Positions 1 through 64,000 of a stretch of 64,000 nt of DNA are shown here, piece after piece. Source of the DNA: Chromohalobacter marismortui. GTDB taxonomy: Bacteria; Pseudomonadota; Gammaproteobacteria; Pseudomonadales; Halomonadaceae. The DNA lies in contig NZ_SOBR01000001.1 in NCBI RefSeq assembly GCF_004364315.1, forward strand, positions 434,001 through 498,000. Direction: 5' to 3'. Position 1 is the stretch's first letter. Each line of letters begins with the position of its first letter. A model generated the notes under the pieces. It saw only the letters and a program-made list of their open reading frames with translations, did no database searches and had not been told where the DNA came from. The position numbers were made by a program, and so were the translations under genes.

Positions 1-836
1 GCCTTGATGGTGCCGAACTCGGGGAGTGGGGTCTCCGCGAGGGCATGCGTCACGCGTTCGCGGACGATGAGCGCCCCGGCCTCTCCCGCGTCGGCAAGCA
101 ACAGCCAGAAGACGCTATGGCTGTGCCGGCCCAGGGCATCGCCAAGACGGGAGTTGCGTTGTACCACCTGACAGAAAGTCGTCAAGAGCGTGTCTTGCGC
201 CGTTTGGCCGAACTGCTCGTTGGCCATGTCGAGTTGCGGTATATGCATGACCAGCACGCTAAGCGATTGGTTCAACGCGCGGGCGCGGGCGACCTCGGCG
301 ATCAGTCGTTCGCTGAGGGCGTCGCGCGCGAGTATACCGCTTTGCGTATCGAGCTGGTCAGTGGTCTTGAGCAGGCGGGTTTGCTGCATGTACCAACCCA
401 GGGGCAGCATCGAGAGAATGACCAGCATGAAGTATTGCATGCCGCCTGCGGGCGTCGATAGCACGGGGTTGATCAGGAGTAGCCACATGGGCGCAAGCAA
501 CACATTGAGGAATAGTGCGGCGCCAGACGGCAAGAGCAGCGTAGCGAGTATCGGGGGGACGCCCATCCAAAGTGCGCCGGACGTTGCCAGATAAGGCGCT
601 TCCACGGCGATCGCCAGGTAGCCGCTGATCAGTACTAGATAGGCGGGCAGTCGACGCGCATCAGTATTTTCCGCCATCAAAGCGGCGATAGACACCATGA
701 GGGTCAAGAGGCTGATCGGCAGGATGCGTGGGTAATGGCCCATCAGGTAGTGCCAGGTGGCGAGGCTGGCAAGCACGAGCGCGCCGCAGGTATAGGCAAT
801 GGCGTGCAAGCGTGACGACGCGAGGCGCTCAGGCAT
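1..836 (-). CDS. Membrane protein with degenerate GGDEF-like domain, 3' end outside window
   Basis: I translated this by hand from the ATG at 836 (start MPERLASSRLHAIAY) to the window edge, about 278 residues with no stop. The first roughly 160 residues contain five or six hydrophobic segments. They are followed by a region shaped like the start of a GGDEF domain (LDTQSGILARDAL, compare the family's D.LTGL.NR.AL). Where an active diguanylate cyclase has R-x-GGDEF this protein reads GRHSHSVFWLLL, so the GTP-binding and catalytic signature is gone. It is unlikely to make c-di-GMP, and could be a sensor or a relic. It overlaps the upstream gene by 8 bp (ATGCCTGA), so the two are probably cotranscribed and translationally coupled. 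The function is unknown and the C-terminus is not visible. Confidence 0.72.
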   Translation of the reverse strand, partial: MPERLASSRLHAIAYTCGALVLASLATWHYLMGHYPRILPISLLTLMVSIAALMAENTDARRLPAYLVLISGYLAIAVEAPYLATSGALWMGVPPILATLLLPSGAALFLNVLLAPMWLLLINPVLSTPAGGMQYFMLVILSMLPLGWYMQQTRLLKTTDQLDTQSGILARDALSERLIAEVARARALNQSLSVLVMHIPQLDMANEQFGQTAQDTLLTTFCQVVQRNSRLGDALGRHSHSVFWLLLADAGEAGALIVRERVTHALAETPLPEFGTIK

Positions 837-1698
837 GGTCGGTTGCCTCGTGACGAAAATGCAGGCCGCTGGCTTGCAGCGAGAGCTCGTTGCCCAGCGT
901 GATGGGGTTGAGGTTGGGCGTGACGGGGGCGATGCGGATGCGGCAGTGTGCCTGAAGCTCCGCCGCGATCGCCTCTCGGCGTGCAGCAGCGCGTTGCTCG
1001 TCCCTTGAAATCAACAGGACCGCGAAGGTCTTGGCGTCCACGCGGTAACATCCTTCGAAGGCGTGGGTAAGCGCGATCAGCCGCTCTCTGAGGCGTCTTC
1101 GTACCTTGTGACCACGTTGATACGGACGCACCATGAGCAGCTCAGCATGGATGTTCTCGCGCTGAACGCGCGCCCATTCGACGCTCAGGTCCTGGCGAAG
1201 ACGTCCGAGCGACCAGAGCGGATCCTCCGGGGTGAGGCGCTGACGACGCTCCAGCTCGTGGCGTAGCCGGCCGTGCTCGATGGCCTTGGCAAATCCCAAT
1301 GCCATGAGGGCGGCCAGCAATGCGCCACTCAGGGCGGTTTGAGCTGCACCCAGGTGGCCTTGCATCAGCCACCAGCCGAGGGTGGCGGCCATCAGGAGTG
1401 TGTAGCGCATGGACCGGGGTTGCGGGGCGAGCAGCAAGATCGGCCATAGCCAGATGCTGATGGCGTGCGTCATGGGGGCACGCCACAGCAGTACCAGCAA
1501 CACCAGGGCGAAAAACGGTACCGTCAATGCCCAGGCACGGCGTGAAAAAGGGTGCCAGGCAAGCAGCGTCAACACGAGAGTGGCAACGATGAGTAAGCCT
1601 TGGGTGATGATGTCTTTCTCCTGCCAGGCGATGATGGCGACCAAGGCCGCACCCAGCAGGAAAAGCCCGCTCAGTGGTGTTTTGTATTTGCTCTGCAT
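829..1698 (-). CDS. Membrane protein with degenerate GGDEF-like C-terminal domain
   Basis: This is a 289-residue protein starting MQSKYKTPLSGLFLLG. An in-frame TTG at 1725 would add 9 residues, but ATG 1698 is preferred. About six hydrophobic helices fill the first 140 residues. An Arg-rich linker and a soluble domain of about 150 residues follow. That domain has the local pattern of a GGDEF domain (RVDAKTFAVLLISRDEQRA against RxGGDEFAVLLP), but the GGDEF residues are replaced by VDAKT, so cyclase activity is not expected. Its TGA lies inside the start of the downstream membrane protein, which has the same architecture and the same loss of signature. The pair probably arose by duplication and may act together. 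It is transcribed divergently from proA, so the 1699-1815 interval holds both promoters. Confidence 0.7.
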   Translation of the reverse strand: MQSKYKTPLSGLFLLGAALVAIIAWQEKDIITQGLLIVATLVLTLLAWHPFSRRAWALTVPFFALVLLVLLWRAPMTHAISIWLWPILLLAPQPRSMRYTLLMAATLGWWLMQGHLGAAQTALSGALLAALMALGFAKAIEHGRLRHELERRQRLTPEDPLWSLGRLRQDLSVEWARVQRENIHAELLMVRPYQRGHKVRRRLRERLIALTHAFEGCYRVDAKTFAVLLISRDEQRAAARREAIAAELQAHCRIRIAPVTPNLNPITLGNELSLQASGLHFRHEATDHA

Positions 1699-1815
1699 GG
1701 TGCCGTATAGTGATTCCTTTCCCAACGGTGACGGCAGTATAGTCGTTGTACCTTAGTCGCAATGCTTCGGAAAGCACTGCTTATCATGTGCTTCCCGGCG
1801 GATACCCAGGAGAAG

Positions 1816-3111
1816 ATGATCCGCATGGCTCTTGAAACTTCCGAGTCCGAGATCGCCGATGTCGATGCTTATATGCAGGCGATGGGTGAACGAGCGCGTG
1901 GTGCCTCACGTGTGTTGGCTCGCGCCACGACCGCGCAGAAAAACCGTGCGTTACTCGCCATGGCGAGCGCCCTGGACGCGTCGCGCGATGCCTTGCAAAT
2001 CGCCAATGACCGCGATCTCGAGGCGGGCCGTGACAACGGTCTCGACGAGGCGCTGCTGGATCGCCTGGCGCTGACGCCGGCACGTGTCGACGCGATGATC
2101 GAAGGCTTGAGGCAAGTGGCTGCCTTGTCGGATCCGATCGGGGAAATCCGTGATATGCGCTACCTGCCTTCCGGGTTGCAAGTGGGCAAGATGCGCGTTG
2201 CGCTGGGGGTGGTCGGCATCGTCTATGAATCGCGTCCCAACGTGACCGTGGACGCCGCCAGTCTATGCTTGAAGTCGGGTAATGCCACGATCTTGCGCGG
2301 CGGTTCAGAGGCCATTCATTCCAATCGGGCCATAGCCGCCTGTATCCGGCAGGGGCTCAGGGCGGCAGAACTCGACGAGGCCTGCGTGCAAGTCGTGGCG
2401 ACGACCGACCGGGCGGCAGTCGGCGCACTGATTGCCATGCCTGAGTTCGTCGACGTCATCGTGCCGCGCGGCGGGAAGGGGTTGATCGAGCGTATCTCGA
2501 GAGACGCGCGCGTGCCGGTGATCAAGCACCTCGATGGGATCTGCCATGTGTATGTCGACCAGGCCGCCGATCCGGCCAAGGCCGTGGCCATTGCCGACAA
2601 CGCCAAGACTCAGCGCTACTCGCCCTGCAACGCCATGGAAACATTGCTGGTGCATGCCGAGGCGGCCCCCCGCGTATTACCCGAGCTGGCCGATATCTAT
2701 CGCCGCAAGGGCGTCGAAATGCGCGCGTGCGAACGGACGCGGGCCTGGGTGACGGACGCCATTGCCGTTACCGAGCAAGATTGGCAAAGCGAGTATCTGG
2801 CGCCGATCGTGGCCATCCGCGTGGTCGATACCCTGGAAGAGGCGATCACGCATATCAATACTCATGGTTCGCACCACACCGATGCCATCGTCACCGAGAA
2901 CCTCACCGACGCGCGGCGCTTTCTGACCGAGGTCGACTCCAGTTCGGTCATGGTCAATGCGTCGACGCGTTTTGCCGACGGCTTCGAATATGGGCTGGGG
3001 GCGGAGATCGGCATCTCCACCGACAAGCTGCACGCACGCGGCCCCGTCGGTCTGGAAGGCCTCACCAGCGAGAAGTACATCGTATATGGCGATGGCCATG
3101 TGCGCAGCTGA
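1816..3111 (+). CDS. proA: Gamma-glutamyl phosphate reductase
   Basis: ProA performs the second step of proline synthesis in the cytoplasm, the NADPH-dependent reduction of gamma-glutamyl phosphate to glutamate-5-semialdehyde. The protein is about 431 residues and covers the whole ALDH-superfamily ProA fold (usual length about 417). The catalytic cysteine is Cys271 in the motif [27 protein letters not shown] and [12 protein letters not shown] are further family blocks. Two ATGs are possible, 1816 and 1825. The AGGAG at 1808-1812 lies 3 nt from the first and 12 nt from the second, so the start is uncertain by three codons. An upstream in-frame start at 1762 has no support. The 3' end overlaps nadD. 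proA next to nadD, rsfS and rlmH is a common gammaproteobacterial order. proB is not in the window. Confidence 0.97.
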
Positions 3112-3754
3112 ACAACCGCCGCGCGTCGCAATGCTGGGCGGGACGTTCGATCCCGTGCATATCGGCCACCTGCGCAGCGCCATCGAGCTGCGCGACGCCT
3201 TGGTGCTCGATCGCGTTCACATGGTCCCGGCACGGATGCCGCCGCATCGCGCCACGCCTGGCGTCGATGCCGAACAACGCGCGATCATGCTGGCGCTGGG
3301 CATCGCCGATACGCCGGGGCTTTACGTGGATGACCGTGAGATCCGCCGCGAGGGCCCCTCCTATTCCACTGCGACCCTGGCGTCGCTGAGAGAAGAGCTG
3401 GGCCCGCACGCGCGCCTGGTCATGGCGTTGGGCTACGACGCCTATCTGCACTTGGCCGACTGGCACGAGCCTCAGCGGTTGTTCGAGTTGGCGCATGTCG
3501 TCGTCGTCGATCGCCCCGATCATCGACAGCCGCTTCCGATGGCGCTCGAAACGCTGATCGCCGGGCGTGACGTGGCGAGTGTCGATGCACTCATGCAGTC
3601 GCCTGCGGGAGGCTTGCTGCATTTGAGCCTGCCGACGCGCATGGCGATTTCGGCCACGGCGATTCGGGAGCGATTGCAGCGCGGCGCAAGCGTACGCTAC
3701 CTGCTGCCCGAAGCCGTGGAGCGCTATCTCTTGGCACGTCGTCTTTATCAATGA
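3098..3754 (+). CDS. nadD: Nicotinate-nucleotide adenylyltransferase
   Basis: NadD transfers AMP from ATP to nicotinate mononucleotide to give deamido-NAD in NAD synthesis. The nucleotidyltransferase signature [11 protein letters not shown] is at residues 14-24, with the (H/T)xGH ATP site. The second ATP-contacting motif, ISATAIR (family ISxTxIR), is at 184-190, near the C-terminus of the 218-residue protein. Three in-frame ATGs (3086, 3092, 3098) lie inside the end of proA. I chose 3098 because it gives the usual short lead before the GGTFDP motif, though no clear Shine-Dalgarno separates them. All three overlap proA, so translational coupling is likely. It is followed after 139 bp by rsfS. 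Confidence 0.96.
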
Positions 3755-3893
3755 CCGCGATATCTTTCAATGACATGAGCCTGGCGAATGGCAGTGCCGC
3801 CCAAGGCCTTTTTAATCTTGCCCCTGGCGGTTTGGCGTCAGCGCGGTAGAATGCGGCCCTTGCCCTGAGGGGGTAACACATGAACGAGGAGCT

Positions 3894-4265
3894 ATGCAGA
3901 CTGAAGCACTCAAAACGCTGGTAATCGACACGCTCGAGGAACTCAAGGCACGTGATGTTGCCGAACTCGACGTGGCCTCGCTGACCAGCGTCACCGACAC
4001 CATGATCGTCGCGAGTGGTACATCGAATCGACACATCGGCGCCTTGGCCGAGAGCGTGGTGGAAAAAGTCAAGGAAGCGGGGTGTCGTCCCCTGGGTATC
4101 GAAGGGCACCAGGGCAGTGATTGGGTTCTGGTCGATCTGGGCGATCTCGTGGTCCACGTCATGTTGCCTGAAACCCGTCAGCTATACGATCTCGAGCGCT
4201 TGTGGTCGGATCTGCCCAGCGACGGGGTATCCGCTGAGGGGGCGCTTGGCGAGGTGCGTGGATGA
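3894..4265 (+). CDS. rsfS: Ribosomal silencing factor RsfS
   Basis: RsfS (the Iojap/YbeB family) binds uL14 on the 50S subunit and blocks subunit joining when nutrients are scarce. The 123-residue protein carries the family core: [37 protein letters not shown] and the end of the domain at YDLERLW. An AGGAG about 4 nt before the ATG supports the start. It overlaps rlmH by four bases (ATGA), so the two are translationally coupled, the arrangement seen across gammaproteobacteria. A TAGAAT hexamer at 3847-3852 could be a -10 element for this gene, but I see no convincing -35. Confidence 0.96.
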
Positions 4266-4729
4266 GGTTACGCGTTCTTGCCGTGGGGACTCGCATGCCC
4301 GACTGGGTCACGCAGGGCGTCGATGAATATCTCAAGCGATTGCCGCGTGACTTCAGCGTGGACATCATCGAAATAACGCCCGGCAAGCGGGGCAAGAACG
4401 CCGATGTGGACCGCGCGATTCAGGGTGAAGGCGATGCCATGCTGGCCAAGCTGCGCGATCGGGAGCGTGTCATTGCATTGGATGTCGAGGGTCGAAGTTG
4501 GAGTACCGAACGATTGGCCGCCAACGCCGAGCAATGGCGCCAAGAGGGACACGATGTAGCGTGTCTGGTGGGTGGGCCGGACGGGCTCGATCCACGCTTG
4601 CTGGCGCGGGCCGAGCAGCGATGGTCGCTGTCGGCGTTGACGTTGCCGCATCCACTGGTGCGCATCCTGCTGGCCGAGCAGTTTTATCGTGCCTGGACCT
4701 TGTTGGCAGGCCATCCCTACCACCGATGA
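4262..4729 (+). CDS. rlmH: 23S rRNA pseudouridine1915 N3-methyltransferase
   Basis: RlmH is a small SPOUT-fold, SAM-dependent enzyme that methylates pseudouridine 1915 in helix 69 of 23S rRNA on assembled 70S ribosomes. The 155-residue length is typical. The start [16 protein letters not shown] and the C-terminal knot region ([13 protein letters not shown], then [19 protein letters not shown] and the terminal HPYHR) match the family closely. The start codon overlaps the rsfS stop (ATGA). Only 63 bp separate it from mrdA, so rsfS-rlmH-mrdA-rodA probably form one transcript. Confidence 0.97.
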
Positions 4730-4792
4730 ACGCAGGGGGGCGATCCCTGCTCTGCGGCAACTTGCCACCTGCCTGCCTGTTATCGGGGACTC

Positions 4793-6694
4793 ATGCGTAA
4801 ACGACGCGACCCAATCAAGGATACCGCCCGAGAAGTCCGTGTGTTCCGGACCCGTTCTCTCGTGGCGGCCCTGCTCGTCTTATTGATGGCCGGTGGTCTG
4901 GGCGCGCGTCTGTTTTATCTTCAGGTCATCGAGCATGATGTTTTCGCCACGCGTTCCGAGAACAATCGCGTGCGTGTCGAGCCGTTACCGCCGACACGGG
5001 GGCTCATCTATGACCGCCAGGGAAAGCCCCTGGCCCAGAATCGTCCGACCTTCAACCTGACCATCGTGCGTGAGCGAGCCGAGGATATCGACGCCACACT
5101 CGAGCGATTGGTGAATATTCTGGGATTGGACGAAGCGCAGGTCGAAACGTTTCGCAAACGCTCGCGTCAGCGCCAGAGGCCTTATCAGCCGGCATTGCTG
5201 ATGAGCGACCTCAGCGAGCGCCAGATCGCACGCTTGGCGGTCAATCGCTACCGGCTTCCGGGGATCGAGGTCGAGGCGCAGTGGCTGCGTCACTACCCCA
5301 ACCCCAAGATCATGTCGCATGTGCTGGGGTATGTAGGGCGGATCAACGAGCAAGAACTCGCGTCGCTGGATAGCGGCAATTATGCGGGTACGCACTACAT
5401 CGGCAAGACCGGCATCGAAAAAGAATACGAAAAAGCGCTGCACGGACAGGCCGGCCTGCGCAAGGTAGAGGCCAACGTTCATGGGCGCGTACTCCGTGAG
5501 CTCGAACGTATCCCCCCAGAGCCAGGCAAGGATGTGACGCTGACCATCGATACGCGCTTGCAAAAACTGGCTTACAAGTTGCTGGGGGATCACCGCGGCT
5601 CCATCGTCGCCATCCAGCCCCAGACCGGCGATATTCTGGCAATGGTGTCTGCGCCGGGCTTCAATGCCAACAAGTTCGTCACGGGGATTTCATATGAAGA
5701 TTACCGCGCACTACGCCAGAACCCCGACTTGCCCTTGTTCAATCGTGCCGTGCGCGGCCAGTATCCGATCGGTTCCACCATCAAGCCCTTCGAAGCCTTG
5801 GCGGCACTCCAGAACGGCGTGATAACGCCCAAGGAAGTCATCTATGACCCCGGGTATTACAAGCTGCCCAATGGGACGCGCCATTACCGCAACTGGTTGC
5901 CTTGGGGGCATGGCCGGGTTGATATGGAGCGAGCGCTGGCCGTTTCCAATAACACCTATTTCTATACCATGGCGCATCGTTTGGGGATCGATGCATTCTC
6001 TGAATTCATGCATAAATTTGGCTTTGGTGAAGTGACCTCCCTGGACGTGCAAGGCGCCTTACCTGGCGTGGTGCCGTCACGCGAGTGGAAGCGCAAGAAA
6101 TACGGCCAGGTCTGGTATCCCGGCGAGACGCTGTCGGCGGGTATCGGGCAAGGTTACTGGATGGTGACCCCTTTGCAGCTTGCAACGGCCGTCGCGACGT
6201 TAGCCAACCGCGGGCACTGGGTACGTCCTCACCTGGCCAAGCGCGTCGGCGAGAAGGAAGTCGAGCCGCCGTTCCCTGGCACCAAGCCGGACATCGAACT
6301 CGACAAGGAACGTTGGTGGGATATCGTCTTCAGTGGCATGCGCAAAGTGGTCAGTGGGGAAGAAGGTACCGCGCGTCATATCGGGGTAGGGTTGAAATAT
6401 AAAATGGCGGGTAAATCGGGTACGGCACAAGTCTTCTCGTTGGACAAAAACGAGGAATACAACGCCGATGAACTCCGGGAACGCCTACGTGATCACGCCT
6501 TGTTCATAGCGTTTGCGCCGATCGATGATCCGCAGATCGCCATTGCCGTGATCGTCGAGAACGCAGGGGGCGGAAGCTCGCACGCCGCTGGGCTGGCGCG
6601 TGCTCTGGCAGACGAGTGGCTGCTGTCTGATGAAGAGAATACGCATCAAGGCGAGAAACTGATCGAGGAGGGCGTCGAAGTTGAAGGGACTTGA
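4793..6694 (+). CDS. mrdA: Penicillin-binding protein 2 (elongasome transpeptidase)
   Basis: PBP2 is the monofunctional D,D-transpeptidase that cross-links peptidoglycan during side-wall elongation, working with RodA and MreB. The 633-residue protein has one N-terminal membrane anchor (about residues 22-42), a pedestal domain starting near PTRGLIYDRQG, and the transpeptidase domain. The active-site motifs are in order: STIK at 328-331 (acylated Ser328), SNN at 385-387 and KSG at 541-543. The C-terminal tail after residue 610 is acidic. The start is inferred from the MRKRRDPIKD N-terminus. The 3' end overlaps rodA by 14 bp if rodA uses its TTG start. Loss would be expected to give round cells, and mecillinam sensitivity would follow from the family. 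Confidence 0.97.
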   Translation: MRKRRDPIKDTAREVRVFRTRSLVAALLVLLMAGGLGARLFYLQVIEHDVFATRSENNRVRVEPLPPTRGLIYDRQGKPLAQNRPTFNLTIVRERAEDIDATLERLVNILGLDEAQVETFRKRSRQRQRPYQPALLMSDLSERQIARLAVNRYRLPGIEVEAQWLRHYPNPKIMSHVLGYVGRINEQELASLDSGNYAGTHYIGKTGIEKEYEKALHGQAGLRKVEANVHGRVLRELERIPPEPGKDVTLTIDTRLQKLAYKLLGDHRGSIVAIQPQTGDILAMVSAPGFNANKFVTGISYEDYRALRQNPDLPLFNRAVRGQYPIGSTIKPFEALAALQNGVITPKEVIYDPGYYKLPNGTRHYRNWLPWGHGRVDMERALAVSNNTYFYTMAHRLGIDAFSEFMHKFGFGEVTSLDVQGALPGVVPSREWKRKKYGQVWYPGETLSAGIGQGYWMVTPLQLATAVATLANRGHWVRPHLAKRVGEKEVEPPFPGTKPDIELDKERWWDIVFSGMRKVVSGEEGTARHIGVGLKYKMAGKSGTAQVFSLDKNEEYNADELRERLRDHALFIAFAPIDDPQIAIAVIVENAGGGSSHAAGLARALADEWLLSDEENTHQGEKLIEEGVEVEGT

Positions 6695-7826
6695 ATGGCG
6701 CCGCATCATTACCAGATCGTCCTATGACATGGGGCGAAAACGCTCTATATGGACGCGTCTTCATCTCGACCCTTGGTTGCTGTTGCTGCTGCTGTCCTTG
6801 ATGGGAGCGGGATTGGTCGTGCTTTACAGCGCAAGCGGCATGAGTGCATCGGTGGTGATGGGACAAGTTGCGCGCTTTGGTGTCGCCCTGACTTCGATGT
6901 TTGTCATTGCCCAGTTTTCACCCAGCACTTTGTGCCGTTGGACGCCTCTTGGCTATCTGGCGGGAGTAGTCATGCTCGTGGCCGTGGAAGTCATGGGGGA
7001 TATGGGCATGGGAGCGCAGCGCTGGCTGGAAATCCCGGGGCTCATCCGTTTTCAGCCATCCGAGTTGATGAAGCTGGCGGTCCCGATGATGGTGGCGGTG
7101 TATCTCCATAAACGCGTGTTGCCACCCACTACGCGCGATCTACTGGTGTGCGGTCTGATTATCGGTGTGCCGGTGATGTTGATCATGCGCCAGCCCGACC
7201 TGGGGACATCGCTGCTGGTGGCGTGTTCCGCGTTGTTCGTCATCTTCCTAGCCGGGTTGTCATGGCGTGTGATCGGATTGCTGGCCGTGTTGGTGGCGTC
7301 GGCGTTGCCGGTGTTGTGGTTCAACATGCATGAATACCAACGCCAGCGCGTACTGACGTTCCTCAACCCCGAAAGCGACCCGCTGGGGGCAGGCTGGAAC
7401 ATCATCCAGGCCAAGACCGCCATCGGAAGCGGTGGCATCTTCGGCAAGGGATGGGGGTTAGGAACGCAATCGCAACTGGAATTTCTTCCCGAGCGCCATA
7501 CCGACTTCATTGGCGCTGTGTTGGGGGAAGAATGGGGCCTGTTGGGCATGCTGGTCTTCCTGACCCTTTACGTTCTCATCGTGGGGCGCGGGCTGTTCCT
7601 CGCCAACACCGCGCAGGACACCTACGGGCGTCTGGTCGGTGGCAGCATCGTGCTGACGTTTTTCCTTTATGTCTTCGTCAACATCGGCATGATCAGCGGC
7701 ATTCTGCCCATCGTGGGAGTGCCGCTGCCCCTGGTCAGTTTCGGAGGCACGTCCGCCGTGACCCTGCTACTGGGTTTCGGTATCCTCATGTCCGTTCATA
7801 GCCATCGGCGGTTGTTGCCGCGCTAG
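6681..7826 (+). CDS. rodA: Peptidoglycan glycosyltransferase RodA (SEDS family)
   Basis: RodA polymerises lipid II into glycan strands in the elongasome and is the partner of PBP2. The protein has about ten hydrophobic segments and SEDS hallmarks: RWLEIPGLIRFQPSELMKLAVP, QPDLGTSLLV, the E-R-H-TDFI segment, and the terminal GVPLPLVSFGGTS. The start is ambiguous. A TTG at 6681 sits 8 nt after a strong AGGAGG (6666-6671) inside the end of mrdA, giving 381 residues. The first ATG, at 6729, has no Shine-Dalgarno and gives 365 residues starting MGRKRSIW. I annotate the TTG and note that the purine-rich stretch may be only mrdA codons. Confidence 0.94.
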   Translation: MKGLEWRRIITRSSYDMGRKRSIWTRLHLDPWLLLLLLSLMGAGLVVLYSASGMSASVVMGQVARFGVALTSMFVIAQFSPSTLCRWTPLGYLAGVVMLVAVEVMGDMGMGAQRWLEIPGLIRFQPSELMKLAVPMMVAVYLHKRVLPPTTRDLLVCGLIIGVPVMLIMRQPDLGTSLLVACSALFVIFLAGLSWRVIGLLAVLVASALPVLWFNMHEYQRQRVLTFLNPESDPLGAGWNIIQAKTAIGSGGIFGKGWGLGTQSQLEFLPERHTDFIGAVLGEEWGLLGMLVFLTLYVLIVGRGLFLANTAQDTYGRLVGGSIVLTFFLYVFVNIGMISGILPIVGVPLPLVSFGGTSAVTLLLGFGILMSVHSHRRLLPR

Positions 7827-7874
7827 GCACGCAAGGAAAGCGATGACACACCAGGATCAAGGAGCCAGTACCTG

Positions 7875-8903
7875 ATGAAGTGGAACATGACAGGTGGCCA
7901 GCGAAGGTTCGGCTTGCTGCTGGCGTCGATACTGCTGGGATGGGGCGCCGGTGTGGCACAAGCCACGCCGAACTTCGATCCGGCCACGCATGCCGAGATC
8001 GGGAAATGGCTCGACGATGTGACCCGCCAAGGTCTGGCGCGCGACGATGTCCGGCAGGCGCTCGAGCAGGCACGTTTTCGACAGGAGGTGCTGGATGCCA
8101 TGCAGGGCGCGGCGGAGCATCGCTTGAGCTGGCATGAATACCGCGACATCTTCGTGCAACCCAAGCGTATCCGGCAGGGGGTGGCGTTCATCGAGGCACA
8201 CCGCGAGGCGTTTAGCCGGGCCGAGCAAGAATTCGGGGTGCCGCCGGCCTATATTGCCGCGATCATCGGGGTCGAAACCTTCTATGGCCAGTACAAGGGC
8301 GATCATCGCGTGCTCGATTCCCTGGCCACCCTGGCGTTTTACCATCCTTCGCGCGGCGATTTCTTCAGTGGTGAGTTGGCGGCCTTTCTCGAAATCACGT
8401 TCGAGCAGGGGATTCCGGCACGCAAGCCTGAGGGGTCCTATGCAGGTGCCATGGGCTACCCCCAGTTCATTCCCACGAGCTACCAGGCTTACGCCGTCGA
8501 TTTCGACGGCGATGGTCGCCGCGATCTCTGGGACGATCCCGTGGATGCGATCGGCAGCGTGGGCAATTACTTCGCCGAACACGGCTGGCGGCGTGGAGCG
8601 CCCGTGGTGACGCCGGCCGAGGGACCGGAGACACCCCCCGGCAGCATTGACTTCAACGCCACTCGCCCACCGTATGCCGATGCCTCGCGGCTTGCTCAAG
8701 TCGGCATCGTGCCGCGGGTGGGCGCAGTGCAAGGACGCGTGATTCCCTTGGCGCTGGCGCGTACCGACGGTCGCTACCGGTATGCCCTCGGCCATCGCAA
8801 CTTCTACGTCATCACGCGCTACAACCATAGCTATCTGTATGCGATGGCCGTCACCGAGCTGGCGTCGCGCATTCAGGCAGCGCTTGACGAGGTGGACGGA
8901 TGA
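7875..8903 (+). CDS. mltB: Lytic murein transglycosylase B-type
   Basis: This periplasmic glycoside hydrolase cleaves the MurNAc-GlcNAc bond and forms 1,6-anhydroMurNAc ends. The 342-residue protein has the MltB catalytic motif IIGVETFYGQY with Glu134 as the acid/base, followed by LATLAFYHPSR, GSYAGAMGYPQFIPTSY and a DFDGDGRRDLWDD loop resembling the calcium-binding EF-hand-like loop of Slt35. The N-terminus is a signal peptide ending AQA/TP near residue 30. There is no lipobox cysteine, unlike E. coli MltB, so a soluble periplasmic form is predicted. AAGGAG lies about 10 nt before the ATG. The gene overlaps rlpA by 4 bp. Confidence 0.95.
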   Translation: MKWNMTGGQRRFGLLLASILLGWGAGVAQATPNFDPATHAEIGKWLDDVTRQGLARDDVRQALEQARFRQEVLDAMQGAAEHRLSWHEYRDIFVQPKRIRQGVAFIEAHREAFSRAEQEFGVPPAYIAAIIGVETFYGQYKGDHRVLDSLATLAFYHPSRGDFFSGELAAFLEITFEQGIPARKPEGSYAGAMGYPQFIPTSYQAYAVDFDGDGRRDLWDDPVDAIGSVGNYFAEHGWRRGAPVVTPAEGPETPPGSIDFNATRPPYADASRLAQVGIVPRVGAVQGRVIPLALARTDGRYRYALGHRNFYVITRYNHSYLYAMAVTELASRIQAALDEVDG

Positions 8904-9814
8904 GAGTCGGTGGTGCACTGGCGTGTGTCTTGATGCTGTTGATGGCGGGGTGTGCGAGCGATCGTGGTGGCCGCTATGCGCAGCAACGCGATGCGTATCC
9001 GGATACACCGCCGGATGTTTCCCAGGTGCCGGACGCGGTCCCCAAGGTCGAACCACTTGCCGAGAGCGGCAATGGTCCTACCTATGAGGTATGGGGCAAG
9101 ACTTACCACGTGTTGCGCGAGGCGAGCGACTACCAGGCGGAGGGCAAGGCCTCATGGTACGGCACCAAGTTCCAGGGCTATGACACCGCCAGTGGTGAGC
9201 CTTACGACATGTACAAGATGACAGCGGCTCATCGAACGCTGCCCTTGCCGACGTACGCGCGCGTCACAAACCTCGACAATGGGCGTGACGTCATCGTCAG
9301 AATCAACGATCGAGGTCCGTTTCATGGCGATCGCTTGATCGATCTCTCCTATGCCGCGGCGGCACGCCTCAAGCTTCTCGATGCCGGTACGGGGAGAGTG
9401 CGCGTTGAAGCTATTGACCCCAGGCAGTGGGCCGAGCAGCATAAGCGCACTGAGCCCTCGCCTGCCAAAGGGGGAATGGCCAGGGCGTCCTCTGGGGCAC
9501 CGGTTTCAGGCACGGCGCAGAGGGCAGAAGAGAAGGCCCCGGCCGCCGAAGCGCCTCGACAAGGTCGTGTCACCGAGCGCCAGGGGAGCATGCAGTATGT
9601 CCAGGTCGCGGCACTGAGTTCCGTGGCCCGGGCCAAGGCGCTGGAAAAGCGCTTGCAAGCAAGCGTATCGCGTCCGGTACGCATACGCAGGAAGGCGTCA
9701 TTGTATCGCGTCCAGGTGGGTCCTGTGCGTGATGCTTCGCAACTTGATTCCATCAAAGCGGAATTGCAAGCGGCGGGATTTGATCAGTCGTTTGTCGTTT
9801 CCGCCACCGAGTAA
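8900..9814 (+). CDS. rlpA: Septal-ring lipoprotein RlpA (lytic transglycosylase, SPOR domain)
   Basis: RlpA is an outer-membrane lipoprotein. In Pseudomonas it cleaves denuded glycan strands lacking stem peptides. The 304-residue protein has a lipobox (LMAGC, lipidated Cys18) and a low-complexity stretch. The double-psi beta-barrel follows (EGKASWYGTKFQGYDTASGE ... AHRTLPLPTYARVTN ... VRINDRGPF, about residues 82-175). After an Ala/Pro-rich linker comes a C-terminal SPOR domain (about 228-304, YVQVAALSS ... YRVQVGPV) that targets septal denuded glycans. The GASWYG and NDRGPF blocks are diagnostic. It is coupled to mltB by an ATGA overlap, pairing two lytic enzymes in one transcript. Confidence 0.96.
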   Translation: MRVGGALACVLMLLMAGCASDRGGRYAQQRDAYPDTPPDVSQVPDAVPKVEPLAESGNGPTYEVWGKTYHVLREASDYQAEGKASWYGTKFQGYDTASGEPYDMYKMTAAHRTLPLPTYARVTNLDNGRDVIVRINDRGPFHGDRLIDLSYAAAARLKLLDAGTGRVRVEAIDPRQWAEQHKRTEPSPAKGGMARASSGAPVSGTAQRAEEKAPAAEAPRQGRVTERQGSMQYVQVAALSSVARAKALEKRLQASVSRPVRIRRKASLYRVQVGPVRDASQLDSIKAELQAAGFDQSFVVSATE

Positions 9815-9839
9815 CCCCCGCTTAGCGAGAAACGTTGTC

Positions 9840-11042
9840 ATGAGAGTGTGTGCCCGATCATTATTGTTCTATGTCGTCTTGCTGGTCACGCTATGTGTTG
9901 GCGGCCTTCTTCCCACGGTGCAAGCCGAGTCTCGACCGCAACCTTCGCCGGTGCCGTCCTCGATGGTGCCTTCGCCGCCTGAATTATCGGCAACCGCTTG
10001 GGTGTTGATGGACGCCAACAGTGGGAAGATCCTGGTCGAGCATAATGCCGACAAGGAGTTGCCGCCGGCCAGTCTGACCAAGATGATGACCGCCTATATC
10101 GTCGAGCGTGAAATCGATGCCGGCAATATCAGTGGCGACGACAAGGTGACGATCAGTGAGCATGCCTGGCGTACCGGAGGCTCGCGGATGTTCCTCAAGC
10201 CGGGTAGCCAGGTCAGTATCAACAATCTCCTCAAGGGTGTCGTGGTGCAGTCGGGCAATGATGCCAGCGTTGCCTTGGCGGAATATGTCGCGGGCAGTAC
10301 TGATGCATTCGCCGACCTGATGAATCAGCAAGCCGCGCGCATGAACCTCAAGCATACGCATTTCATGAATCCTACCGGCTTGCCACATGACGACCACTAT
10401 TCGTCGGCACATGATCTGGCGGTCATCGCCCAGCACATCATCAAGGATTACCCTGACCACTATGAAATGTACTCACAGAAGTACTTTACGTGGAACGATA
10501 TCCGCCAACCCAACCGTAACCGGTTGTTATGGCGCGACCCCAACGTCGATGGCTTGAAAACCGGGCATACCGATGCCGCCGGCTATTGCCTGGTGGCGTC
10601 AGCAAAAGAAGATGGTACACGCTTGATTGCGGTGGTCATGGGGACTGACTCTGACGAAGCGCGCGCACAAGAAACCCAGAAGCTGCTCAGTTATGGCTTT
10701 CGTTTCTTCGAGACGCAACAGCTCTATAAGAGCGGCGCAGTACTCAACAAGCCACGTGTCTGGGGGGGCGAGCAGGATACGCTACGCCTGGGGGTGGCCA
10801 GTGATGTCTTCATCACGGTGCCGCGTGGTCGTATCGATGACCTCAATGCTCAGCTGGATATTCGTAAAACCATCAACGCACCGGTCGAGCAAGGAGAGCA
10901 GCTTGGCACGTTGAAGATCAAGCTCAATGGAAAGGTGCTCGACGAGCGGCCCCTGGTCGCCCTGGAACCCGTTCCCGAAGGTGGCTTTTTCAAGCGCCTC
11001 TGGGATAGCGTACTGCAATTCGTGTATGGGTTCTTCGACTGA
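9840..11042 (+). CDS. dacA: D-alanyl-D-alanine carboxypeptidase (PBP5/6 family)
   Basis: This enzyme trims the terminal D-Ala from pentapeptide stems in the periplasm and so controls cross-linking. The 400-residue protein starts MRVCARSLLF and has a signal peptide ending near VQA/ES (residue 29). It has the three penicillin-binding motifs SLTK (78-81), SGN (138-140) and KTG (240-242), the PBP5 C-terminal beta domain, and an amphipathic C-terminal helix (FFKRLWDSVLQFVYGFF) that anchors it to the inner membrane. An ORF start further upstream would lie inside rlpA and lacks a signal peptide, so ATG 9840 is preferred. The symbol dacA is by family; dacC cannot be excluded. Confidence 0.96.
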   Translation: MRVCARSLLFYVVLLVTLCVGGLLPTVQAESRPQPSPVPSSMVPSPPELSATAWVLMDANSGKILVEHNADKELPPASLTKMMTAYIVEREIDAGNISGDDKVTISEHAWRTGGSRMFLKPGSQVSINNLLKGVVVQSGNDASVALAEYVAGSTDAFADLMNQQAARMNLKHTHFMNPTGLPHDDHYSSAHDLAVIAQHIIKDYPDHYEMYSQKYFTWNDIRQPNRNRLLWRDPNVDGLKTGHTDAAGYCLVASAKEDGTRLIAVVMGTDSDEARAQETQKLLSYGFRFFETQQLYKSGAVLNKPRVWGGEQDTLRLGVASDVFITVPRGRIDDLNAQLDIRKTINAPVEQGEQLGTLKIKLNGKVLDERPLVALEPVPEGGFFKRLWDSVLQFVYGFFD

Positions 11043-11089
11043 TCAGGAATGGAACTCGCCAAGGGTGAAGCGGTTCGGCGGCTTTGCCC

Positions 11090-11118
11090 TTGGTCGCTAC
11101 GTCAAGGTTGAGTAAAAT
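11090..11118 (+). promoter_or_regulatory. Probable sigma-70 promoter for ybeD-lipB
   Basis: TTGGTC at 11090-11095 and TAAAAT at 11113-11118 are separated by exactly 17 bp, 41 bp before the ybeD start. This would separate ybeD-lipB from the mrdA-dacA transcript. Just upstream, CCAAGGG (11059-11065) and CCCTTGG (11087-11093) could pair across a 21-nt loop after dacA, but there is no U-run. Confidence 0.5.
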
Positions 11119-11158
11119 ACTCGGAAATGTCATTCCGAACCTATCGTGAGGCGTCCGC

Positions 11159-11455
11159 ATGAAACAAGTTTCGCCTACCGTGCAGGATGGGACGCAGGAC
11201 GCGCCCAAGATCGAGTTCCCCTGCCAGTATCCTATCAAGATCGTCGGCGACGCGGCCCCGGACTTCAAGGTCACGGTGGTCGATATCGTCGAGCAACACG
11301 CGCCTGGCTTCGACCGTCGCAGCGTGCGCATGGTCGATAGTCGCAATGGTCGCTTTCAATCCGTGCGTGTGGTGATTCACGCCACCGGACAAGATCAGCT
11401 CAATGCACTGTTCCATTCGCTGAAGGCGACGGGCCGTGTGCATATGGTGCTGTAG
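11159..11455 (+). CDS. ybeD: DUF493 family protein YbeD
   Basis: This is a 98-residue protein of the YbeD/DUF493 family, an ACT-like ferredoxin-fold regulator whose exact role is not settled. Family features are the CQYPIKIVGDAAPDFKVTVVDIVEQHAP core, VRVVIHATGQDQLNALF and the C-terminal KATGRVHMVL. Its position between dacA and lipB is the same in E. coli and Pseudomonas (dacA-ybeD-lipB). This suggests a link to lipoate metabolism or only conserved linkage. The stop codon is within 6 bp of the lipB start, so the two are coupled. Confidence 0.94.
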   Translation: MKQVSPTVQDGTQDAPKIEFPCQYPIKIVGDAAPDFKVTVVDIVEQHAPGFDRRSVRMVDSRNGRFQSVRVVIHATGQDQLNALFHSLKATGRVHMVL

Positions 11456-11461
11456 GTGGCG

Positions 11462-12118
11462 ATGAGCGACGAGCGCTCGCCAGTGGCGTTGCATCGCCTG
11501 GGGCGTCGTGCCTATGAACCGGTATGGCAGGCCATGCGCAGGCTTACCGACGAGCGTGATGCCACGACCCCCGATCAATTCTGGCTGGTCGAGCACGAGC
11601 CGGTGTTTACCCAGGGGCAGGCCGGCAAGCCCGAGCATCTGCTCATGCCCGGCGATATTCCAGTCATCGCCACCGATCGTGGGGGGCAGGTGACGTATCA
11701 TGGACCCGGGCAGGTCGTGCTTTATCCATTGATCGACGTGCGTCGTGCCGCACTGGGCGTGCGTGAGCTGGTGTCAGCGCTCGAGAACACGGTGATCGCA
11801 TTGCTGGCCGATTACGGCGTGGAAGCACATGCGCGCCCCGATGCGCCGGGTGTCTATGTCGGCGAGGCCAAGATTGCCTCGCTGGGGTTGCGCATTCGGC
11901 GTGGTGCCAGCTTTCATGGTGTTGCGCTCAACGTCGATGGTGACCTGTCACCCTTCCAGCGTATCAACCCCTGTGGCTATGCCGGCATGGCCATGACGCG
12001 GCTTGCCGATCTGATCGACGACTGCCCGGATAGCGACACGGTCGCCGTCGAGCTGGCCGAGCGGTTAGCTCAAGCATTGGGACGAACGCTCGTGCCGGTC
12101 ACGACCGTCGACGCCTGA
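11462..12118 (+). CDS. lipB: Lipoyl(octanoyl) transferase
   Basis: LipB moves octanoate from octanoyl-ACP to the lipoyl domains of E2 subunits and GcvH. LipA then inserts sulfur. The 218-residue protein carries the signature [12 protein letters not shown] (residues 73-84) and the Cys/Lys pair of the family: Cys171 in INPCGY forms the thioester, and Lys137 in GEAKIASLG activates it. The start is ATG 11462; an in-frame GTG at 11456 is an alternative. It converges on lipA across a shared hairpin terminator, so the two lipoylation genes are tail to tail rather than in one operon. Confidence 0.96.
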
Positions 12119-12167
12119 TCGCGTCGCCATTCAGCGTCCTTCCACCTCGAACGACGCGCCTTAATGA

Positions 12168-12205
12168 AAACGGCCCGCCGTGGACTGAGTCCACACGGGC
12201 CGTTT
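12168..12205. terminator. Bidirectional Rho-independent terminator between lipB and lipA
   Basis: An outer stem AAACGGCCCG (12168-12177) pairs with CGGGCCGTTT (12196-12205). An inner stem GTGGAC (12180-12185) pairs with GTCCAC (12189-12194) around a TGA loop. A-rich sequence on one side and TTT on the other serve both strands. Confidence 0.85.
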
Positions 12206-12239
12206 GTCTTGGAGAACCGATACGTGGAAAGCGTGATGC

Positions 12240-13289
12240 TCAGCCGACGTTGACGGCGGCAATGCGGTTGGGGTCGGGGGATTGCCCTGGCACCTCGGCG
12301 GGGTCGGCCAGGCCCAGGTTGTTCTTTTCGAACACCCGGTCGGCGCGATAGCTTGAGCGCACCAACGGCCCCGACGGCACTTCCATGAAGCCTTTGGCCA
12401 AGCCCTGCTGGCGATAGTGCTCGAATTCGTCGGGCGTCACCCAGCGCTCCACCGGCAGGTGGTTGCGAGTCGGCTGCAGGTATTGCCCCAGAGTGACGAT
12501 ATCGACGCCGATCTCGCGCAGGTCGTCGAAGGTCTGCAGGATCTCTTCCTCGGTTTCACCGAGCCCTAGCATGATGCTGGTCTTGGTAATCACCTCGGGG
12601 CGATGGCGCTTGGCGTGCGCCAGGACATCGAGCGTCTTGCGGTAGCCGGCCCGCGGGTCGCGAACACGGCTGGTCAGGCGTTCCACGGTCTCGACGTTCT
12701 GAGCGAACACCTCCAGGCCGGAATCGACGACATCCTCGATGGCACTGGGCACGCCATCGAAGTCCGGCGTCAAGGCTTCCACCGCCACCTGGGGCGTGCG
12801 TGCCTTGATCGCGCGGATGCAGGCGGCGTAGTGACCGGCACCGCCATCGGGCAGGTCGTCGCGGTCCACCGAGGTCAGCACGATGTAGCGCAGGCCCATC
12901 AGTTCCACCGATTCCGCGGTGTTCGCCGGCTCTTCATGATCCAGCCAGCCGCGCGGGTTGCCGGTGTCGACGGCACAGAAACGGCAGGCACGCGTGCAGA
13001 CCGCGCCCATCAGCATGATGGTGGCAGTGCCGTTGCTCCAGCATTCCCCCATGTTCGGACAGTGGGACTCGGCGCAGACGGTGCTGAGCCGGTGTTCCTT
13101 GACGTTGCGCTTGACGGCCTCGAAGCGGTCGCCGCCGGGCATCTGGACGCGCAGCCACTGAGGCTTGCGACCGCCGACGCCGCCTTCGGCAGGCGCGCGC
13201 GTCTTCATGCCATCCTTGATGGCGGCGATGCCCTGATCGTTGCGATATTTCTTGCCGCTGGTGATGCGCTGGGAAGGGGTATCACTCAT
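12240..13289 (-). CDS. lipA: Lipoyl synthase (radical SAM)
   Basis: LipA inserts two sulfur atoms into protein-bound octanoyl groups, using two 4Fe-4S clusters. The 349-residue protein starts [10 protein letters not shown]. The auxiliary cluster ligands are Cys72, Cys77 and Cys83 ([12 protein letters not shown]), with the closing serine of the RSSYRADR motif near the C-terminus. The radical SAM cluster uses Cys98, Cys102 and Cys105 (CTRACRFC). An upstream extension to 13430 is open but has no family similarity. ATG 13289 is preceded by an AGAGG about 10 nt away. The function follows from complete conservation of both clusters. Confidence 0.97.
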
Positions 13290-13522
13290 TAGCGTGAGCC
13301 TCTCTGCAAGCCGGCCGACGGCGCCAAGGCGGCGCGACCACGGCATCATCGGAAAGGGGCCGAACGGCGTTTTCCGGATTGCCTGGCACGGCACGGCGAT
13401 GCGTGTATTCATGCGCCAAAGATACCACACAAGGCGTCATTCTGGACAGTTCGACCGGTCATGGCGCGTGGCCCGACGCTCGGCGTGGGCCGAACGCCGG
13501 ACATGGCGGGCCGGTTTGGAGG

Positions 13523-14545
13523 TCATGAGGCAGGCATGGCGCCGAGCACGAGTTTACCGGTGGTGTGTCCGGTTTCGAGGCGCCGGTGCGCTTCGCCGAG
13601 GTTGGCCGGTGTCAGCGGGCCGACGATATCGCTGAGCGTACTGCGCAGGCGGCCGGCGTCGAAATGCGCGGCCAATGTCGCCAGGATCTGCCCTTGATGG
13701 GCGATATCGGCACCATGCAACGGCCGTGCGAACATGAACTCCCAACTGAACGTCACTGCCTTGCCTTGCAGGGCATTGAGATCGACGGGTTTCTGCGTCT
13801 CGGCGATGGCCACGATATGCCCCAGCGGGCGGATGAGCGTCACCATGTTATTCCAGTGATCGCCAATATCGTGGCAATTGAAGATGTAGTCGACCTGCTC
13901 GTGACCGGCCTGTTGCATGTTCGCCACGAGATCGTGGTGATCGACGACCTCGTGCGCGCCCAAGCGTCGGCACCATTCGGCGGAGGTGTCGCGCGATGCC
14001 GTGGCGATGACCTTGATGCCGGTGAGCTGCCGCGCCAGTTGAATCGCGATCGAGCCGACACCGCCGGCGCCATTAATGATCAGCAGGGTCTGGTCGCGGT
14101 GCGTAGCGTCACCTTGCGAGAGCCTGAGCTTGTCGAACAGGGCCTCCCAGGCAGTGAGTGCCGTCAGCGGCATGGCGGCCGCTTCCTCGGCGCTCAATTG
14201 GCTCGGTGCCTTGGCGGCCAGGCGCGCATCGACGAGTTGGTATTCGGCGTTGCAGCCGGGACGCTCGACCTCGCCGGCATAGTACACGCGATCTCCCGGG
14301 GCGAAGTGCTCGACGTTGGCGCCGACGCTCTCCACCCGGCCCGCGGCGTCCCAGCCGAGTACATTGTGCTGATCGCTGGGCAGAAAAGCGCCCTGACGAA
14401 TCTTGGTATCCACCGGATTGACGGATACTGCGTCGATGCGCACGAGGAGGTCCCCTTCACCGGGGGTGGGCATCTCGCGTTCGTGAAGTTCGAAAGCGTC
14501 CAGGGGCGCTGCTTGAGGCTGGCCCGCGGTGGCGACTACTCGCAT
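13523..14545 (-). CDS. Zinc-type alcohol dehydrogenase-like / quinone oxidoreductase
   Basis: This is a 340-residue medium-chain dehydrogenase/reductase. The GroES-like domain (GWDAAGRVESVGANVEHFAPGDRVYY) is followed by a Rossmann fold with the nucleotide-binding GAGGVG at residues 159-164. The four-cysteine structural zinc loop of classical alcohol dehydrogenases is absent. The closest description is therefore the zinc-binding alcohol dehydrogenase (ZADH1/quinone reductase-like) family, which probably reduces quinones or enones with NADPH. The substrate cannot be told from the sequence. The start at ATG 14545 has AGGGAG 6 nt upstream and excludes 12 residues of a longer ORF. It lies between lipA and the LysR gene on the same strand with no clear operon partner. 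Confidence 0.85.
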   Translation of the reverse strand: MRVVATAGQPQAAPLDAFELHEREMPTPGEGDLLVRIDAVSVNPVDTKIRQGAFLPSDQHNVLGWDAAGRVESVGANVEHFAPGDRVYYAGEVERPGCNAEYQLVDARLAAKAPSQLSAEEAAAMPLTALTAWEALFDKLRLSQGDATHRDQTLLIINGAGGVGSIAIQLARQLTGIKVIATASRDTSAEWCRRLGAHEVVDHHDLVANMQQAGHEQVDYIFNCHDIGDHWNNMVTLIRPLGHIVAIAETQKPVDLNALQGKAVTFSWEFMFARPLHGADIAHQGQILATLAAHFDAGRLRSTLSDIVGPLTPANLGEAHRRLETGHTTGKLVLGAMPAS

Positions 14546-14632
14546 GACTGACTCCCTATGAAAAGCAAAACATGATGACACTGCTGTCTAGATGAGGGCC
14601 GTGCCGGATGGAGTCAAGTCGACAGAACGGAT

Positions 14633-15607
14633 TCAAGGCGTACAGGCGAAGCTGGGGCCGGGTGCGGGGACCAGTGGTGCCTTGAAATGGGCGTTCAGCT
14701 CCGGCAGCAGTTCCCTGACGAAACGCAGGAAGAGCTCGGTCACGGGCGTGGGGTAGCGATCCTTGGGGTGCACGGTGCACCAGGACCTGCGCAGCGGAAA
14801 GCCGGGCAGCGTCGGTGAGGCCAGAAGGCCCGACGCGAGTTCGAGCTGTACCGCCAGGCGGGGCAGCACGGCGACCCCGAGGTGCGCCATGACGCCCTGT
14901 TTGATGGCCTCGTTGGTGCCGAGCTCGAGGGTATGACGTAGCGACACCCGCTCGCGGGCGACGAAGTCCTCGAAGGCGGTGCGCGTTCCCGAGCCGGGCT
15001 CACGCATGAGGACGTAATAGCGCGTGAAATCCTCGAGGGTAGGGGATTCGGCCGTCAGCAGTGGATGCCCGGGCCACACCACGGGAATCATTTCATTGTC
15101 GAGAATCGGCATGAAGGCGAGATTGGCATCCTCGGGCACCATGCCCATGATCACCAGGTCATCGCGGCGTTCGGCGAGACGCTCCAGAGCCTGCCCGCGG
15201 TTGCAGACGCGCAGGCGTACCTGAACTTCCGGATAGCGTGCGCGAAAGCGTGCCAGGATGTGAGGCACCACGTACTGTGCGGTGCTCACCGCGGCGAGGT
15301 TGAGCTCGCCGCGGATGGTCCCTGCCAGTTCGGAAAGCTCCATCTGCAGGCTCGACACCTGGCCGAAGATCGACTGCACCGAGGCGGCCAATGCATCGGC
15401 GGCGGGGAGGACGTGCAGCGTTTTGCCTGCGTACTTGAAGAGAGGCTGTTCGAGTGCCTGCTCGAGTTGGCGAATCTGAGCGCTGACGGCGGGCTGCGTC
15501 AGGCCGAGTTGTTCGGCTGCACGCGAGTAAGACTGCTGCCGGTGCACGGCCTGGAAGACCTGCAATTGGCGAAAGGTCAGGCGGTTGAGCAAATTGGGTC
15601 GTGACAT
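14633..15607 (-). CDS. LysR-type regulator, probably of pyruvate carboxylase
   Basis: This is a 324-residue LysR protein. The winged helix-turn-helix occupies roughly residues 8-66 (FRQLQVFQAVHRQQSYSRAA, then LGLTQPAVSAQIRQLEQAL), followed by a periplasmic-binding-like effector domain. It resembles the CbbR subgroup in its N-terminus. It diverges from pycA with 173 bp between the starts, the usual layout for a LysR gene and its target. Pseudomonas aeruginosa has the same pair, with PycR next to pycAB. A dyad, ATAAGC-TATT-GCTTAT, lies at 15626-15641 between them. Regulation of pycAB is inferred from this arrangement. The effector is unknown. Confidence 0.9.
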   Translation of the reverse strand: MSRPNLLNRLTFRQLQVFQAVHRQQSYSRAAEQLGLTQPAVSAQIRQLEQALEQPLFKYAGKTLHVLPAADALAASVQSIFGQVSSLQMELSELAGTIRGELNLAAVSTAQYVVPHILARFRARYPEVQVRLRVCNRGQALERLAERRDDLVIMGMVPEDANLAFMPILDNEMIPVVWPGHPLLTAESPTLEDFTRYYVLMREPGSGTRTAFEDFVARERVSLRHTLELGTNEAIKQGVMAHLGVAVLPRLAVQLELASGLLASPTLPGFPLRRSWCTVHPKDRYPTPVTELFLRFVRELLPELNAHFKAPLVPAPGPSFACTP

Positions 15608-15625
15608 GACGTCCCCGGCGTGGTC

Positions 15626-15641
15626 ATAAGCTATTGCTTAT
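15626..15641. promoter_or_regulatory. Putative LysR operator dyad
   Basis: A perfect inverted repeat, ATAAGC with 4-bp spacer TATT and GCTTAT, lies 19 bp upstream of the LysR start and 140 bp upstream of pycA. The AT-rich dyad form and its position in the divergent intergenic region fit a LysR-type binding site. Confidence 0.5.
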
Positions 15642-15730
15642 AGCGTGGCAAAAAAATATCAATTTTTCTATTGGTCCTTCGGTGGGTAGCGTGAGAGGAC
15701 GGATAACAAGCACGCTACGACCCAAACGGA

Positions 15731-15759
15731 CGCCCAGCTAACCGACGGTTAGCTGGGCG
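15731..15759 (+). promoter_or_regulatory. Perfect 13-bp hairpin in the pycA leader
   Basis: CGCCCAGCTAACC (15731-15743) and GGTTAGCTGGGCG (15747-15759) are exact reverse complements separated by GAC. The hairpin ends 21 nt before the GTG start of pycA, next to the GGAGGG ribosome-binding site (about 15769-15774). No U-run follows, so it is not a simple terminator. It may be an RNA element acting on translation, or a protein-binding palindrome. Confidence 0.6.
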
Positions 15760-15780
15760 CCTGAAACCGGAGGGCAGACG

Positions 15781-17196
15781 GTGTTCAAGAAACTTCTCAT
15801 CGCCAATCGTGGCGAAATCGCTGTACGCATTGTACGCGCCTGCGCCGAGATGGGCATCCGCTCGGTGGCGATCTACACCGAACCCGATCGCTTCGCGCTG
15901 CACGTCAAGCGCGCCGATGAGGCGCATTTCGTGGGCGAAGATCCGTTGGCGGGTTACCTCGATCCGCGACGTATCGTCGATCTGGCCCGCGAAACGGGGT
16001 GTGACGCGATCCACCCCGGCTACGGCTTCCTTTCGGAAAATGCCGATTTCGCACGTATCTGCGAAGACGCCGGTCTCGCCTTCGTGGGGCCGGATGCCAG
16101 CGTGATCGCGCGGATGGGCGACAAGACGGCCGCACGTGCGGCGATGCGTGACGCCGGCGTCCCCGTGACGCCGGGGTCGGACGGCAACCTCGAGACCTGT
16201 GTCGAGGCCTTGTCGCTGGCCGAGACCATCGGCTATCCGGTCATGCTCAAGGCGACTTCAGGGGGCGGGGGCCGTGGCATTCGCCGTTGCGATACCCCGG
16301 CGCAGCTCGAGCAGGGCTGGGAGCGGGTGATCTCCGAGGCGACCAAGGCATTTGGCAGTGCCGACGTGTTCATGGAGAAATGCGTCGTCGAGCCACATCA
16401 CATCGAGGTGCAGATCCTCGCCGATAGCGTCGGCAACGTGATTCATCTCTTCGAGCGGGACTGTTCGATCCAGCGTCGCAACCAGAAGCTCATCGAGATC
16501 GCACCGAGCCCTCAGCTGACGCCCGAACAGCGGGCCTACGTCGGTGAAATGGCGGTTCGCGCGGCCAGCGCGGTGGGTTACGAGAATGCCGGCACCGTGG
16601 AGTTCCTCGTCAAGGGCAATGAGGTCTACTTCATGGAGATGAATACTCGGGTGCAGGTCGAGCACACCATCTCCGAAGCGATCACCGGGGTGGATATCGT
16701 GCGCGAGCAACTGCGCATCGCCGCGGGGCTCAAGCTCGCCTACCGCCAGGAAGACATACGCCACCACGGCTACGCGATCCAGTTCCGCATCAACGCCGAG
16801 GACCCCAAGAACGATTTCTTGCCGTCGTTCGGGCGCATCACGCGGTACTACGCCCCCGGCGGACCGGGGGTGCGCACCGATACCGCGATCTACACCGGCT
16901 ATACGATTCCGCCGTACTTCGACTCCATGTGCCTGAAACTGATCGTGTGGGGCATGAGCTGGGAGGAAACCCTCGATCGAGGGATTCGTGCCCTCAATGA
17001 CATGCGTCTACAGGGGGTCAAGACCACCGCACCTTATTATCAGGAAATCCTGCGCCACCCCGATTTTCGTAGCGGGCATTTCGACACCGGTTTCGTGCCC
17101 AATCATCCCGAGTTGCTCAATTACTCGGTCAAGCGCAATCCCGAGGAAGTCGCTCTGGCGATTGCCGCCGCCATCGCCGCCCACGCCGGTCTATAA
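15781..17196 (+). CDS. pycA: Pyruvate carboxylase subunit A (biotin carboxylase)
   Basis: This subunit carboxylates biotin using ATP and bicarbonate, the first half of pyruvate-to-oxaloacetate conversion. The 471-residue protein begins at GTG 15781 (MFKKLLIANRGEIAVRIVRA), with GGAGGG upstream. Family blocks are GYGFLSENADFA at 80-91, the ATP-grasp glycine loop KATSGGGGRGIR at 157-168, and EMNTRVQVEH. It resembles AccC, but it is followed directly by a carboxyltransferase/BCCP subunit rather than paired with accB. That makes it the A subunit of the two-subunit (Pseudomonas/Methanococcus type) pyruvate carboxylase. Only 13 bp separate it from pycB. The likely role is anaplerotic supply of oxaloacetate. 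Confidence 0.95.
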   Translation: MFKKLLIANRGEIAVRIVRACAEMGIRSVAIYTEPDRFALHVKRADEAHFVGEDPLAGYLDPRRIVDLARETGCDAIHPGYGFLSENADFARICEDAGLAFVGPDASVIARMGDKTAARAAMRDAGVPVTPGSDGNLETCVEALSLAETIGYPVMLKATSGGGGRGIRRCDTPAQLEQGWERVISEATKAFGSADVFMEKCVVEPHHIEVQILADSVGNVIHLFERDCSIQRRNQKLIEIAPSPQLTPEQRAYVGEMAVRAASAVGYENAGTVEFLVKGNEVYFMEMNTRVQVEHTISEAITGVDIVREQLRIAAGLKLAYRQEDIRHHGYAIQFRINAEDPKNDFLPSFGRITRYYAPGGPGVRTDTAIYTGYTIPPYFDSMCLKLIVWGMSWEETLDRGIRALNDMRLQGVKTTAPYYQEILRHPDFRSGHFDTGFVPNHPELLNYSVKRNPEEVALAIAAAIAAHAGL

Positions 17197-17209
17197 GGAG
17201 ATACCCATC

Positions 17210-19024
17210 ATGAATGCCGTATCATCTTCCCAGGTCAATATCACCGACGTCGTGTTGCGCGACGGCCACCAATCGCTGATTGCCACGCGTCTGCGCACCG
17301 AGGACATGCTGCCCGCCTGTGCCAAGCTGGACGCGATCGGCTATCACTCGCTGGAAGTCTGGGGTGGAGCGACTTTCGATGCGTGCGTGCGCTTTCTCAA
17401 GGAAGACCCGTGGGAGCGCCTGCGGGCCTTCAAGGAGGCCATGCCCAACACGCCGTTGCAGATGCTGCTGCGCGGGCAGAATTTGCTGGGATACCGCCAT
17501 TATGCCGATGATGTCGTCGAGCGCTTCGTCGCGCAGTCGGCGGACAACGGCGTCGATGTATTCCGCGTCTTCGATGCGCTCAACGACCTGCGCAACCTGG
17601 AAACCGCCATGCGCGCGGTCAAGGCCAGTGGCAAGCACGCCCAGGGCACGATCTGCTACACCGTGAGTCCGGTGCACACCCTGGCGATGTACGTGGACCA
17701 GGCCAAGCGCCTGATCGACATGGGCGCCGACTCGATCGCCATCAAGGACATGGCGGGCCTGTTGACGCCGTATGCCACGGGCGAACTGGTGGCGGCGCTG
17801 GTCGAGGCCGTGGACGTGCCGGTTCATCTGCATGCCCACGCCACCTCCGGGCTGGCGCCGATGTGTCATCTCAAGGCCGTGGAAGCAGGGTGCCGGCATA
17901 TCGATACCTGTATCTCGGCATTTGCCGGCGGTACCAGCCATCCGTCGACGGAAGCCATGGTCGCGGCCTTTCAGGGCACCGACTACGATACTGGCCTGGA
18001 TCTCGAAGCGCTCAAGGAGATTGGCGACTACTTTCGGGGCGTGCGCCAGAAGTATGCCGCCTTCGAAAGCGAGTTCACCCGCGAGGACGTCTCGGTACAG
18101 ATCAATCAGGTCCCGGGCGGCATGATGTCCAACCTCGCCAATCAGCTCAAGGAACAGAACGCGCTCTCCAAGATCCGCGACGTGTTCAACGAGATCCCGC
18201 GCGTGCGCGCCGATCTCGGCTATCCGCCCCTGGTCACGCCGACCTCGCAGATCGTCGGCACCCAGGCGGTGATGAACGTGCTGACCGGCGAGCGCTACAA
18301 GACCATCACCAACGAGGTGAAGCGTTATCTCCAGGGGGGGTATGGTCATCCGCCGGCGGCGGTGGACGCTAAGGTACGGCGTCAGGCCATTGGCAATTCC
18401 CCGGTGGAAGAAGGCCGTCCCGCCGATCGGTTGAATCCCGAAATGCAGCGCCTGACGAAGGATATCGGTGAACTGGCCGACAGTGAGGAAGACGTGCTGA
18501 CCTACGCCATGTTCCCCGAGTTGGGGCACGACTATCTTCAGGGACGGCGCGATGGCACGCTGGTGTCGGAGCCGATACCCGCGCCCGACGCGGGAGACGC
18601 CAACCGACCGGTCACCGAAGGCGTGCCGACGGAGTTCGTCATCGATGTACACGGCGAGTCCTACGAAGTGCAGATCACCGGCGTGGGCGGGAACAGCGGC
18701 GGCAAGCGTCAGGTCTATCTGACGCTCGACGGCATGCCGGAGGAGGTCGTCTTCGAAGCCAAGGACGCCTTCGTCGGCGGTGAGACTCCGGGGCGGGCAC
18801 GGGCCTCGCAGCCTGGCCATGTCACGACCTCCATGCCTGGCAACATCGTCGATGTCCTGGTCGCCAAGGGTGATCGTGTCGAGGAAGGCCAGGCGGTCTT
18901 GATCACCGAGGCGATGAAGATGGAAACCGAGGTCCAGGCACGGGTCTCGGGGACCGTCGAAGCGGTCCACGTCGCCAAGGGCGACCGCGTGACGCCCGGC
19001 GAAGTGCTGATCGAGATCACCTGA
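17210..19024 (+). CDS. pycB: Pyruvate carboxylase subunit B (carboxyltransferase-BCCP)
   Basis: This subunit transfers the carboxyl group from biotin to pyruvate, forming oxaloacetate. The 604-residue protein starts MNAVSSSQVNITDVVLRDG, with AAGGAG upstream. It contains the HMG-CoA-lyase-like TIM barrel with metal-binding motifs (RDGHQSL, AIKDMAGLLTP, HLHAHATSG), the conserved C-terminal carboxylase domain, and a biotinyl domain with EAMKMET. Lys570 of that motif, 35 residues from the C-terminus, is the biotinylation site. The same fold occurs in oxaloacetate decarboxylase alpha, but no beta or gamma membrane subunits are nearby and the biotin carboxylase partner is adjacent, so pyruvate carboxylase is favoured. 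Confidence 0.94.
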   Translation: MNAVSSSQVNITDVVLRDGHQSLIATRLRTEDMLPACAKLDAIGYHSLEVWGGATFDACVRFLKEDPWERLRAFKEAMPNTPLQMLLRGQNLLGYRHYADDVVERFVAQSADNGVDVFRVFDALNDLRNLETAMRAVKASGKHAQGTICYTVSPVHTLAMYVDQAKRLIDMGADSIAIKDMAGLLTPYATGELVAALVEAVDVPVHLHAHATSGLAPMCHLKAVEAGCRHIDTCISAFAGGTSHPSTEAMVAAFQGTDYDTGLDLEALKEIGDYFRGVRQKYAAFESEFTREDVSVQINQVPGGMMSNLANQLKEQNALSKIRDVFNEIPRVRADLGYPPLVTPTSQIVGTQAVMNVLTGERYKTITNEVKRYLQGGYGHPPAAVDAKVRRQAIGNSPVEEGRPADRLNPEMQRLTKDIGELADSEEDVLTYAMFPELGHDYLQGRRDGTLVSEPIPAPDAGDANRPVTEGVPTEFVIDVHGESYEVQITGVGGNSGGKRQVYLTLDGMPEEVVFEAKDAFVGGETPGRARASQPGHVTTSMPGNIVDVLVAKGDRVEEGQAVLITEAMKMETEVQARVSGTVEAVHVAKGDRVTPGEVLIEIT

Positions 19025-19037
19025 CCGGAAGCCTCGC

Positions 19038-21248
19038 TCACGCCCGCGGCGCCTCGTGATCGAGTGCGGCGGGCCTGGCTTTCTCGAACAGAGCGCGCAC
19101 GCGCTCCAGGCGTTTCTGCACGCGATCGCTTTGCGGTTCGCTGGCGTCGAGGATGTGGGTGATGTGCGCCAAGCAGGTGTCGACCTGTGTGGCGTCGTCG
19201 CGTGCGATGAGTGTGGGCAGCGCCTCGAGTGCTTCGCGCACGTCGAGCTTGAGAATGAAGAACTGCTCGCGGACCAGCATCTTGAATTGCTGAAGGTCCA
19301 GGCTCTTGCCGAGTTCCTCACGCGTGGCCTTGAGGCGCTGAAAATTGCGTTCATCGGTGGCCGACGCCCCGCCCAGGATGTAGATCAAGGCTCGCACCAC
19401 CGCTTCGCGCGCGCCGCCGCTGGCGATGCGTTCTCGCAAGGCGGCGCGGCGCGTACGCAGGAAGTGTTGGTGTTCAGGCGCGTGTCCGGGGTGCGGGCGC
19501 ACGCGTGCCATGTCCGGGCCGATGCCGGCAAGCGCCTGTAGCCAGGGTTGGCCGTAGACGGTCATGAACAGTGCTTCGCTAGCGCGGTCGCGCCATTCGC
19601 CATAAGCCTCGAGGTTTTCCTCGATACGGGTAGCCACGCTGCGCTCCCACTGCGCCAGAGGGTTGTTCTGTGCAAGCGGTTGGCGCTGGCGGCGAATACG
19701 TTCGGCCAGCACCGGTACGGTGGACATCAGTGGGTTGCGGTCGGATAGCAGCTTGTAGCCCAGGCGGATCGGATGCAATCGACGCATCCAGCGCCCCGCT
19801 TCCGGCGTCATGACGGCTTGTAGCCACGGCTGTGTGTATTGTTGATACAGCGCCAATCCACTTTCAGACAGACGTGCCACGGTGGCGAAGCGACGCTCGT
19901 CATCATCGCGACGTTGCACCAGCGACTGCAGGTCATCGACGCCGCGCGGGCGAAATTCGAGCAGATAATCACCATCGGTCGCATCCTCGGTCGCATCGCG
20001 TGGCGTGATGGCGGTTTCGTACAAACCGGGCGGCAGCACGTCGATATAGTCCATGTTGGCGGTGAATTCGGCATGCTCGCGGCGCGAGATGCTGCCCGAC
20101 ACGAAGATGCCCAGATGGCCGGTCGAGTCGTGTACGCAGTAGACGATGGTCTGCTCGTTGGCGACGATGTCGTCCACGCCGTCGTAGAGATCGGATACCC
20201 AGCCCAGCGCCTGGGGCGGTGGCGTGATGTTGTCGCCTTGCGAGCAGAACACCACGATGGGTGAGCGGACGTTGCGCAGGTCGATGCGGCGCCCGTCGCG
20301 GGTGATCAACTGGGCCGTGCTCAGGCGATTGCCAATGAAGAGGTTGTCGACGATGTACTGTATTTCTTCGGCATTGAGCACGATATGCCCGCCCCACCAG
20401 CGCTCGAATTGCAGGTAACGCTCGCTTTCGTCATCGACATTGGCGTAAAGCCGATATTGCTTGCTCCACAGCGTATTGGCTGGGTTGAGGCGCTCGAAAT
20501 TCTGCACTAGCCAGGCCCCGTCGAACAGGCCTGCACCCAGATCGCCGGCAAGCGCGGTCAACCAGCTGCCGCCCAGCAGCCCACCCGTGTAGCGCATGGG
20601 GTAGCGGCCGCGCTCGCCGGCCCAGTAGGACAAGGGGGCGCCAGCGACGAGAATCGGCCCGAAGGCGTCTGGTTCTAGGGCCGCAGCCATCATCAATTGC
20701 CAGCCTGCCTGACAGTTGCCGATCACCACGGGCTTTTCATTGGCTTCGGCATGACGCGCCCCGACCGCGCGCATGAAGGCGATTTCGGCATCGACGACAT
20801 CTTCGACGTGCTGCCCCGGGACCGGAAACGGCAGAAAGCCGATGAAATAACACGGATGCCCGGCGCGCAGGGCGACACCGATTTCGCTATCGGGCTTGAA
20901 GCCACCGATGCCAGGCCCATGGCCGGCACGTGGATCGACGATGACGAAAGGGCGCTTGAGCGGGTCGATCATGGTGTCGGCTGGGGGCAGGATACGCATC
21001 AATTCATAATTGACCGGGCGCGGCAGGTCGCGGCCATCCATGAGTACTTCGGCCTCGAACCCCAACACGTTGGGTTTGGTTTGTGCCATGTGGTCAAGAT
21101 ACTGGTTGCCACGCCGGCGCATGACATCCCAGTAGAGCACGTTACGTTCGAAGGTATCCTGCCAGTAGTCCTGCGTGGCACGAATCAGGCCGAAGGGGTC
21201 TAAAACGGGGCTGGCGGCTTCCAGCCAAGCGGCGTGCATGGGAAACAT
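19038..21248 (-). CDS. DUF3141 protein, PHA-synthase-like alpha/beta hydrolase
   Basis: This 736-residue protein belongs to the DUF3141 family. Its N-terminal 400 residues follow the polyhydroxyalkanoate synthase plan: an early FERNVLYWDVMRRRGNQYLDH block, a lipase-like box GNCQAGW with candidate nucleophile Cys179, Asp339 in SQGDNITPP and His378 in DSTGHLGIF. The C-terminal 330 residues are helical, charged and not recognisable. True class I/II PhaC proteins have GxCxGG; here the box reads GNCQAGW and the protein is longer, so polyester synthesis is not certain. Esterase or acyl-transfer activity is also possible. AGGAGC precedes the ATG. It follows mgsA on the same strand and converges on pycB with 13 bp between stops. 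Confidence 0.85.
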   Translation of the reverse strand: MFPMHAAWLEAASPVLDPFGLIRATQDYWQDTFERNVLYWDVMRRRGNQYLDHMAQTKPNVLGFEAEVLMDGRDLPRPVNYELMRILPPADTMIDPLKRPFVIVDPRAGHGPGIGGFKPDSEIGVALRAGHPCYFIGFLPFPVPGQHVEDVVDAEIAFMRAVGARHAEANEKPVVIGNCQAGWQLMMAAALEPDAFGPILVAGAPLSYWAGERGRYPMRYTGGLLGGSWLTALAGDLGAGLFDGAWLVQNFERLNPANTLWSKQYRLYANVDDESERYLQFERWWGGHIVLNAEEIQYIVDNLFIGNRLSTAQLITRDGRRIDLRNVRSPIVVFCSQGDNITPPPQALGWVSDLYDGVDDIVANEQTIVYCVHDSTGHLGIFVSGSISRREHAEFTANMDYIDVLPPGLYETAITPRDATEDATDGDYLLEFRPRGVDDLQSLVQRRDDDERRFATVARLSESGLALYQQYTQPWLQAVMTPEAGRWMRRLHPIRLGYKLLSDRNPLMSTVPVLAERIRRQRQPLAQNNPLAQWERSVATRIEENLEAYGEWRDRASEALFMTVYGQPWLQALAGIGPDMARVRPHPGHAPEHQHFLRTRRAALRERIASGGAREAVVRALIYILGGASATDERNFQRLKATREELGKSLDLQQFKMLVREQFFILKLDVREALEALPTLIARDDATQVDTCLAHITHILDASEPQSDRVQKRLERVRALFEKARPAALDHEAPRA

Positions 21249-21364
21249 GAGGAACGCTCCTGGTCACGTGTTGCTGCACTGCAACATTGAGCGTAACCCG
21301 AAAACGTCCCTCTGGCATGTGAAATCGATGCATGCTGTCATGCCGAGGCACGCATCGCTGCGCG

Positions 21365-21850
21365 TCAGGGGGAGGTGCGATTGGACACCCAGTCGCCGGC
21401 GTCAGGCACATGGACCGTCACGGCTTGTGATATGGCAGGCGAGGTGATGATGAAGTCTGCGCTGGCCACGTTGGTGGCGACGGGAATGTTCCACAGCGCC
21501 GCCAGGCGCAGCAATGCCTTGACATCGGGGTCGTGCGGCATGGGAGCGAAGGGGTCCCAGAAGAACACCAGCAGGTCCAGACGACTTTCAGTGATGAGCG
21601 TACCGATCTGCTGGTCGCCGCCCAGCGGGCCGCTCATCAGGCCCTGCACCGCGAGTCCCAGAGTGTCGGAAACGCGCCTTGCCGTGGTGCCCGTACCCAC
21701 CAGTTCATGCCGCGCCAACGTCTCGCGCCAGCGTGTCGCCCATTCGAGCAGTTCCGGTTTCTTGCCGTCGTGAGCGATCAACGCGATGCGCTTGCGTGCC
21801 GGCAAGGTGCGCGTGGCTTGCCGGCGGGGGCGCTGCTCAGTCAATGTCAT
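21365..21850 (-). CDS. mgsA: Methylglyoxal synthase
   Basis: MgsA converts dihydroxyacetone phosphate to methylglyoxal and phosphate, a bypass of lower glycolysis that recycles phosphate. The 161-residue protein aligns with E. coli MgsA along its whole length: RTLPARKRIALIAHD (His27), the phosphate-binding GTGTT at 52-56, SGPLGGDQQIG with catalytic Asp79, FFWDP (Asp99) and PHDPDVKALLRLA. Its start lies 14 bp inside the end of pyk, so it is probably translationally coupled to pyruvate kinase. This is a telling pairing, since the two enzymes offer alternative triose phosphate-to-pyruvate routes. Confidence 0.96.
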   Translation of the reverse strand: MTLTEQRPRRQATRTLPARKRIALIAHDGKKPELLEWATRWRETLARHELVGTGTTARRVSDTLGLAVQGLMSGPLGGDQQIGTLITESRLDLLVFFWDPFAPMPHDPDVKALLRLAALWNIPVATNVASADFIITSPAISQAVTVHVPDAGDWVSNRTSP

Positions 21851-23306
21851 CGCCTACTTGAATGATCTTCATGGTATTGGTGCCGCCATGCGCATTCATA
21901 TGATCGCCACGGGTCAGAATGACGTGATCTCCCTGTTTGACGATGCCCAGCGCGATGAGATTGTCGACCGCGTGGCGATTGAACTCGACAGGCGCCAGGT
22001 CTTGCGTGTCGAAGGGCAGTGAGACGACCCCGCGATACAAGGCCATGCGACGCTGGGCGACTTCACTGTGCGCCAGGGCGACGATCGGCAAGCCCGAACG
22101 AATGCGCGAGGCGATCAGCGGTGTGTAGCCGGTGGCCGTCATGCACACGATGGCGGATACGCCGGTCAGGTGATTGGCGGCATACATCGCCGAGAGTGCT
22201 ACGGTCTCGTCGACACGGGTAAAGCCTTCATGAATGCGATGCTGCGACTGCTGGGCGGCACGTTCGCGCTCGGCGCCAAGGCACAGGCGTTCCATGGCCT
22301 TGATGGTTTCCACCGGATAATGGCCTGCAGCGGTCTCGGCGGAGAGCATGACGGCGTCAGTGCCGTCGAGCACGGCATTGGCAACGTCGAATACCTCGGC
22401 GCGCGTGGGCAGGGGCGACTCGATCATCGACTCCATCATCTGGGTCGCGGTGATCACCACTTTGTTAAGGCTACGGGCATGCTGGATGATGCGCTTCTGC
22501 ACGCCGATCAACTGGGCGTCGCCGATTTCCACGCCGAGGTCGCCGCGCGCCACCATGACGGCTTCACTGGCACGGATGATGTCATTCAAGGTGTCGTCAT
22601 CGGCGACCGCTTCGGCACGCTCGACCTTGGCGACCAGGCCGATCTCGCTTCCCGCTTCACCGAGCAAGTCGCGGGCCAGGCGCATGTCATCGCCGTGGCG
22701 CGGAAAAGACACGGCGAGGTAGTCGACGCCGATGTCGATGGCGGTCTTGAGATCCTCGCGGTCCTTGTCCGTCAATGCCGAGGCGGAAAGGCCGCCGCCT
22801 TGCTTGTTGATGCCCTTGTTGTTGGACAGCTTGCCGCCGACCTTGACCGTGGTATGAACCGCCGGGGCGTCGACACGTTCGACCTGGAGTTCCAGGCGCC
22901 CATCGTCGAGCAGCAGTACATCGCCGGGGGCAACGTCATCGGCCAAGTCCTTGTAATCGCAGCCCACCTGCGTCGTGTCGCCGGCATCGCGTTCCAGGGA
23001 AACGTCGATGATGAAAGGCTGGCCTTGCTCGAGTACGACGGCCTCGTCCTTGAAGCGCGCAATACGGATCTTGGGACCTTGCAGGTCGCCCAGGGCGGCG
23101 ACGGTGCGGCCGGCACGAGCGGCTGCATCGCGTACCGCCTTCAGCCGCCGCCGGTGATCGTCGGCGGAGCCGTGGGAGAAATTGAGTCGTACCACGTCGA
23201 CGCCTGCGGCGATCATGTCATCGAGGACACCTTCGCGATCGCTGGCCGGGCCCAGGGTCGCGACGATCTTGGTGCGGCGAATCGGACCGTGAAACGCATT
23301 CTGCAT
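21837..23306 (-). CDS. pyk: Pyruvate kinase
   Basis: This enzyme makes pyruvate and ATP from phosphoenolpyruvate. The 489-residue protein contains the N-terminal RRTKIVATLGPAS block, the substrate and metal loop DLQGPKIR, KVERAEAV, MVARGDLGVE, and the pyruvate kinase active-site signature around ITATQMMESMIESP, with DAVMLSAETAAG following. The C-terminal domain (FTRVDETVALSAMYAAN ... MTATGYTPLIASRIR) is complete. It resembles the PykA (type II) branch of gammaproteobacteria. AAGGAG lies about 7 nt before ATG 23306. It leads the transcript pyk-mgsA and possibly the DUF3141 gene. Confidence 0.97.
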   Translation of the reverse strand: MQNAFHGPIRRTKIVATLGPASDREGVLDDMIAAGVDVVRLNFSHGSADDHRRRLKAVRDAAARAGRTVAALGDLQGPKIRIARFKDEAVVLEQGQPFIIDVSLERDAGDTTQVGCDYKDLADDVAPGDVLLLDDGRLELQVERVDAPAVHTTVKVGGKLSNNKGINKQGGGLSASALTDKDREDLKTAIDIGVDYLAVSFPRHGDDMRLARDLLGEAGSEIGLVAKVERAEAVADDDTLNDIIRASEAVMVARGDLGVEIGDAQLIGVQKRIIQHARSLNKVVITATQMMESMIESPLPTRAEVFDVANAVLDGTDAVMLSAETAAGHYPVETIKAMERLCLGAERERAAQQSQHRIHEGFTRVDETVALSAMYAANHLTGVSAIVCMTATGYTPLIASRIRSGLPIVALAHSEVAQRRMALYRGVVSLPFDTQDLAPVEFNRHAVDNLIALGIVKQGDHVILTRGDHMNAHGGTNTMKIIQVGDDID

Positions 23307-23725
23307 GGAATTCTCCTTGGCCTCATTGACAGTAATGGCGGCTCGCGCGAGCCATGTCGTTATTTTACTACATTGTGCCTGATCATCTCGACCGGCGCGA
23401 TGTCCTGCGGCAGCGTACCACTTTTCCCATGATGGACATGCACATAGGTTGGATGACGCGGAGAGTGCTTGCCAGTCTCATTGCCGGGTTGGCATGCCGG
23501 TCGGGCGACGGTTTTTGCTTGCCGTCGGTCAGGCGTCGCGTCTAGTGTTCTCCGAGTCAGCAATGCGCAGTCGTCATGTGCCGGGCTCGGCGGCTTGCAT
23601 GGCGACGGACTGGCGCGTAACGAGGCGCTAAGGTAGGGTAGGCGCATTTTTCGCCGGGCGGTCCCCGGTCACGACATCACTGCCGACGCCTTGTTAAAGA
23701 GCGTCGGCCATGCGAGCGGAGCATT
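23307..23725. other. Divergent intergenic region pyk/topA
   Basis: This is 419 bp without a credible gene. It must hold promoters for pyk (-) and topA (+). The only clear structure is an 8-bp inverted repeat, GCCGACGC (23682-23689) and GCGTCGGC (23701-23708), around an 11-nt loop, 18 nt before the topA start. Confidence 0.6.
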
Positions 23726-26359
23726 ATGGGCAAGTCACTGGTCATCGTGGAGTCGCCGGCCAAGGCCAAGACGATCAACAAGTATCTCGGCAACGATTTC
23801 GTGGTGAAATCGAGTGTCGGGCACATCCGTGACTTGCCGACGAGTGGCAGCGGCAAGAATGCCACCGATCCCAAGGAACGGGCCCGCCAGGCAGCGGCGA
23901 CACGCAAGATGTCGCCCGACGAAAAAGCCGTCTATAAAAAGCACAAGCAGTGGAGTCAGCTCGTGCGGCGCATGGGCATCGACCCCGAGCACGGTTGGGA
24001 AGCCGATTACCAGATTCTGCCGGGCAAGGAGAAGGTCGTCGCCGAACTCAAGAAGCATGCAGAAAAGGCCGACGCCGTCTATCTCGCGACCGACCTGGAC
24101 CGTGAAGGGGAAGCGATCGCCTGGCACTTGCAGGAAACCATCGGCGGTGATGCGTCTCGCTATCGTCGCGTGGTTTTCAACGAGATCACCAAGAATGCCA
24201 TTCAGGAGGCGTTCAAGACGCCCGGCGAGCTGGACCTTTCTCGCGTCGAGGCGCAGCAGGCACGGCGTTTCCTGGACCGCGTCGTCGGCTTCATGCTGTC
24301 GCCATTGCTGTGGAGCAAGATCGCGCGGGGACTGTCGGCGGGCCGAGTGCAATCGGTGGCGGTGCGTTTGATCGTCGAACGCGAACGAGAGATTCGCGCC
24401 TTCGTCCCCGAGGAGTTCTGGGATGTCCATGCCGATCTGGTGCCTGCAAAGGGCGATAAGGCGCCGGTCCGCTTTGAGGTGGTGCGTCATCAAGGCCAGG
24501 CGTTTCGCCCCACTTCTGAACAGGAAACGCTAGAGCGCATTGCGCCGCTGCGTGAGGCGGCGCTGGCGATCACCGAGCGTGAAACCAAGCCGACACGCTC
24601 CAAACCGAATGCCCCGTTCATCACCTCGACCCTGCAGCAGGCCGCCAGTGGACGCCTCGGGTTCTCGGTGAAGAAGACCATGACGCTGGCGCAGCGTCTC
24701 TACGAGGCGGGGTACATCACCTATATGCGTACCGACTCGACCAATCTGTCGCAAGACGCGGTGGAGGGGGCCCGGGCGTATATCGACGAACGCTTCGGTC
24801 AGGCGTACTTGCCTGAGTCGCCCAACCGTTATGCCAGCAAGGAGGGCGCGCAGGAAGCACACGAGGCGATTCGTCCTACCGAGGTGACGCAAGATGCTGA
24901 CGATCTCGCGGTGGAGCGCGATGCGCAGCGCCTTTACGAGTTGATCTGGCGCCAGTTCGTGGCCTGCCAGATGGTGCCGGCGGAGTACCTGGCGACGACG
25001 CTTACCGTCGAGGCTGAAGGGTTCGAGCTCAAGGCGCGAGGTCGGGTGCTCAAGTTCGATGGTTACACGCGGGTGATGAAGCCGGCAGCCAAGAAAGAGG
25101 AAGACCAGGCGCTGCCGGATCTCGAGAAAGGGCAATCGATGACCCTGCAGGCCCTCGACCCCCAGCAGCATTTTACCAAGCCGACGGCGCGTTATACCGA
25201 GGCGAGCCTGGTCAAGGAGCTCGAAAAACGCGGCATCGGCCGGCCTTCCACCTATGCCTCGATCATTTCCACGATTCAGGATCGCGGTTACGTCAAGCTC
25301 GAGAGTCGCCGTTTCTATGCCGAGAAGCTGGGTGATATCGTCACCGACCGGCTGGCCGAATCGTTCAGCGACCTGATGGATTATGGCTTCACTGCCCGCA
25401 TGGAAGATCATCTCGACGAGATCGCCACCGGCAACCGCGAATGGCGTGAGCTGCTGGACGCTTTCTATGCCGAGTTCAAGGCCAAGCTCGAGCATGCCGA
25501 GGCCGAAGAAGGCATGCGGCCGAATCAACCGGTGCCGACGGATATCGACTGTCCCACTTGTGGCCGCAAGATGCAGATTCGCACGGCATCGACCGGCGTC
25601 TTCCTGGGGTGTTCGGGCTACAATCTGCCCCCCAAGGAGCGGTGCAAGACGACCATCGACCTTATCCCCGGGGATGAAGCGGTGGCGTCGGATGCCGATG
25701 ATGAAGCTGAAACCGAAGCCTTGCGCGCCAAGCGTCGTTGCCCGGAATGCGGCACGGCGATGGACAGCTACCTGATCGACGAGACGCGCAAGCTGCATAT
25801 TTGTGGCAATAGCCCCGATTGCACCGGATATGAAGTCGAGCAAGGCAAGTTTCGTATCAAGGGGTATGATGGCCCGACCATCGAGTGCGACAAGTGCGGC
25901 AGCGAGATGCAGCTCAAGTCCGGGCGTTTCGGCAAGTATTTCGGCTGTACCAACGAGAACTGCAAGAATACCCGCAAGCTGCTCAAGAGCGGCGAAGTCG
26001 CACCCCCCAAGATGGACCCGATCCCCATGCCTGAGCTGGCCTGCCAGAAAGTCGAGGATCATTACGTCTTGCGCGATGGTGCCAGCGGCCTGTTCCTGGC
26101 GGCCAGTCAATTTCCCAAGAACCGTGAAACGCGTCCGCCTTTGGTCAAGGAACTCAAGGCGCACCGCGATGAATTGCCCGACAAGTATCGCTTCTTGCTG
26201 GATGCGCCGAGTGAAGACCCGGATGGGCATGACGCGCAGATTCGTTTCTCGCGCAAGACCAAGAGTCAGTACGTGATGAGTGAGCGTGACGGCAAGGCCA
26301 GCGGTTGGCGTGCCGAATTCGAAGACGGTAAGTGGCGGATCGAGGATAAGCGTAAATGA
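23726..26359 (+). CDS. topA: DNA topoisomerase I
   Basis: This type IA topoisomerase relaxes negative supercoils by single-strand passage. The 877-residue protein has the N-terminal TOPRIM domain ([11 protein letters not shown], and the acidic triad DLDRE at 123-127) and the active-site tyrosine Tyr333 in [12 protein letters not shown]. After about residue 608 there are three four-cysteine zinc ribbons (starting CPTC, CPEC and CDKC), followed by further topoisomerase C-terminal repeats. The length matches the E. coli enzyme (865). It overlaps the next gene by 4 bp, so the downstream DUF6586 gene is coupled, as in Pseudomonas. Confidence 0.98.
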
Positions 26360-26817
26360 CGCCGAGAGGTCGTACCAATCAGTTGCTCTACCATGCTCAG
26401 CTGTTATTGGATACCGGCTGGGCCGACGACGAGCATACCGATGCCCGGCGCATGGCGCATGAAGAAGGTGCCTTGGCAACGCTGGAGCTGGCGCTCAATG
26501 CAGCGCTGCGTGAGCTGACCGAGCATGCGCAACTCTCGCGGCACGACTGGCGTGAGCTGCTGGCCGATCAAGGCCCGGCGCTAGCGGGCGTCGTGCAACT
26601 GCGTGAGCTGGCACGGCGTGAAGGCAGCTGGCTAGCGCGCCTGCTGGCGCGTCTCGAGGCGTTGCATGACATCGAGGGTGCCGCGCGTCGCCAGACGGGT
26701 GATTCGAGCATGATTGCCAGCGCCTCGGGAATGGCCTTGTCCGATGAGCTCGACGCCTGTATCGCGGCGTTCAAGGCGCAGCTCGCAGAACTGCGCGAGA
26801 CCAGCGAGGAGTGGTGA
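26356..26817 (+). CDS. DUF6586 family protein downstream of topA
   Basis: This is a 153-residue, mainly helical protein with no signal peptide. The start [19 protein letters not shown] and the Leu/Ala/Glu-rich helices match the small protein that follows topA in Pseudomonas (DUF6586). The gene overlaps topA by ATGA. No catalytic motif is visible and the function is unknown. A partner role for topoisomerase I or a DNA-damage link is possible only by context, since in Pseudomonas the same neighbourhood continues to sulA and lexA, which are absent here. Confidence 0.85.
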
Positions 26818-26857
26818 CGCCGCCCATCTGCGGTGGTATCCTGTCGGCAATGAAAAG

Positions 26858-26890
26858 AAACGACCATGGCGATAGCCTTGGTCGTTTTTT
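26858..26890 (+). terminator. Rho-independent terminator after topA-DUF6586
   Basis: AAACGACCA (26858-26866) pairs with TGGTCGTTT (26879-26887). A GGC/GCC inner pairing around loop GATA lies beyond one mismatch, and the hairpin runs into six Ts (26885-26890). It lies between the DUF6586 gene and the next small gene. Confidence 0.85.
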
Positions 26891-26915
26891 ATTGGGATAA
26901 ACGGGAGAATATAGC

Positions 26916-27155
26916 GTGTCCGATACCGCGATTCTGGAAATCGTCGAGTTGGCCGATGGTGAAGTCGTGCTGCGGCCCTCCGACAGTGACGGCGATCCAT
27001 TGGTAAGCATTCGTTTCTCGGAAGAGGCGTTGGATCTATTGCGTCAGAGCCGCTTCGAGGTGGCGCGCCAGATGATCGATCATGCGATCACGCGGACGCG
27101 TCTGTGGGAGGGGAGCGAAGAAGAAGCGCCGGAGGCGCCGGAAACGGTGCATTGA
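26916..27155 (+). CDS. Small conserved acidic protein
   Basis: This is a 79-residue acidic protein (MSDTAILEIVELADGEVVLR ... FSEEALDLLRQSRFEVARQMIDHAI) with a Glu/Pro-rich tail. It resembles the small conserved protein found one gene after the topA companion in Pseudomonas, so the topA-DUF6586-small protein order is preserved. GGGAGA lies about 8 nt before the start. A terminator separates it from the DUF6586 gene, so it has its own promoter or depends on readthrough. No function is known. Confidence 0.82.
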   Translation: MSDTAILEIVELADGEVVLRPSDSDGDPLVSIRFSEEALDLLRQSRFEVARQMIDHAITRTRLWEGSEEEAPEAPETVH

Positions 27156-27243
27156 TCTGCAGTACCCGTTGATCGACACTCAGGGTGATCGCTGCCATGT
27201 CCGGTCGTCGACAAGGCGCAATGTCTCGTCGTGGATACCGTCA

Positions 27244-27256
27244 TGAATTTCCTTCA
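27244..27256. promoter_or_regulatory. MetR-type binding site
   Basis: TGAA-TTTCC-TTCA at 27244-27256 fits the MetR consensus TGAA-N5-TTCA exactly and extends to CATGAA...TTCATG. A half-matching second site (TGAA-GGAAA-TGCA) lies at 27265-27277. A plausible promoter follows: TTGGCG at 27293-27298, 17 bp, TAATCA at 27316-27321. This places the box at an activator distance upstream of the short metE-like gene. Confidence 0.65.
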
Positions 27257-27345
27257 TGCAGACTTGAAGGAAATGCAGTGGTCATGCGCGCTTTGGCGCG
27301 GCAAAGTGAGCGCCCTAATCATCGAGCCGAGAGTCGAGAAACGCC

Positions 27346-28458
27346 ATGAGCCAGTATCAGCCTCCATTTCGTGCCGACACCGTGGGTAGCCTGTTGCGCA
27401 GCGATGAGCTCAAGCAGGCGAGACGTCGCTTTCACGCTGGAGAAACGGACTATTCGGTACTACGTGACGTCGAGGATGCCGAAATTCGGCGCGTCGTCGC
27501 CCAGCAGGAAGCGCTGGGCCTCAAGGCGGTGACCGATGGCGAGTTTCGGCGCGCCTGGTGGCATTTCGATTTCCTCGAAGGCCTCAAGGGTGTGGAGGGC
27601 TATACGTCGGATCAGGGCATTCAGTTTCAGGGTCGCCAGACATCGGCGCGCAGCGTGCGCGTGACGGACAAGCTAGGGTTCGATCCCGAGCATCCGATGC
27701 TTGGGCATTTCCGTTTCCTGGCAGATACCGTCGCCAGGGCGACGCCGAAGATGACGCTGCCGAGCCCGAGCGTGCTGCACTTCCGCGGCGGTCGCCGTAA
27801 TATCGACAGCAGTGTTTACCCGTCGCTGGATACCTTCTTCGCCGATCTGGCCGACACCTACCGCGATGTGATCAAGCACTTTTATGCAGCAGGCTGCCGG
27901 TACCTGCAGCTCGATGACACGGTATGGGCATACCTGTGTTCCGATAAGGAACTGGCGGCGGCGCGTGAGCGAGGCGAGGATGCCGATCGCCTGCAACACA
28001 TCTATGCCGAGGTGCTCAACCACGCCCTGGCCGAGCGCCCCCGCGACCTGCATGTCAGCCTGCATGTCTGTCGCGGCAACTTCCGCTCGACATGGATCAG
28101 CGAAGGCGGCTACGAGCCGGTGGCCGAGACGCTGCTGGGTCGGGTCGATGTCGATGCCTACTTCCTGGAATACGATACCGAGCGTGCGGGCGGCTTCGAG
28201 CCGCTACGCTTCTTGCCTGAAGGGCACAAGCAAGCCGTGTTGGGGCTGATTACCAGTAAAAGCGGTGAACTCGAGCCTGCCGATACGGTGAGCGCTCGCA
28301 TCGCCGAGGCCTCGCGCTATGCGCCGCTGTCCCAGCTGTGCCTGAGTCCGCAGTGCGGTTTCGCCTCCACCGAGGAAGGCAATCTGCTTAGCGAGACGCA
28401 GCAATGGGATAAGCTGCGCCATGTAGTGGATATCGCCAAGGCCGTCTGGCAGGACTGA
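27346..28458 (+). CDS. MetE C-terminal-domain-type methionine synthase
   Basis: This 370-residue cobalamin-independent methionine synthase-like protein has only the C-terminal catalytic barrel, half the length of E. coli MetE (753 aa). It starts PPFRADTVGSLLR, typical of the short YxjG/YxjH-like family. The zinc ligands of MetE are recognisable: the HxC pair in LHVCRGN, Glu in FLEYDTER, and Cys in LSPQCGFAS. It probably transfers a methyl group to homocysteine. The methyl donor is uncertain because the N-terminal folate-associated half is missing. A perfect MetR box about 90 bp upstream supports homocysteine or methionine control. A weak hairpin terminator follows. Confidence 0.88.
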   Translation: MSQYQPPFRADTVGSLLRSDELKQARRRFHAGETDYSVLRDVEDAEIRRVVAQQEALGLKAVTDGEFRRAWWHFDFLEGLKGVEGYTSDQGIQFQGRQTSARSVRVTDKLGFDPEHPMLGHFRFLADTVARATPKMTLPSPSVLHFRGGRRNIDSSVYPSLDTFFADLADTYRDVIKHFYAAGCRYLQLDDTVWAYLCSDKELAAARERGEDADRLQHIYAEVLNHALAERPRDLHVSLHVCRGNFRSTWISEGGYEPVAETLLGRVDVDAYFLEYDTERAGGFEPLRFLPEGHKQAVLGLITSKSGELEPADTVSARIAEASRYAPLSQLCLSPQCGFASTEEGNLLSETQQWDKLRHVVDIAKAVWQD

Positions 28459-28486
28459 GCTGCAACGCTTGCGCGTCTTGTATTGT

Positions 28487-28517
28487 GCGCCTCCGCATGG
28501 GTATGTGGGGGCGCTTT
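28487..28517 (+). terminator. Probable terminator after the metE-like gene
   Basis: GCGCC (28487-28491) pairs with GGCGC (28510-28514). CC/GG and CAT/ATG continue the stem with one mismatch around a 4-nt loop, followed by TTTGTC. The T-run is short. Confidence 0.55.
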
Positions 28518-28833
28518 GTCGTATGGAGACCTCGTCTCTCAGGAGCGTTGTTGCCAGGCATTTATGGCGGATCAGCGTGCCATGTAATAGAAAGTTACCG
28601 CCTTTATATGGGCAATTCTGACGCTTTTTGGCCTCATCGGTGTGGCCAAATGGCGACGAATGGAAGCCTCTGTAGCGCGTGATCACGGCCAGCGTGGGAA
28701 AATTTAACGTCTCCCAGGCAATTGAGGTTGGCGATATTAGCGGTATTCGTATTATCCTGTGAGCGGTACATGAGGGACCTGATGTATCAGGACTTCATCA
28801 CCATTCACAGAAAGGCTTTCAAGGAGAACGCAG
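28518..28833 (+). other. Intergenic region upstream of lpp
   Basis: No credible ORF lies in these 316 bp on either strand. The interval is unusually AT-rich for the window and holds the lpp promoter at 28728-28755. I see no other clear structure. Confidence 0.6.
28728..28755 (+). promoter_or_regulatory. Probable lpp promoter
   Basis: TTGGCG at 28728-28733 and TATTAT at 28750-28755, with 16-bp spacing, lie about 80 bp before the lpp start. A strong sigma-70-like element is expected for a gene whose product is among the most abundant in the cell. Confidence 0.6.
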
Positions 28834-29097
28834 ATGTTGTCCAACAGTAAGAACACGCTCAAGCTTCTGGTTGCCGCAGGCTCTCTGGCCGTGCTGGCCG
28901 GTTGTGCTTCTAACCAGGAAGCGATGAAGAGCGATATCGCTCAGGCACAGGCCGATGCGTCTGAAGCCAAGAGCATGTCTCAGCAGGCGATGAACGCTGC
29001 GCAACAGGCTCAACGTGATGCGCAGGCTGCGCTTGAAGCGGCTCAGCGTAATCGTGCCGCGATGGATCGTATGTTCGAAAAGTCCATGCGCAAGTAA
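28834..29097 (+). CDS. lpp: Major outer-membrane (Braun-type) lipoprotein
   Basis: This is an 87-residue lipoprotein of the Lpp/OprI kind. The signal peptide ends in lipobox VLAGC (Cys24). The mature part is a single alanine-rich heptad-repeat helix (AQAQADASEAKSMSQQAMNA), as in trimeric coiled-coil murein lipoproteins. The C-terminus is ...SMRK, so the terminal lysine that L,D-transpeptidases attach to diaminopimelate is present. AAGGAG precedes the start. It has its own promoter and a strong terminator, and two L,D-transpeptidases follow immediately, which fits covalent attachment of this protein to peptidoglycan. Confidence 0.94.
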   Translation: MLSNSKNTLKLLVAAGSLAVLAGCASNQEAMKSDIAQAQADASEAKSMSQQAMNAAQQAQRDAQAALEAAQRNRAAMDRMFEKSMRK

Positions 29098-29142
29098 TAG
29101 CTTGTCAGCATGAACATGGGCGGCGCTTTGCGTCCGCCCTGG

Positions 29143-29175
29143 AAAAGGGTTCCGCCACCGGTGGGACCCTTTTTT
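29143..29175 (+). terminator. Rho-independent terminator of lpp
   Basis: The stem GGGTTCCGCC/GGTGGGACCC (29147-29169, with two G-T pairs) has a 3-nt loop, an A-run before it, and TTTTTT after it. Confidence 0.85.
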
Positions 29176-29262
29176 ATGGAGGGAGTCGATTGACGCAGGG
29201 ATGACGCTACCTGGGGAGTTCAGTGTAGGCTAGCGCCTTGTCACGATGATGCGGAGTGGAAC

Positions 29263-29904
29263 ATGAAGCGTTGGATGCAAGCCTTGGTGATGGCCCTGGC
29301 GGGATTGGCGTTGTTGGTCGTGGGTGGGTCATATGCACTGGCGGCTGCCGATGATGAGGTCTGGGTCTTGATCGACGAGAGTACCGCCACGCTTGATATT
29401 TATCGCGGCGATACGCGTATCGAACGTTTCGAGCCTGTTTCGCTGGGGCGTGGGGGGGCGGCGCGCCTGCGACTGAAGGGCAGTGAGATGACCCCGACGG
29501 GCGAGTTTCATATCAATCGAATCAATCGCGATAGCAAGTTCCGTACCTTCCTGGGGTTGAACTATCCCAAGCTCGAGACCGCGCGTCGGGCGCTGCGGGC
29601 CGGGGTGATGTCGCCGACCGAGTACGCTGATTTCCAGGAGGCCTATTATCGTAATGGCACGCCGCCACAGAATACGGTGTTGGGTGGCTATATTGGCATT
29701 CATGGCCTGGGGGCCGGCGATCCCGAGATTCACCGGCTCTTCAACTGGACGGAAGGCTGCGTGGCGGTCACTAACGATCAAATAGACGAATTGACGCGGC
29801 TGGTGTCGATCGGCACGCGCGTGGTGATCCGGGGGGATGACGACACCTCGATCGTCCCCCCGGGTGACCCGTTGCAAACGAGTATTCAGACCCCGATGGA
29901 TTGA
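29263..29904 (+). CDS. L,D-transpeptidase (YkuD domain)
   Basis: This 213-residue periplasmic protein has a signal peptide (ALAGLALLVVGGSYALAA, cleavage near residue 28) followed directly by a YkuD domain. The catalytic signature is GIHGLGAGDPEIHRLFNWTEGCVAVTN: the histidine, then the cysteine in the TEGCVAVTN loop, in place of the more common SHGCIRM. The domain also has MTPTGEFHIN. It has no LysM domain. L,D-transpeptidases form 3-3 cross-links or link Lpp to peptidoglycan. The position 165 bp after lpp favours a wall-modifying role with that lipoprotein, but which reaction cannot be told. The 3' end overlaps the convergent next gene by 19 bp. Confidence 0.92.
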   Translation: MKRWMQALVMALAGLALLVVGGSYALAAADDEVWVLIDESTATLDIYRGDTRIERFEPVSLGRGGAARLRLKGSEMTPTGEFHINRINRDSKFRTFLGLNYPKLETARRALRAGVMSPTEYADFQEAYYRNGTPPQNTVLGGYIGIHGLGAGDPEIHRLFNWTEGCVAVTNDQIDELTRLVSIGTRVVIRGDDDTSIVPPGDPLQTSIQTPMD

Positions 29905-30998
29905 TAAAGCAGCGGTGGCGGCGACGGCAAGGCATCGTACAGGCTGCCTGGCATGGGAACTCGCGGTGCCTTTTCTGGCTTGGGCGCGACATTCAGCGCG
30001 ACCAGGGTGCCACTGGACATCAGCACGGCGTTTGTCAGGCGTCGATGATCGATATCGTCCTTTATCTGGTGATGCGTCAAGGTCGCGACGAGTGCTTCAC
30101 TGGCGTCCAGGACGCGCTTGAGCACCGGTGACTGCCGGTCCTCCTCCAGGAGCGGGAAGGACTGCACGTAAAGCGTCCCGTCGCGCCAGCCGAACTTGGT
30201 CGGCTGGCTGATCAGGTTGACGTTGGTGCCGACGGGAAGCTTGCCGAAAAGGTGTTCGACGTCTTCTGGATACATGCGAATACAGCCGTGGGTCACGCGC
30301 ATGCCGATACCTTGCGGCCGGTTGGTGCCATGAATCAGGTAACCGGGGATGGCCAGGCGCATCTTGTATTGGCCCAGTGGGTTGTCAGGCCCTGGCGGAA
30401 CCACGTTAGGAAGCTCCCGGCCGTCTGCGGCATGCTCTTCGATGATCGACTGGGGGGGATACCAGGCCGGGTTTTTCTGCTTGGCGGTAATCCGCGTCTC
30501 ACCCAGAGGGGTAGACCAATCCATGCGTCCGACGCTGATGGCATATGTTTCCACCTGGGCCGGTTTGCCGTCTTCCGACGGCGGATAGTAATAAAGGCGC
30601 ATCTCGGGAATATTGACCACGACCCCTTGGTGCGCGGCCTCGGGCAGTATGAACCGGGAGGGTATCGTGACCTCGGTGCCTTCACCGGGATACCAGACAC
30701 TGATACCCGGGTTGGCGCGACGCATCGCTTCATAGCCAACGCCATACCGGCGGCCAATGTCGAGTAATGTGTCTTGTTTTTCGGTCTCGATGACGCGCGC
30801 CTTGCCGACGATGTTCCCGTTCTCGGGGACCACGAAGCGTGTAACACCTTTGTCGTGGGGCGGCGCTGTGTCTTGCGGCAAGCCGGCTGCTTCGGGAGTG
30901 ATCACGGGCCCAGGGGCGGTGTCGGCCAGTCCCGTCGTGGAGAGTGAGAGCAAGGTGGCCAGCCATAAGGGCGTTAGGCCGCGGGAAGTAACCGGCAT
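29886..30998 (-). CDS. L,D-transpeptidase with LysM domain (ErfK/YbiS/YcfS type)
   Basis: This is a 370-residue exported protein starting MPVTSRGLTPLWLATLL. A signal peptide is followed by a LysM peptidoglycan-binding module (about residues 66-120, DTLLDIGRRYGVGYEAMRRANP ... TVTIPS-like end). The YkuD domain follows, with IHGTNRP and the active site MRVTHGCIRMYPEDV. This LysM-YkuD order is that of E. coli LdtA/B/C, which attach Lpp to peptidoglycan. A C-terminal extension of about 70 residues is rich in Pro. An upstream start at 31052 adds 18 residues before the signal peptide and is less likely. It converges on the lpp-ldt pair with a 19-bp overlap, and mfd lies upstream on the same strand. 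Confidence 0.93.
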   Translation of the reverse strand: MPVTSRGLTPLWLATLLSLSTTGLADTAPGPVITPEAAGLPQDTAPPHDKGVTRFVVPENGNIVGKARVIETEKQDTLLDIGRRYGVGYEAMRRANPGISVWYPGEGTEVTIPSRFILPEAAHQGVVVNIPEMRLYYYPPSEDGKPAQVETYAISVGRMDWSTPLGETRITAKQKNPAWYPPQSIIEEHAADGRELPNVVPPGPDNPLGQYKMRLAIPGYLIHGTNRPQGIGMRVTHGCIRMYPEDVEHLFGKLPVGTNVNLISQPTKFGWRDGTLYVQSFPLLEEDRQSPVLKRVLDASEALVATLTHHQIKDDIDHRRLTNAVLMSSGTLVALNVAPKPEKAPRVPMPGSLYDALPSPPPLLYQSIGV

Positions 30999-31154
30999 GG
31001 ATATGGACTCTTTTTCGGTCAGGCAAGTGGCGGATGCCACGATCACCTGCATTCTGGCGTATTTTCATGCCGACACAAGCCATGCGTCAGCTTGTAACGC
31101 GCATCCGTGCGTCTGTGAGGGTCGATAGAGCGCCCGTATGACGGGCGCCACTGG

Positions 31155-34100
31155 TTACGCTGCCTGGGTCTTGCGATTGAGCTGTTCGAGTAACGCTTCG
31201 AGCAGCGAAAAGCGCTGTTCCTCGTCGCTCATGTCACCTTCGAAGCGTAATGTATCGGCACCATCCAACCGGTAGTGCGCTGGGTCCTGTTGGATCATAT
31301 GCACCAGCGTCATGGGATCGACGGCGGTTTGTGTGCCGAAAGTGAGACGGCCCCGCTCGGCGCCGGCCTCGAGGCGCACGATGCCTAGACGTTCGGCACG
31401 CTGACGTAGCCGGGTTTGACGGAAAAGCGTCTTGAGCGGCCCTGGCAGCAGGCCGAAACGGTCGATCATCTCGACCTGCAACTCCTTGAGTTCGGCTTCA
31501 TCCTCGGCGTTGGCGATGCGCTTGTACATGATCAGGCGCTGCTGTACGTCGGGCAGGTAATCGCTGGGAATCAATGACGGCAAGTTGAGGCTGACTTCCA
31601 CGCCATCGTCCAGCGGAGACTCGATATTGGGTGTCTTGCCGCTCTTGATGGCCTTGACCGCTCGGTCGAGCATTTGCATGTAGAGGCTGTAACCCACCGT
31701 TTCCATCTGGCCGCTTTGTTCATCGCCCAGCAGTTCGCCGGCGCCGCGAATCTCCATGTCGTGACTGGCGAGGGTGAAGCCGGCCCCGAGATCTTCTGCC
31801 TGGCTGATCGCCTCGAGGCGCTTGAGCGCATCCTTGGTCATGGCCTTGGGGGGTGGCGTGAGCAGGTAGGCATACGCCTGATGGTGGCTGCGTCCGACGC
31901 GACCGCGGAGTTGGTGCAGCTGCGCGAGTCCGAACTTGTCGGCGCGTTCGATGATGATGGTATTGGCACTGGGCACGTCGATGCCGGTCTCAATGATCGT
32001 CGAACACACCAGCACGTTGAAACGCTTGTGATAGAAGTCCGACATCACGCGTTCCAGCGAACGCTCGGGCAACTGGCCGTGGGCAACGGCCACGCGAGCC
32101 TCCGGCACGAGCTCGGCAATGCGCTCGGCAGTCGTTTCTATCGTCTTGACTTCGTTATGCAGGAAGTAGACCTGGCCGCCGCGCAGAATTTCGCGTAGCA
32201 GGGCTTCTTTCAGGACGCCTTCGTTGCGCTGTTGCACGAAGGTCTTGACCGATAGGCGGCGCGCCGGGGGCGTGGCGATGATCGAAAGATCGCGAATGCC
32301 GCTCATCGCCATGTTCAAGGTGCGGGGAATCGGCGTCGCGGTGAGCGTGAGGATGTCGATCTCGGCGCGTAGGCTCTTGAGCTTTTCCTTCTGCGAGACG
32401 CCGAAGCGGTGTTCCTCGTCGATGATCAATAGTCCCATGTTCGGGAGCGACATCGTCTTGGAGAGCAGCTTGTGGGTGCCGATGACGATATCGGCACGGC
32501 CTTCGTTGATGCGCTCCAGCGACGCTTGCTGCCCCTTGCCGGCGGTGAAGCGCGAGAGCAGTTCGATCTGTACGGCGGTATCCGCGAAGCGGTCGCGGAA
32601 ATTGTCATAATGCTGTTGGGCCAGCAGGGTCGTGGGGACCAATACCACGACTTGGCGACCGGAGTGCACGGCGAGAAAGGCCGCGCGCATGGCGACTTCG
32701 GTCTTGCCGAAGCCCACGTCGCCGCAGACCACGCGGTCCATGGGGCGCGGCGCGGTCATGTCGTCGATGACCGCATCGATGGCAGCATGTTGGTCGGGTG
32801 TTTCCTCGAAAGGAAAACTGGCCGTGAAGCGTGCGTATTCCTCGTCGGGGGCGTCGCAGGCGAAGCCCTCGCGCGCCTCGCGCCGGGCATAGGTATCCAG
32901 CAACTCGGCGGCGGTATCACGTACTTTCTCGGCCGCCTTGCGCTTGGCCTTGTCCCAGGTGTCCGAGCCGAGCTTATGTAGCGGCGCCAGTTCATCCGTC
33001 GCGCCGGCATAACGCGAGATGAGATGCAGGCTATCCACCGGAACGTAGAGCTTGGCGCCGCCGGCGTATTCCAGCGCCAGGAATTCGGCGGCCTGGCCGC
33101 CGGCTTCCAACGTCTCGAGTCCTTGGTAGCGGCCCACGCCATGGCTTTGATGGACCACTGGAGACCCGGGGCTCAATTCCGCCAGATGGCGAACGGCGAG
33201 TTCGTTGTCATCGGTCACCCGACCCCGACGGCGTGCTTGGCGAACGACATCGCCGTACAGCTCGGTTTCGGTGATGACGCAGGTCGCGGGGCTGTCGAGC
33301 CATAGCCCTTCATCGAGGCTGCCCGCGCAAATCGCCAGCGGCGCGCTGCCATCCAGGAAGTGTTGCCAGCCATCGGCCACGGCCAGAGGACGCCCCAGCG
33401 GAGCGAGCGTCTCTTCCAGCGCTTCGCGGCGCCCGCTCGACTCGGCGACCAGCAAGACGCGTGGTGCGTCGGGCGCCCCGAGAAACGCCTCCAGTTTGGC
33501 CAGGGGGTGATGACCCCGTGCGTGAATGGCCACCTCCGGGAGGGGGTGCGTGGCCGGTATCTTGGCATGAGGATGGGGGTCGTCGTCGTCGATCAAGGCC
33601 ACGCGCGGGTGCTGCTTGATGGAGGCGAACACCTCCGGCACGGGGACGAAGGCACGCGCCGGCGGCAGTAAGGGACGCGTGGGATCGACGCCGAGATTGT
33701 CATAGCGGCTTTCGATGGCGCTCCAATGATGTTCGGCGGCGTCATGCACGCCAGGCATCAGGGCGATGCGCGTATGTGCGTTCAGATGCTCGAACAGGGT
33801 GGCCGTTTCCTCGAAGAAAAGCGGCAGGTACTGTTCCAGCCCTGGCGAGGGGATGCCTTTGAGCGCATCGTTGTAAAGCGGGCACTGGCGCGGATCGACA
33901 TCGAACAGCGTCTCGAAGCCCTCGCGGAAACAGGCGATGGCCGATCGCGACAGCGAGTATTCGTGTGCCGGCAGCAGTTCCACGCGCTCGATCTTGTCCA
34001 GCGAGCGCTGTGTGTCGGGATCGAAATAGCGCAGCGTATCGACTTCATCATCGAACAGGTCGATGCGCAGGGGGTGGTCGCTCCCCATGGGGTAGAGGTC

Positions 34101-34607
34101 GATCAAGGCGCCGCGAAACGCGTACTCGCCTGGCTCGTAAACGGTCTCCACCGCGCGGTAACCGGCGCGTGAGAGGCGCTCCCGAAAACCTTCCCGATCG
34201 AGTTGCATGCCCCTGTGCAGGGTGAGCACGCGACCGGCGATGTAATCGGTGGGCGGAAGGCGCTGCATCAAGGTATTGATGGGCACCACGACAATGCCGC
34301 GTGTTCCTTCCTGCAGTCGGCGCAACGTCTTGAGACGCGTCGAGACGATGTCCTGATGCGGGGAAAAGCTGTCGTAGGGCAAGGTTTCCCAATCCGGAAA
34401 CGACAGGATGGGGTGATCAGCGAAGAACTGCAGTGCACTTTCGAGTCTTTGGGCATTGGCGGTGTCGGGTGCCACGACCATCAGCGGGGCGTCGTCGGCG
34501 AGGCGTGCCAATGCCAGGGCACTCGCGGCGGCGTGCGGACGTTGCCAGTAGACAGTATCGCGCACGCCCTGAGGATGCGGTGGATCTAGCGGTGAAAAAT
34601 ACGACAT
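31155..34607 (-). CDS. mfd: Transcription-repair coupling factor
   Basis: Mfd is an ATP-driven translocase that removes RNA polymerase stalled at DNA lesions and recruits UvrA. The 1150-residue protein matches the E. coli length (1148). The N-terminal UvrB-homology module is followed by the polymerase-interacting domain (SPGSPVVHQSHGVGRYQGL), then the RecG-like motor with Walker A GDVGFGKTEVA near residue 630 and the DEEH box near 727. Motifs LTATPIPRTL and HQLRGRVGRS complete the helicase, and a TRCF C-terminal domain closes the protein. The neighbouring gap-nqr order to its right is shared with Pseudomonas. Confidence 0.98.
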   Translation of the reverse strand: MSYFSPLDPPHPQGVRDTVYWQRPHAAASALALARLADDAPLMVVAPDTANAQRLESALQFFADHPILSFPDWETLPYDSFSPHQDIVSTRLKTLRRLQEGTRGIVVVPINTLMQRLPPTDYIAGRVLTLHRGMQLDREGFRERLSRAGYRAVETVYEPGEYAFRGALIDLYPMGSDHPLRIDLFDDEVDTLRYFDPDTQRSLDKIERVELLPAHEYSLSRSAIACFREGFETLFDVDPRQCPLYNDALKGIPSPGLEQYLPLFFEETATLFEHLNAHTRIALMPGVHDAAEHHWSAIESRYDNLGVDPTRPLLPPARAFVPVPEVFASIKQHPRVALIDDDDPHPHAKIPATHPLPEVAIHARGHHPLAKLEAFLGAPDAPRVLLVAESSGRREALEETLAPLGRPLAVADGWQHFLDGSAPLAICAGSLDEGLWLDSPATCVITETELYGDVVRQARRRGRVTDDNELAVRHLAELSPGSPVVHQSHGVGRYQGLETLEAGGQAAEFLALEYAGGAKLYVPVDSLHLISRYAGATDELAPLHKLGSDTWDKAKRKAAEKVRDTAAELLDTYARREAREGFACDAPDEEYARFTASFPFEETPDQHAAIDAVIDDMTAPRPMDRVVCGDVGFGKTEVAMRAAFLAVHSGRQVVVLVPTTLLAQQHYDNFRDRFADTAVQIELLSRFTAGKGQQASLERINEGRADIVIGTHKLLSKTMSLPNMGLLIIDEEHRFGVSQKEKLKSLRAEIDILTLTATPIPRTLNMAMSGIRDLSIIATPPARRLSVKTFVQQRNEGVLKEALLREILRGGQVYFLHNEVKTIETTAERIAELVPEARVAVAHGQLPERSLERVMSDFYHKRFNVLVCSTIIETGIDVPSANTIIIERADKFGLAQLHQLRGRVGRSHHQAYAYLLTPPPKAMTKDALKRLEAISQAEDLGAGFTLASHDMEIRGAGELLGDEQSGQMETVGYSLYMQMLDRAVKAIKSGKTPNIESPLDDGVEVSLNLPSLIPSDYLPDVQQRLIMYKRIANAEDEAELKELQVEMIDRFGLLPGPLKTLFRQTRLRQRAERLGIVRLEAGAERGRLTFGTQTAVDPMTLVHMIQQDPAHYRLDGADTLRFEGDMSDEEQRFSLLEALLEQLNRKTQAA

Positions 34608-34800
34608 GATGCGCTTCAGTTTCTAAGTCGAGATGATGATAGCAGGCAAACAGGAATCGGGGCGATGCGTGGGGATTCAAAGCCAGGCCCGGCAACGATC
34701 TTGTAGTCGAAAATAACTGTGTGAAGCGGTATTCAATGCCTGTTTTTGGCCCTGTAGTCAAGGCCCTATTGGTGTAGTGGAATTACATCCCATGCGACCA

Positions 34801-34838
34801 AGCAAGCCTTGCTATGCGTGTAAAAAGCTCAGGATAAT
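34801..34838 (+). promoter_or_regulatory. Probable gap promoter with overlapping dyad
   Basis: TTGCTA (34809-34814) and GATAAT (34833-34838) are 18 bp apart. A short palindrome AGCAAG-C-CTTGCT (34801-34813) overlaps the -35 hexamer, where a repressor could compete with RNA polymerase. Confidence 0.45.
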
Positions 34839-34879
34839 ACGTTCGTTTTTCGTTCCCCGCTGCCATGACGAGGCCCGCC

Positions 34880-36334
34880 GTGAGTCAGGAAAAGCTCGAG
34901 ACCTATTTTCAGGATTGGCAAGAAAATGAAGCCTTGGCCGAGGAGATGATCCCGCTGCTGGGGCGCCTGTACCGCAAGTACAATGTCGTGCCGTCCTTGT
35001 ACGGGCGCTCGTTGATCAACCGCTCGGTCATCCGCATCCTCAAGAACCATCGTTACGTCAAGAAGGTCGAGGGCATCGAGCTCTCGGTGCGTGACACGTT
35101 GCCCATGGTCAAGGCGATGACCGAGCTCGATCTGGGGCCGGCGCACATCGATATCGGCAAGCTGGGGGTGGCCTTCAAGCGCTCCGAGCAAGACGACGTC
35201 AGAGCCTTCCTCGAAACGGAACTGGCCGATATCGTGGGACGCCATGCCGAGACCGGCATGGGGGGCGAGCCCAAGGATGTCGTGCTCTACGGTTTCGGGC
35301 GCATCGGTCGCTTGCTGGCGCGTATCCTGATCGAGAAGGCCGGGGGCGGAAACCTGCTGCGTTTGCGTGCCATCGTGGTACGGGGTGCAGGTGACGACCT
35401 CGAGAAGCGTGCCAGTCTTTTGCGTCGCGATAGCGTGCATGGGCCGTTCGCCGGCACGATCCGCGTCGATCATGAGAACGAGGCGATCATTGCCAACGGC
35501 AACTACATTCAGGTCATTCACGCCGATTCGCCCAGTGAGATCGATTACACCGCGTATGGGATCGACAATGCCCTGGTGGTCGATAACACCGGCAAATGGC
35601 GCGACGAGGACGGGCTGTCCCAGCACCTGGCATCAAAGGGGGTGGCCAAGGTGTTGCTGACGGCGCCGGGCAAGGGCGGCGTCAAGAATATCGTGCATGG
35701 CATCAATCATGACGAGATCACCGACGATGATCGCGTGATCTCGGCGGCGTCGTGCACCACCAATGCGATCGTGCCCATCCTCAAGGCGGTCAATGACGAG
35801 TTCGGCATCGCGCACGGGCATGTCGAGACGGTGCATGCCTACACCAACGATCAGAACCTCATCGACAACTACCACAAGGGCGATCGCCGTGGGCGCAGCG
35901 CCGCGCTCAACATGGTGCTGACGGAAACCGGCGCCGCCAAGGCCGTGGCCAAGGCACTGCCCGAACTTTCGGGCAAACTCTCCGGCAATGCCATTCGCGT
36001 TCCGACGCCTGACGTGTCCATGGCCATTCTCAATCTTACGCTGGATAAGGCCACCGACCGTGAAGCGGTGAACGAGTACTTGCGCAACATGGCCTTGCAT
36101 TCCCGCATGCAAAAGCAGATCGATTACGTCGACTCGCCGGAGGTGGTGTCGTCGGATTTCGTGGGCAATCGCCATGCCGGTATCGTCGACGCCCAGGCGA
36201 CCATTGCCGATGATCGTCAGGTCGTGCTCTACGTCTGGTACGACAACGAGTTCGGCTATAGCTGTCAGGTCGTGCGTATCCTGCAGCACATGTCCAACGT
36301 GCGTTTCGTTTACTTGCCCCGCGAGATGCACTGA
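34880..36334 (+). CDS. gap: Glyceraldehyde-3-phosphate dehydrogenase with N-terminal extension
   Basis: This enzyme oxidises glyceraldehyde-3-phosphate to 1,3-bisphosphoglycerate, or runs in reverse for gluconeogenesis. The 484-residue protein has about 130 extra N-terminal residues (helical, EALAEEMIPLLGRLYRKYNVV) before the Rossmann start LYGFGRIGRLLARI. The catalytic cysteine is Cys292 in SAASCTTNAIVPIL, and WYDNEFGYSCQVV closes the domain. The same extended form occurs in Pseudomonas between mfd and nqrA. I chose GTG 34880 because ACGAGG lies 6 nt upstream and SQEKLETYFQDW matches that family's start; an ATG at 34865 is an alternative. NAD or NADP preference is not clear. Confidence 0.92.
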   Translation: MSQEKLETYFQDWQENEALAEEMIPLLGRLYRKYNVVPSLYGRSLINRSVIRILKNHRYVKKVEGIELSVRDTLPMVKAMTELDLGPAHIDIGKLGVAFKRSEQDDVRAFLETELADIVGRHAETGMGGEPKDVVLYGFGRIGRLLARILIEKAGGGNLLRLRAIVVRGAGDDLEKRASLLRRDSVHGPFAGTIRVDHENEAIIANGNYIQVIHADSPSEIDYTAYGIDNALVVDNTGKWRDEDGLSQHLASKGVAKVLLTAPGKGGVKNIVHGINHDEITDDDRVISAASCTTNAIVPILKAVNDEFGIAHGHVETVHAYTNDQNLIDNYHKGDRRGRSAALNMVLTETGAAKAVAKALPELSGKLSGNAIRVPTPDVSMAILNLTLDKATDREAVNEYLRNMALHSRMQKQIDYVDSPEVVSSDFVGNRHAGIVDAQATIADDRQVVLYVWYDNEFGYSCQVVRILQHMSNVRFVYLPREMH

Positions 36335-36355
36335 ACGCGCCTCGTTTCGCCTTCC

Positions 36356-36375
36356 GCGCCCCGTTCTCGGGGCGC
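36356..36375 (+). terminator. GC-rich hairpin after gap
   Basis: GCGCCCCG (36356-36363) and CGGGGCGC (36368-36375) are exact complements around TTCT, 22 nt after the gap stop. There is no T-run, so it may be a weak terminator or an mRNA-stabilising stem. Confidence 0.45.
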
Positions 36376-36448
36376 CGTCATCGCCCGTGCCCGTCATCGC
36401 AAGCCTCATACTGCCCATGGTTATGTAGTCATTCGGGGCTCGTCTCTC

Positions 36449-36454
36449 TATAAT
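36449..36454 (+). promoter_or_regulatory. Candidate -10 element for the nqr operon
   Basis: A perfect TATAAT lies 186 bp before the nqrA start. No sequence close to TTGACA lies 16-18 bp upstream, so it may depend on an activator. Confidence 0.4.
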
Positions 36455-36639
36455 GGTGCCCGATTTTGGGGACGGCCCTTGGCCATGGGCCGAAAGAAGC
36501 AATCGTCTGATAAGAAAAGAATCCGACTTCCGTGACGACCGTCAGCGTTGTCCAGCATTGAGAAGATGCGTGGCGAGTGCGTGAGCGTTCATGGACCCCT
36601 TTCCTTTCGCAACATCAGATCCGACAACTGGGCAAGACT

Positions 36640-37989
36640 ATGATCGAAGTCAAACGAGGCCTGGATCTCCCCATCGCCGGGTCGCCCGAGCAGCGCATAC
36701 ATGATGCGCGGCCCGTGCGGCACGTGGCGATCCTCGGTACCGACTACGTGGGCATGAAGCCGACGATGGAGGTTCGAGAGGGGGACAAGGTAAAACTGGG
36801 CCAGCTACTGTTCACCGACAAGAAAATCCCGGGCGTACGGTTCACGGCACCAGGCGCAGGCGAGGTGGTGGCGATCAACCGCGGCGAGAAGCGGCGCTTG
36901 CTGTCGGTCGTCATCAAGCTCGATGATCACGAAGAGGCCGTACCCTTCACGGCGCATGGCGCGGACGCGCTGGAGCGGTTGGAGCGCCAGACGGTCGTCG
37001 ATCAACTGATCGATTCGGGGCTCTGGACCGCGCTCAGGACTCGCCCTTACTCTCGCACGCCTGCTCCCGATGCCGTTCCCGCCGATATTTTCGTTACCGC
37101 GATCGATACGCATCCTCTCGCCGCGGACCCCCGTTTGGTGATTGGCGAGGACAGCGTCGCCTTCGAACAGGGCCTCAAGGTGCTCAAGCGCCTGACGCCG
37201 GGGCAGGTGTTCGTGTGCCATGGCCAAGACGCCGAACTGCCGGGCGACGGGCTCGAGGGCGTGCGTTTCGAGGCTTTCGCTGGCCGGCATCCCGCCGGGC
37301 TGGTGGGCACGCACATCCATTACCTGTCGCCGGTGAGTCTGGCGCGTCAGGTTTGGCATCTTGACTATCAGGATGTCATCGCCTTCGGCAAGCTATTGAC
37401 CGAAGGGCGTCTGGAGACGCAACGCGTGGTGGCCGTCGGCGGTCCACGTGCCAAGCAGCCTCGCTTGTTGCGAACGCGCCTCGGGGCGAGCAGTAGTGAG
37501 CTGCTGGAAGGTGAAATCGAAGCGCCCGACGATACCCGGGTGATTTCCGGATCGGTTTTCGGTGGCGCCATCGCGGAAGGCTCGCGGCGTTTCCTGGGGC
37601 GTTTTCATCGCCAGTTCACGCTGCTCGAAGAGGGCAACAAGCGTGCCTTTCTGGGGTGGTTGTCGCCGGGGGTGCGGCGTCATTCGGTAATGGGTATCTA
37701 TGTGTCTCAGTTTTTGGGACTCAATCGGTATGCGCCGAACACGTCGACCAACGGTTCCGAACGCGCGATGGTGCCGGTAGGCGCTTACGAGCGCGTGATG
37801 CCGCTGGATATCATGCCGACGCAGTTGCTGCGCTCATTGATCGTGGGCGACATCGAAAGCTCGATGGAACTCGGCTGCCTGGAGCTGGATGAAGAAGATC
37901 TCGCGCTTTGTACCTACGTTTGCCCCGGCAAGTATGAGTACGGCCCCATCCTGCGTGATAACCTCACCATGATCGAGAAAGAGGTCTGA
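36640..37989 (+). CDS. nqrA: Na+-translocating NADH:quinone reductase subunit A
   Basis: NqrA is the peripheral, quinone-site-associated subunit of the six-subunit sodium pump. The 449-residue protein starts [18 protein letters not shown], the family N-terminus; an ORF start further upstream adds 21 unrelated residues. Typical blocks are [25 protein letters not shown] and the GAGEV loop. It heads the operon nqrABCDEF-apbE-nqrM, in which every junction is within a few bases or overlaps. There is no strong Shine-Dalgarno before this first gene. Confidence 0.97.
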
Positions 37990-37991
37990 CG

Positions 37992-39227
37992 ATGGGAATT
38001 CGTAATACGCTCGACAAACTCGAGCCGCATTTTCACCAGGGTGGTAAATACGAGAAGTTCTACGCGCTGTACGAAGCGGTCGATACCATCTTCTACTCGC
38101 CCCCGGACGTGACCAAGAGCACGGCGCATGTGCGTGATGGCATCGACCTCAAGCGCATCATGATCACGGTCTGGCTGTGTACCTTTCCGGCGATGTTCTT
38201 TGGTATGTACAACGCCGGCCTGCAGGCCAACATGGCGATGGGCGACGGCTTCGGCGCCATGGGGGGATGGCGTGAAGCCATCACCATGGCGCTGGCGGGC
38301 AGTCACGACCCCGGCAGTATTTGGGCCAATTTCGTGCTTGGTGCCACTTACTTCTTGCCTATCTACCTGGTGACCTTTCTCGTCGGCGGCTTCTGGGAAG
38401 TGCTGTTCGCCGTCAAACGCGGCCATGAGGTCAACGAAGGCTTCTTCGTGACCTCGGTGCTCTATGCGCTGATCCTGCCGGCGACCATTCCGCTGTGGCA
38501 GGTGGCCTTGGGCATTACCTTCGGCGTCGTGATCGGCAAGGAAATCTTCGGCGGCACCGGCAAGAACTTCCTGAACCCGGCACTGACCGGGCGTGCGTTT
38601 CTGTATTTCGCCTACCCGGCGCAGATCTCCGGCGATAGCGTGTGGGTCGCGGCCGACGGCTATACCGGTGCTACCCCGCTTTCCACGGCGGCGCAGAATG
38701 GCATGGGGGCATTGCATCAGGCACATAGCTGGTGGGATGCTTTTCTCGGTTTCATTCCCGGCTCGGTGGGGGAAACCTCGACGCTGGCGATCCTCATCGG
38801 TGCGGTGGTTCTGCTGATCACGCGGATCGCCTCCTGGCGTATCATGCTCGGCGTGTTCGTGGGCATGGCGCTGACGGCGATGCTGTTTACCGCCATCGGC
38901 TCGGAAAGCAATCCCATGTTCGGCATGCCCTGGTACTGGCATCTGGTGCTGGGCGGCTTCGCCTTCGGCATGGTGTTCATGGCGACCGACCCCGTGTCGG
39001 CATCGATGACGGATCCCGGGAAGCTCTTGTTCGGCCTCTTGATCGGGGTGATGACCGTCCTGATTCGCGTGGTCAACCCGGCGTTTCCGGAAGGCATCAT
39101 GCTGGCGATTCTGTTTGCCAACCTGTTCGCACCGATGATCGATCACTTCTTCGTACAGGCCAATATCAAGCGCCGCCAGAAACGTGACGCCGCGTATTCC
39201 ACCGCGACGAACGAGGAGACCACCTGA
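37992..39227 (+). CDS. nqrB: Na+-translocating NADH:quinone reductase subunit B
   Basis: NqrB is a membrane subunit with about ten transmembrane helices that binds covalent FMN and riboflavin and forms much of the Na+ path. The 411-residue protein carries the flavinylation motif [10 protein letters not shown] with Thr228 as the FMN-linked residue (Thr236 in Vibrio cholerae). Other family blocks are [21 protein letters not shown] and [29 protein letters not shown]. Its TGA and the nqrC ATG share one base. ApbE, which attaches the FMN, is in the same operon. Confidence 0.97.
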
Positions 39228-39994
39228 TGGCCAACAACTCCATCAAGAAGACGCTGATGGTTGCGCTTGCGCTGTGCATCGTGTGTTCGGTGGTGGTCTC
39301 GACCGCTGCCGTGGTGCTGCAGCCCATGCAGGAACGCAACAAGGAACTCGATCGCAAGACCAACATTCTCGCGGTTGCCGAGCTTTACGAGCCGGGGATG
39401 GATGTCGGAGAAGCCTTCAAACGCTTGATCACCCCACGCGTCATCAAGCTGGAGACGGGCGAATACACCGATCGGTTCGATCCGCAGCAGTATAATCAGT
39501 TCGAAGCGGCCAAGGATCCTGCCATGTCACGTACGCTCTCGGGTGAAGATGACGGCGCGGGGATCGGGCGTGAGGAACTCTATTCCACCGTGTATCTCGT
39601 CGGCGATCCCGAGGATCCCCGGCAGATCATTCTGCCCATCCGTGGGCAGGGGCTGTGGGGATTGATGCGCGGCTTCCTGGCGCTCAAGGGCGACGGCAAT
39701 ACCATCATTGGCTTGTCTTATTATTCTCACTCCGAAACGCCCGGGTTGGGGGCCCAAGTCGACAACCCCGACTGGAAGGCCCAGTGGGATGGTAAAGAAG
39801 TCTACGCTGATGCTGGCATGAAACCGGAAATCTCCCTGGTCAAGGGCGGTGCTGAAAGCAAGTATGAAGTCGATGCCTTGTCCGGTGCGACGCTGACCAG
39901 TCGAGGTGTCACCAACATGCTGCATTTCTGGCTGAGCGAGAGTGGCTTCGGCCCCTACCTCGCCCGCTTCCACGGCAACTCCGAAGGAGCGTGA
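39227..39994 (+). CDS. nqrC: Na+-translocating NADH:quinone reductase subunit C
   Basis: NqrC has one N-terminal membrane helix ([20 protein letters not shown]) and a periplasmic FMN-binding domain. The 255-residue protein has the flavinylation motif [12 protein letters not shown] with Thr222 as the covalent FMN site (Thr225 in Vibrio cholerae). It accepts electrons from the NqrD/E iron centre and passes them to NqrB FMN. It lies directly after nqrB and is followed by nqrD with an overlapping or adjacent start. Confidence 0.97.
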
Positions 39995-39996
39995 AC

Positions 39997-40671
39997 ATGG
40001 CTGCTGATTCCGTAAAAAATACCGTTCTTTCGCCGGTCTTCAAGAACAATCCCATTGCACTGCAGGTGCTGGGGATCTGCTCGGCGCTGGCGGTCACCAA
40101 CTCCATGAAGGTTTCCCTGGTGATGGGCCTGGCCGTGATTGCGGTCACGGCTTGCTCGAATCTGTTCGTCTCGCTGATTCGTCACCATATTCCATCCTCG
40201 ATTCGCATCATCGTGCAGATGACCATCATCGCGTCGCTGGTCATCGTGGTCGATCAGGTGTTGAAGGCATATGCCTACGAAATATCCAAGCAGTTGTCGG
40301 TTTTCGTCGGGCTGATCATCACCAACTGCATCGTCATGGGGCGCGCCGAGGCCTATGCGATGCAGAACGGTCCGGCCATGAGCTTTCTCGACGGGGTCGG
40401 CAATGGCCTGGGCTATGCCGTCATCCTGTTGATCGTCGGTTTCGTGCGCGAGCTTTTCGGCTCCGGCAGCGTGTTCGGCTTCACGGTGCTGCCCACGGTA
40501 CAAGACGGTGGTTGGTACGTGCCCAACGGGCTGATGCTGTTGCCGCCTTCGGCATTCTTCGTTATCGGCTTGTTCATCTGGATACTGCGCAGTGTGCGCT
40601 CTGAACAGGTCGAGAAAGCCGAATACCGGATCGTGGCCAACAGCAAGGCCAAGATTAAGGAGTCCGTGTGA
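39997..40671 (+). CDS. nqrD: Na+-translocating NADH:quinone reductase subunit D
   Basis: NqrD is an integral membrane subunit (about six helices) that with NqrE holds an intramembrane iron centre. The 224-residue protein starts [19 protein letters not shown] at ATG 39997, with AAGGAG 7 nt upstream. A GTG at 39991 is also in frame. Conserved blocks are [26 protein letters not shown] and the [17 protein letters not shown] segment containing one of the paired cysteines. It resembles RnfE, but the operon context shows it is NQR. Confidence 0.97.
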
Positions 40672-41291
40672 TGTTCGAACATTATCTGAGCCTCTTCGTC
40701 AAGGCCGTGTTCGTGGAGAACATGGCACTGGCGTTCTTCCTCGGCATGTGTACGTTTCTTGCCGTCTCCAAGAAGATATCGTCGGCCATTGGGCTGGGGA
40801 TTGCGGTCGTGGTGGTGCTGACCATTACCGTGCCGGTCAATAACCTGATCCTGACCTATCTGTTGAAGGAAGGAGCCCTGACCTGGACGGGGCTGGAAGG
40901 TGCCGGGAATATCGATCTGTCGTTCTTGGGGCTGTTGAGTTATATCGGCGTTATCGCAGCGCTGGTGCAGATCCTCGAGATGTTTCTGGATAAGTTCGTG
41001 CCCGCGCTCTATAACGCGCTCGGCGTTTATCTGCCGTTGATCACGGTGAATTGCGCGATTCTCGGCGCGTCGCTGTTCATGGTCGAGCGGAGCTACAACT
41101 TCGGCGAATCGGTGGTCTATGGTGCCGGTGCCGGCGTTGGCTGGGCCCTGGCGATCACCGCATTGGCGGGAATTCGGGAAAAGCTCAAGTACAGTGACGT
41201 GCCGGCCAGCCTGCAAGGGTTGGGAATTACGTTCATTACCGTCGGGCTGATGTCATTGGGCTTCATGTCCTTCTCCGGCATCCAGCTCTAA
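40671..41291 (+). CDS. nqrE: Na+-translocating NADH:quinone reductase subunit E
   Basis: NqrE is the inverted-topology partner of NqrD, also with about six helices. The 206-residue protein starts [20 protein letters not shown] at ATG 40671, which overlaps the nqrD stop (TGATG) with AAGGAG 8 nt upstream. The blocks [15 protein letters not shown] and [16 protein letters not shown] carry the cysteines expected to ligate the iron centre with those of NqrD. It is followed by nqrF after 22 bp. Confidence 0.97.
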
Positions 41292-41313
41292 GCAACGGAA
41301 ATAGGAAACCGAC

Positions 41314-42546
41314 ATGGTTGATACATACATCATCGTGCTCGGCGTCGTCATGTTCACCGTGATCGTGCTCGGTCTGGTGGTCGTGATCCTGACGGCGCGC
41401 AGCCGTCTGGTCAGCAGTGGCGACGTCTCCATAGAGATCAACGGCGACCCCGAGAACACCCTGACGACCCAGGCCGGCGGCAAGTTGTTGCAAACGCTGG
41501 CGGCTAACGGCATCTTCCTCTCGTCGGCATGCGGCGGCGGCGGTTCATGCGCGCAGTGCAGATGCCGTGTAGTCGATGGCGGTGGGTCGATCTTGCCCAC
41601 GGAGGAGTCCCACTTCACCCTGCGCGAGAAGAAAGAAGGCTGGCGGCTGTCGTGTCAGGTGCCGGTGAAGCAGGACATGAAGGTCGAGGTGCCGGAGGAG
41701 GTCTTCGGTGTCAAGAAGTGGGAATGCGAGGTGATCGAAAACCCCAACGTTGCCACTTTCATCAAGGAGCTCAATCTCAAGCTTCCCGAAGGTGAGGATG
41801 TGGCGTTTCGTGCCGGCGGTTACGTGCAGCTGGTGGCGCCGCCCTATGACGTCAAGTTCTCGGACTTCGATATCGAGGAGCAATATCGCGGCGATTGGGA
41901 GAAGTTCAATCTCTTCAATATCTCCCACAAGAACGATGAGGAGATCATTCGCGCGTACTCGATGGCCAACTATCCGGATGAGAAAGGCATCCTGAAGTTC
42001 AACATCCGTATCGCCACGCCGCCGCCCAATACCGATTATCCGCCGGGACTGATGTCGACCTATGCCTTCTCGCTCAAGCCGGGCGACAAGGTGACGGTGA
42101 TGGGCCCCTTCGGCGAGTTCTTTGCCAAGGACACCGATGCGGAAATGATCTTCATCGGAGGTGGCGCGGGCATGGCGCCGATGCGCAGCCATATCTTCGA
42201 CCAGCTCAAGCGTCTCAAGAGCTCTCGCAAGATTTCGTTCTGGTACGGCGCGCGCTCGTGGCGCGAAACCTTCTACAACGAAGAGTACGATCAGCTGGCC
42301 GAGGAGTTCGATAACTTCGAATGGCACCTGGCGCTGTCCGATCCGCTCCCGGAGGACAATTGGGAAGGCGATACCGGCTTCATTCATAACGTTCTCTATG
42401 AGAAGTACCTCAAGGACCACCCGGCGCCGGAGGACTGCGAATACTACATGTGCGGCCCGCCCATCATGAATGCTTCGGTGATCAAGATGCTGACCGATAT
42501 GGGCGTTGAGCCTGAAAACATCATGCTGGACGACTTCGGCGGATGA
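41314..42546 (+). CDS. nqrF: Na+-translocating NADH:quinone reductase subunit F
   Basis: NqrF is the electron-entry subunit: it oxidises NADH and passes electrons through FAD to a 2Fe-2S cluster. The 410-residue protein has one N-terminal membrane helix. The ferredoxin domain follows, with cluster ligands Cys73, Cys79, Cys82 and Cys114. The FAD domain has RAYSMANYP, and the NADH-binding domain has [16 protein letters not shown] and a terminal [13 protein letters not shown]. Spacing of the four cysteines matches Vibrio cholerae (70, 76, 79, 111). It overlaps apbE by 4 bp. Confidence 0.98.
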
Positions 42547-43595
42547 TGGTGGCAGCGTATCGTGCAGGGCCGGCCTGGATAGGGCTGGTCCTGTTTGCGT
42601 TATTGGCACTGGCCGGTTGTGAGCAACCGCCACAGGCGCATCGCTTCGAGGGGCCCATCTTCGGCACGGGCTACCATGTCACTGTCTACGGCGATTTCAA
42701 CGAACGTCAATTGAAATCCATCGACGACGGTATCGAGTCGGCACTGCATAGAGTCGATCGCTTGATGTCGACCTATAAGTCCGATTCGGAGCTGTCACGC
42801 TTCAATGCCGCACCGGTGGGGAAGCCGTTCGAGCTGTCCGCGGCCACGGCACGGGTGATCGAAGAGGCTATCGAGATCGGCGACCTATCGAACGGTGCCT
42901 TCGATGTCACTATCGGTAGTGCAGTCAATCTATGGGGATTCGGCCCCAAGATGCGCCCGGACAAAGTGCCGAGTGACGCGGAGGTTGCCCAGGCATTGCG
43001 CAAGGTCGATTACCAGGCCCTAAAGCTGGAAGGCAATCGCCTGACCAAGACCAAGCCGGTATATGTCGATCTCTCGGGTATCGCCAAGGGGTTCGGGGTC
43101 GACCAGGTGGCGGCTCGCCTGGACGCCTTGGGCGTGACATCCTATCTCGTGGAAGTTGGAGGCGAAATTCGCACACGAGGTACCAAGCCCAATGGCCAGC
43201 CCTGGCGTATTGCCGTGGAAAAGCCGGTTTCCCGAGAGCGTAGCGTGCAACGCGTGCTCGAACTCGAAGACGTGGCGGTGGCGACCTCGGGCGATTACCG
43301 CAACTATTACGAGGAAGATGGCCGGCGTTATTCGCATACCATCGACCCCCGGACCGGTCGTCCGATCACCCATCATCTCGCGTCGGTGACGGTCGTTGCC
43401 GAGCTTTGTTCGACGGCGGATGCCTTGGCCACGGCGCTGGAGGTATTGGGTCCGAAGAAAGGCATGGCATTGGCTGAGCGCGAGGATATTGCGGCGTATT
43501 TCATCGTCAAAACCGATAAAGGCTTCAAGACAGAAGTGAGTGACGCCTTTCATACCTATCTTGCGGATGAGCCGTCCGAAGGGGAAAAGCAATGA
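42543..43595 (+). CDS. apbE: FAD:protein FMN transferase ApbE
   Basis: ApbE transfers FMN from FAD to threonine residues of NqrB and NqrC. The 350-residue lipoprotein has lipobox LALAGC (Cys26) and the ApbE signatures [57 protein letters not shown] and the metal-binding [12 protein letters not shown]. The start overlaps nqrF (ATGA) and the stop overlaps nqrM, so flavinylation is built into the operon. Its substrates NqrB Thr228 and NqrC Thr222 are encoded upstream. Confidence 0.97.
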
Positions 43596-43849
43596 CAGTA
43601 TGGCTTTTGGTATTCGCATTGATGCTACTGCTGTTGGCCGGTATGGCCATCGGCGTCATTCTCGGCCGTAAGCCGATCGCAGGCTCCTGCGGAGGGCTCA
43701 ATCAGTTGGGTCTCAAGGAGGGGTGCGATATCTGCGGTGGGAATGACAAGGTCTGCGAAGAGGAGAATCAAAAGCGCCGCAAGAGTGCGCGTCGTGCCAG
43801 CGACGAAAACCGGGGAGCAGACCTCGGTTACGACGCGGTTCGACGTTGA
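43592..43849 (+). CDS. nqrM: NQR maturation protein NqrM
   Basis: NqrM (formerly DUF539) is a small membrane protein needed for assembly of NQR, probably for delivering iron to the NqrD/E centre. The 85-residue protein has one N-terminal helix (VWLLVFALMLLLLAGMAIGV) and four cysteines in SCGGLNQLG...CDICGGNDKVC (Cys33, 45, 48 and 55), then a charged tail. It overlaps apbE and is the last gene of the operon. Confidence 0.95.
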   Translation: MTVWLLVFALMLLLLAGMAIGVILGRKPIAGSCGGLNQLGLKEGCDICGGNDKVCEEENQKRRKSARRASDENRGADLGYDAVRR

Positions 43850-44049
43850 ACGCACTCGTCAAACATTACTGACGTAAAATCGTTGGTTGAGTCCAAGGCG
43901 CTCTAGGGCGTGTCCCGACATGATTTCGCGGGAAACCTGGGTATGTGCCCTGAAAGCGGCACGTCTCGTCATCCGCCTTGCCGTGGCCGGTCTTGCGTTG
44001 AGGCTTATCGCAGCGGTTTCTCATGCATCGAGAGGAGCAGGCGAACCTA

Positions 44050-45441
44050 ATGGCAGTTCACAATTATGACGTGGTGGTGATTGGCTCGGGCCCAGCGGGC
44101 GAAAGCGCTGCGATCAATGCGGCCAAGCACGGCAAGCGTGTAGCCATCGTCGAGAAGCAGCCAGCGGTAGGAGGAAACTGTACCCATTGGGGGACGATCC
44201 CGTCCAAGGCCCTGCGCCACCAAGTCAAGCAGATCATGCAGTTCAATACCAACCGCATGTTCCGCGATATCGGCGAACCGCGCTGGTTTTCCTTCCCTCG
44301 TGTGCTTGACCGTTCCAAGGTCACCATCGACCAGCAGGTCGAGATGCGTACCCAGTTCTATTCACGCAATCGCATCGATCTCTTCTTCGGGGTCGCCAAC
44401 TTTCGTGACGAGCACACCCTGGTCGTGCGGGACAATCAGGATGGCGCCGAGGAACTCTGCGCCCAGCAGTTCGTGATCGCCACCGGGTCTCGCCCTTATC
44501 GTCCCGCCGATATCAACTTCCGACATCCCCGTATTTATTGCTCGGACACCGTTCTCGGGCTTTCTCACACGCCGCGAACCTTGATCATCTTCGGCGCGGG
44601 TGTCATCGGTTCCGAGTATGCGTCGATTTTTTCAGGGCTCGGCGTCAAGGTCGACTTGATCGACATGCGTGAGCGTCTGTTGTCGTTTCTCGATGACGAG
44701 ATCAGCGACGCCTTGTCCTATCATCTGCGTCAGAATGGCGTGCTGGTTCGCCATAATGAAGATTACGAAAGCATCGAAGGCGATGAGTCCGGGGTGGTGG
44801 TCAAGCTCAAGTCCGGCAAGCGCCTGCGCGCGGATGCCTTTCTCTGGGCCAATGGACGGACGGGCAATACCGATCAACTGGGACTGGAAAACATCGGTCT
44901 CGAACCCAATGGGCGCGGTCAACTGCAGGTCGATGAGCATTATCGCACCATGGTGCCGCATATCTATGCCGTGGGGGATGTCATCGGTTGGCCGAGTCTG
45001 GCCAGCGCCGCCTATGACCAGGGGCGGAGTGCCAGCGACGACTTCCTGGAGGAAGACTTTCGCTTCGTCGAGGATATTCCCACCGGCATCTACACCATTC
45101 CCGAGATCAGCTCGGTGGGCAAGAACGAGCGTGAGCTGACCGAAGCCAAGGTGCCCTACGAGATCGCGCAGGCGTTCTTCAAGGACACCGCGCGTGCACA
45201 GATCACCGGCGACACCGTGGGGATGCTCAAGATCCTCTTCCACCGCGACACACTCGAGATTCTGGGCATTCACTGCTTCGGTGACCAAGCCTCCGAGATC
45301 GTGCATATCGGTCAGGCCATCATGCAGCAACAGGGCGAAGCGAATACGCTCAAGTATTTCATCAATACCACCTTCAACTACCCCACCATGGCCGAGGCCT
45401 ATCGTGTTGCTGCGCAAAACGGCTTGAACCGCCTATTCTGA
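44050..45441 (+). CDS. sthA: Soluble pyridine nucleotide transhydrogenase
   Basis: SthA exchanges hydride between NADPH and NAD, mostly to drain excess NADPH. The 463-residue flavoprotein has an N-terminal FAD Rossmann motif ([21 protein letters not shown]) and a second NAD(P) motif ([21 protein letters not shown]). In [17 protein letters not shown] the second redox cysteine of lipoamide dehydrogenase is replaced by Thr49, the mark that separates SthA from Lpd. The start [10 protein letters not shown] is at ATG 44050; a possible ATG at 44023 adds nine residues. It is separated from nqrM by 200 bp, so it probably has its own promoter. It ends at a perfect hairpin. Confidence 0.96.
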
Positions 45442-45502
45442 TAGGCGCAGAGACGCGCTCGCATCATGAGATCCTCGCGGCTCGCCGGCATGGCTCGGCA
45501 GA

Positions 45503-45531
45503 CAACGAGCCGGCACTGTGCCGGCTCGTTG
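45503..45531. terminator. Perfect hairpin between sthA and the tus-like gene
   Basis: CAACGAGCCGGCAC (45503-45516) and GTGCCGGCTCGTTG (45518-45531) are exact complements with one base between, giving a stem of about 12 bp. It sits between two convergent genes and probably ends transcription in both directions, although neither side has a long T-run. Confidence 0.65.
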
Positions 45532-45634
45532 CGTCGTGACATCCATCACCAGAAGAGCGGGTCATTCACCGCTGTCATGCACTAGCCAGCACGCTCAAGC
45601 AGCTGCCTTCCAGCAGTCGGGAAGTCTGCGGCAG

Positions 45635-46495
45635 CTAGCGGTAGCGATAGACTCGCAAGCTGGGCAGGAAAGGCGTGTCCTCGAGCTTCGTGTCGGCGCG
45701 TTGTGCGCGGCTACGTTCGCTGGGTGGGGTGGTCTTTGGCGTGTTGTGAGAGGGCAGGTGGCCATCCTCGGCGGGAATGAAAAGCGGCAGCGGCAGGTTC
45801 ATGGCACGCCGCATGCGTCCATCCGCGAGCGCGTCGCGAAAGAACAGGTTGGCACGCATGACGGGCGCCTGGGTTTGCACCTGGGCCAATGGCTCGCTGT
45901 CGGGGATGCCCGCCAAGTGACGCAGTTGAATGCGGATGTGTGGGCTCTCGGTATCCATTTCCATGAGCCGCCGTTCGGCATCGCGCACGCTCAAGCGTTT
46001 GATGGAGCGCCCGCTGGTATACCAGGCGAGGCGCACCCGCGACAGAGGCGCATCCGCCACGGGGAGGTGGCGCCAGCATTGCTTGAGGTGCAGGCGTGCC
46101 AAGCCTTGTCCGCGTAGATGGTCGTGCAGCGTGGGATGGCGAAAGGGCAATACCGCCTTGATCTCGGGGAGCAGGGTGGGCGCCTCTTGGCGAATCTCGG
46201 CCAGTGTCGCCGCGAAGGTCTGCTTGGCGCGATTGATGTCGGCGACGTACCCCAGCAATGCGGGGGATGCGGCGATCAAGCCGATGTAATTGCGCGTCGC
46301 GCGGCCGTCTTGACCATCCTGATACCAGAAGTCGAACAGGGCATGGCGCAGCCATGCGATATCGAAGGTGGTCTCCCCCAGTACCCAGCCCGTCGGTGGC
46401 GCGTGTTCGACATGGCCGATGAGCGCCTCGCAGGTTTCGATCACATGATCGAAGTCGTGTTCCAGGCGCGCCAGAAGGTGGTATTGCCGCTCCAT
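45635..46495 (-). CDS. tus: Tus-like DNA replication terminus site-binding protein
   Basis: This 286-residue protein resembles E. coli Tus (309 aa) over its centre and C-terminus. VADINRAKQTFAATLAEI lines up with Tus SHIQHINKLKTTFEHIV. The segment LSRVRLAWYTSGRSIKRL lines up with the Tus segment ATLRFGWANKHIIKNL, and the ends FLPSLRVYRYR and LIIPRLHLYVAD correspond. By ungapped eye alignment His126 and Gly131 fall at Tus His144 and Gly149, part of the pocket that traps the flipped cytosine. Tus arrests replication forks in one direction by binding Ter. The start ATG 46495 is preferred to TTG 46513. Family assignment is by recognition only. Binding and Ter sites are unproven here. Confidence 0.78.
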   Translation of the reverse strand: MERQYHLLARLEHDFDHVIETCEALIGHVEHAPPTGWVLGETTFDIAWLRHALFDFWYQDGQDGRATRNYIGLIAASPALLGYVADINRAKQTFAATLAEIRQEAPTLLPEIKAVLPFRHPTLHDHLRGQGLARLHLKQCWRHLPVADAPLSRVRLAWYTSGRSIKRLSVRDAERRLMEMDTESPHIRIQLRHLAGIPDSEPLAQVQTQAPVMRANLFFRDALADGRMRRAMNLPLPLFIPAEDGHLPSHNTPKTTPPSERSRAQRADTKLEDTPFLPSLRVYRYR

Positions 46496-46517
46496 CTTTA
46501 TACCGTTATCCAAAGTC

Positions 46518-46531
46518 TGATGATTACATCA
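46518..46531. promoter_or_regulatory. Dyad upstream of the tus-like gene
   Basis: TGATG-ATTA-CATCA lies 23-36 bp before the preferred ATG, overlapping the probable promoter, where E. coli tus has its autoregulatory Ter site. On the minus strand ATGATGTAATCAT shares 9 of 13 positions with the E. coli core ATGTTGTAACTAA but lacks the G-C(6) pair needed for the lock. Confidence 0.35.
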
Positions 46532-46632
46532 TGGCAAGCGTGGTGCGTCTTCGCAAGTAGGTCTGGCGCACAACGTCGGCCGTGGAGTAGGCGGTGCTCG
46601 CTCATGGAGGGCGGGCCGGCGTGGCCCGCTAC

Positions 46633-47532
46633 TCAACGATCGCGATAACGCTTGGTAAGGTCGGCGTAGGCATCGACACGTCGGTCACGCAGATAAGGCC
46701 AGGCGCGCCGGACGTGTTCACTACGTGTCATGTCGAGTTCGACCAATAGCTGTGTCGCGTCATCGCCTGCCTGGGCCAATATCTCACCCTGAGGCCCGCA
46801 GATGAAGCTTCCTCCCCAGAAATCGATGCCCGATGTCGCCTTCGATGGGTCAGCCTCATGTCCCACACGGTTGGCGACCATGACCGGTAGGCCGTTGGCG
46901 ACGCCGTGTGAGCGCTGAATCAACGTCCAGGCGTCCTTCTGGCGCTGCTTCTCGGGATCGTCGTCGGGCGGGTGCCAGCCGATAGCGGTGGGATAGAGCA
47001 GCAGATCGGCGCCGGCCAGGGTCATCAGGCGAGCGGCTTCCGGATACCACTGATCCCAACAGACCAAGACGCCGAGCCGGCCGACGGATGTCTCGATGGG
47101 CTCGAATCCGCTGTTCTCATCGGCATCGCCGGGTGTGAAATAGAATTTTTCGTAGAATCCCGGGTCATCGGGTATATGCATTTTGCGATAGTGGCCGACA
47201 CGGCCATGCTGACGGTCGAAGACCACGGCCGTGTTGTGATAGAGCCCGGCGGCGCGGCGTTCGAAGAGCGAGCCGACGAGCACGATGTCGAGTTCGGCGG
47301 CGAGGGCGGCCAGATGCTGGGCGCTGGGGCCGTCGAGCGACTCGGCGAGATCGAAGAGACGGTCGTCTTCGGTCTGACAGAAATAATGCGTAGCATGCAA
47401 TTCCTGAAGCAGGATCAGCTCGGCGCCTTTTCCCGCCAGTTCGCGAATGCCGGCCTCGCTTTCCTGCAAGCTACGGGACTTGTCGGGCCAGCCGGGTTGC
47501 TGAACGAGCCCTGCCTTGAGTGTCGAGGCCAT
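46633..47532 (-). CDS. aguB: N-carbamoylputrescine amidase
   Basis: AguB hydrolyses N-carbamoylputrescine to putrescine, CO2 and ammonia, the last step of the agmatine route. The 299-residue nitrilase-family protein has the Glu-Lys-Cys triad: Glu44 in LLQELHATHYFCQ, Lys117 in YRKMHIP and Cys158 in VLVCWDQWYPEAARL. The start MASTLKAGLV at 47532 has AAGGAG with good spacing; an in-frame start further upstream at 47571 is not needed. It lies 4 bp from the aguA stop on the same strand, so the two form an operon. Confidence 0.96.
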   Translation of the reverse strand: MASTLKAGLVQQPGWPDKSRSLQESEAGIRELAGKGAELILLQELHATHYFCQTEDDRLFDLAESLDGPSAQHLAALAAELDIVLVGSLFERRAAGLYHNTAVVFDRQHGRVGHYRKMHIPDDPGFYEKFYFTPGDADENSGFEPIETSVGRLGVLVCWDQWYPEAARLMTLAGADLLLYPTAIGWHPPDDDPEKQRQKDAWTLIQRSHGVANGLPVMVANRVGHEADPSKATSGIDFWGGSFICGPQGEILAQAGDDATQLLVELDMTRSEHVRRAWPYLRDRRVDAYADLTKRYRDR

Positions 47533-47536
47533 GGCG

Positions 47537-48619
47537 TCACTCCTTGTCATTGTCACTACTGTCATGGGCACCGGCGGTGGAGGCGCTGAAGAGCGCGCCG
47601 CGTGGCAACTGCATGGTCAAGCAATGCAGGCTTCCATGTTGGCGTATCACGGTGCGACAGTCGATGGGGATGATATCGCGCCCGGGGAACGCGCTGGCGA
47701 GTGCCGTCAGCGCCACGCCATCGGCGGCATCAGCGTAGATGGGAACGAGGACCGCCCCATTGATGATCAGAAAGTTGGCATAGGTGGCCGGTAGGCGATG
47801 GCCATCGTCGGCATCATGGCATGCGCGCGGCAAGGGCAAGGGAATGAGCCGGTAAGGTTCCCCATCGGCGCGCTGGAAGGCCTTGAGTTCCTTTTCCATC
47901 TGCGCCAGTGCGGCGAAATGCGGATCGTCAGGGTCTTCGCAGCGTACGTACGCAATGGTTTCTGCATCGCAGAAGCGGGCCAGGGTATCGATGTGACTAT
48001 CGGTATCGTCGCCTTCGAGATGCCCCTGGGTCAGCCACAGACAACGCTCGATCCCCATGTCGTCGCGCAATGCGGCTTCGATGTCTTCACGCGTCAGGTG
48101 CGGATTGCGGTTGGGATTGAGCAGGCAGGCCTCGGTGACCAATAGCGTGCCTTCGCCATCGCCCTCGATGGCACCGCCTTCCAGCACCAGTTCACGCGTT
48201 TCTCGTGGCGCCGCGTAAATGCCGATCTCCGAAAGCGTCGCGGTCAGGGCATTATCGTACTCGGCGGCGAACTTTCCCCCCCATCCGGTGAAGCGATAAT
48301 CGAGCAGCACGACGTCGCCATCGCGTTCGACGGCGATGGGGCCGTGGTCCCGGGTCCAGGTATCGTTCGACGACGCTTCGATGAGATGCCATTGCTTGGG
48401 GTGAATGCCCAGGCGTGTGAAGCGCGCGTCGAGGCGCTCACGTGTCGGCGCATCGGCGACGACGATCAGCACGGGCTGATACCGCGTGATGGCCACGACC
48501 AGGGCTTCCAGGGAGGCTTCGATACGCTCGAAAAGTGGCTCCCAATCGCTTCCGGCACGCGGCCAAGTCAGTTGAATGGCGTCTTGGGGATGCCATTCAG
48601 GGAACAGGCGTGGGAGCAT
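47537..48619 (-). CDS. aguA: Agmatine deiminase
   Basis: AguA converts agmatine to N-carbamoylputrescine and ammonia. The 360-residue protein is a guanidino-modifying (PAD-like) enzyme. Blocks NDTWTRDHGPI, GGAIEGDGEGTLLVTE and QGHLEGDDTDSHIDTLARF carry the substrate acids and histidine, and Cys333 in GSLHCLTMQLP is the nucleophile. It is upstream of and probably cotranscribed with aguB, giving a complete agmatine-to-putrescine pathway. No agmatine-responsive regulator gene is adjacent. Confidence 0.95.
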   Translation of the reverse strand: MLPRLFPEWHPQDAIQLTWPRAGSDWEPLFERIEASLEALVVAITRYQPVLIVVADAPTRERLDARFTRLGIHPKQWHLIEASSNDTWTRDHGPIAVERDGDVVLLDYRFTGWGGKFAAEYDNALTATLSEIGIYAAPRETRELVLEGGAIEGDGEGTLLVTEACLLNPNRNPHLTREDIEAALRDDMGIERCLWLTQGHLEGDDTDSHIDTLARFCDAETIAYVRCEDPDDPHFAALAQMEKELKAFQRADGEPYRLIPLPLPRACHDADDGHRLPATYANFLIINGAVLVPIYADAADGVALTALASAFPGRDIIPIDCRTVIRQHGSLHCLTMQLPRGALFSASTAGAHDSSDNDKE

Positions 48620-48843
48620 TGCGGTCTCCTATGGGGGTGAGGCACAGCGCGGCGACCGGATATCGGCGTCTTGCCGATGATGGCGGTAGCTGCGGCATTT
48701 TAGTCGTCGCCGACACGGATGCAAGTGTCACCGGATGCTGTGCATGATGATGCCATCGCAGGCATTCTTGCCGCCACTGGCCCATGCAGGAGCACGCAAA
48801 AACACGTACCATGAGCCCGGCTCATACCAAGGAATCGATGTCG

Positions 48844-50085
48844 ATGCTGGATCGCTTGCCGTTTCTTATCGGACTGCGCTATGTGCGCGCCAAACGTCGT
48901 AACCATTTCATTTCATTCATTTCCCTGACCTCGATGCTGGGCCTGATGCTGGGCGTGGCGGTGTTGATCCTCGTCTTGTCGGTCATGAACGGTTTCGATC
49001 ATGAATTGCGAACACGCATATTGGGCATGGTGCCGCATACCAGAATCGAAGCCCAGGGGGGGATGACGGACTGGAAGGCGCTCGCCGAACGCCTGGAAAA
49101 ACGGGACCATGTCATCGGCGCGGCACCGTTCGTGCAACAGCAAGGCATGTTCTCTTCCAACGGACGCACCCAGGGCGCGATGGTCAACGGCATCAAGCCG
49201 AGTTACGAGAGCAAGGTCTCGATCATCGACGAGCACATGACGCAAGGCTCGCTAGACGACCTTGCACCTGGCGAGTGGAACGTGGTGCTGGGCGACCTGC
49301 TGGCACGCAATCTTGGCGTGGGCGTGGGCGATCGCGTGACGTTGCTGGTGCCCGAAGCCTCGATCACGCCGGGTGGCGTGTTTCCACGCTTCAAGCGCTT
49401 CACGGTCAGCGGTATCTTCAAGGTGGGGGCCGATCTGGATGCTCGGCTTGCCTATGCCAATATCCACGACATGCAGACGCTGGGACGCATGGGAGACACC
49501 GTGGGCGGATTGCGCCTGGAGTTGGATGACCTCTTCAAGGCGGGCGCGGTCACCAATGAGATCGTCAACGATCTTGGCAGTGGCTACCGCGGGGTGGACT
49601 GGACCTATACGCATGGCAATCTGTTTCAGGCGATTCAGATGGAAAAACGCATGATCGGGTTGCTGCTGATGGTGATCGTTGCAGTGGCGGCGTTCAATAT
49701 CGTCTCCACATTGGTCATGGTCGTGACGGACAAACACGCCGATATTGCGATCCTGCGCACCATCGGCGCCAAGCCGGGGACCATCATGCGCATCTTCATG
49801 GTGCAGGGCATGGCGATCGGGATCATCGGCATCGTCGTGGGAGTGGCGCTGGGTATCGTGCTGGCGCTGTCGGTGTCGGACTTGATTGCCTGGTTCGAAG
49901 CGTTGACGGGGATTCAATTCCTCGATCCCAATGTGTACTTCATCAGTTATCTGCCTTCGCAACTACGATTGAGCGATGTGGGCATCATCGCGGGATCGGC
50001 TTTTGTACTGACATTCCTGTCGACCCTTTATCCCGCCTGGCGTGCGGCGCGTATCCAACCGGCCGAGGTATTGCGTTATGAATGA
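48844..50085 (+). CDS. lolC: Lipoprotein-releasing ABC transporter permease (LolC/E family)
   Basis: This inner-membrane permease extracts mature lipoproteins from the outer leaflet and hands them to LolA. The 413-residue protein has the usual plan: one N-terminal helix (SLTSMLGLMLGVAVLILVLSVM), a large periplasmic domain, then three C-terminal helices of the FtsX type (LLLMVIVAVAAFNIVSTLVMVV onward). The start MLDRLPFLIGLRYVRAKRR at 48844, with AAGGAA 9 nt upstream, mirrors E. coli LolC. An ATG at 48838 is the alternative. Only one such gene is present before lolD and no lolE follows, so this may be a single LolF-type subunit acting as a homodimer. Confidence 0.92.
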   Translation: MLDRLPFLIGLRYVRAKRRNHFISFISLTSMLGLMLGVAVLILVLSVMNGFDHELRTRILGMVPHTRIEAQGGMTDWKALAERLEKRDHVIGAAPFVQQQGMFSSNGRTQGAMVNGIKPSYESKVSIIDEHMTQGSLDDLAPGEWNVVLGDLLARNLGVGVGDRVTLLVPEASITPGGVFPRFKRFTVSGIFKVGADLDARLAYANIHDMQTLGRMGDTVGGLRLELDDLFKAGAVTNEIVNDLGSGYRGVDWTYTHGNLFQAIQMEKRMIGLLLMVIVAVAAFNIVSTLVMVVTDKHADIAILRTIGAKPGTIMRIFMVQGMAIGIIGIVVGVALGIVLALSVSDLIAWFEALTGIQFLDPNVYFISYLPSQLRLSDVGIIAGSAFVLTFLSTLYPAWRAARIQPAEVLRYE

Positions 50086-50095
50086 GGAAACCGCG

Positions 50096-50806
50096 ATGGC
50101 ATCGAATGGCAAGCCCACCTTCGCCGATAATGACATCATGCTGCACTGCGACGGCCTGACGCGTATCTATCGTGAGGGCCCCCAGGATGTCACCGTACTC
50201 GATGCCCTGGAGCTGGAGGTGAGGGCCGGTGAACGCGTCGCCGTGGTGGGCAGTTCCGGTTCGGGCAAGACCACATTGCTCAATCTGTTGGGCGGTCTCG
50301 ACCGTCCGAGTGCGGGACAGGTACGCATTGCGGGTCAGTCGCTGGCCGACATGGGGGAAGCCGCCCTGGGTGACTTTCGCAATCGGCATATCGGCTTCGT
50401 GTATCAATTCCACCATCTATTGGCGGAGTTTTCGGCGCTGGAAAATGTCGCCATGCCGTTGCTCATTCGTGGGCAACAGCGCCAGCAGGCACAGGCCGCA
50501 GCACGTGACATCCTGTCCCAAGTAGGCATGGAGGCGCGCTGCGAGCATAAGCCGGGCGAACTGTCGGGGGGCGAGCGCCAGCGCGTGGCGATCGCTCGCG
50601 CCTTGGTCACGGATCCCAGTCTGGTGCTGATGGACGAGCCAACCGGTAACCTCGATCAGACCACGGCGAGCAATATCCTGGCGCTGATGGATGGCCTTGC
50701 CGAACGTAGCGCCTGTGCCTTCATCATCGTCACCCACGACCCCGCTCTCGCCGCCCATCAGGACCGCGTGATGCGCCTCGACCAGGGCCGCCTGAGCGCG
50801 GACTGA
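50096..50806 (+). CDS. lolD: Lipoprotein-releasing ABC transporter ATPase
   Basis: LolD is the ATPase that powers lipoprotein release. The 236-residue protein has Walker A GSSGSGKTT (residues 52-60), Q-loop FVYQFHHLLAEFSALENV with the LolD-type FHHLL motif, signature LSGGERQRVAIARAL, Walker B LVLMDEPTGNLD and H-loop VTHD. The start MASNGKPTF at 50096 has GAGGA 7 nt upstream; ATG 50078, which overlaps the lolC stop, is also possible. It forms an operon with lolC. The next gene is on the opposite strand. Confidence 0.95.
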   Translation: MASNGKPTFADNDIMLHCDGLTRIYREGPQDVTVLDALELEVRAGERVAVVGSSGSGKTTLLNLLGGLDRPSAGQVRIAGQSLADMGEAALGDFRNRHIGFVYQFHHLLAEFSALENVAMPLLIRGQQRQQAQAAARDILSQVGMEARCEHKPGELSGGERQRVAIARALVTDPSLVLMDEPTGNLDQTTASNILALMDGLAERSACAFIIVTHDPALAAHQDRVMRLDQGRLSAD

Positions 50807-50815
50807 GCACGGCCA

Positions 50816-51343
50816 TCATGCCTTACGCTGGCGCCGCCGCCGAGCGCGGCGCCGCCAGCTTCTGGCCACCTGCCAACGCCAGATCAAGCGAATCGTCAGG
50901 TTGCTGAGCAAGCCGACGATGATTGCGACCACTACCGAGCCCACGAGCAGGGCGGGCAAGATATCCGCCATTTTTTCGGCAATCCACGCGGTAGATAGCC
51001 TATCGGGCATGTGGCGCGCAGGTGTATCCAGCAACCAGGCACCTATCCGGTAATTGAAATAGAAGATCACCGGCATGGTGAGCGGGTTGGTCAGCCAGAC
51101 GAGACTGACCGACAACGGCAGGTTGCAGCGCAGCAGCCAGGCACCGAACGCGGCGACGACCATCTGCAACGGAATCGGTAGTAGCGCGACGAACAGCCCC
51201 ACCATGAAGGCATTGCCCACGCTGCGGCGCGACAGCATCCATAGGGAAGGGTCACCCAGTAGGTGATGCATGAAACGCAACGATTTTTGGCGTTTCAGCG
51301 TTTCCGGCCGGGGCATGTAACGCTGCAGAAGTCGGCGAGGCAT
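50816..51343 (-). CDS. DUF2062 membrane protein
   Basis: This is a 175-residue protein with the DUF2062 core: GDPSLWMLSRRSVGNAFMVGLFVALLPIP, then WLTNPLTMPVIFYFNYRIGAWLL, two to three membrane segments, and a very basic C-terminal tail (RSWRRRARRRRQRKA). The start MPRRLLQRYMPRPETL at 51343 is preferred over ATG 51373; neither has a good Shine-Dalgarno. Its function is unknown; family members occur near LPS and glycosyltransferase genes. It diverges from comEC and converges with lolD, with only 9 bp between stops. Confidence 0.88.
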   Translation of the reverse strand: MPRRLLQRYMPRPETLKRQKSLRFMHHLLGDPSLWMLSRRSVGNAFMVGLFVALLPIPLQMVVAAFGAWLLRCNLPLSVSLVWLTNPLTMPVIFYFNYRIGAWLLDTPARHMPDRLSTAWIAEKMADILPALLVGSVVVAIIVGLLSNLTIRLIWRWQVARSWRRRARRRRQRKA

Positions 51344-51463
51344 GATCCACGAGCTGTCGAAGTGTCGATTCATTATCCATACAACCCGGGGCTCTCGCTA
51401 TCGTTGCGCGCCATCGCATGTCCGTCGATCATATATCGTCATTATCTAAGAAAAGGATGGCGA

Positions 51464-53740
51464 ATGAATATGGGGTGGGCGATGCCGCTGGCTGTAGCGG
51501 CGCTTGCCGGGAGCGTCTGGGGGCGGTGGGGGCTGGCCGGTGGCCTCTGTGCATGGGGAGTGGCCGCGCTGCTGGCGGCGGCACGTGGGCACTGGCGGTG
51601 GCTGACGATGCTCGTCGTGGCGGGGGTATGCGCGTGGCAGGTTGCTGAGCAGCGCGCAGGCACATTGCCTGATGGCTTGTCGCGGCAGGATGTCACGCTC
51701 GCCGGACGGGTGGTGCAGGTGCGTCAAGACCAAGGACTGACACGCCTGCGCGTCGCGGTCTCACACTGCGTGCCCCAGGAGACCGGTTTACCCCCATGCG
51801 ATGCGCTGTCACGGGTACGTCTGTCCTGGTACGACGCGCCGCCCGTGCATGTCGGTGACCATTGGCGATGGCGCGTGCGCATGCGCCCGCCGCAGGGGTT
51901 CGCCAATGATCATGGCTTCGATTATGCGGCCTGGCTATGGCGCGAGGGCATTCAGGCGACGGGGTATGTGCGTGATTCGGCCGTGACACGGCGTTCGAGT
52001 ATCGGCGCTTCGACCCTGCGCGATGCCGGCTTGGCATTTCTGGAAGCGCAGCCATTGTCTGAGCTGGCTACCCGCTGGCTAGCGGCGCTCACCTTGGGCG
52101 CTAGCGAGCGTCTCACGCAGGATGACTGGGATTTGCTCAACGCGACCGGCACCACGCACCTGATGGTCATCTCCGGGTTGCATGTCGGCTTGGTGGCAAG
52201 CGTGACACTGATGTTGCTGCGTCTGCTGGCGCGGGGCATGACACCGGGGCATTGGCGCCTGGCGACCTGGCCGTGGTGGTTGGCGGGGGGGGCGACACTG
52301 GCCTATGCGGGCATGGCGGGGTTCGAGCCGCCCGCGTTACGCGCCACGGTGATGGCCTTGCTGGGATTGTGGGTGGCCAGCGGGCGTCATGCGCCAGGCC
52401 CCTGGCAGGCCTGGTGGCTGGCGTTGTTGGTGATCGTGGTGAGCAACCCTCTAACGGTATGGCGTCCCGGGCTGTGGCTGTCGTTTCTGGCGGTGGGCGT
52501 GTTGATCACGGCCTGGCAGGGGCGCCCCGCGCCGCGGGGTGTGCGGGGATGGTTGTGGGCATTAGGGCGCTCGCAATGCCTGTTGGCACCGTTCATGGCG
52601 GCCGCCGTGCTGATCGGATTCGAGCGACTGGCACCGGTGGGGCCGCTGGTCAATCTGCTCGCGGTACCCCTGGTCGGCAGCATCATGGTGCCGCTGGGGC
52701 TGCTGGGCTGGGCGCTGGCGTGGTCGCCGCGCCTGGCGATGATCCCGTGGGGGATGTTCGATGAACTCGCTCAGGGTGTCTGGAAAGGGCTGACATGGGC
52801 GGGGACATGGCTCCCTGCATGGTCGCCGCCGATATGGGAAACATGGCCGCTGGCATTGATATTGGCGGCGTTGGGCACGGCATGGCTGCCCCCTGGGATG
52901 GTGGGGTATCTACGTCTATGGGCGACGGCGAGCCTGGTCGCCCTGGCGTTGACGCTGCGTCCGCCGGGGGTGGCGCCAGGGCGAGTCGTCGTCACCGTGC
53001 ACGATGTGGGGCAGGGGCAATTGGTCGAGCTGCGCAGTGCCACCCAGCGTCTGCTGTTCGATACCGGGCCGCGTTATGGCTCGGGATTCACGCCCGCCGA
53101 GTCGTTGTGGCCAGCGGGGCGGCACTTCGACGATGTCATCGTCAGTCATAGCGATCGCGATCATGCCGGCGGGGTGAAGACGCTTGCTGAGATGCATCAT
53201 GTCGCGCGTTGGTGGGGACCGCCAGAGATGCCGGTAGGCATCGCCACAAGAGCGTGTCGCCGGGGCGTGGCATGGCAAAGGGACGGTGTCGACTATCGGT
53301 TTCTATCGCCGGTGGCGGGTGACGTGACGCGCTCCGACAACGATCGCTCGTGCGTATTGCTGGTGACGGCTGGCGATCAGCGCCTGCTGATCACGGGGGA
53401 TGCAGGGAGTGACATCGAGCGGCGCTTGCTGACGGGGTTGGAAACACCGTTGACGGTTCTGGTCGCAGGGCATCACGGCAGTCGTACCAGCTCTTCGCCG
53501 GCGTTCGTGGCGCGTACCCGGCCGAAGCACGTCATCTTCAGTGCCGGCCGGGATAATGCGCATGGGCATCCGCATCCCGAAGTGGTACGCCGTTTTCGTC
53601 GCGTCGGCAGTTGTCTATGGAATACCGCCACGGAGGGTGCGCTGCGTTTCACGTTGGGCGCCGCGACGCTACGCATGCAGGCGGCGCGCCCGCCCGGCGG
53701 TGTCGAAGGGGCGTGCATTGGGGTAGAATCCGGCGGTTGA
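51464..53740 (+). CDS. comEC: DNA internalization-related competence protein ComEC
   Basis: ComEC is the inner-membrane channel for single-stranded DNA in natural transformation. The 758-residue protein begins MNMGWAMPLAVAAL, with AAGG upstream. It has an N-terminal membrane and OB-like region (DVTLAGRVVQVRQD ... HVGDHWRWRVRMRPP), the competence domain (TGTTHLMVISGLHVGLVAS, many helices), and a C-terminal metallo-beta-lactamase-like nuclease domain with DVGQGQLVEL, SHSDRDHAGG and GHHGSRTSSS. All domains are intact, which suggests possible competence, but no other competence genes are in the window. Confidence 0.94.
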   Translation: MNMGWAMPLAVAALAGSVWGRWGLAGGLCAWGVAALLAAARGHWRWLTMLVVAGVCAWQVAEQRAGTLPDGLSRQDVTLAGRVVQVRQDQGLTRLRVAVSHCVPQETGLPPCDALSRVRLSWYDAPPVHVGDHWRWRVRMRPPQGFANDHGFDYAAWLWREGIQATGYVRDSAVTRRSSIGASTLRDAGLAFLEAQPLSELATRWLAALTLGASERLTQDDWDLLNATGTTHLMVISGLHVGLVASVTLMLLRLLARGMTPGHWRLATWPWWLAGGATLAYAGMAGFEPPALRATVMALLGLWVASGRHAPGPWQAWWLALLVIVVSNPLTVWRPGLWLSFLAVGVLITAWQGRPAPRGVRGWLWALGRSQCLLAPFMAAAVLIGFERLAPVGPLVNLLAVPLVGSIMVPLGLLGWALAWSPRLAMIPWGMFDELAQGVWKGLTWAGTWLPAWSPPIWETWPLALILAALGTAWLPPGMVGYLRLWATASLVALALTLRPPGVAPGRVVVTVHDVGQGQLVELRSATQRLLFDTGPRYGSGFTPAESLWPAGRHFDDVIVSHSDRDHAGGVKTLAEMHHVARWWGPPEMPVGIATRACRRGVAWQRDGVDYRFLSPVAGDVTRSDNDRSCVLLVTAGDQRLLITGDAGSDIERRLLTGLETPLTVLVAGHHGSRTSSSPAFVARTRPKHVIFSAGRDNAHGHPHPEVVRRFRRVGSCLWNTATEGALRFTLGAATLRMQAARPPGGVEGACIGVESGG

Positions 53741-53854
53741 TACGTGTATGTCGTCGCCGGAGATCGTGGTCCTCCCCCATCGGCGCGTATATCGCCTATT
53801 TTCAGCAGTTGCCCCCACATGGGGCGAGCAAGCCTCTCAACCAGCGGAGACGCC

Positions 53855-55594
53855 GTGAGAAACGCTACCAGTTGGTCCCTTTATCGTCGCTTGCTGGGAT
53901 ACGTTAAACCGCATTGGAAAGCATTTCTGGCCGCTGTGATCGGATACGCCATTTATGCCGCATCGAGTACCGCATTGGCGGAAATGATGAAGCGTCTCAT
54001 CGACGGCATCCAGAACCCCGACGCGGCTTTTCGCCTGATGCTGCCCTTGTTCGTGATCGGCATGTTCGCGGCGCGGGGCGTGGGCACATTCCTGGGTACT
54101 TATTACATGAGCGATGTGGCGCGTAACGTGGTACATGCGCTGCGCTGCGAAGTGTTCAACCACATGTTGCGCTTGCCGGGGCGCTTTTTCGACATGCATT
54201 CCAGCGGTCACCTGCTCTCGCGCGTCACCTATCATGTCGAGCAGGTGACCGGCGCGGCGACCAACGCGATCACCATCATCCTGCGCGAAGGGCTGTTCGT
54301 GATCGGTCTGGTCAGCTATTTGCTCTGGACCAACTGGATGCTGACATTGATCTTTCTGGCCGTCACTCCGCTGATTGGCTTGGTAGTCAGTTACACCAGC
54401 AAACGCTTTCGCCGCTTGTCGCGACGCATACAGAATTCCATGGGCGATGTTACCCACGTGGCGTCCGAGGCGTTGTCGGGCTATCGCGTGGTGCGCACGC
54501 ACGGGGCCGAGGCCTACGAGAAAGCGCGCTTCGCCGAGGCCAGTGAGTACAACCGCGAGCAAAGCATGAAGGTGGCACTGACCAAGGCCGTCAGCACCCC
54601 GGTCATTCAGCTGTTGGTGGCGCTGTCACTGGCCGGGCTGGTGTGGCTGGCCATGTCGCCGGCCTTGATGGCCTCCATGACGCCGGGCGAGTTCGTGGCC
54701 TTCATCACCGCGGCGTCGTTGATGGCTAAACCGGTACGTCAGCTCACCGAGGTCAACAGCACGATCCAGAAGGGGCTTTCCGCCTCTCAGGAACTGTTCG
54801 GCCTGCTCGAACAACCGCCCGAGGTCGATGAGGGCAGTTACGTGCCGGCGCGCATCGACGGGCGGGTGCGTTTCGAGGGCGTACGCTTTCGCTATGGCGA
54901 GGAGCAGGCCGAGGTGCTCAAGGGCATCGACCTGGAGATTCCCGCCGGGGAGATGGTCGCCATCGTGGGCCGTTCCGGCAGTGGCAAGTCGACCCTGGTG
55001 AGCTTGCTGCCACGTTTCTATCGTCCCACTGAAGGGCAGGTGACACTCGATGACGTGGATATCCAGACCTATTCCTTGTCGCCTCTGCGTCAGCGCATCG
55101 CACTGGTCTCGCAGCAGGTGACGCTATTCAATACCACCATCGGTGCCAATATTGCGTACGGACATCCGGATGCCGATCGAGCAGCCGTCGAGAGCGCTGC
55201 ACGCGCTGCCTACGCGCATGAATTCATCGAGCGTTTGCCCAACGGCTATGAGACCATCGTCGGTGATAATGGGGTGATGTTGTCCGGTGGCCAGCGGCAG
55301 CGCCTGGCCATCGCGCGCGCGATTTTCAAGGATTCACCTGTGCTGGTGCTCGACGAAGCGACGTCGGCGCTGGATACCGAGTCCGAGCGCTATATTCAGC
55401 AAGCATTGGAAACGGTATGCCGTGGGCGCACGACTTTCGTCATCGCTCACCGCTTGTCGACCATCGAGCGTGCCGACCGTATTCTGGTCATGGAGCAGGG
55501 CGAGATCATTGAAAGCGGCACGCATAACGAATTGCTGGCGCAGGATGGCGCCTATGCGGCGCTCCATCAATTGCAATTCCAGGAGGCCGAGTGA
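53855..55594 (+). CDS. msbA: Lipid A export ATP-binding/permease MsbA
   Basis: MsbA flips core-lipid A across the inner membrane. The 579-residue protein (E. coli 582) is a half transporter with six helices, then an ATPase domain with Walker A GRSGSGKST near residue 372, signature LSGGQRQRLAIARA, Walker B VLVLDEATSALD and H-loop IAHRLSTIERAD. I chose GTG 53855 (MRNATSWSLYRRLLGYVKPH), with GGAGAC just upstream, because the upstream ORF extension to 53744 is unrelated. It overlaps lpxK, forming the msbA-lpxK pair of lipid A biogenesis. Confidence 0.95.
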   Translation: MRNATSWSLYRRLLGYVKPHWKAFLAAVIGYAIYAASSTALAEMMKRLIDGIQNPDAAFRLMLPLFVIGMFAARGVGTFLGTYYMSDVARNVVHALRCEVFNHMLRLPGRFFDMHSSGHLLSRVTYHVEQVTGAATNAITIILREGLFVIGLVSYLLWTNWMLTLIFLAVTPLIGLVVSYTSKRFRRLSRRIQNSMGDVTHVASEALSGYRVVRTHGAEAYEKARFAEASEYNREQSMKVALTKAVSTPVIQLLVALSLAGLVWLAMSPALMASMTPGEFVAFITAASLMAKPVRQLTEVNSTIQKGLSASQELFGLLEQPPEVDEGSYVPARIDGRVRFEGVRFRYGEEQAEVLKGIDLEIPAGEMVAIVGRSGSGKSTLVSLLPRFYRPTEGQVTLDDVDIQTYSLSPLRQRIALVSQQVTLFNTTIGANIAYGHPDADRAAVESAARAAYAHEFIERLPNGYETIVGDNGVMLSGGQRQRLAIARAIFKDSPVLVLDEATSALDTESERYIQQALETVCRGRTTFVIAHRLSTIERADRILVMEQGEIIESGTHNELLAQDGAYAALHQLQFQEAE

Positions 55595-56583
55595 GTCGCT
55601 TGCAAGATGCCTGGTACCGTGACGCGGCGTGGCTGGTGCCGTTGCGTCCCTTGGCGGGGCTGTATGCCTCGGTCATGGATGCACGACGCAGAGCCTATCA
55701 GCGTGGAACGAAGACGGTCTGGAAACCGCCGGTGCCGTTGATCGTGATCGGCAATCTCTCCGTGGGAGGAACCGGCAAGTCGCCGCTGGTGGCGTGGATG
55801 GCGCGCTGGCTCGCCGAGCGTGGCTGGCATCCGGGCATCGTCTCGCGCGGCTATGGCGGCCATGCACGTCGTTATCCGCTGTATGTGACGCCGGAGACCT
55901 CGCCTGCAGAAGCAGGCGACGAGCCTGTGATGCTGGCGGCACAGACGGGGCTTCCGGTGGCCGTCGATCCCGATCGGCCACGCGCTGCGCGCAAGTTGAT
56001 CGCGGCCGGCTGCGATATCCTGCTATCCGATGATGGCTTGCAGCATCTGGCCATGGGGCGTGATATCGAGCTCGTGGTCGTGGATGGCGCGCGTGGCTTC
56101 GGCAATGGCCGTTGCTTGCCCGCAGGCCCGCTGCGTGAATCGCTGGCCCGCCTCAACGACGTGGATGCCGTCATCGGTAACGGCGCATTGCAAAAAGACT
56201 TGCCCGTGCCGCACTACAGCATGCATCTGGTGCCGTCGCGGTGGCGGCATTTGATCGATAACGTCTGCTATCCCATCGAGGGGCGACCCTTCAATGGACG
56301 CGTGCATGCGTTGGCGGGAATTGGCCATCCATCGCGTTTCTTCGAGACGCTGACGGCGCTGGATGTTGCATTCGATCCTTGCCCGCTGGCTGATCATCAC
56401 CGCTTCGATGCAGCCGATCTGCAATTTTCCGACAATCGGCCGGTGGTCATGACGGCCAAGGATGCGGTCAAATGCCGTTTCTTCGCACATGAACGTTGCT
56501 GGGTGCTGGATGTGGAAGCGCATCCCGATCCGGCATTGATGACCTGGCTAGAAGGCCGCTTGGCGGCGTTGACCGAGAGGTGA
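55591..56583 (+). CDS. lpxK: Tetraacyldisaccharide 4'-kinase
   Basis: LpxK phosphorylates the 4' position of the lipid A disaccharide at the inner membrane. The 330-residue protein starts at GTG 55591, overlapping the msbA stop, with AGGAGG upstream. It carries an N-terminal membrane-associated helix, P-loop VGGTGKSP (58-65), SRGYGGHARRYP, DEPVMLA, LSDDGLQHLAMGRDIELVVVD and the DHHRFDAADLQ region. Together with msbA, kdsB and the small gene between, it belongs to the LPS block. Confidence 0.96.
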   Translation: MSRLQDAWYRDAAWLVPLRPLAGLYASVMDARRRAYQRGTKTVWKPPVPLIVIGNLSVGGTGKSPLVAWMARWLAERGWHPGIVSRGYGGHARRYPLYVTPETSPAEAGDEPVMLAAQTGLPVAVDPDRPRAARKLIAAGCDILLSDDGLQHLAMGRDIELVVVDGARGFGNGRCLPAGPLRESLARLNDVDAVIGNGALQKDLPVPHYSMHLVPSRWRHLIDNVCYPIEGRPFNGRVHALAGIGHPSRFFETLTALDVAFDPCPLADHHRFDAADLQFSDNRPVVMTAKDAVKCRFFAHERCWVLDVEAHPDPALMTWLEGRLAALTER

Positions 56584-56586
56584 ACC

Positions 56587-56811
56587 ATGGATAAGCAAAT
56601 GTTGGCGATGTTGGTGTGCCCGCGCTGCCAGGGAAAGCTCAAGTACGACCGCGAGCGTGGCGAACTCAAGTGTCTTTTCGATGGATTGGCATTTCCCGTC
56701 GACGATGAGATTCCAGTGATGCTGGAAGAGCAGGCGCGCCAGATGGATGTCGACGAGAAACTGGACAAGCCCCGTCGTGGCACCGGCGAGACATGGGATG
56801 GTGCTTCATGA
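56587..56811 (+). CDS. ycaR: Trm112-family protein YcaR
   Basis: This 74-residue protein ([21 protein letters not shown] ... [20 protein letters not shown]) is the bacterial Trm112-like/UPF0434 family. It has one CPxC pair and a third cysteine, so a zinc site is incomplete or shared. Bacterial members are encoded between lpxK and kdsB in many gammaproteobacteria and their role is not established. The stop overlaps the kdsB start. Confidence 0.94.
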
Positions 56812-57581
56812 ATGACGTGGTCGTGGTGATCCCGGCGCGCTATGGGTCTTCACGGTTGCCGGGAAAGCCCTTGTTGGCCATTCACGGCGAGCCAATGCTT
56901 GCACGGGTATGGCGGCGCGCTTGTCAAAGCGGCGCCGCGCGCGTGGTGATCGCCACCGATGACGCGCGTATCGAGACGGCCATGCGGCCTTATGAGGCCG
57001 AGGTGATGCTGACCGGGCGTGATCACCCCTCAGGGACTGATCGCCTCGCCGAGGTGGCGGCACGTCTAGGTCTCGAGGCCGATACCATCGTGGTCAACGT
57101 GCAGGGTGACGAGCCTCTGTTGCCGCCGGCGTTGATCGATCAGGTGGCGAGCCGGCTGGCCGACGACACCACGGCCTCCATTGCCACGCTGGCCGAGCCC
57201 ATCGGCGATGTGGAAGCCTTGTTCAATCCCAACGTGGTCAAGGTGGTGCGCGATCTATACGGGCGTGCGCTGTATTTCTCACGAGCGCCCGTGCCCTGGG
57301 ATCGGGAGCACTTCGCCCAGCGTCCCGACCATCTCGAAACCGATGCCTGGTTGCGTCATATCGGCCTCTATGCGTATCGCGCCGGCTTCCTCGCCGAGTA
57401 TGTCGATTGGCTGCCGTCGCCGCTCGAGCAGCTCGAGCAGCTCGAACAACTGCGTGCCATGCATCATGGACATCGCATTCAGGTGGCACTGACCTGCGAG
57501 GCCCATCCGGCGGGCGTCGATACGCAGGAAGATCTCGAGCGGATACGTCGTTTGATCGCTGAAGAGGAGGACAAGGCATGA
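56808..57581 (+). CDS. kdsB: 3-deoxy-manno-octulosonate cytidylyltransferase
   Basis: KdsB makes CMP-Kdo, the activated sugar for inner-core LPS. The 257-residue protein starts [22 protein letters not shown] at ATG 56808 inside the end of ycaR. It has the nucleotide-binding motif [12 protein letters not shown], [23 protein letters not shown] and [25 protein letters not shown] near its end. A tandem CTCGAGCAG-like repeat encodes the LEQLEQLEQ run. It overlaps the phosphatase gene by ATGA. Confidence 0.97.
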
Positions 57582-58081
57582 CCCGCATTCTCTTCGTGTG
57601 CCTGGGGAATATATGCCGTTCGCCGACGGCCGAGGGCATCGTCAGGGCGCGCTTGCATGCGGCGGGCTTGGCGGAGGCCGTGGCACTGGATTCCTGTGGC
57701 ACCGGACGCTGGCACGTGGGCGAGCCACCCGACCCGCGTGCCCAGCAAGAAGCACGGGTGCGAGGCATCGATATTGCTTCGTTACGGGCACGCCAACTGC
57801 GTGTCGACGACTTTCGGGCGTACGATTATCTGCTGGCAATGGATGCGGATAACCTTGCGCATATGCGCCGTATGGCACCCACCGACTGTCAGGCGCATCT
57901 CGGACTGCTGCTGGACTTTGCCGGGCAGTCCGGGCGTTCCGTGCCGGACCCGTATTATGCAACCGAGGATGGCTTTGCCGAGGTGTTCGCCCTGATCGAG
58001 CAGGCGGCCGATGGCTTGATCGAGCATTGTCGCCAGCACCTTGCAACACAGCGTGCGGAGCGTGGTGATGCCGCTCGCTGA
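57578..58081 (+). CDS. Low molecular weight protein-tyrosine phosphatase
   Basis: This 167-residue cytoplasmic phosphatase has the P-loop [10 protein letters not shown] with nucleophile Cys8 and Arg14, and the general acid Asp124 in VPDPYY. This is the same fold as Wzb/Ptp that dephosphorylate tyrosine-autokinases in polysaccharide export, but no autokinase gene is nearby, so the substrate is unknown. The kdsB-ptp-murB order is shared with Pseudomonas. It overlaps kdsB by 4 bp, and murB starts 14 bp before its stop. Confidence 0.94.
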
Positions 58082-59069
58082 CGCCGCGACGCTGGATAAT
58101 ACGTTGGGGCTGCCGTGTCGCGCGGAACGCTTCATCGCGGCCACGACGCGCGATGACATACGCGCCGCGCTGGCCATGGCAAGGCGTGACGAGGTGCCAC
58201 TCAATATCGTGGGTGGCGCCAGCAACCTGGTACTGGCGCCTACGCTGCCAGGGGTGACCTTGCAGGTGGCGTGTGACGACTGGTGGTGGGAAGCGGGCGA
58301 CGATCAGACGATTCTCGTCTACGCCCAGGCCGGCTTGTCCTGGCATGACCTGGTCACGGCATGTGTCGAGCGCGGCTGGTGGGGGATCGAGAACCTTGCA
58401 TTGATTCCCGGCCATGTCGGCGCCGCACCGATCCAGAATATCGGCGCCTACGGCGTCGAGCTTGCCGATGTCCTGGAGGCCGTCCATGTCATGTACTGTG
58501 ATGATGGTCGCGACGCCGTTTTCTCGCGCGATGAGTGTGAATTCGCCTACCGCGACAGCCTTTTCAAGCGCGCCTTGGCGGGGCGCGTGGTGGTAACGCA
58601 GGTGGTGCTGAGGTTGTCGCGCCGCCCTGCGCCTCGTATGGGTTACGGCGACCTCGCCGAGCGTGTCGCGTTGCACCCCGAGGTGCGGGCGATCTTCGAT
58701 GCCGTGTGTGCCGTGAGGCGTGAGAAGTTGCCCGATCCCGCCGTGCTGGGCAACGCCGGCAGCTTCTTCACCAACCCCGTGCTCGAAGCGACCCACGCCG
58801 GGCGCCTGCTGCAGGAATATCCTGCGATGCCGCACTTCCCGCAACCGAATGGCAGGGTCAAGCTGGCCGCGGGATGGTTGATCGAGCGTTGCGGCTTCAA
58901 GGGGACTCGCTGGGGCGCCTTTGGCGTGCACGAACGCCAGGCGCTGGTGCTGGTACACTTTGGTGGTGGCGACAGGCAGGCGCTGTTGGCGCTGGCCGAT
59001 CATATCCGCGATACCGTACAGCAGACCTTCGGTGTGATGCTGGAGCGCGAGCCGCGTCTGATGGGGTAA
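58068..59069 (+). CDS. murB: UDP-N-acetylenolpyruvoylglucosamine reductase
   Basis: MurB reduces enolpyruvyl-UDP-GlcNAc to UDP-MurNAc with NADPH through bound FAD. The 333-residue protein is type I (the E. coli form). Blocks are LNIVGGASNLVL (FAD), LALIPGHVGAAPIQNIGAYGVEL, CEFAYRDSLFKRA with the conserved arginine and tyrosine, GNAGSFFTNPV with the proton-donor serine, and a C-terminal EPRL glutamate. The start is ATG 58068, with GGAG 7 nt upstream, inside the end of the phosphatase gene; ATG 58041 is a longer alternative. A very strong terminator follows. Confidence 0.96.
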   Translation: MPLADAATLDNTLGLPCRAERFIAATTRDDIRAALAMARRDEVPLNIVGGASNLVLAPTLPGVTLQVACDDWWWEAGDDQTILVYAQAGLSWHDLVTACVERGWWGIENLALIPGHVGAAPIQNIGAYGVELADVLEAVHVMYCDDGRDAVFSRDECEFAYRDSLFKRALAGRVVVTQVVLRLSRRPAPRMGYGDLAERVALHPEVRAIFDAVCAVRREKLPDPAVLGNAGSFFTNPVLEATHAGRLLQEYPAMPHFPQPNGRVKLAAGWLIERCGFKGTRWGAFGVHERQALVLVHFGGGDRQALLALADHIRDTVQQTFGVMLEREPRLMG

Positions 59070-59145
59070 TGCACCAGGTGGCCATGTCTTGTCTGGTGAG
59101 GCGCCGCGACAAGGCGGCAGGGCGCATCACGGCGAACCGATCATG

Positions 59146-59183
59146 AAAAAACGCCTGAAGGATTCCTCCTTCAGGCGTTTTTT
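59146..59183. terminator. Bidirectional terminator between murB and rne
   Basis: A 17-bp perfect stem, AAAAAACGCCTGAAGGA (59146-59162) and its complement at 59167-59183, surrounds loop TTCC. Runs of A and T on both flanks make it a terminator on both strands. Confidence 0.93.
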
Positions 59184-59222
59184 GTGTCTGCAGGCGGCCG
59201 CGTCGGCCGCCTTGGCAGACGC

Positions 59223-62200
59223 TTAGGCGTTGTCGTCGCCGCGGAAGAGATTTTCCTGGAGACGATGACGCTGTTCGCGCGGATCGTTGTGGGCGCGACG
59301 CCGCTGGCGCGGTGTGGCCGCTTCCTGGGGCGTTTGCGACGCGACCGTGGTCGCGGCCGCCGGCGCTGATGCCTCCTCGCCGCGAGGCGTGGCCGTCGGT
59401 GCCGGGGTGTCGGCCGGCGTCGCTGACGCTTCCTCGCTGGTGGCCGGCGAAGCGGCCGAGGTCGGGTTGTCAGCCTTGGGGGTCGAGGTCGAAGCCGCGC
59501 TGGCCTGTGCTTCGGCGCTGCCCGTGGACGTTGTCGCGGTGGCCGTGTCGCTGGCTGCGACGTTATCGTCTTCTGTCCGGGCGGACGGCGTCACGTCATC
59601 GCGGGCCGACTCGTCATCGCTTGCCTGAGTCGCAAGGGGCTCGCTGGGCGTAGACGACGCGGATGTCTCGTCCGCGACCGGCGCGTCGTTGGCCCGTGAC
59701 GCGTGCTTCTCGGCCTGAGAAGCTGAGTCGCTTTCCACGTCGGGGGCTGCCTCATTGCGGGCTGTTTCGACGGTTTCGCCGGCATCCTCAGGAGCGGCTT
59801 GCGTCGTTGCCTGTGCCGGAGCGTCGTCAGCGGGCGCTTGTGAAGAGTCGTCAGCGGACGCGCCTTCCGATGTCGCCTTGGAGGCGCTGTGCTCGGTCAT
59901 GTCCGCGTCAGGCGTCTGCTTGACCTCGTCTTTCGGCGCTTTGGCGGCGCTGTCTTCCTCCACGGCTTCGGTCCCGCGCGATGGCGTCGCTGCCGCATCC
60001 GGGCGAGGCGTGTTCGCCGGGGCATCATTGCCTGCGTGAGCGTGCTCTTCAGGCGCAGCAGGCTGAGCCTCGGCGGGCGGATTGGTCGCCGCGGCCGGCG
60101 CGTCGGTCACCTCGGCTGCTGTCTCGCTCGACTTGGCACTCGCTTTGTCGTCTGCCGGTTTGGCGGGCGAAGGCGCGGCACTGGAAGTGTCGCCTTGGAC
60201 GTCTTGTGCCGTTTCGCTGGCGGCCTCTTGCTGCTGTTGTGCCTGCAGCTTTTCCTGCTCCGCGACCGACTGCGGGTTCACAGCATGCTTACGGCTGCGC
60301 TGGCGCGGATTGTTACGGGTGCGCTTCGGTTTGCTGTCGGCCTTCGGCGTACTGTCCTTGGCCGGAGCAGACTTTTCAGAGGCCTTGTCGTTGGACGCCG
60401 CTTGTGACGTCGTCTCGGACTTGGGTTTATTGGCCTTGGTGTCCTTGCTGTCTTCGCGGGACTTGTTGGATTTACCGGCATTGCGCGAGTCCTGACGTGC
60501 ATTGTCGCTATTGCTGGTGTTGTCGCTGCGTCCGGTATCGCCTGATTTGCCATTGCCGCGAGAAGAACGTGTGTTGCGTTTGGCACCGCCATTGTCCTCG
60601 CGACGACCTTCACCACGCGATCCCTGACGCTCTTGCGATTCTTCGCTATTGCGACGACGGCGGCTGTTGTTACCGCCATTACGTCCGCCGTTGCCATTGC
60701 CGGACGACGCATCTTGGCGCGTCGTGTCGTTGTCGCGCGTATTCTGGCGCTGCTGCTTGTGGGTATTGCCTTCATTGCGTGAACCGGCCGACGCGTGCTG
60801 GCCGTGACGGTTGCGCTGACGCGAGGCGTCGGACGAAGAAGCGGTGTCGGCCGCCCGTTTTTGCGACTCGGGGCTGGAGGCGGTGGTGCTTTGTGACGAG
60901 GTGGCATTGTCCTCGCCATTGAGCAGCTTACCAAAGCCTTTGACCAAGCGTGAGAACAGCCCACCCCCTTCTTGTGACGCCGGCGTGCTCGGTGTCTCGG
61001 ACGAGGCGCTCGGTGGCTCGGCATCGTGTTGCAGTGAGGTGGGGGCCGGGGCGTTGTGAGCCACGCTCTTGACCGCCGCCTCGGTGCGCTGCACCGGCTT
61101 GTCGAAGGCTGCGTCGGGCTCTTGCGTGTAGTCGGTTTCAGTGGGCAGCTCGAAACTCGAACGCTGACCATCTTCTTCGCTGACCTGATCGTCGCGCAGG
61201 CGTTGCATGTCGTAGTGCGGCGTATCCATGTCAGGATTGGGCAAGAGGACCACCTGCACCCCCTGGCGCTGCTCGATATCGTTGAGCACGCTGCGCTTTT
61301 CATTGAGCAGGTAGGTCGCCACCGGCACGGGGAGCACGGCGCGAATCTGCGAGCTGCGTTCCTTCATGGCTTCTTCTTCGATGAGGCGCATGATGGACAG
61401 CGAGATGGACCGCACGTCGCGGATGGTGCCCTGGCCGTTGCAGCGCGGGCAGACCACGCCGCTGGTCTCGCCCAGCGACGGGCGCAGGCGCTGGCGTGAC
61501 ATTTCCATCAGACCGAAACGTGAGATGCGGCCGATCTGCACGCGGGCGCGGTCGAGCTTGAGGGCATCGCGAACACGGTTCTCGACTTCACGCTGGTTCT
61601 TGGCCGGCGTCATGTCGATGAAATCGATGACCACCAGACCGCCGATGTCGCGCAGACGCAACTGGCGGGCGATCTCGTCGGCGGCCTCCAGGTTGGTCTG
61701 CAGCGCAGTCTCTTCGATATCACTGCCGCGTGTGGCGCGCGCCGAGTTGATGTCGATGGACACCAGGGCTTCGGTGTGGTCGATGACCACGGCGCCACCG
61801 GAGGGCAGCTTGACCTCACGCTGGTAGGCGGTTTCGATCTGCGATTCGATCTGAAAACGCGAGAACAGCGGTACGTCATCGGCGTACAGCTTGATCTTGT
61901 TCTGGTAGGACGGCATGACCTGGCGAATGAAGTGCAAGGCCTCTTCATACACCTCGGGACTATCGATCAAGACCTCGCCGATGTCGTGGCGCAGATAGTC
62001 GCGCATGGCGCGAATGATGACGTTGGACTCGCGATAGATCAGAAAGGGGGCGCTGCGCTTGCCGGCTTCTTCGGTGATCGCTTCCCAGACCTGCACCAGG
62101 TAGTCCATGTCCCACTGCAGTTCCTCGGGGGAACGTCCGATCCCGGCGGTACGTACGATGACGCCCATCTTGTCGGGAACGGTCAGTTGGCCCATGGCAT

Positions 62201-62651
62201 CCTTGAGTTGCGCGCGATCATCGCCTTCGATGCGCCGCGATATGCCACCGGCACGGGGGTTGTTGGGCATCAGCACCAGAAAGCGCCCCGCCAGGCTGAT
62301 GAAGGTGGTCAGCGCGGCGCCTTTGTTGCCGCGCTCTTCCTTGTCCACCTGGACGATGACTTCCTGGCCTTCCTTGAGCACTTCCTTGATGTTGGGACGC
62401 CCGGAAGGTTCCTTGGTGAAATACTCCCGCGAGATTTCCTTGAGCGGGAGAAAGCCGTGACGCTCGGCGCCGAAATCGACGAACGCTGCTTCGAGGCTGG
62501 GCTCGATACGCGTGATGCGACCACGGTAAATGTTGGCTTTCTTCTGTTCTCGGGCACCGGATTCGATGTCCAGGTCGTACAGGCGTTGTCCATCGACGAG
62601 CGCGACGCGCAGCTCTTCGGGCTGTGTCGCGTTGATGAGCATTCGTTTCAT
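59223..62651 (-). CDS. rne: Ribonuclease E
   Basis: RNase E is the endonuclease that starts most mRNA decay and processes rRNA and tRNA. The 1142-residue protein starts [21 protein letters not shown]. The catalytic half has an S1 domain, [17 protein letters not shown] and [15 protein letters not shown] with the two metal-binding aspartates, and the zinc-link Cys401 and Cys404 in VCPRCNGQG (E. coli 404/407). A predicted amphipathic membrane-anchor helix, [15 protein letters not shown], lies near residue 568-582. An Arg/Asn/Gly-rich RNA-binding region and a long Ala/Asp/Ser/Thr-rich tail follow, ending [13 protein letters not shown]. The upstream ORF extension to 63014 is unrelated. Confidence 0.97.
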
Positions 62652-62806
62652 GCAAGTCTCACTGACTAGGCGTGCCGGTCTAACGACAAGGCGTGGCAAC
62701 GGCGCGTCGAATCGCTTGCTTGCATGCTTGTGCTCAGTGCATGTCGTGACGATGTCTTGGCGACCCGGAGGGCCGAGGGCAACAAGACAGGCATACCAAC
62801 GGTCGT

Positions 62807-62825
62807 CATCGCCCACTGGGCGATG
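62807..62825 (-). promoter_or_regulatory. Stem-loop in the rne leader
   Basis: CATCGCCC (62807-62814) and GGGCGATG (62818-62825) pair exactly around a 3-nt loop. The stem lies about 155-175 nt before the rne start codon. A second, bulged hairpin (CCGGCGGG/CCCGTCCGG) is at 62980-63002. E. coli RNase E autoregulates through hairpins in its own leader, so a similar role is likely. Confidence 0.5.
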
Positions 62826-63263
62826 CATGTGATGATGGCCGCCGAATGCGGTGGACGAGTGGGCCCGCCAGCGCTTCGAGGGGTGTTCAACGTCGTTATT
62901 CCGTCCGTATAGATCCTGTCGTATACATCCCTGAACACTGTAAGAGCATGTTGAGTACGCAGCGGTGGCAGGACGTGTTCCGGCGGGAGTGTGCCCGTCC
63001 GGCCCTGCGGTCATCCGCTAGACAGCTAGCAATGGATCGATTCGGCACGCCTGCCCCGGCACGGTGTTTATGTCATCCCGCAGGGGTGGCGCCGAGTGTC
63101 TCGTGCGCCCCTGGCGGGCATGGCGTTCCAATCGTTCTTTTCCCGTTGACGCGGCGCGGTATGGGCGTCGCGCGTGGGGAATGTCATGTTCTTCGCTCGG
63201 GCCTGCGTGTCTGCAGAGCAGGCGCAATACATGGGCACTTGATGCCCATTTCAGCGAGTCTCG

Positions 63264-63292
63264 AATATACCAGTAAAGCGATAACGCAGCAA
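63264..63292 (-). promoter_or_regulatory. Probable rne promoter
   Basis: Read on the minus strand, TTGCTG (63292-63287), a 17-bp spacer, then TATATT (63269-63264). Transcription would start near 63257, about 605 nt before the rne ATG. Confidence 0.6.
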
Positions 63293-63381
63293 TTGGCGTC
63301 AAGACGATCTCGCTGCGGTAGAATGCCGTGTGGCGTCTAGCGCCGACAATCCGGTGGCATTCGTATAAGGAGAGGGTGCGC

Positions 63382-64000
63382 ATGGCCGAAGGCCGCGACG
63401 TACAGTGGGTGGAAGTAAGCGAAGGGCAGGTCGGGCAACGTATCGACAATTTCTTGCGTACGCGGCTCAAGGGGGCGCCCAAGTCGTTGATCTATCGCAT
63501 CGTGCGCAAGGGCGAGATTCGCGTCAACAAGAAGCGAGTCAAGGCAGACTATCGCCTGGCGCTGGGCGACCTGGTGCGCATCCCGCCCTTGCGTCTGGCG
63601 CCTGAAGAGGCCGTGCGCGAGGTCAGCGATGGACTGCGCAATCTGCTGGCAGGCAGTGTGCTGGTCGAGGGGCCCGACTGGATGGTGCTCAACAAGCCGG
63701 CTGGGCTTGCCGTACACGGTGGCAGTGGCGTGAAGATCGGCTTGATAGAGGCGTTGCGTCAGGTGCGTGACGATCTCGACTTCCTCGAGCTGGTGCACCG
63801 TCTGGATCGCGATACTTCTGGATGTCTGCTCCTGGCCAAGTCGCGCGCGGCGCTGGTGACCTTGAATCAGTCGCTCAAGGCTCATCAGATGGATAAGCAG
63901 TATCTGGCGCTGGTGCAAGGGCGCTGGCCGGCGCGGCGCGAGTTCGTCAGTGCTCGGCTCGATCGCTTCGATGCGGGCAATGGCGAACGCCGTGTGCGTG
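63382..64000 (+). CDS. rluC: 23S rRNA pseudouridine synthase RluC, 3' end outside window
   Basis: RluC makes pseudouridines 955, 2504 and 2580 of 23S rRNA. I translated from ATG 63382 (MAEGRDVQWVEVSEGQVG), preceded by AAGGAGAGG, to the window end: about 206 residues, open. It has an N-terminal S4 RNA-binding domain (VGQRIDNFLRTRLKGAPKSLIYRIVRKGEIRVN, about residues 16-80), then the catalytic domain with VLNKPAGLAVHGG and HRLDRDTSG (catalytic Asp142). It is divergent from rne, the arrangement seen in E. coli and Pseudomonas. Confidence 0.95.
   Translation, partial: MAEGRDVQWVEVSEGQVGQRIDNFLRTRLKGAPKSLIYRIVRKGEIRVNKKRVKADYRLALGDLVRIPPLRLAPEEAVREVSDGLRNLLAGSVLVEGPDWMVLNKPAGLAVHGGSGVKIGLIEALRQVRDDLDFLELVHRLDRDTSGCLLLAKSRAALVTLNQSLKAHQMDKQYLALVQGRWPARREFVSARLDRFDAGNGERRVR

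Follow-up and report, generated by a model that had tools for sequence, protein, structure and literature searches.

A hairpin ahead of the pycA Shine-Dalgarno sequence keeps its place while its letters change among sampled Chromohalobacter genomes

We found that the hairpin in front of pycA in the window (the whole stretch of Chromohalobacter marismortui DNA analysed, 64 kb) is real, is well placed in the leader, belongs to a familiar class and is present in only one genus among those sampled, and that its evolution is more interesting than its likely function. Computation showed the stem itself, its single copy, its recurrence across the genus with the same geometry, its division into two sequence types (A and B) and the constraint on type B. 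The transcript start, control by a LysR-type regulator, a stabilising or standby role for the stem and a template switch in its history are what we infer. With about an even chance of being right, we read the element as a transcribed, sequence-flexible stem of the pycAB leader that stands upstream of the Shine-Dalgarno (SD) sequence without covering it and serves constitutively as a modest barrier to decay and/or as a standby element.

The hairpin occupies positions 15728-15761 of the window on the forward strand. The first-pass annotation had described an exact 13-bp inverted repeat with a 3-nt loop at a short distance from the SD and the GTG start codon, and the sequence check bore out both the repeat and the distances. 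At the DNA level the arms (15731-15744 and 15746-15759) are 14 nt each and 100% complementary around a single base, giving a 29 bp palindrome. In the RNA form 13 bp (15731-15743 with 15747-15759) enclose the 3-nt loop GAC, and two more pairs, GG at 15728-15729 with CC at 15760-15761, follow beyond a bulged A15730. From the end of the repeat at 15759 there are 9 nt to the SD GGAGGG (15769-15774, forward strand) and 21 nt to the GTG at 15781. The SD lies 6 nt upstream of the GTG and is identical in the 10 genus leaders. The extended stem, to 15761, ends 7 nt upstream of the SD, which takes no part in its pairing. When the pycA reading frame was extended upstream, a stop codon was met within the hairpin.

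The hairpin had also been called too stable for chance, and this was confirmed. None of 3000 dinucleotide shuffles of a 48-nt leader slice matched its energy. In 12 sequences simulated from the 64-kb window with a first-order Markov model, inverted repeats (loop at most 10) numbered on average 2.0 with arms of at least 10 and 0.0 with arms of at least 12. Among 49 start-site leaders of the window, picked by a rough rule, this leader ranked top by folding z (-6.74; median -0.05). The hairpin sequence was found at a single place in its own genome with up to 3 mismatches allowed. A search of 15550-15850 with the Rfam 15 covariance models gave no match at E<=1. The sequence following the stem (CCTGAAACC) has no U-run and a terminator scan of 15000-16500 returned 0 terminator-like sites, in agreement with the earlier statement that this is not a normal terminator. 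Other perfect repeats with arms of at least 14 were located in the window at 45503-45531 and 59146-59183. The repeat at 45503-45531 has 14-bp arms and no T-run, lies 62 nt past the end of an ORF at 44023-45441 and overlaps the first bases of another at 45518-46117.

The gene behind the hairpin, pycA (15781-17196, forward strand, GTG start, 471 aa), encodes the alpha (biotin carboxylase) subunit of a two-subunit pyruvate carboxylase. Its product matches NCBIfam NF005525 with 926.7 bits (cut-off 768); the family is named acetyl-CoA carboxylase biotin carboxylase subunit in NCBIfam, and a pycB-like ORF lies after pycA. This ORF (17213-19024, forward strand; start selected within a longer ORF at 16988-19024) encodes a pycB/oadA-like subunit with carboxyltransferase and biotin carrier parts. 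It matches NF006761, pyruvate carboxylase subunit B, with 901.3 bits (cut-off 402), and TIGR01108 (oadA) is also above its cut-off. A divergent gene on the reverse strand (14633-15607) has LysR-family matches, the best of which is NF045990 CbbR at 222.8 bits, below the cut-off of 450. In P. aeruginosa the LysR-type PycR is described as upregulating the pyruvate carboxylase genes, with pycR immediately downstream of the operon (PMC5059739), whereas the Chromohalobacter gene is divergent and not downstream. By its position the divergent gene may be called PycR-like. Named relatives with a PycA identity of 97-99% are C. israelensis, C. moromii, C. beijerinckii, C. canadensis, C. sarecensis, C. 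nigrandesensis and Chromohalobacter sp. 296-RDG. A plasmid search gave 9 records, each covering at most 30% of the query, and their named features were mostly a carboxylase gene.

For comparison 70 family leaders were used, from all genomes with a PycA match at E 1e-200 among 201 searched (10 Chromohalobacter and 60 others). The stem folded at the same place in all 10 Chromohalobacter leaders examined, in the two sequence types. Type A comprises the window (15/15 pairs) and C. israelensis (13/15 pairs). Type B comprises eight species, for which a hand-made register gives 13-14 pairs out of 17 along with 3 internal mismatches; two of these species have lost the loop-closing pair. In total there are 6 distinct hairpins among the 10 genomes, and the loops read GAC, GTC, GCT or CGCTA. 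The distance from the stem apex to the slice end next to the SD, measured in five hairpin forms, was 24 nt in the window and C. israelensis and 25 nt in three type B forms. The type B hairpin was found at one place per genome in 8 of the 10 genomes and at none in 2. Folding z of the 48-nt slice averaged -2.68 over the genus leaders (range -0.54 to -6.7), and two stems were energetically like shuffles (L009, z -0.82; L010, z -0.54, equalled by 664 of 3000 shuffles). We regard the stem as a feature of the genus among the genomes sampled, mainly on account of type A and the common geometry.

A covariation check across Halomonadaceae had been proposed by the first-pass annotation. Within the genus the stem stood up, being present in 10/10 leaders with some paired changes. 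Beyond the genus it did not, as the same 48-nt slice had a mean z of 0.11 in the 60 other leaders and only 2 of them were below -2. Those two (L070 and L072) are short leaders in which the slice extends into the promoter. In another genus, one pycR-pycA intergenic region (L083, genome G042) carries an unrelated hairpin of about 50 nt ahead of pycA, farther upstream than the tested slice, with a 12-bp inner and a 9-bp outer stem as judged by eye. This hairpin was found at one place in its own genome and in 0 of 4 other genomes of that genus (up to 3 mismatches). A different motif, roughly GTTTTTCGCATGCC...GGACGCAACC, stands directly before the pycA SD in 16 of the 60 non-Chromohalobacter leaders (L032-L038, L040, L041, L050, L055, L056, L058, L060-L062). 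The count comes from a strict expression, with a few further leaders similar by eye, and the motif may be a separate leader element.

In the window a LysR-type box (ATAAGCTATTGCTTAT, 15626-15641), an AT tract and the hexamer TAGCGT follow each other over 15626-15692 with a spacing that is fixed across most of the 70 family leaders. The AT tract was present (at most 6 mismatches) in 60 of the 70, and the box stood 19-20 nt upstream of it in 60. A TANNNT was found 13 or 14 nt behind the tract in 58 leaders, a count in which the expression picked the wrong TANNNT in L036, and TAGCGT itself in 51. The 10 leaders without a detectable AT-tract block are all from outside Chromohalobacter. We predict the AT tract and the -10-like TAGCGT (15687-15692) to form a conserved promoter block (15645-15692, forward strand), with the transcript start near 15699, 7 nt downstream of TAGCGT, and the LysR-type box centred near -65. 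The predicted 5' leader of the pycAB mRNA would thus run from 15699 to 15780 on the forward strand, about 82 nt. The distance from TANNNT to the start codon ranged from 44 to 145 nt in the 58 leaders, with C. israelensis (231, owing to an insertion) as the exception. Since the promoter block is rigid and the leader behind it is variable in length, the stem should form part of the transcript; whether it does had been left as a question before, and the promoter predicted from the family leaders suggests that it probably does.

Some further features were observed in this region. An 8-bp inverted repeat (15686-15693 with 15711-15718) overlaps the -10-like hexamer; it is shared with C. israelensis and absent from the type B leaders. 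The insertion in the C. israelensis leader is about 140 bp long (about 2300-2440 of L092), sits downstream of the predicted start and ahead of the hairpin, has the ends GTACGAAAA/TTTTCGTAC and spares the promoter block, the stem and the SD. Similar sequences, whole or partial, gave 7-20 matches per genome in the 10 Chromohalobacter genomes, so that the insertion appears to belong to a MITE-type family within the genus.

The history of the stem was followed on a tree of 2900 alignment columns that begin in pycA and extend into pycB, with two rows serving as outgroup. C. israelensis branches first, the window second and the eight species of type B last (100/98, 100/99). The tree describes these genes, and recombination may have given the leader another history. 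Parsimony would make type A the older form and place the origin of type B on one short branch (0.027). As the two branches that precede type B both carry type A, the shape appears to have outlived the rewrite. Between the window and the main type B form 14 of 34 aligned sites differ (18/34 by pairwise alignment), and other cross-type pairs differ at 13-15. The window and C. israelensis differ at 6 of 34 sites in the hairpin, at 3 of 139 in the remaining noncoding sequence and at 64 of 250 fourfold sites. The comparison with the other noncoding sites indicates that the letters of the stem are loosely held between these two. Among the eight species of type B, 3 of 37 hairpin columns are variable, versus 135 of 234 fourfold sites (p 5e-9). 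One of the three changes lies at a mismatch, one produces a G-U pair and one affects the closing of the loop. The rest of the type B leader is also constrained (6/36 before the hairpin, 3/18 after it), and the difference in constraint between the hairpin and the preceding stretch is not significant (p 0.31).

Covariation was scored on a MAFFT alignment of 10 rows, 6 of them distinct. Over the 13 outer pairs, 81.6% of the cells were paired, compared to 24-55% in slid registers. Seven pairs were invariant, 1 changed on one side, 2 were doubly changed and 3 departed only by unpaired cells; the hand-made register gave 4 doubly changed pairs. The observed values were reached by 1 (paired fraction), 6 (covariation score) and 48 (doubly changed pairs) of 500 shuffles. 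Covariation appears to give the stem mild support.

The perfect stem of the window appears to be derived from an imperfect one. Its 5' arm carries GCCCAG, which is likely to be the derived form because C. israelensis and type B both have GCCACG there, and this two-base change completes the pairing of the 5' arm with the 3' arm. Another pair differs between the window and C. israelensis at both of its positions (C-G versus T-A), and the loop is inverted (GAC versus GTC) by one base. When 6 random changes were placed on the C. israelensis form, the full stem arose in 91 of 200000 trials, with the reservation that some of the six differences may lie on the C. israelensis branch. In the reverse direction, 6 random changes on the window form kept at least 13 pairs in 35347 of 200000 trials with G-U pairs and in 3954 without, so the comparison of trials shows little by itself.

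One arm may have been copied onto the other on the window's own lineage, in a template-switch-like event that would leave a perfect stem. Template switching has been described as creating and repairing RNA hairpins (PMC8794818) and as homogenising arms and inverting spacers (PMC8604942), and a compensatory change together with a loop inversion is described as extremely rare (PMC8794818). Here the point about loop inversion is weak because the loop difference is one base. The Chromohalobacter hairpins are like the published cases in that neighbouring changes in one arm match the opposite arm and the loop is inverted; those cases, in the parts of the two papers drawn on (PMC8794818; PMC8604942), concern rRNA, microRNA genes and yeast coding DNA, whereas ours is one bacterial mRNA leader. 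A few point changes could instead have given the window stem. Our tentative and, on present weighing, unlikely scenario is that the hairpin was rewritten on the branch to the eight species, with place and shape kept, and that the window copy was perfected by one template switch.

An influence on translation had been suggested for the stem, and in the form of a direct hiding of the ribosome-binding site this found no support. The stem stops 7 nt before the SD, and the standby-site formula as quoted in PMC3936740 (H capped at 15) gave no penalty in 10/10 genomes if the upstream leader is unpaired, and 3.3-4.0 kcal/mol if only 5 nt are free. The surface was 36 in 9/10 genomes and larger in C. israelensis. 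In a longer predicted fold, coding sequence base-pairs with some of the upstream leader, and the start codon is largely taken up in pairs (unpaired 0.13). SD access in the window was 0.61 versus 0.40 for shuffled stems, a difference of about 1 standard deviation. In type A the wild type exceeded 80% and 86% of shuffled stems; in type B it was within one standard deviation of the shuffles in 8/8 leaders, and in silico deletion of the stem increased SD access in 8/8 species. Insulation of the SD by the stem was judged weak in type A, was not observed in type B and was dropped. Positions 15674-15683 can pair with 15766-15775, which contains the SD, and SD access was 0.0 when folding began at 15660 and 0.38-0.81 when it began at 15690-15715. 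Sequestration by 15674-15683 was set aside, as this stretch is upstream of the predicted start, in the promoter spacer.

An effect on mRNA stability had been suggested as well and is possible. A stabilising stem of the ompA type stands at the 5' end of the mRNA or a few nucleotides from it. The Chromohalobacter stem would begin 29 nt from the predicted 5' end (15728 versus about 15699), whereas the ompA-type stem is 5'-terminal according to a reference title in PMC7509114. The mRNA-stabilising 5'-UTR stem-loops treated in that source (ompA-type; A. baumannii recA, H. pylori vacA; PMC7509114) likewise have a strong stem upstream of a free SD. A stem too close to the SD is cited there as having decreased ermC mRNA stability in B. 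subtilis (PMC7509114). Structured standby-site modules (PMC3936740) likewise have one hairpin between flanking stretches before the SD, and here the flanks are 29-30 nt upstream in 9/10 genomes and 6-7 nt downstream before the SD. The passages drawn on from PMC3936740 report measurements on synthetic reporter leaders, whereas the Chromohalobacter geometry is a prediction and penalty-free only if the upstream stretch is unpaired. On our reading a stable stem at a fixed place would count for more than its letters, and under a LysR-controlled promoter it could slow the decay of the leader and/or provide the structured part of a standby site for the ribosome.

The main rival is a neutral quasi-palindrome, that is, an inherited imperfect repeat that is occasionally homogenised by template switching in replication and has no selected RNA role. 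We find this rather doubtful but a serious possibility. The divergence between the window and C. israelensis would suit it, since the 6/34 at hairpin sites is somewhat below the fourfold 64/250 and far above 3/139, and so would the one-base inversion of the GAC/GTC loop between the two. Template switching is known to make or repair hairpins (PMC8794818) and to homogenise arms (PMC8604942), and the stems of two species (L009, L010) are indistinguishable from shuffles. What speaks against it is that type B is almost frozen over 8 species (3/37 columns) and that the shape was kept through a rewrite of 14/34 sites with the SD distance unchanged.

Other readings have the hairpin act as a switch, as DNA or as a mobile element. 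In a conditional RNA switch or attenuator, pycA would be controlled through a competing fold of the stem or through a protein, sRNA or metabolite that it binds. The constraint of the leader would suit this, and in an RNA begun farther up than the promoter, 15674-15683 could pair with the SD-containing 15766-15775. However, this anti-SD stretch belongs to the promoter spacer and precedes the predicted start, the loops differ, a U-run is absent and Rfam gave no match (E<=1, 15550-15850), and we consider a switch very unlikely. A protein-binding palindrome had been an earlier suggestion too, and an odd-centred perfect 29 bp palindrome beside a promoter is what a dimeric regulator could bind as an operator. 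The suggestion was not sustained, because the half-sites differ among the window, C. israelensis and type B (14/34 between A and B, 6/34 within A). In addition, the conserved regulator-like box is elsewhere (15626-15641) and the palindrome would sit at about +33 to +61; an operator seems to us even less probable than a switch. Least probable of all is a REP-like mobile palindromic repeat or a terminator. The hairpin is compact, GC-rich and intergenic, but it has one place in the genome (up to 3 mismatches), the type B form occurs once in each of 8 genomes, the terminator scan was empty and the upstream gene is divergent. Terminator, Rfam family, repeated mobile palindrome and operator were rejected on the scan, the covariance search, the copy number and the differing half-sites, respectively.

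A literature search with partial coverage (titles and abstract starts) returned nothing on the pycA leader or its transcript start. Pyruvate carboxylase is described as part of the pyruvate node in flux studies of the ectoine-producing Chromohalobacter salexigens (PMC5299690). If the leader stem matters, the output of pycA would be set after transcription as well as at its LysR-type promoter. The 6 distinct natural hairpins in 10 genomes offer a ready-made small series for the question of shape alone. If the template-switch scenario is true, this would be a natural bacterial case in which template switching has created and preserved an mRNA hairpin that is selected for its shape alone.
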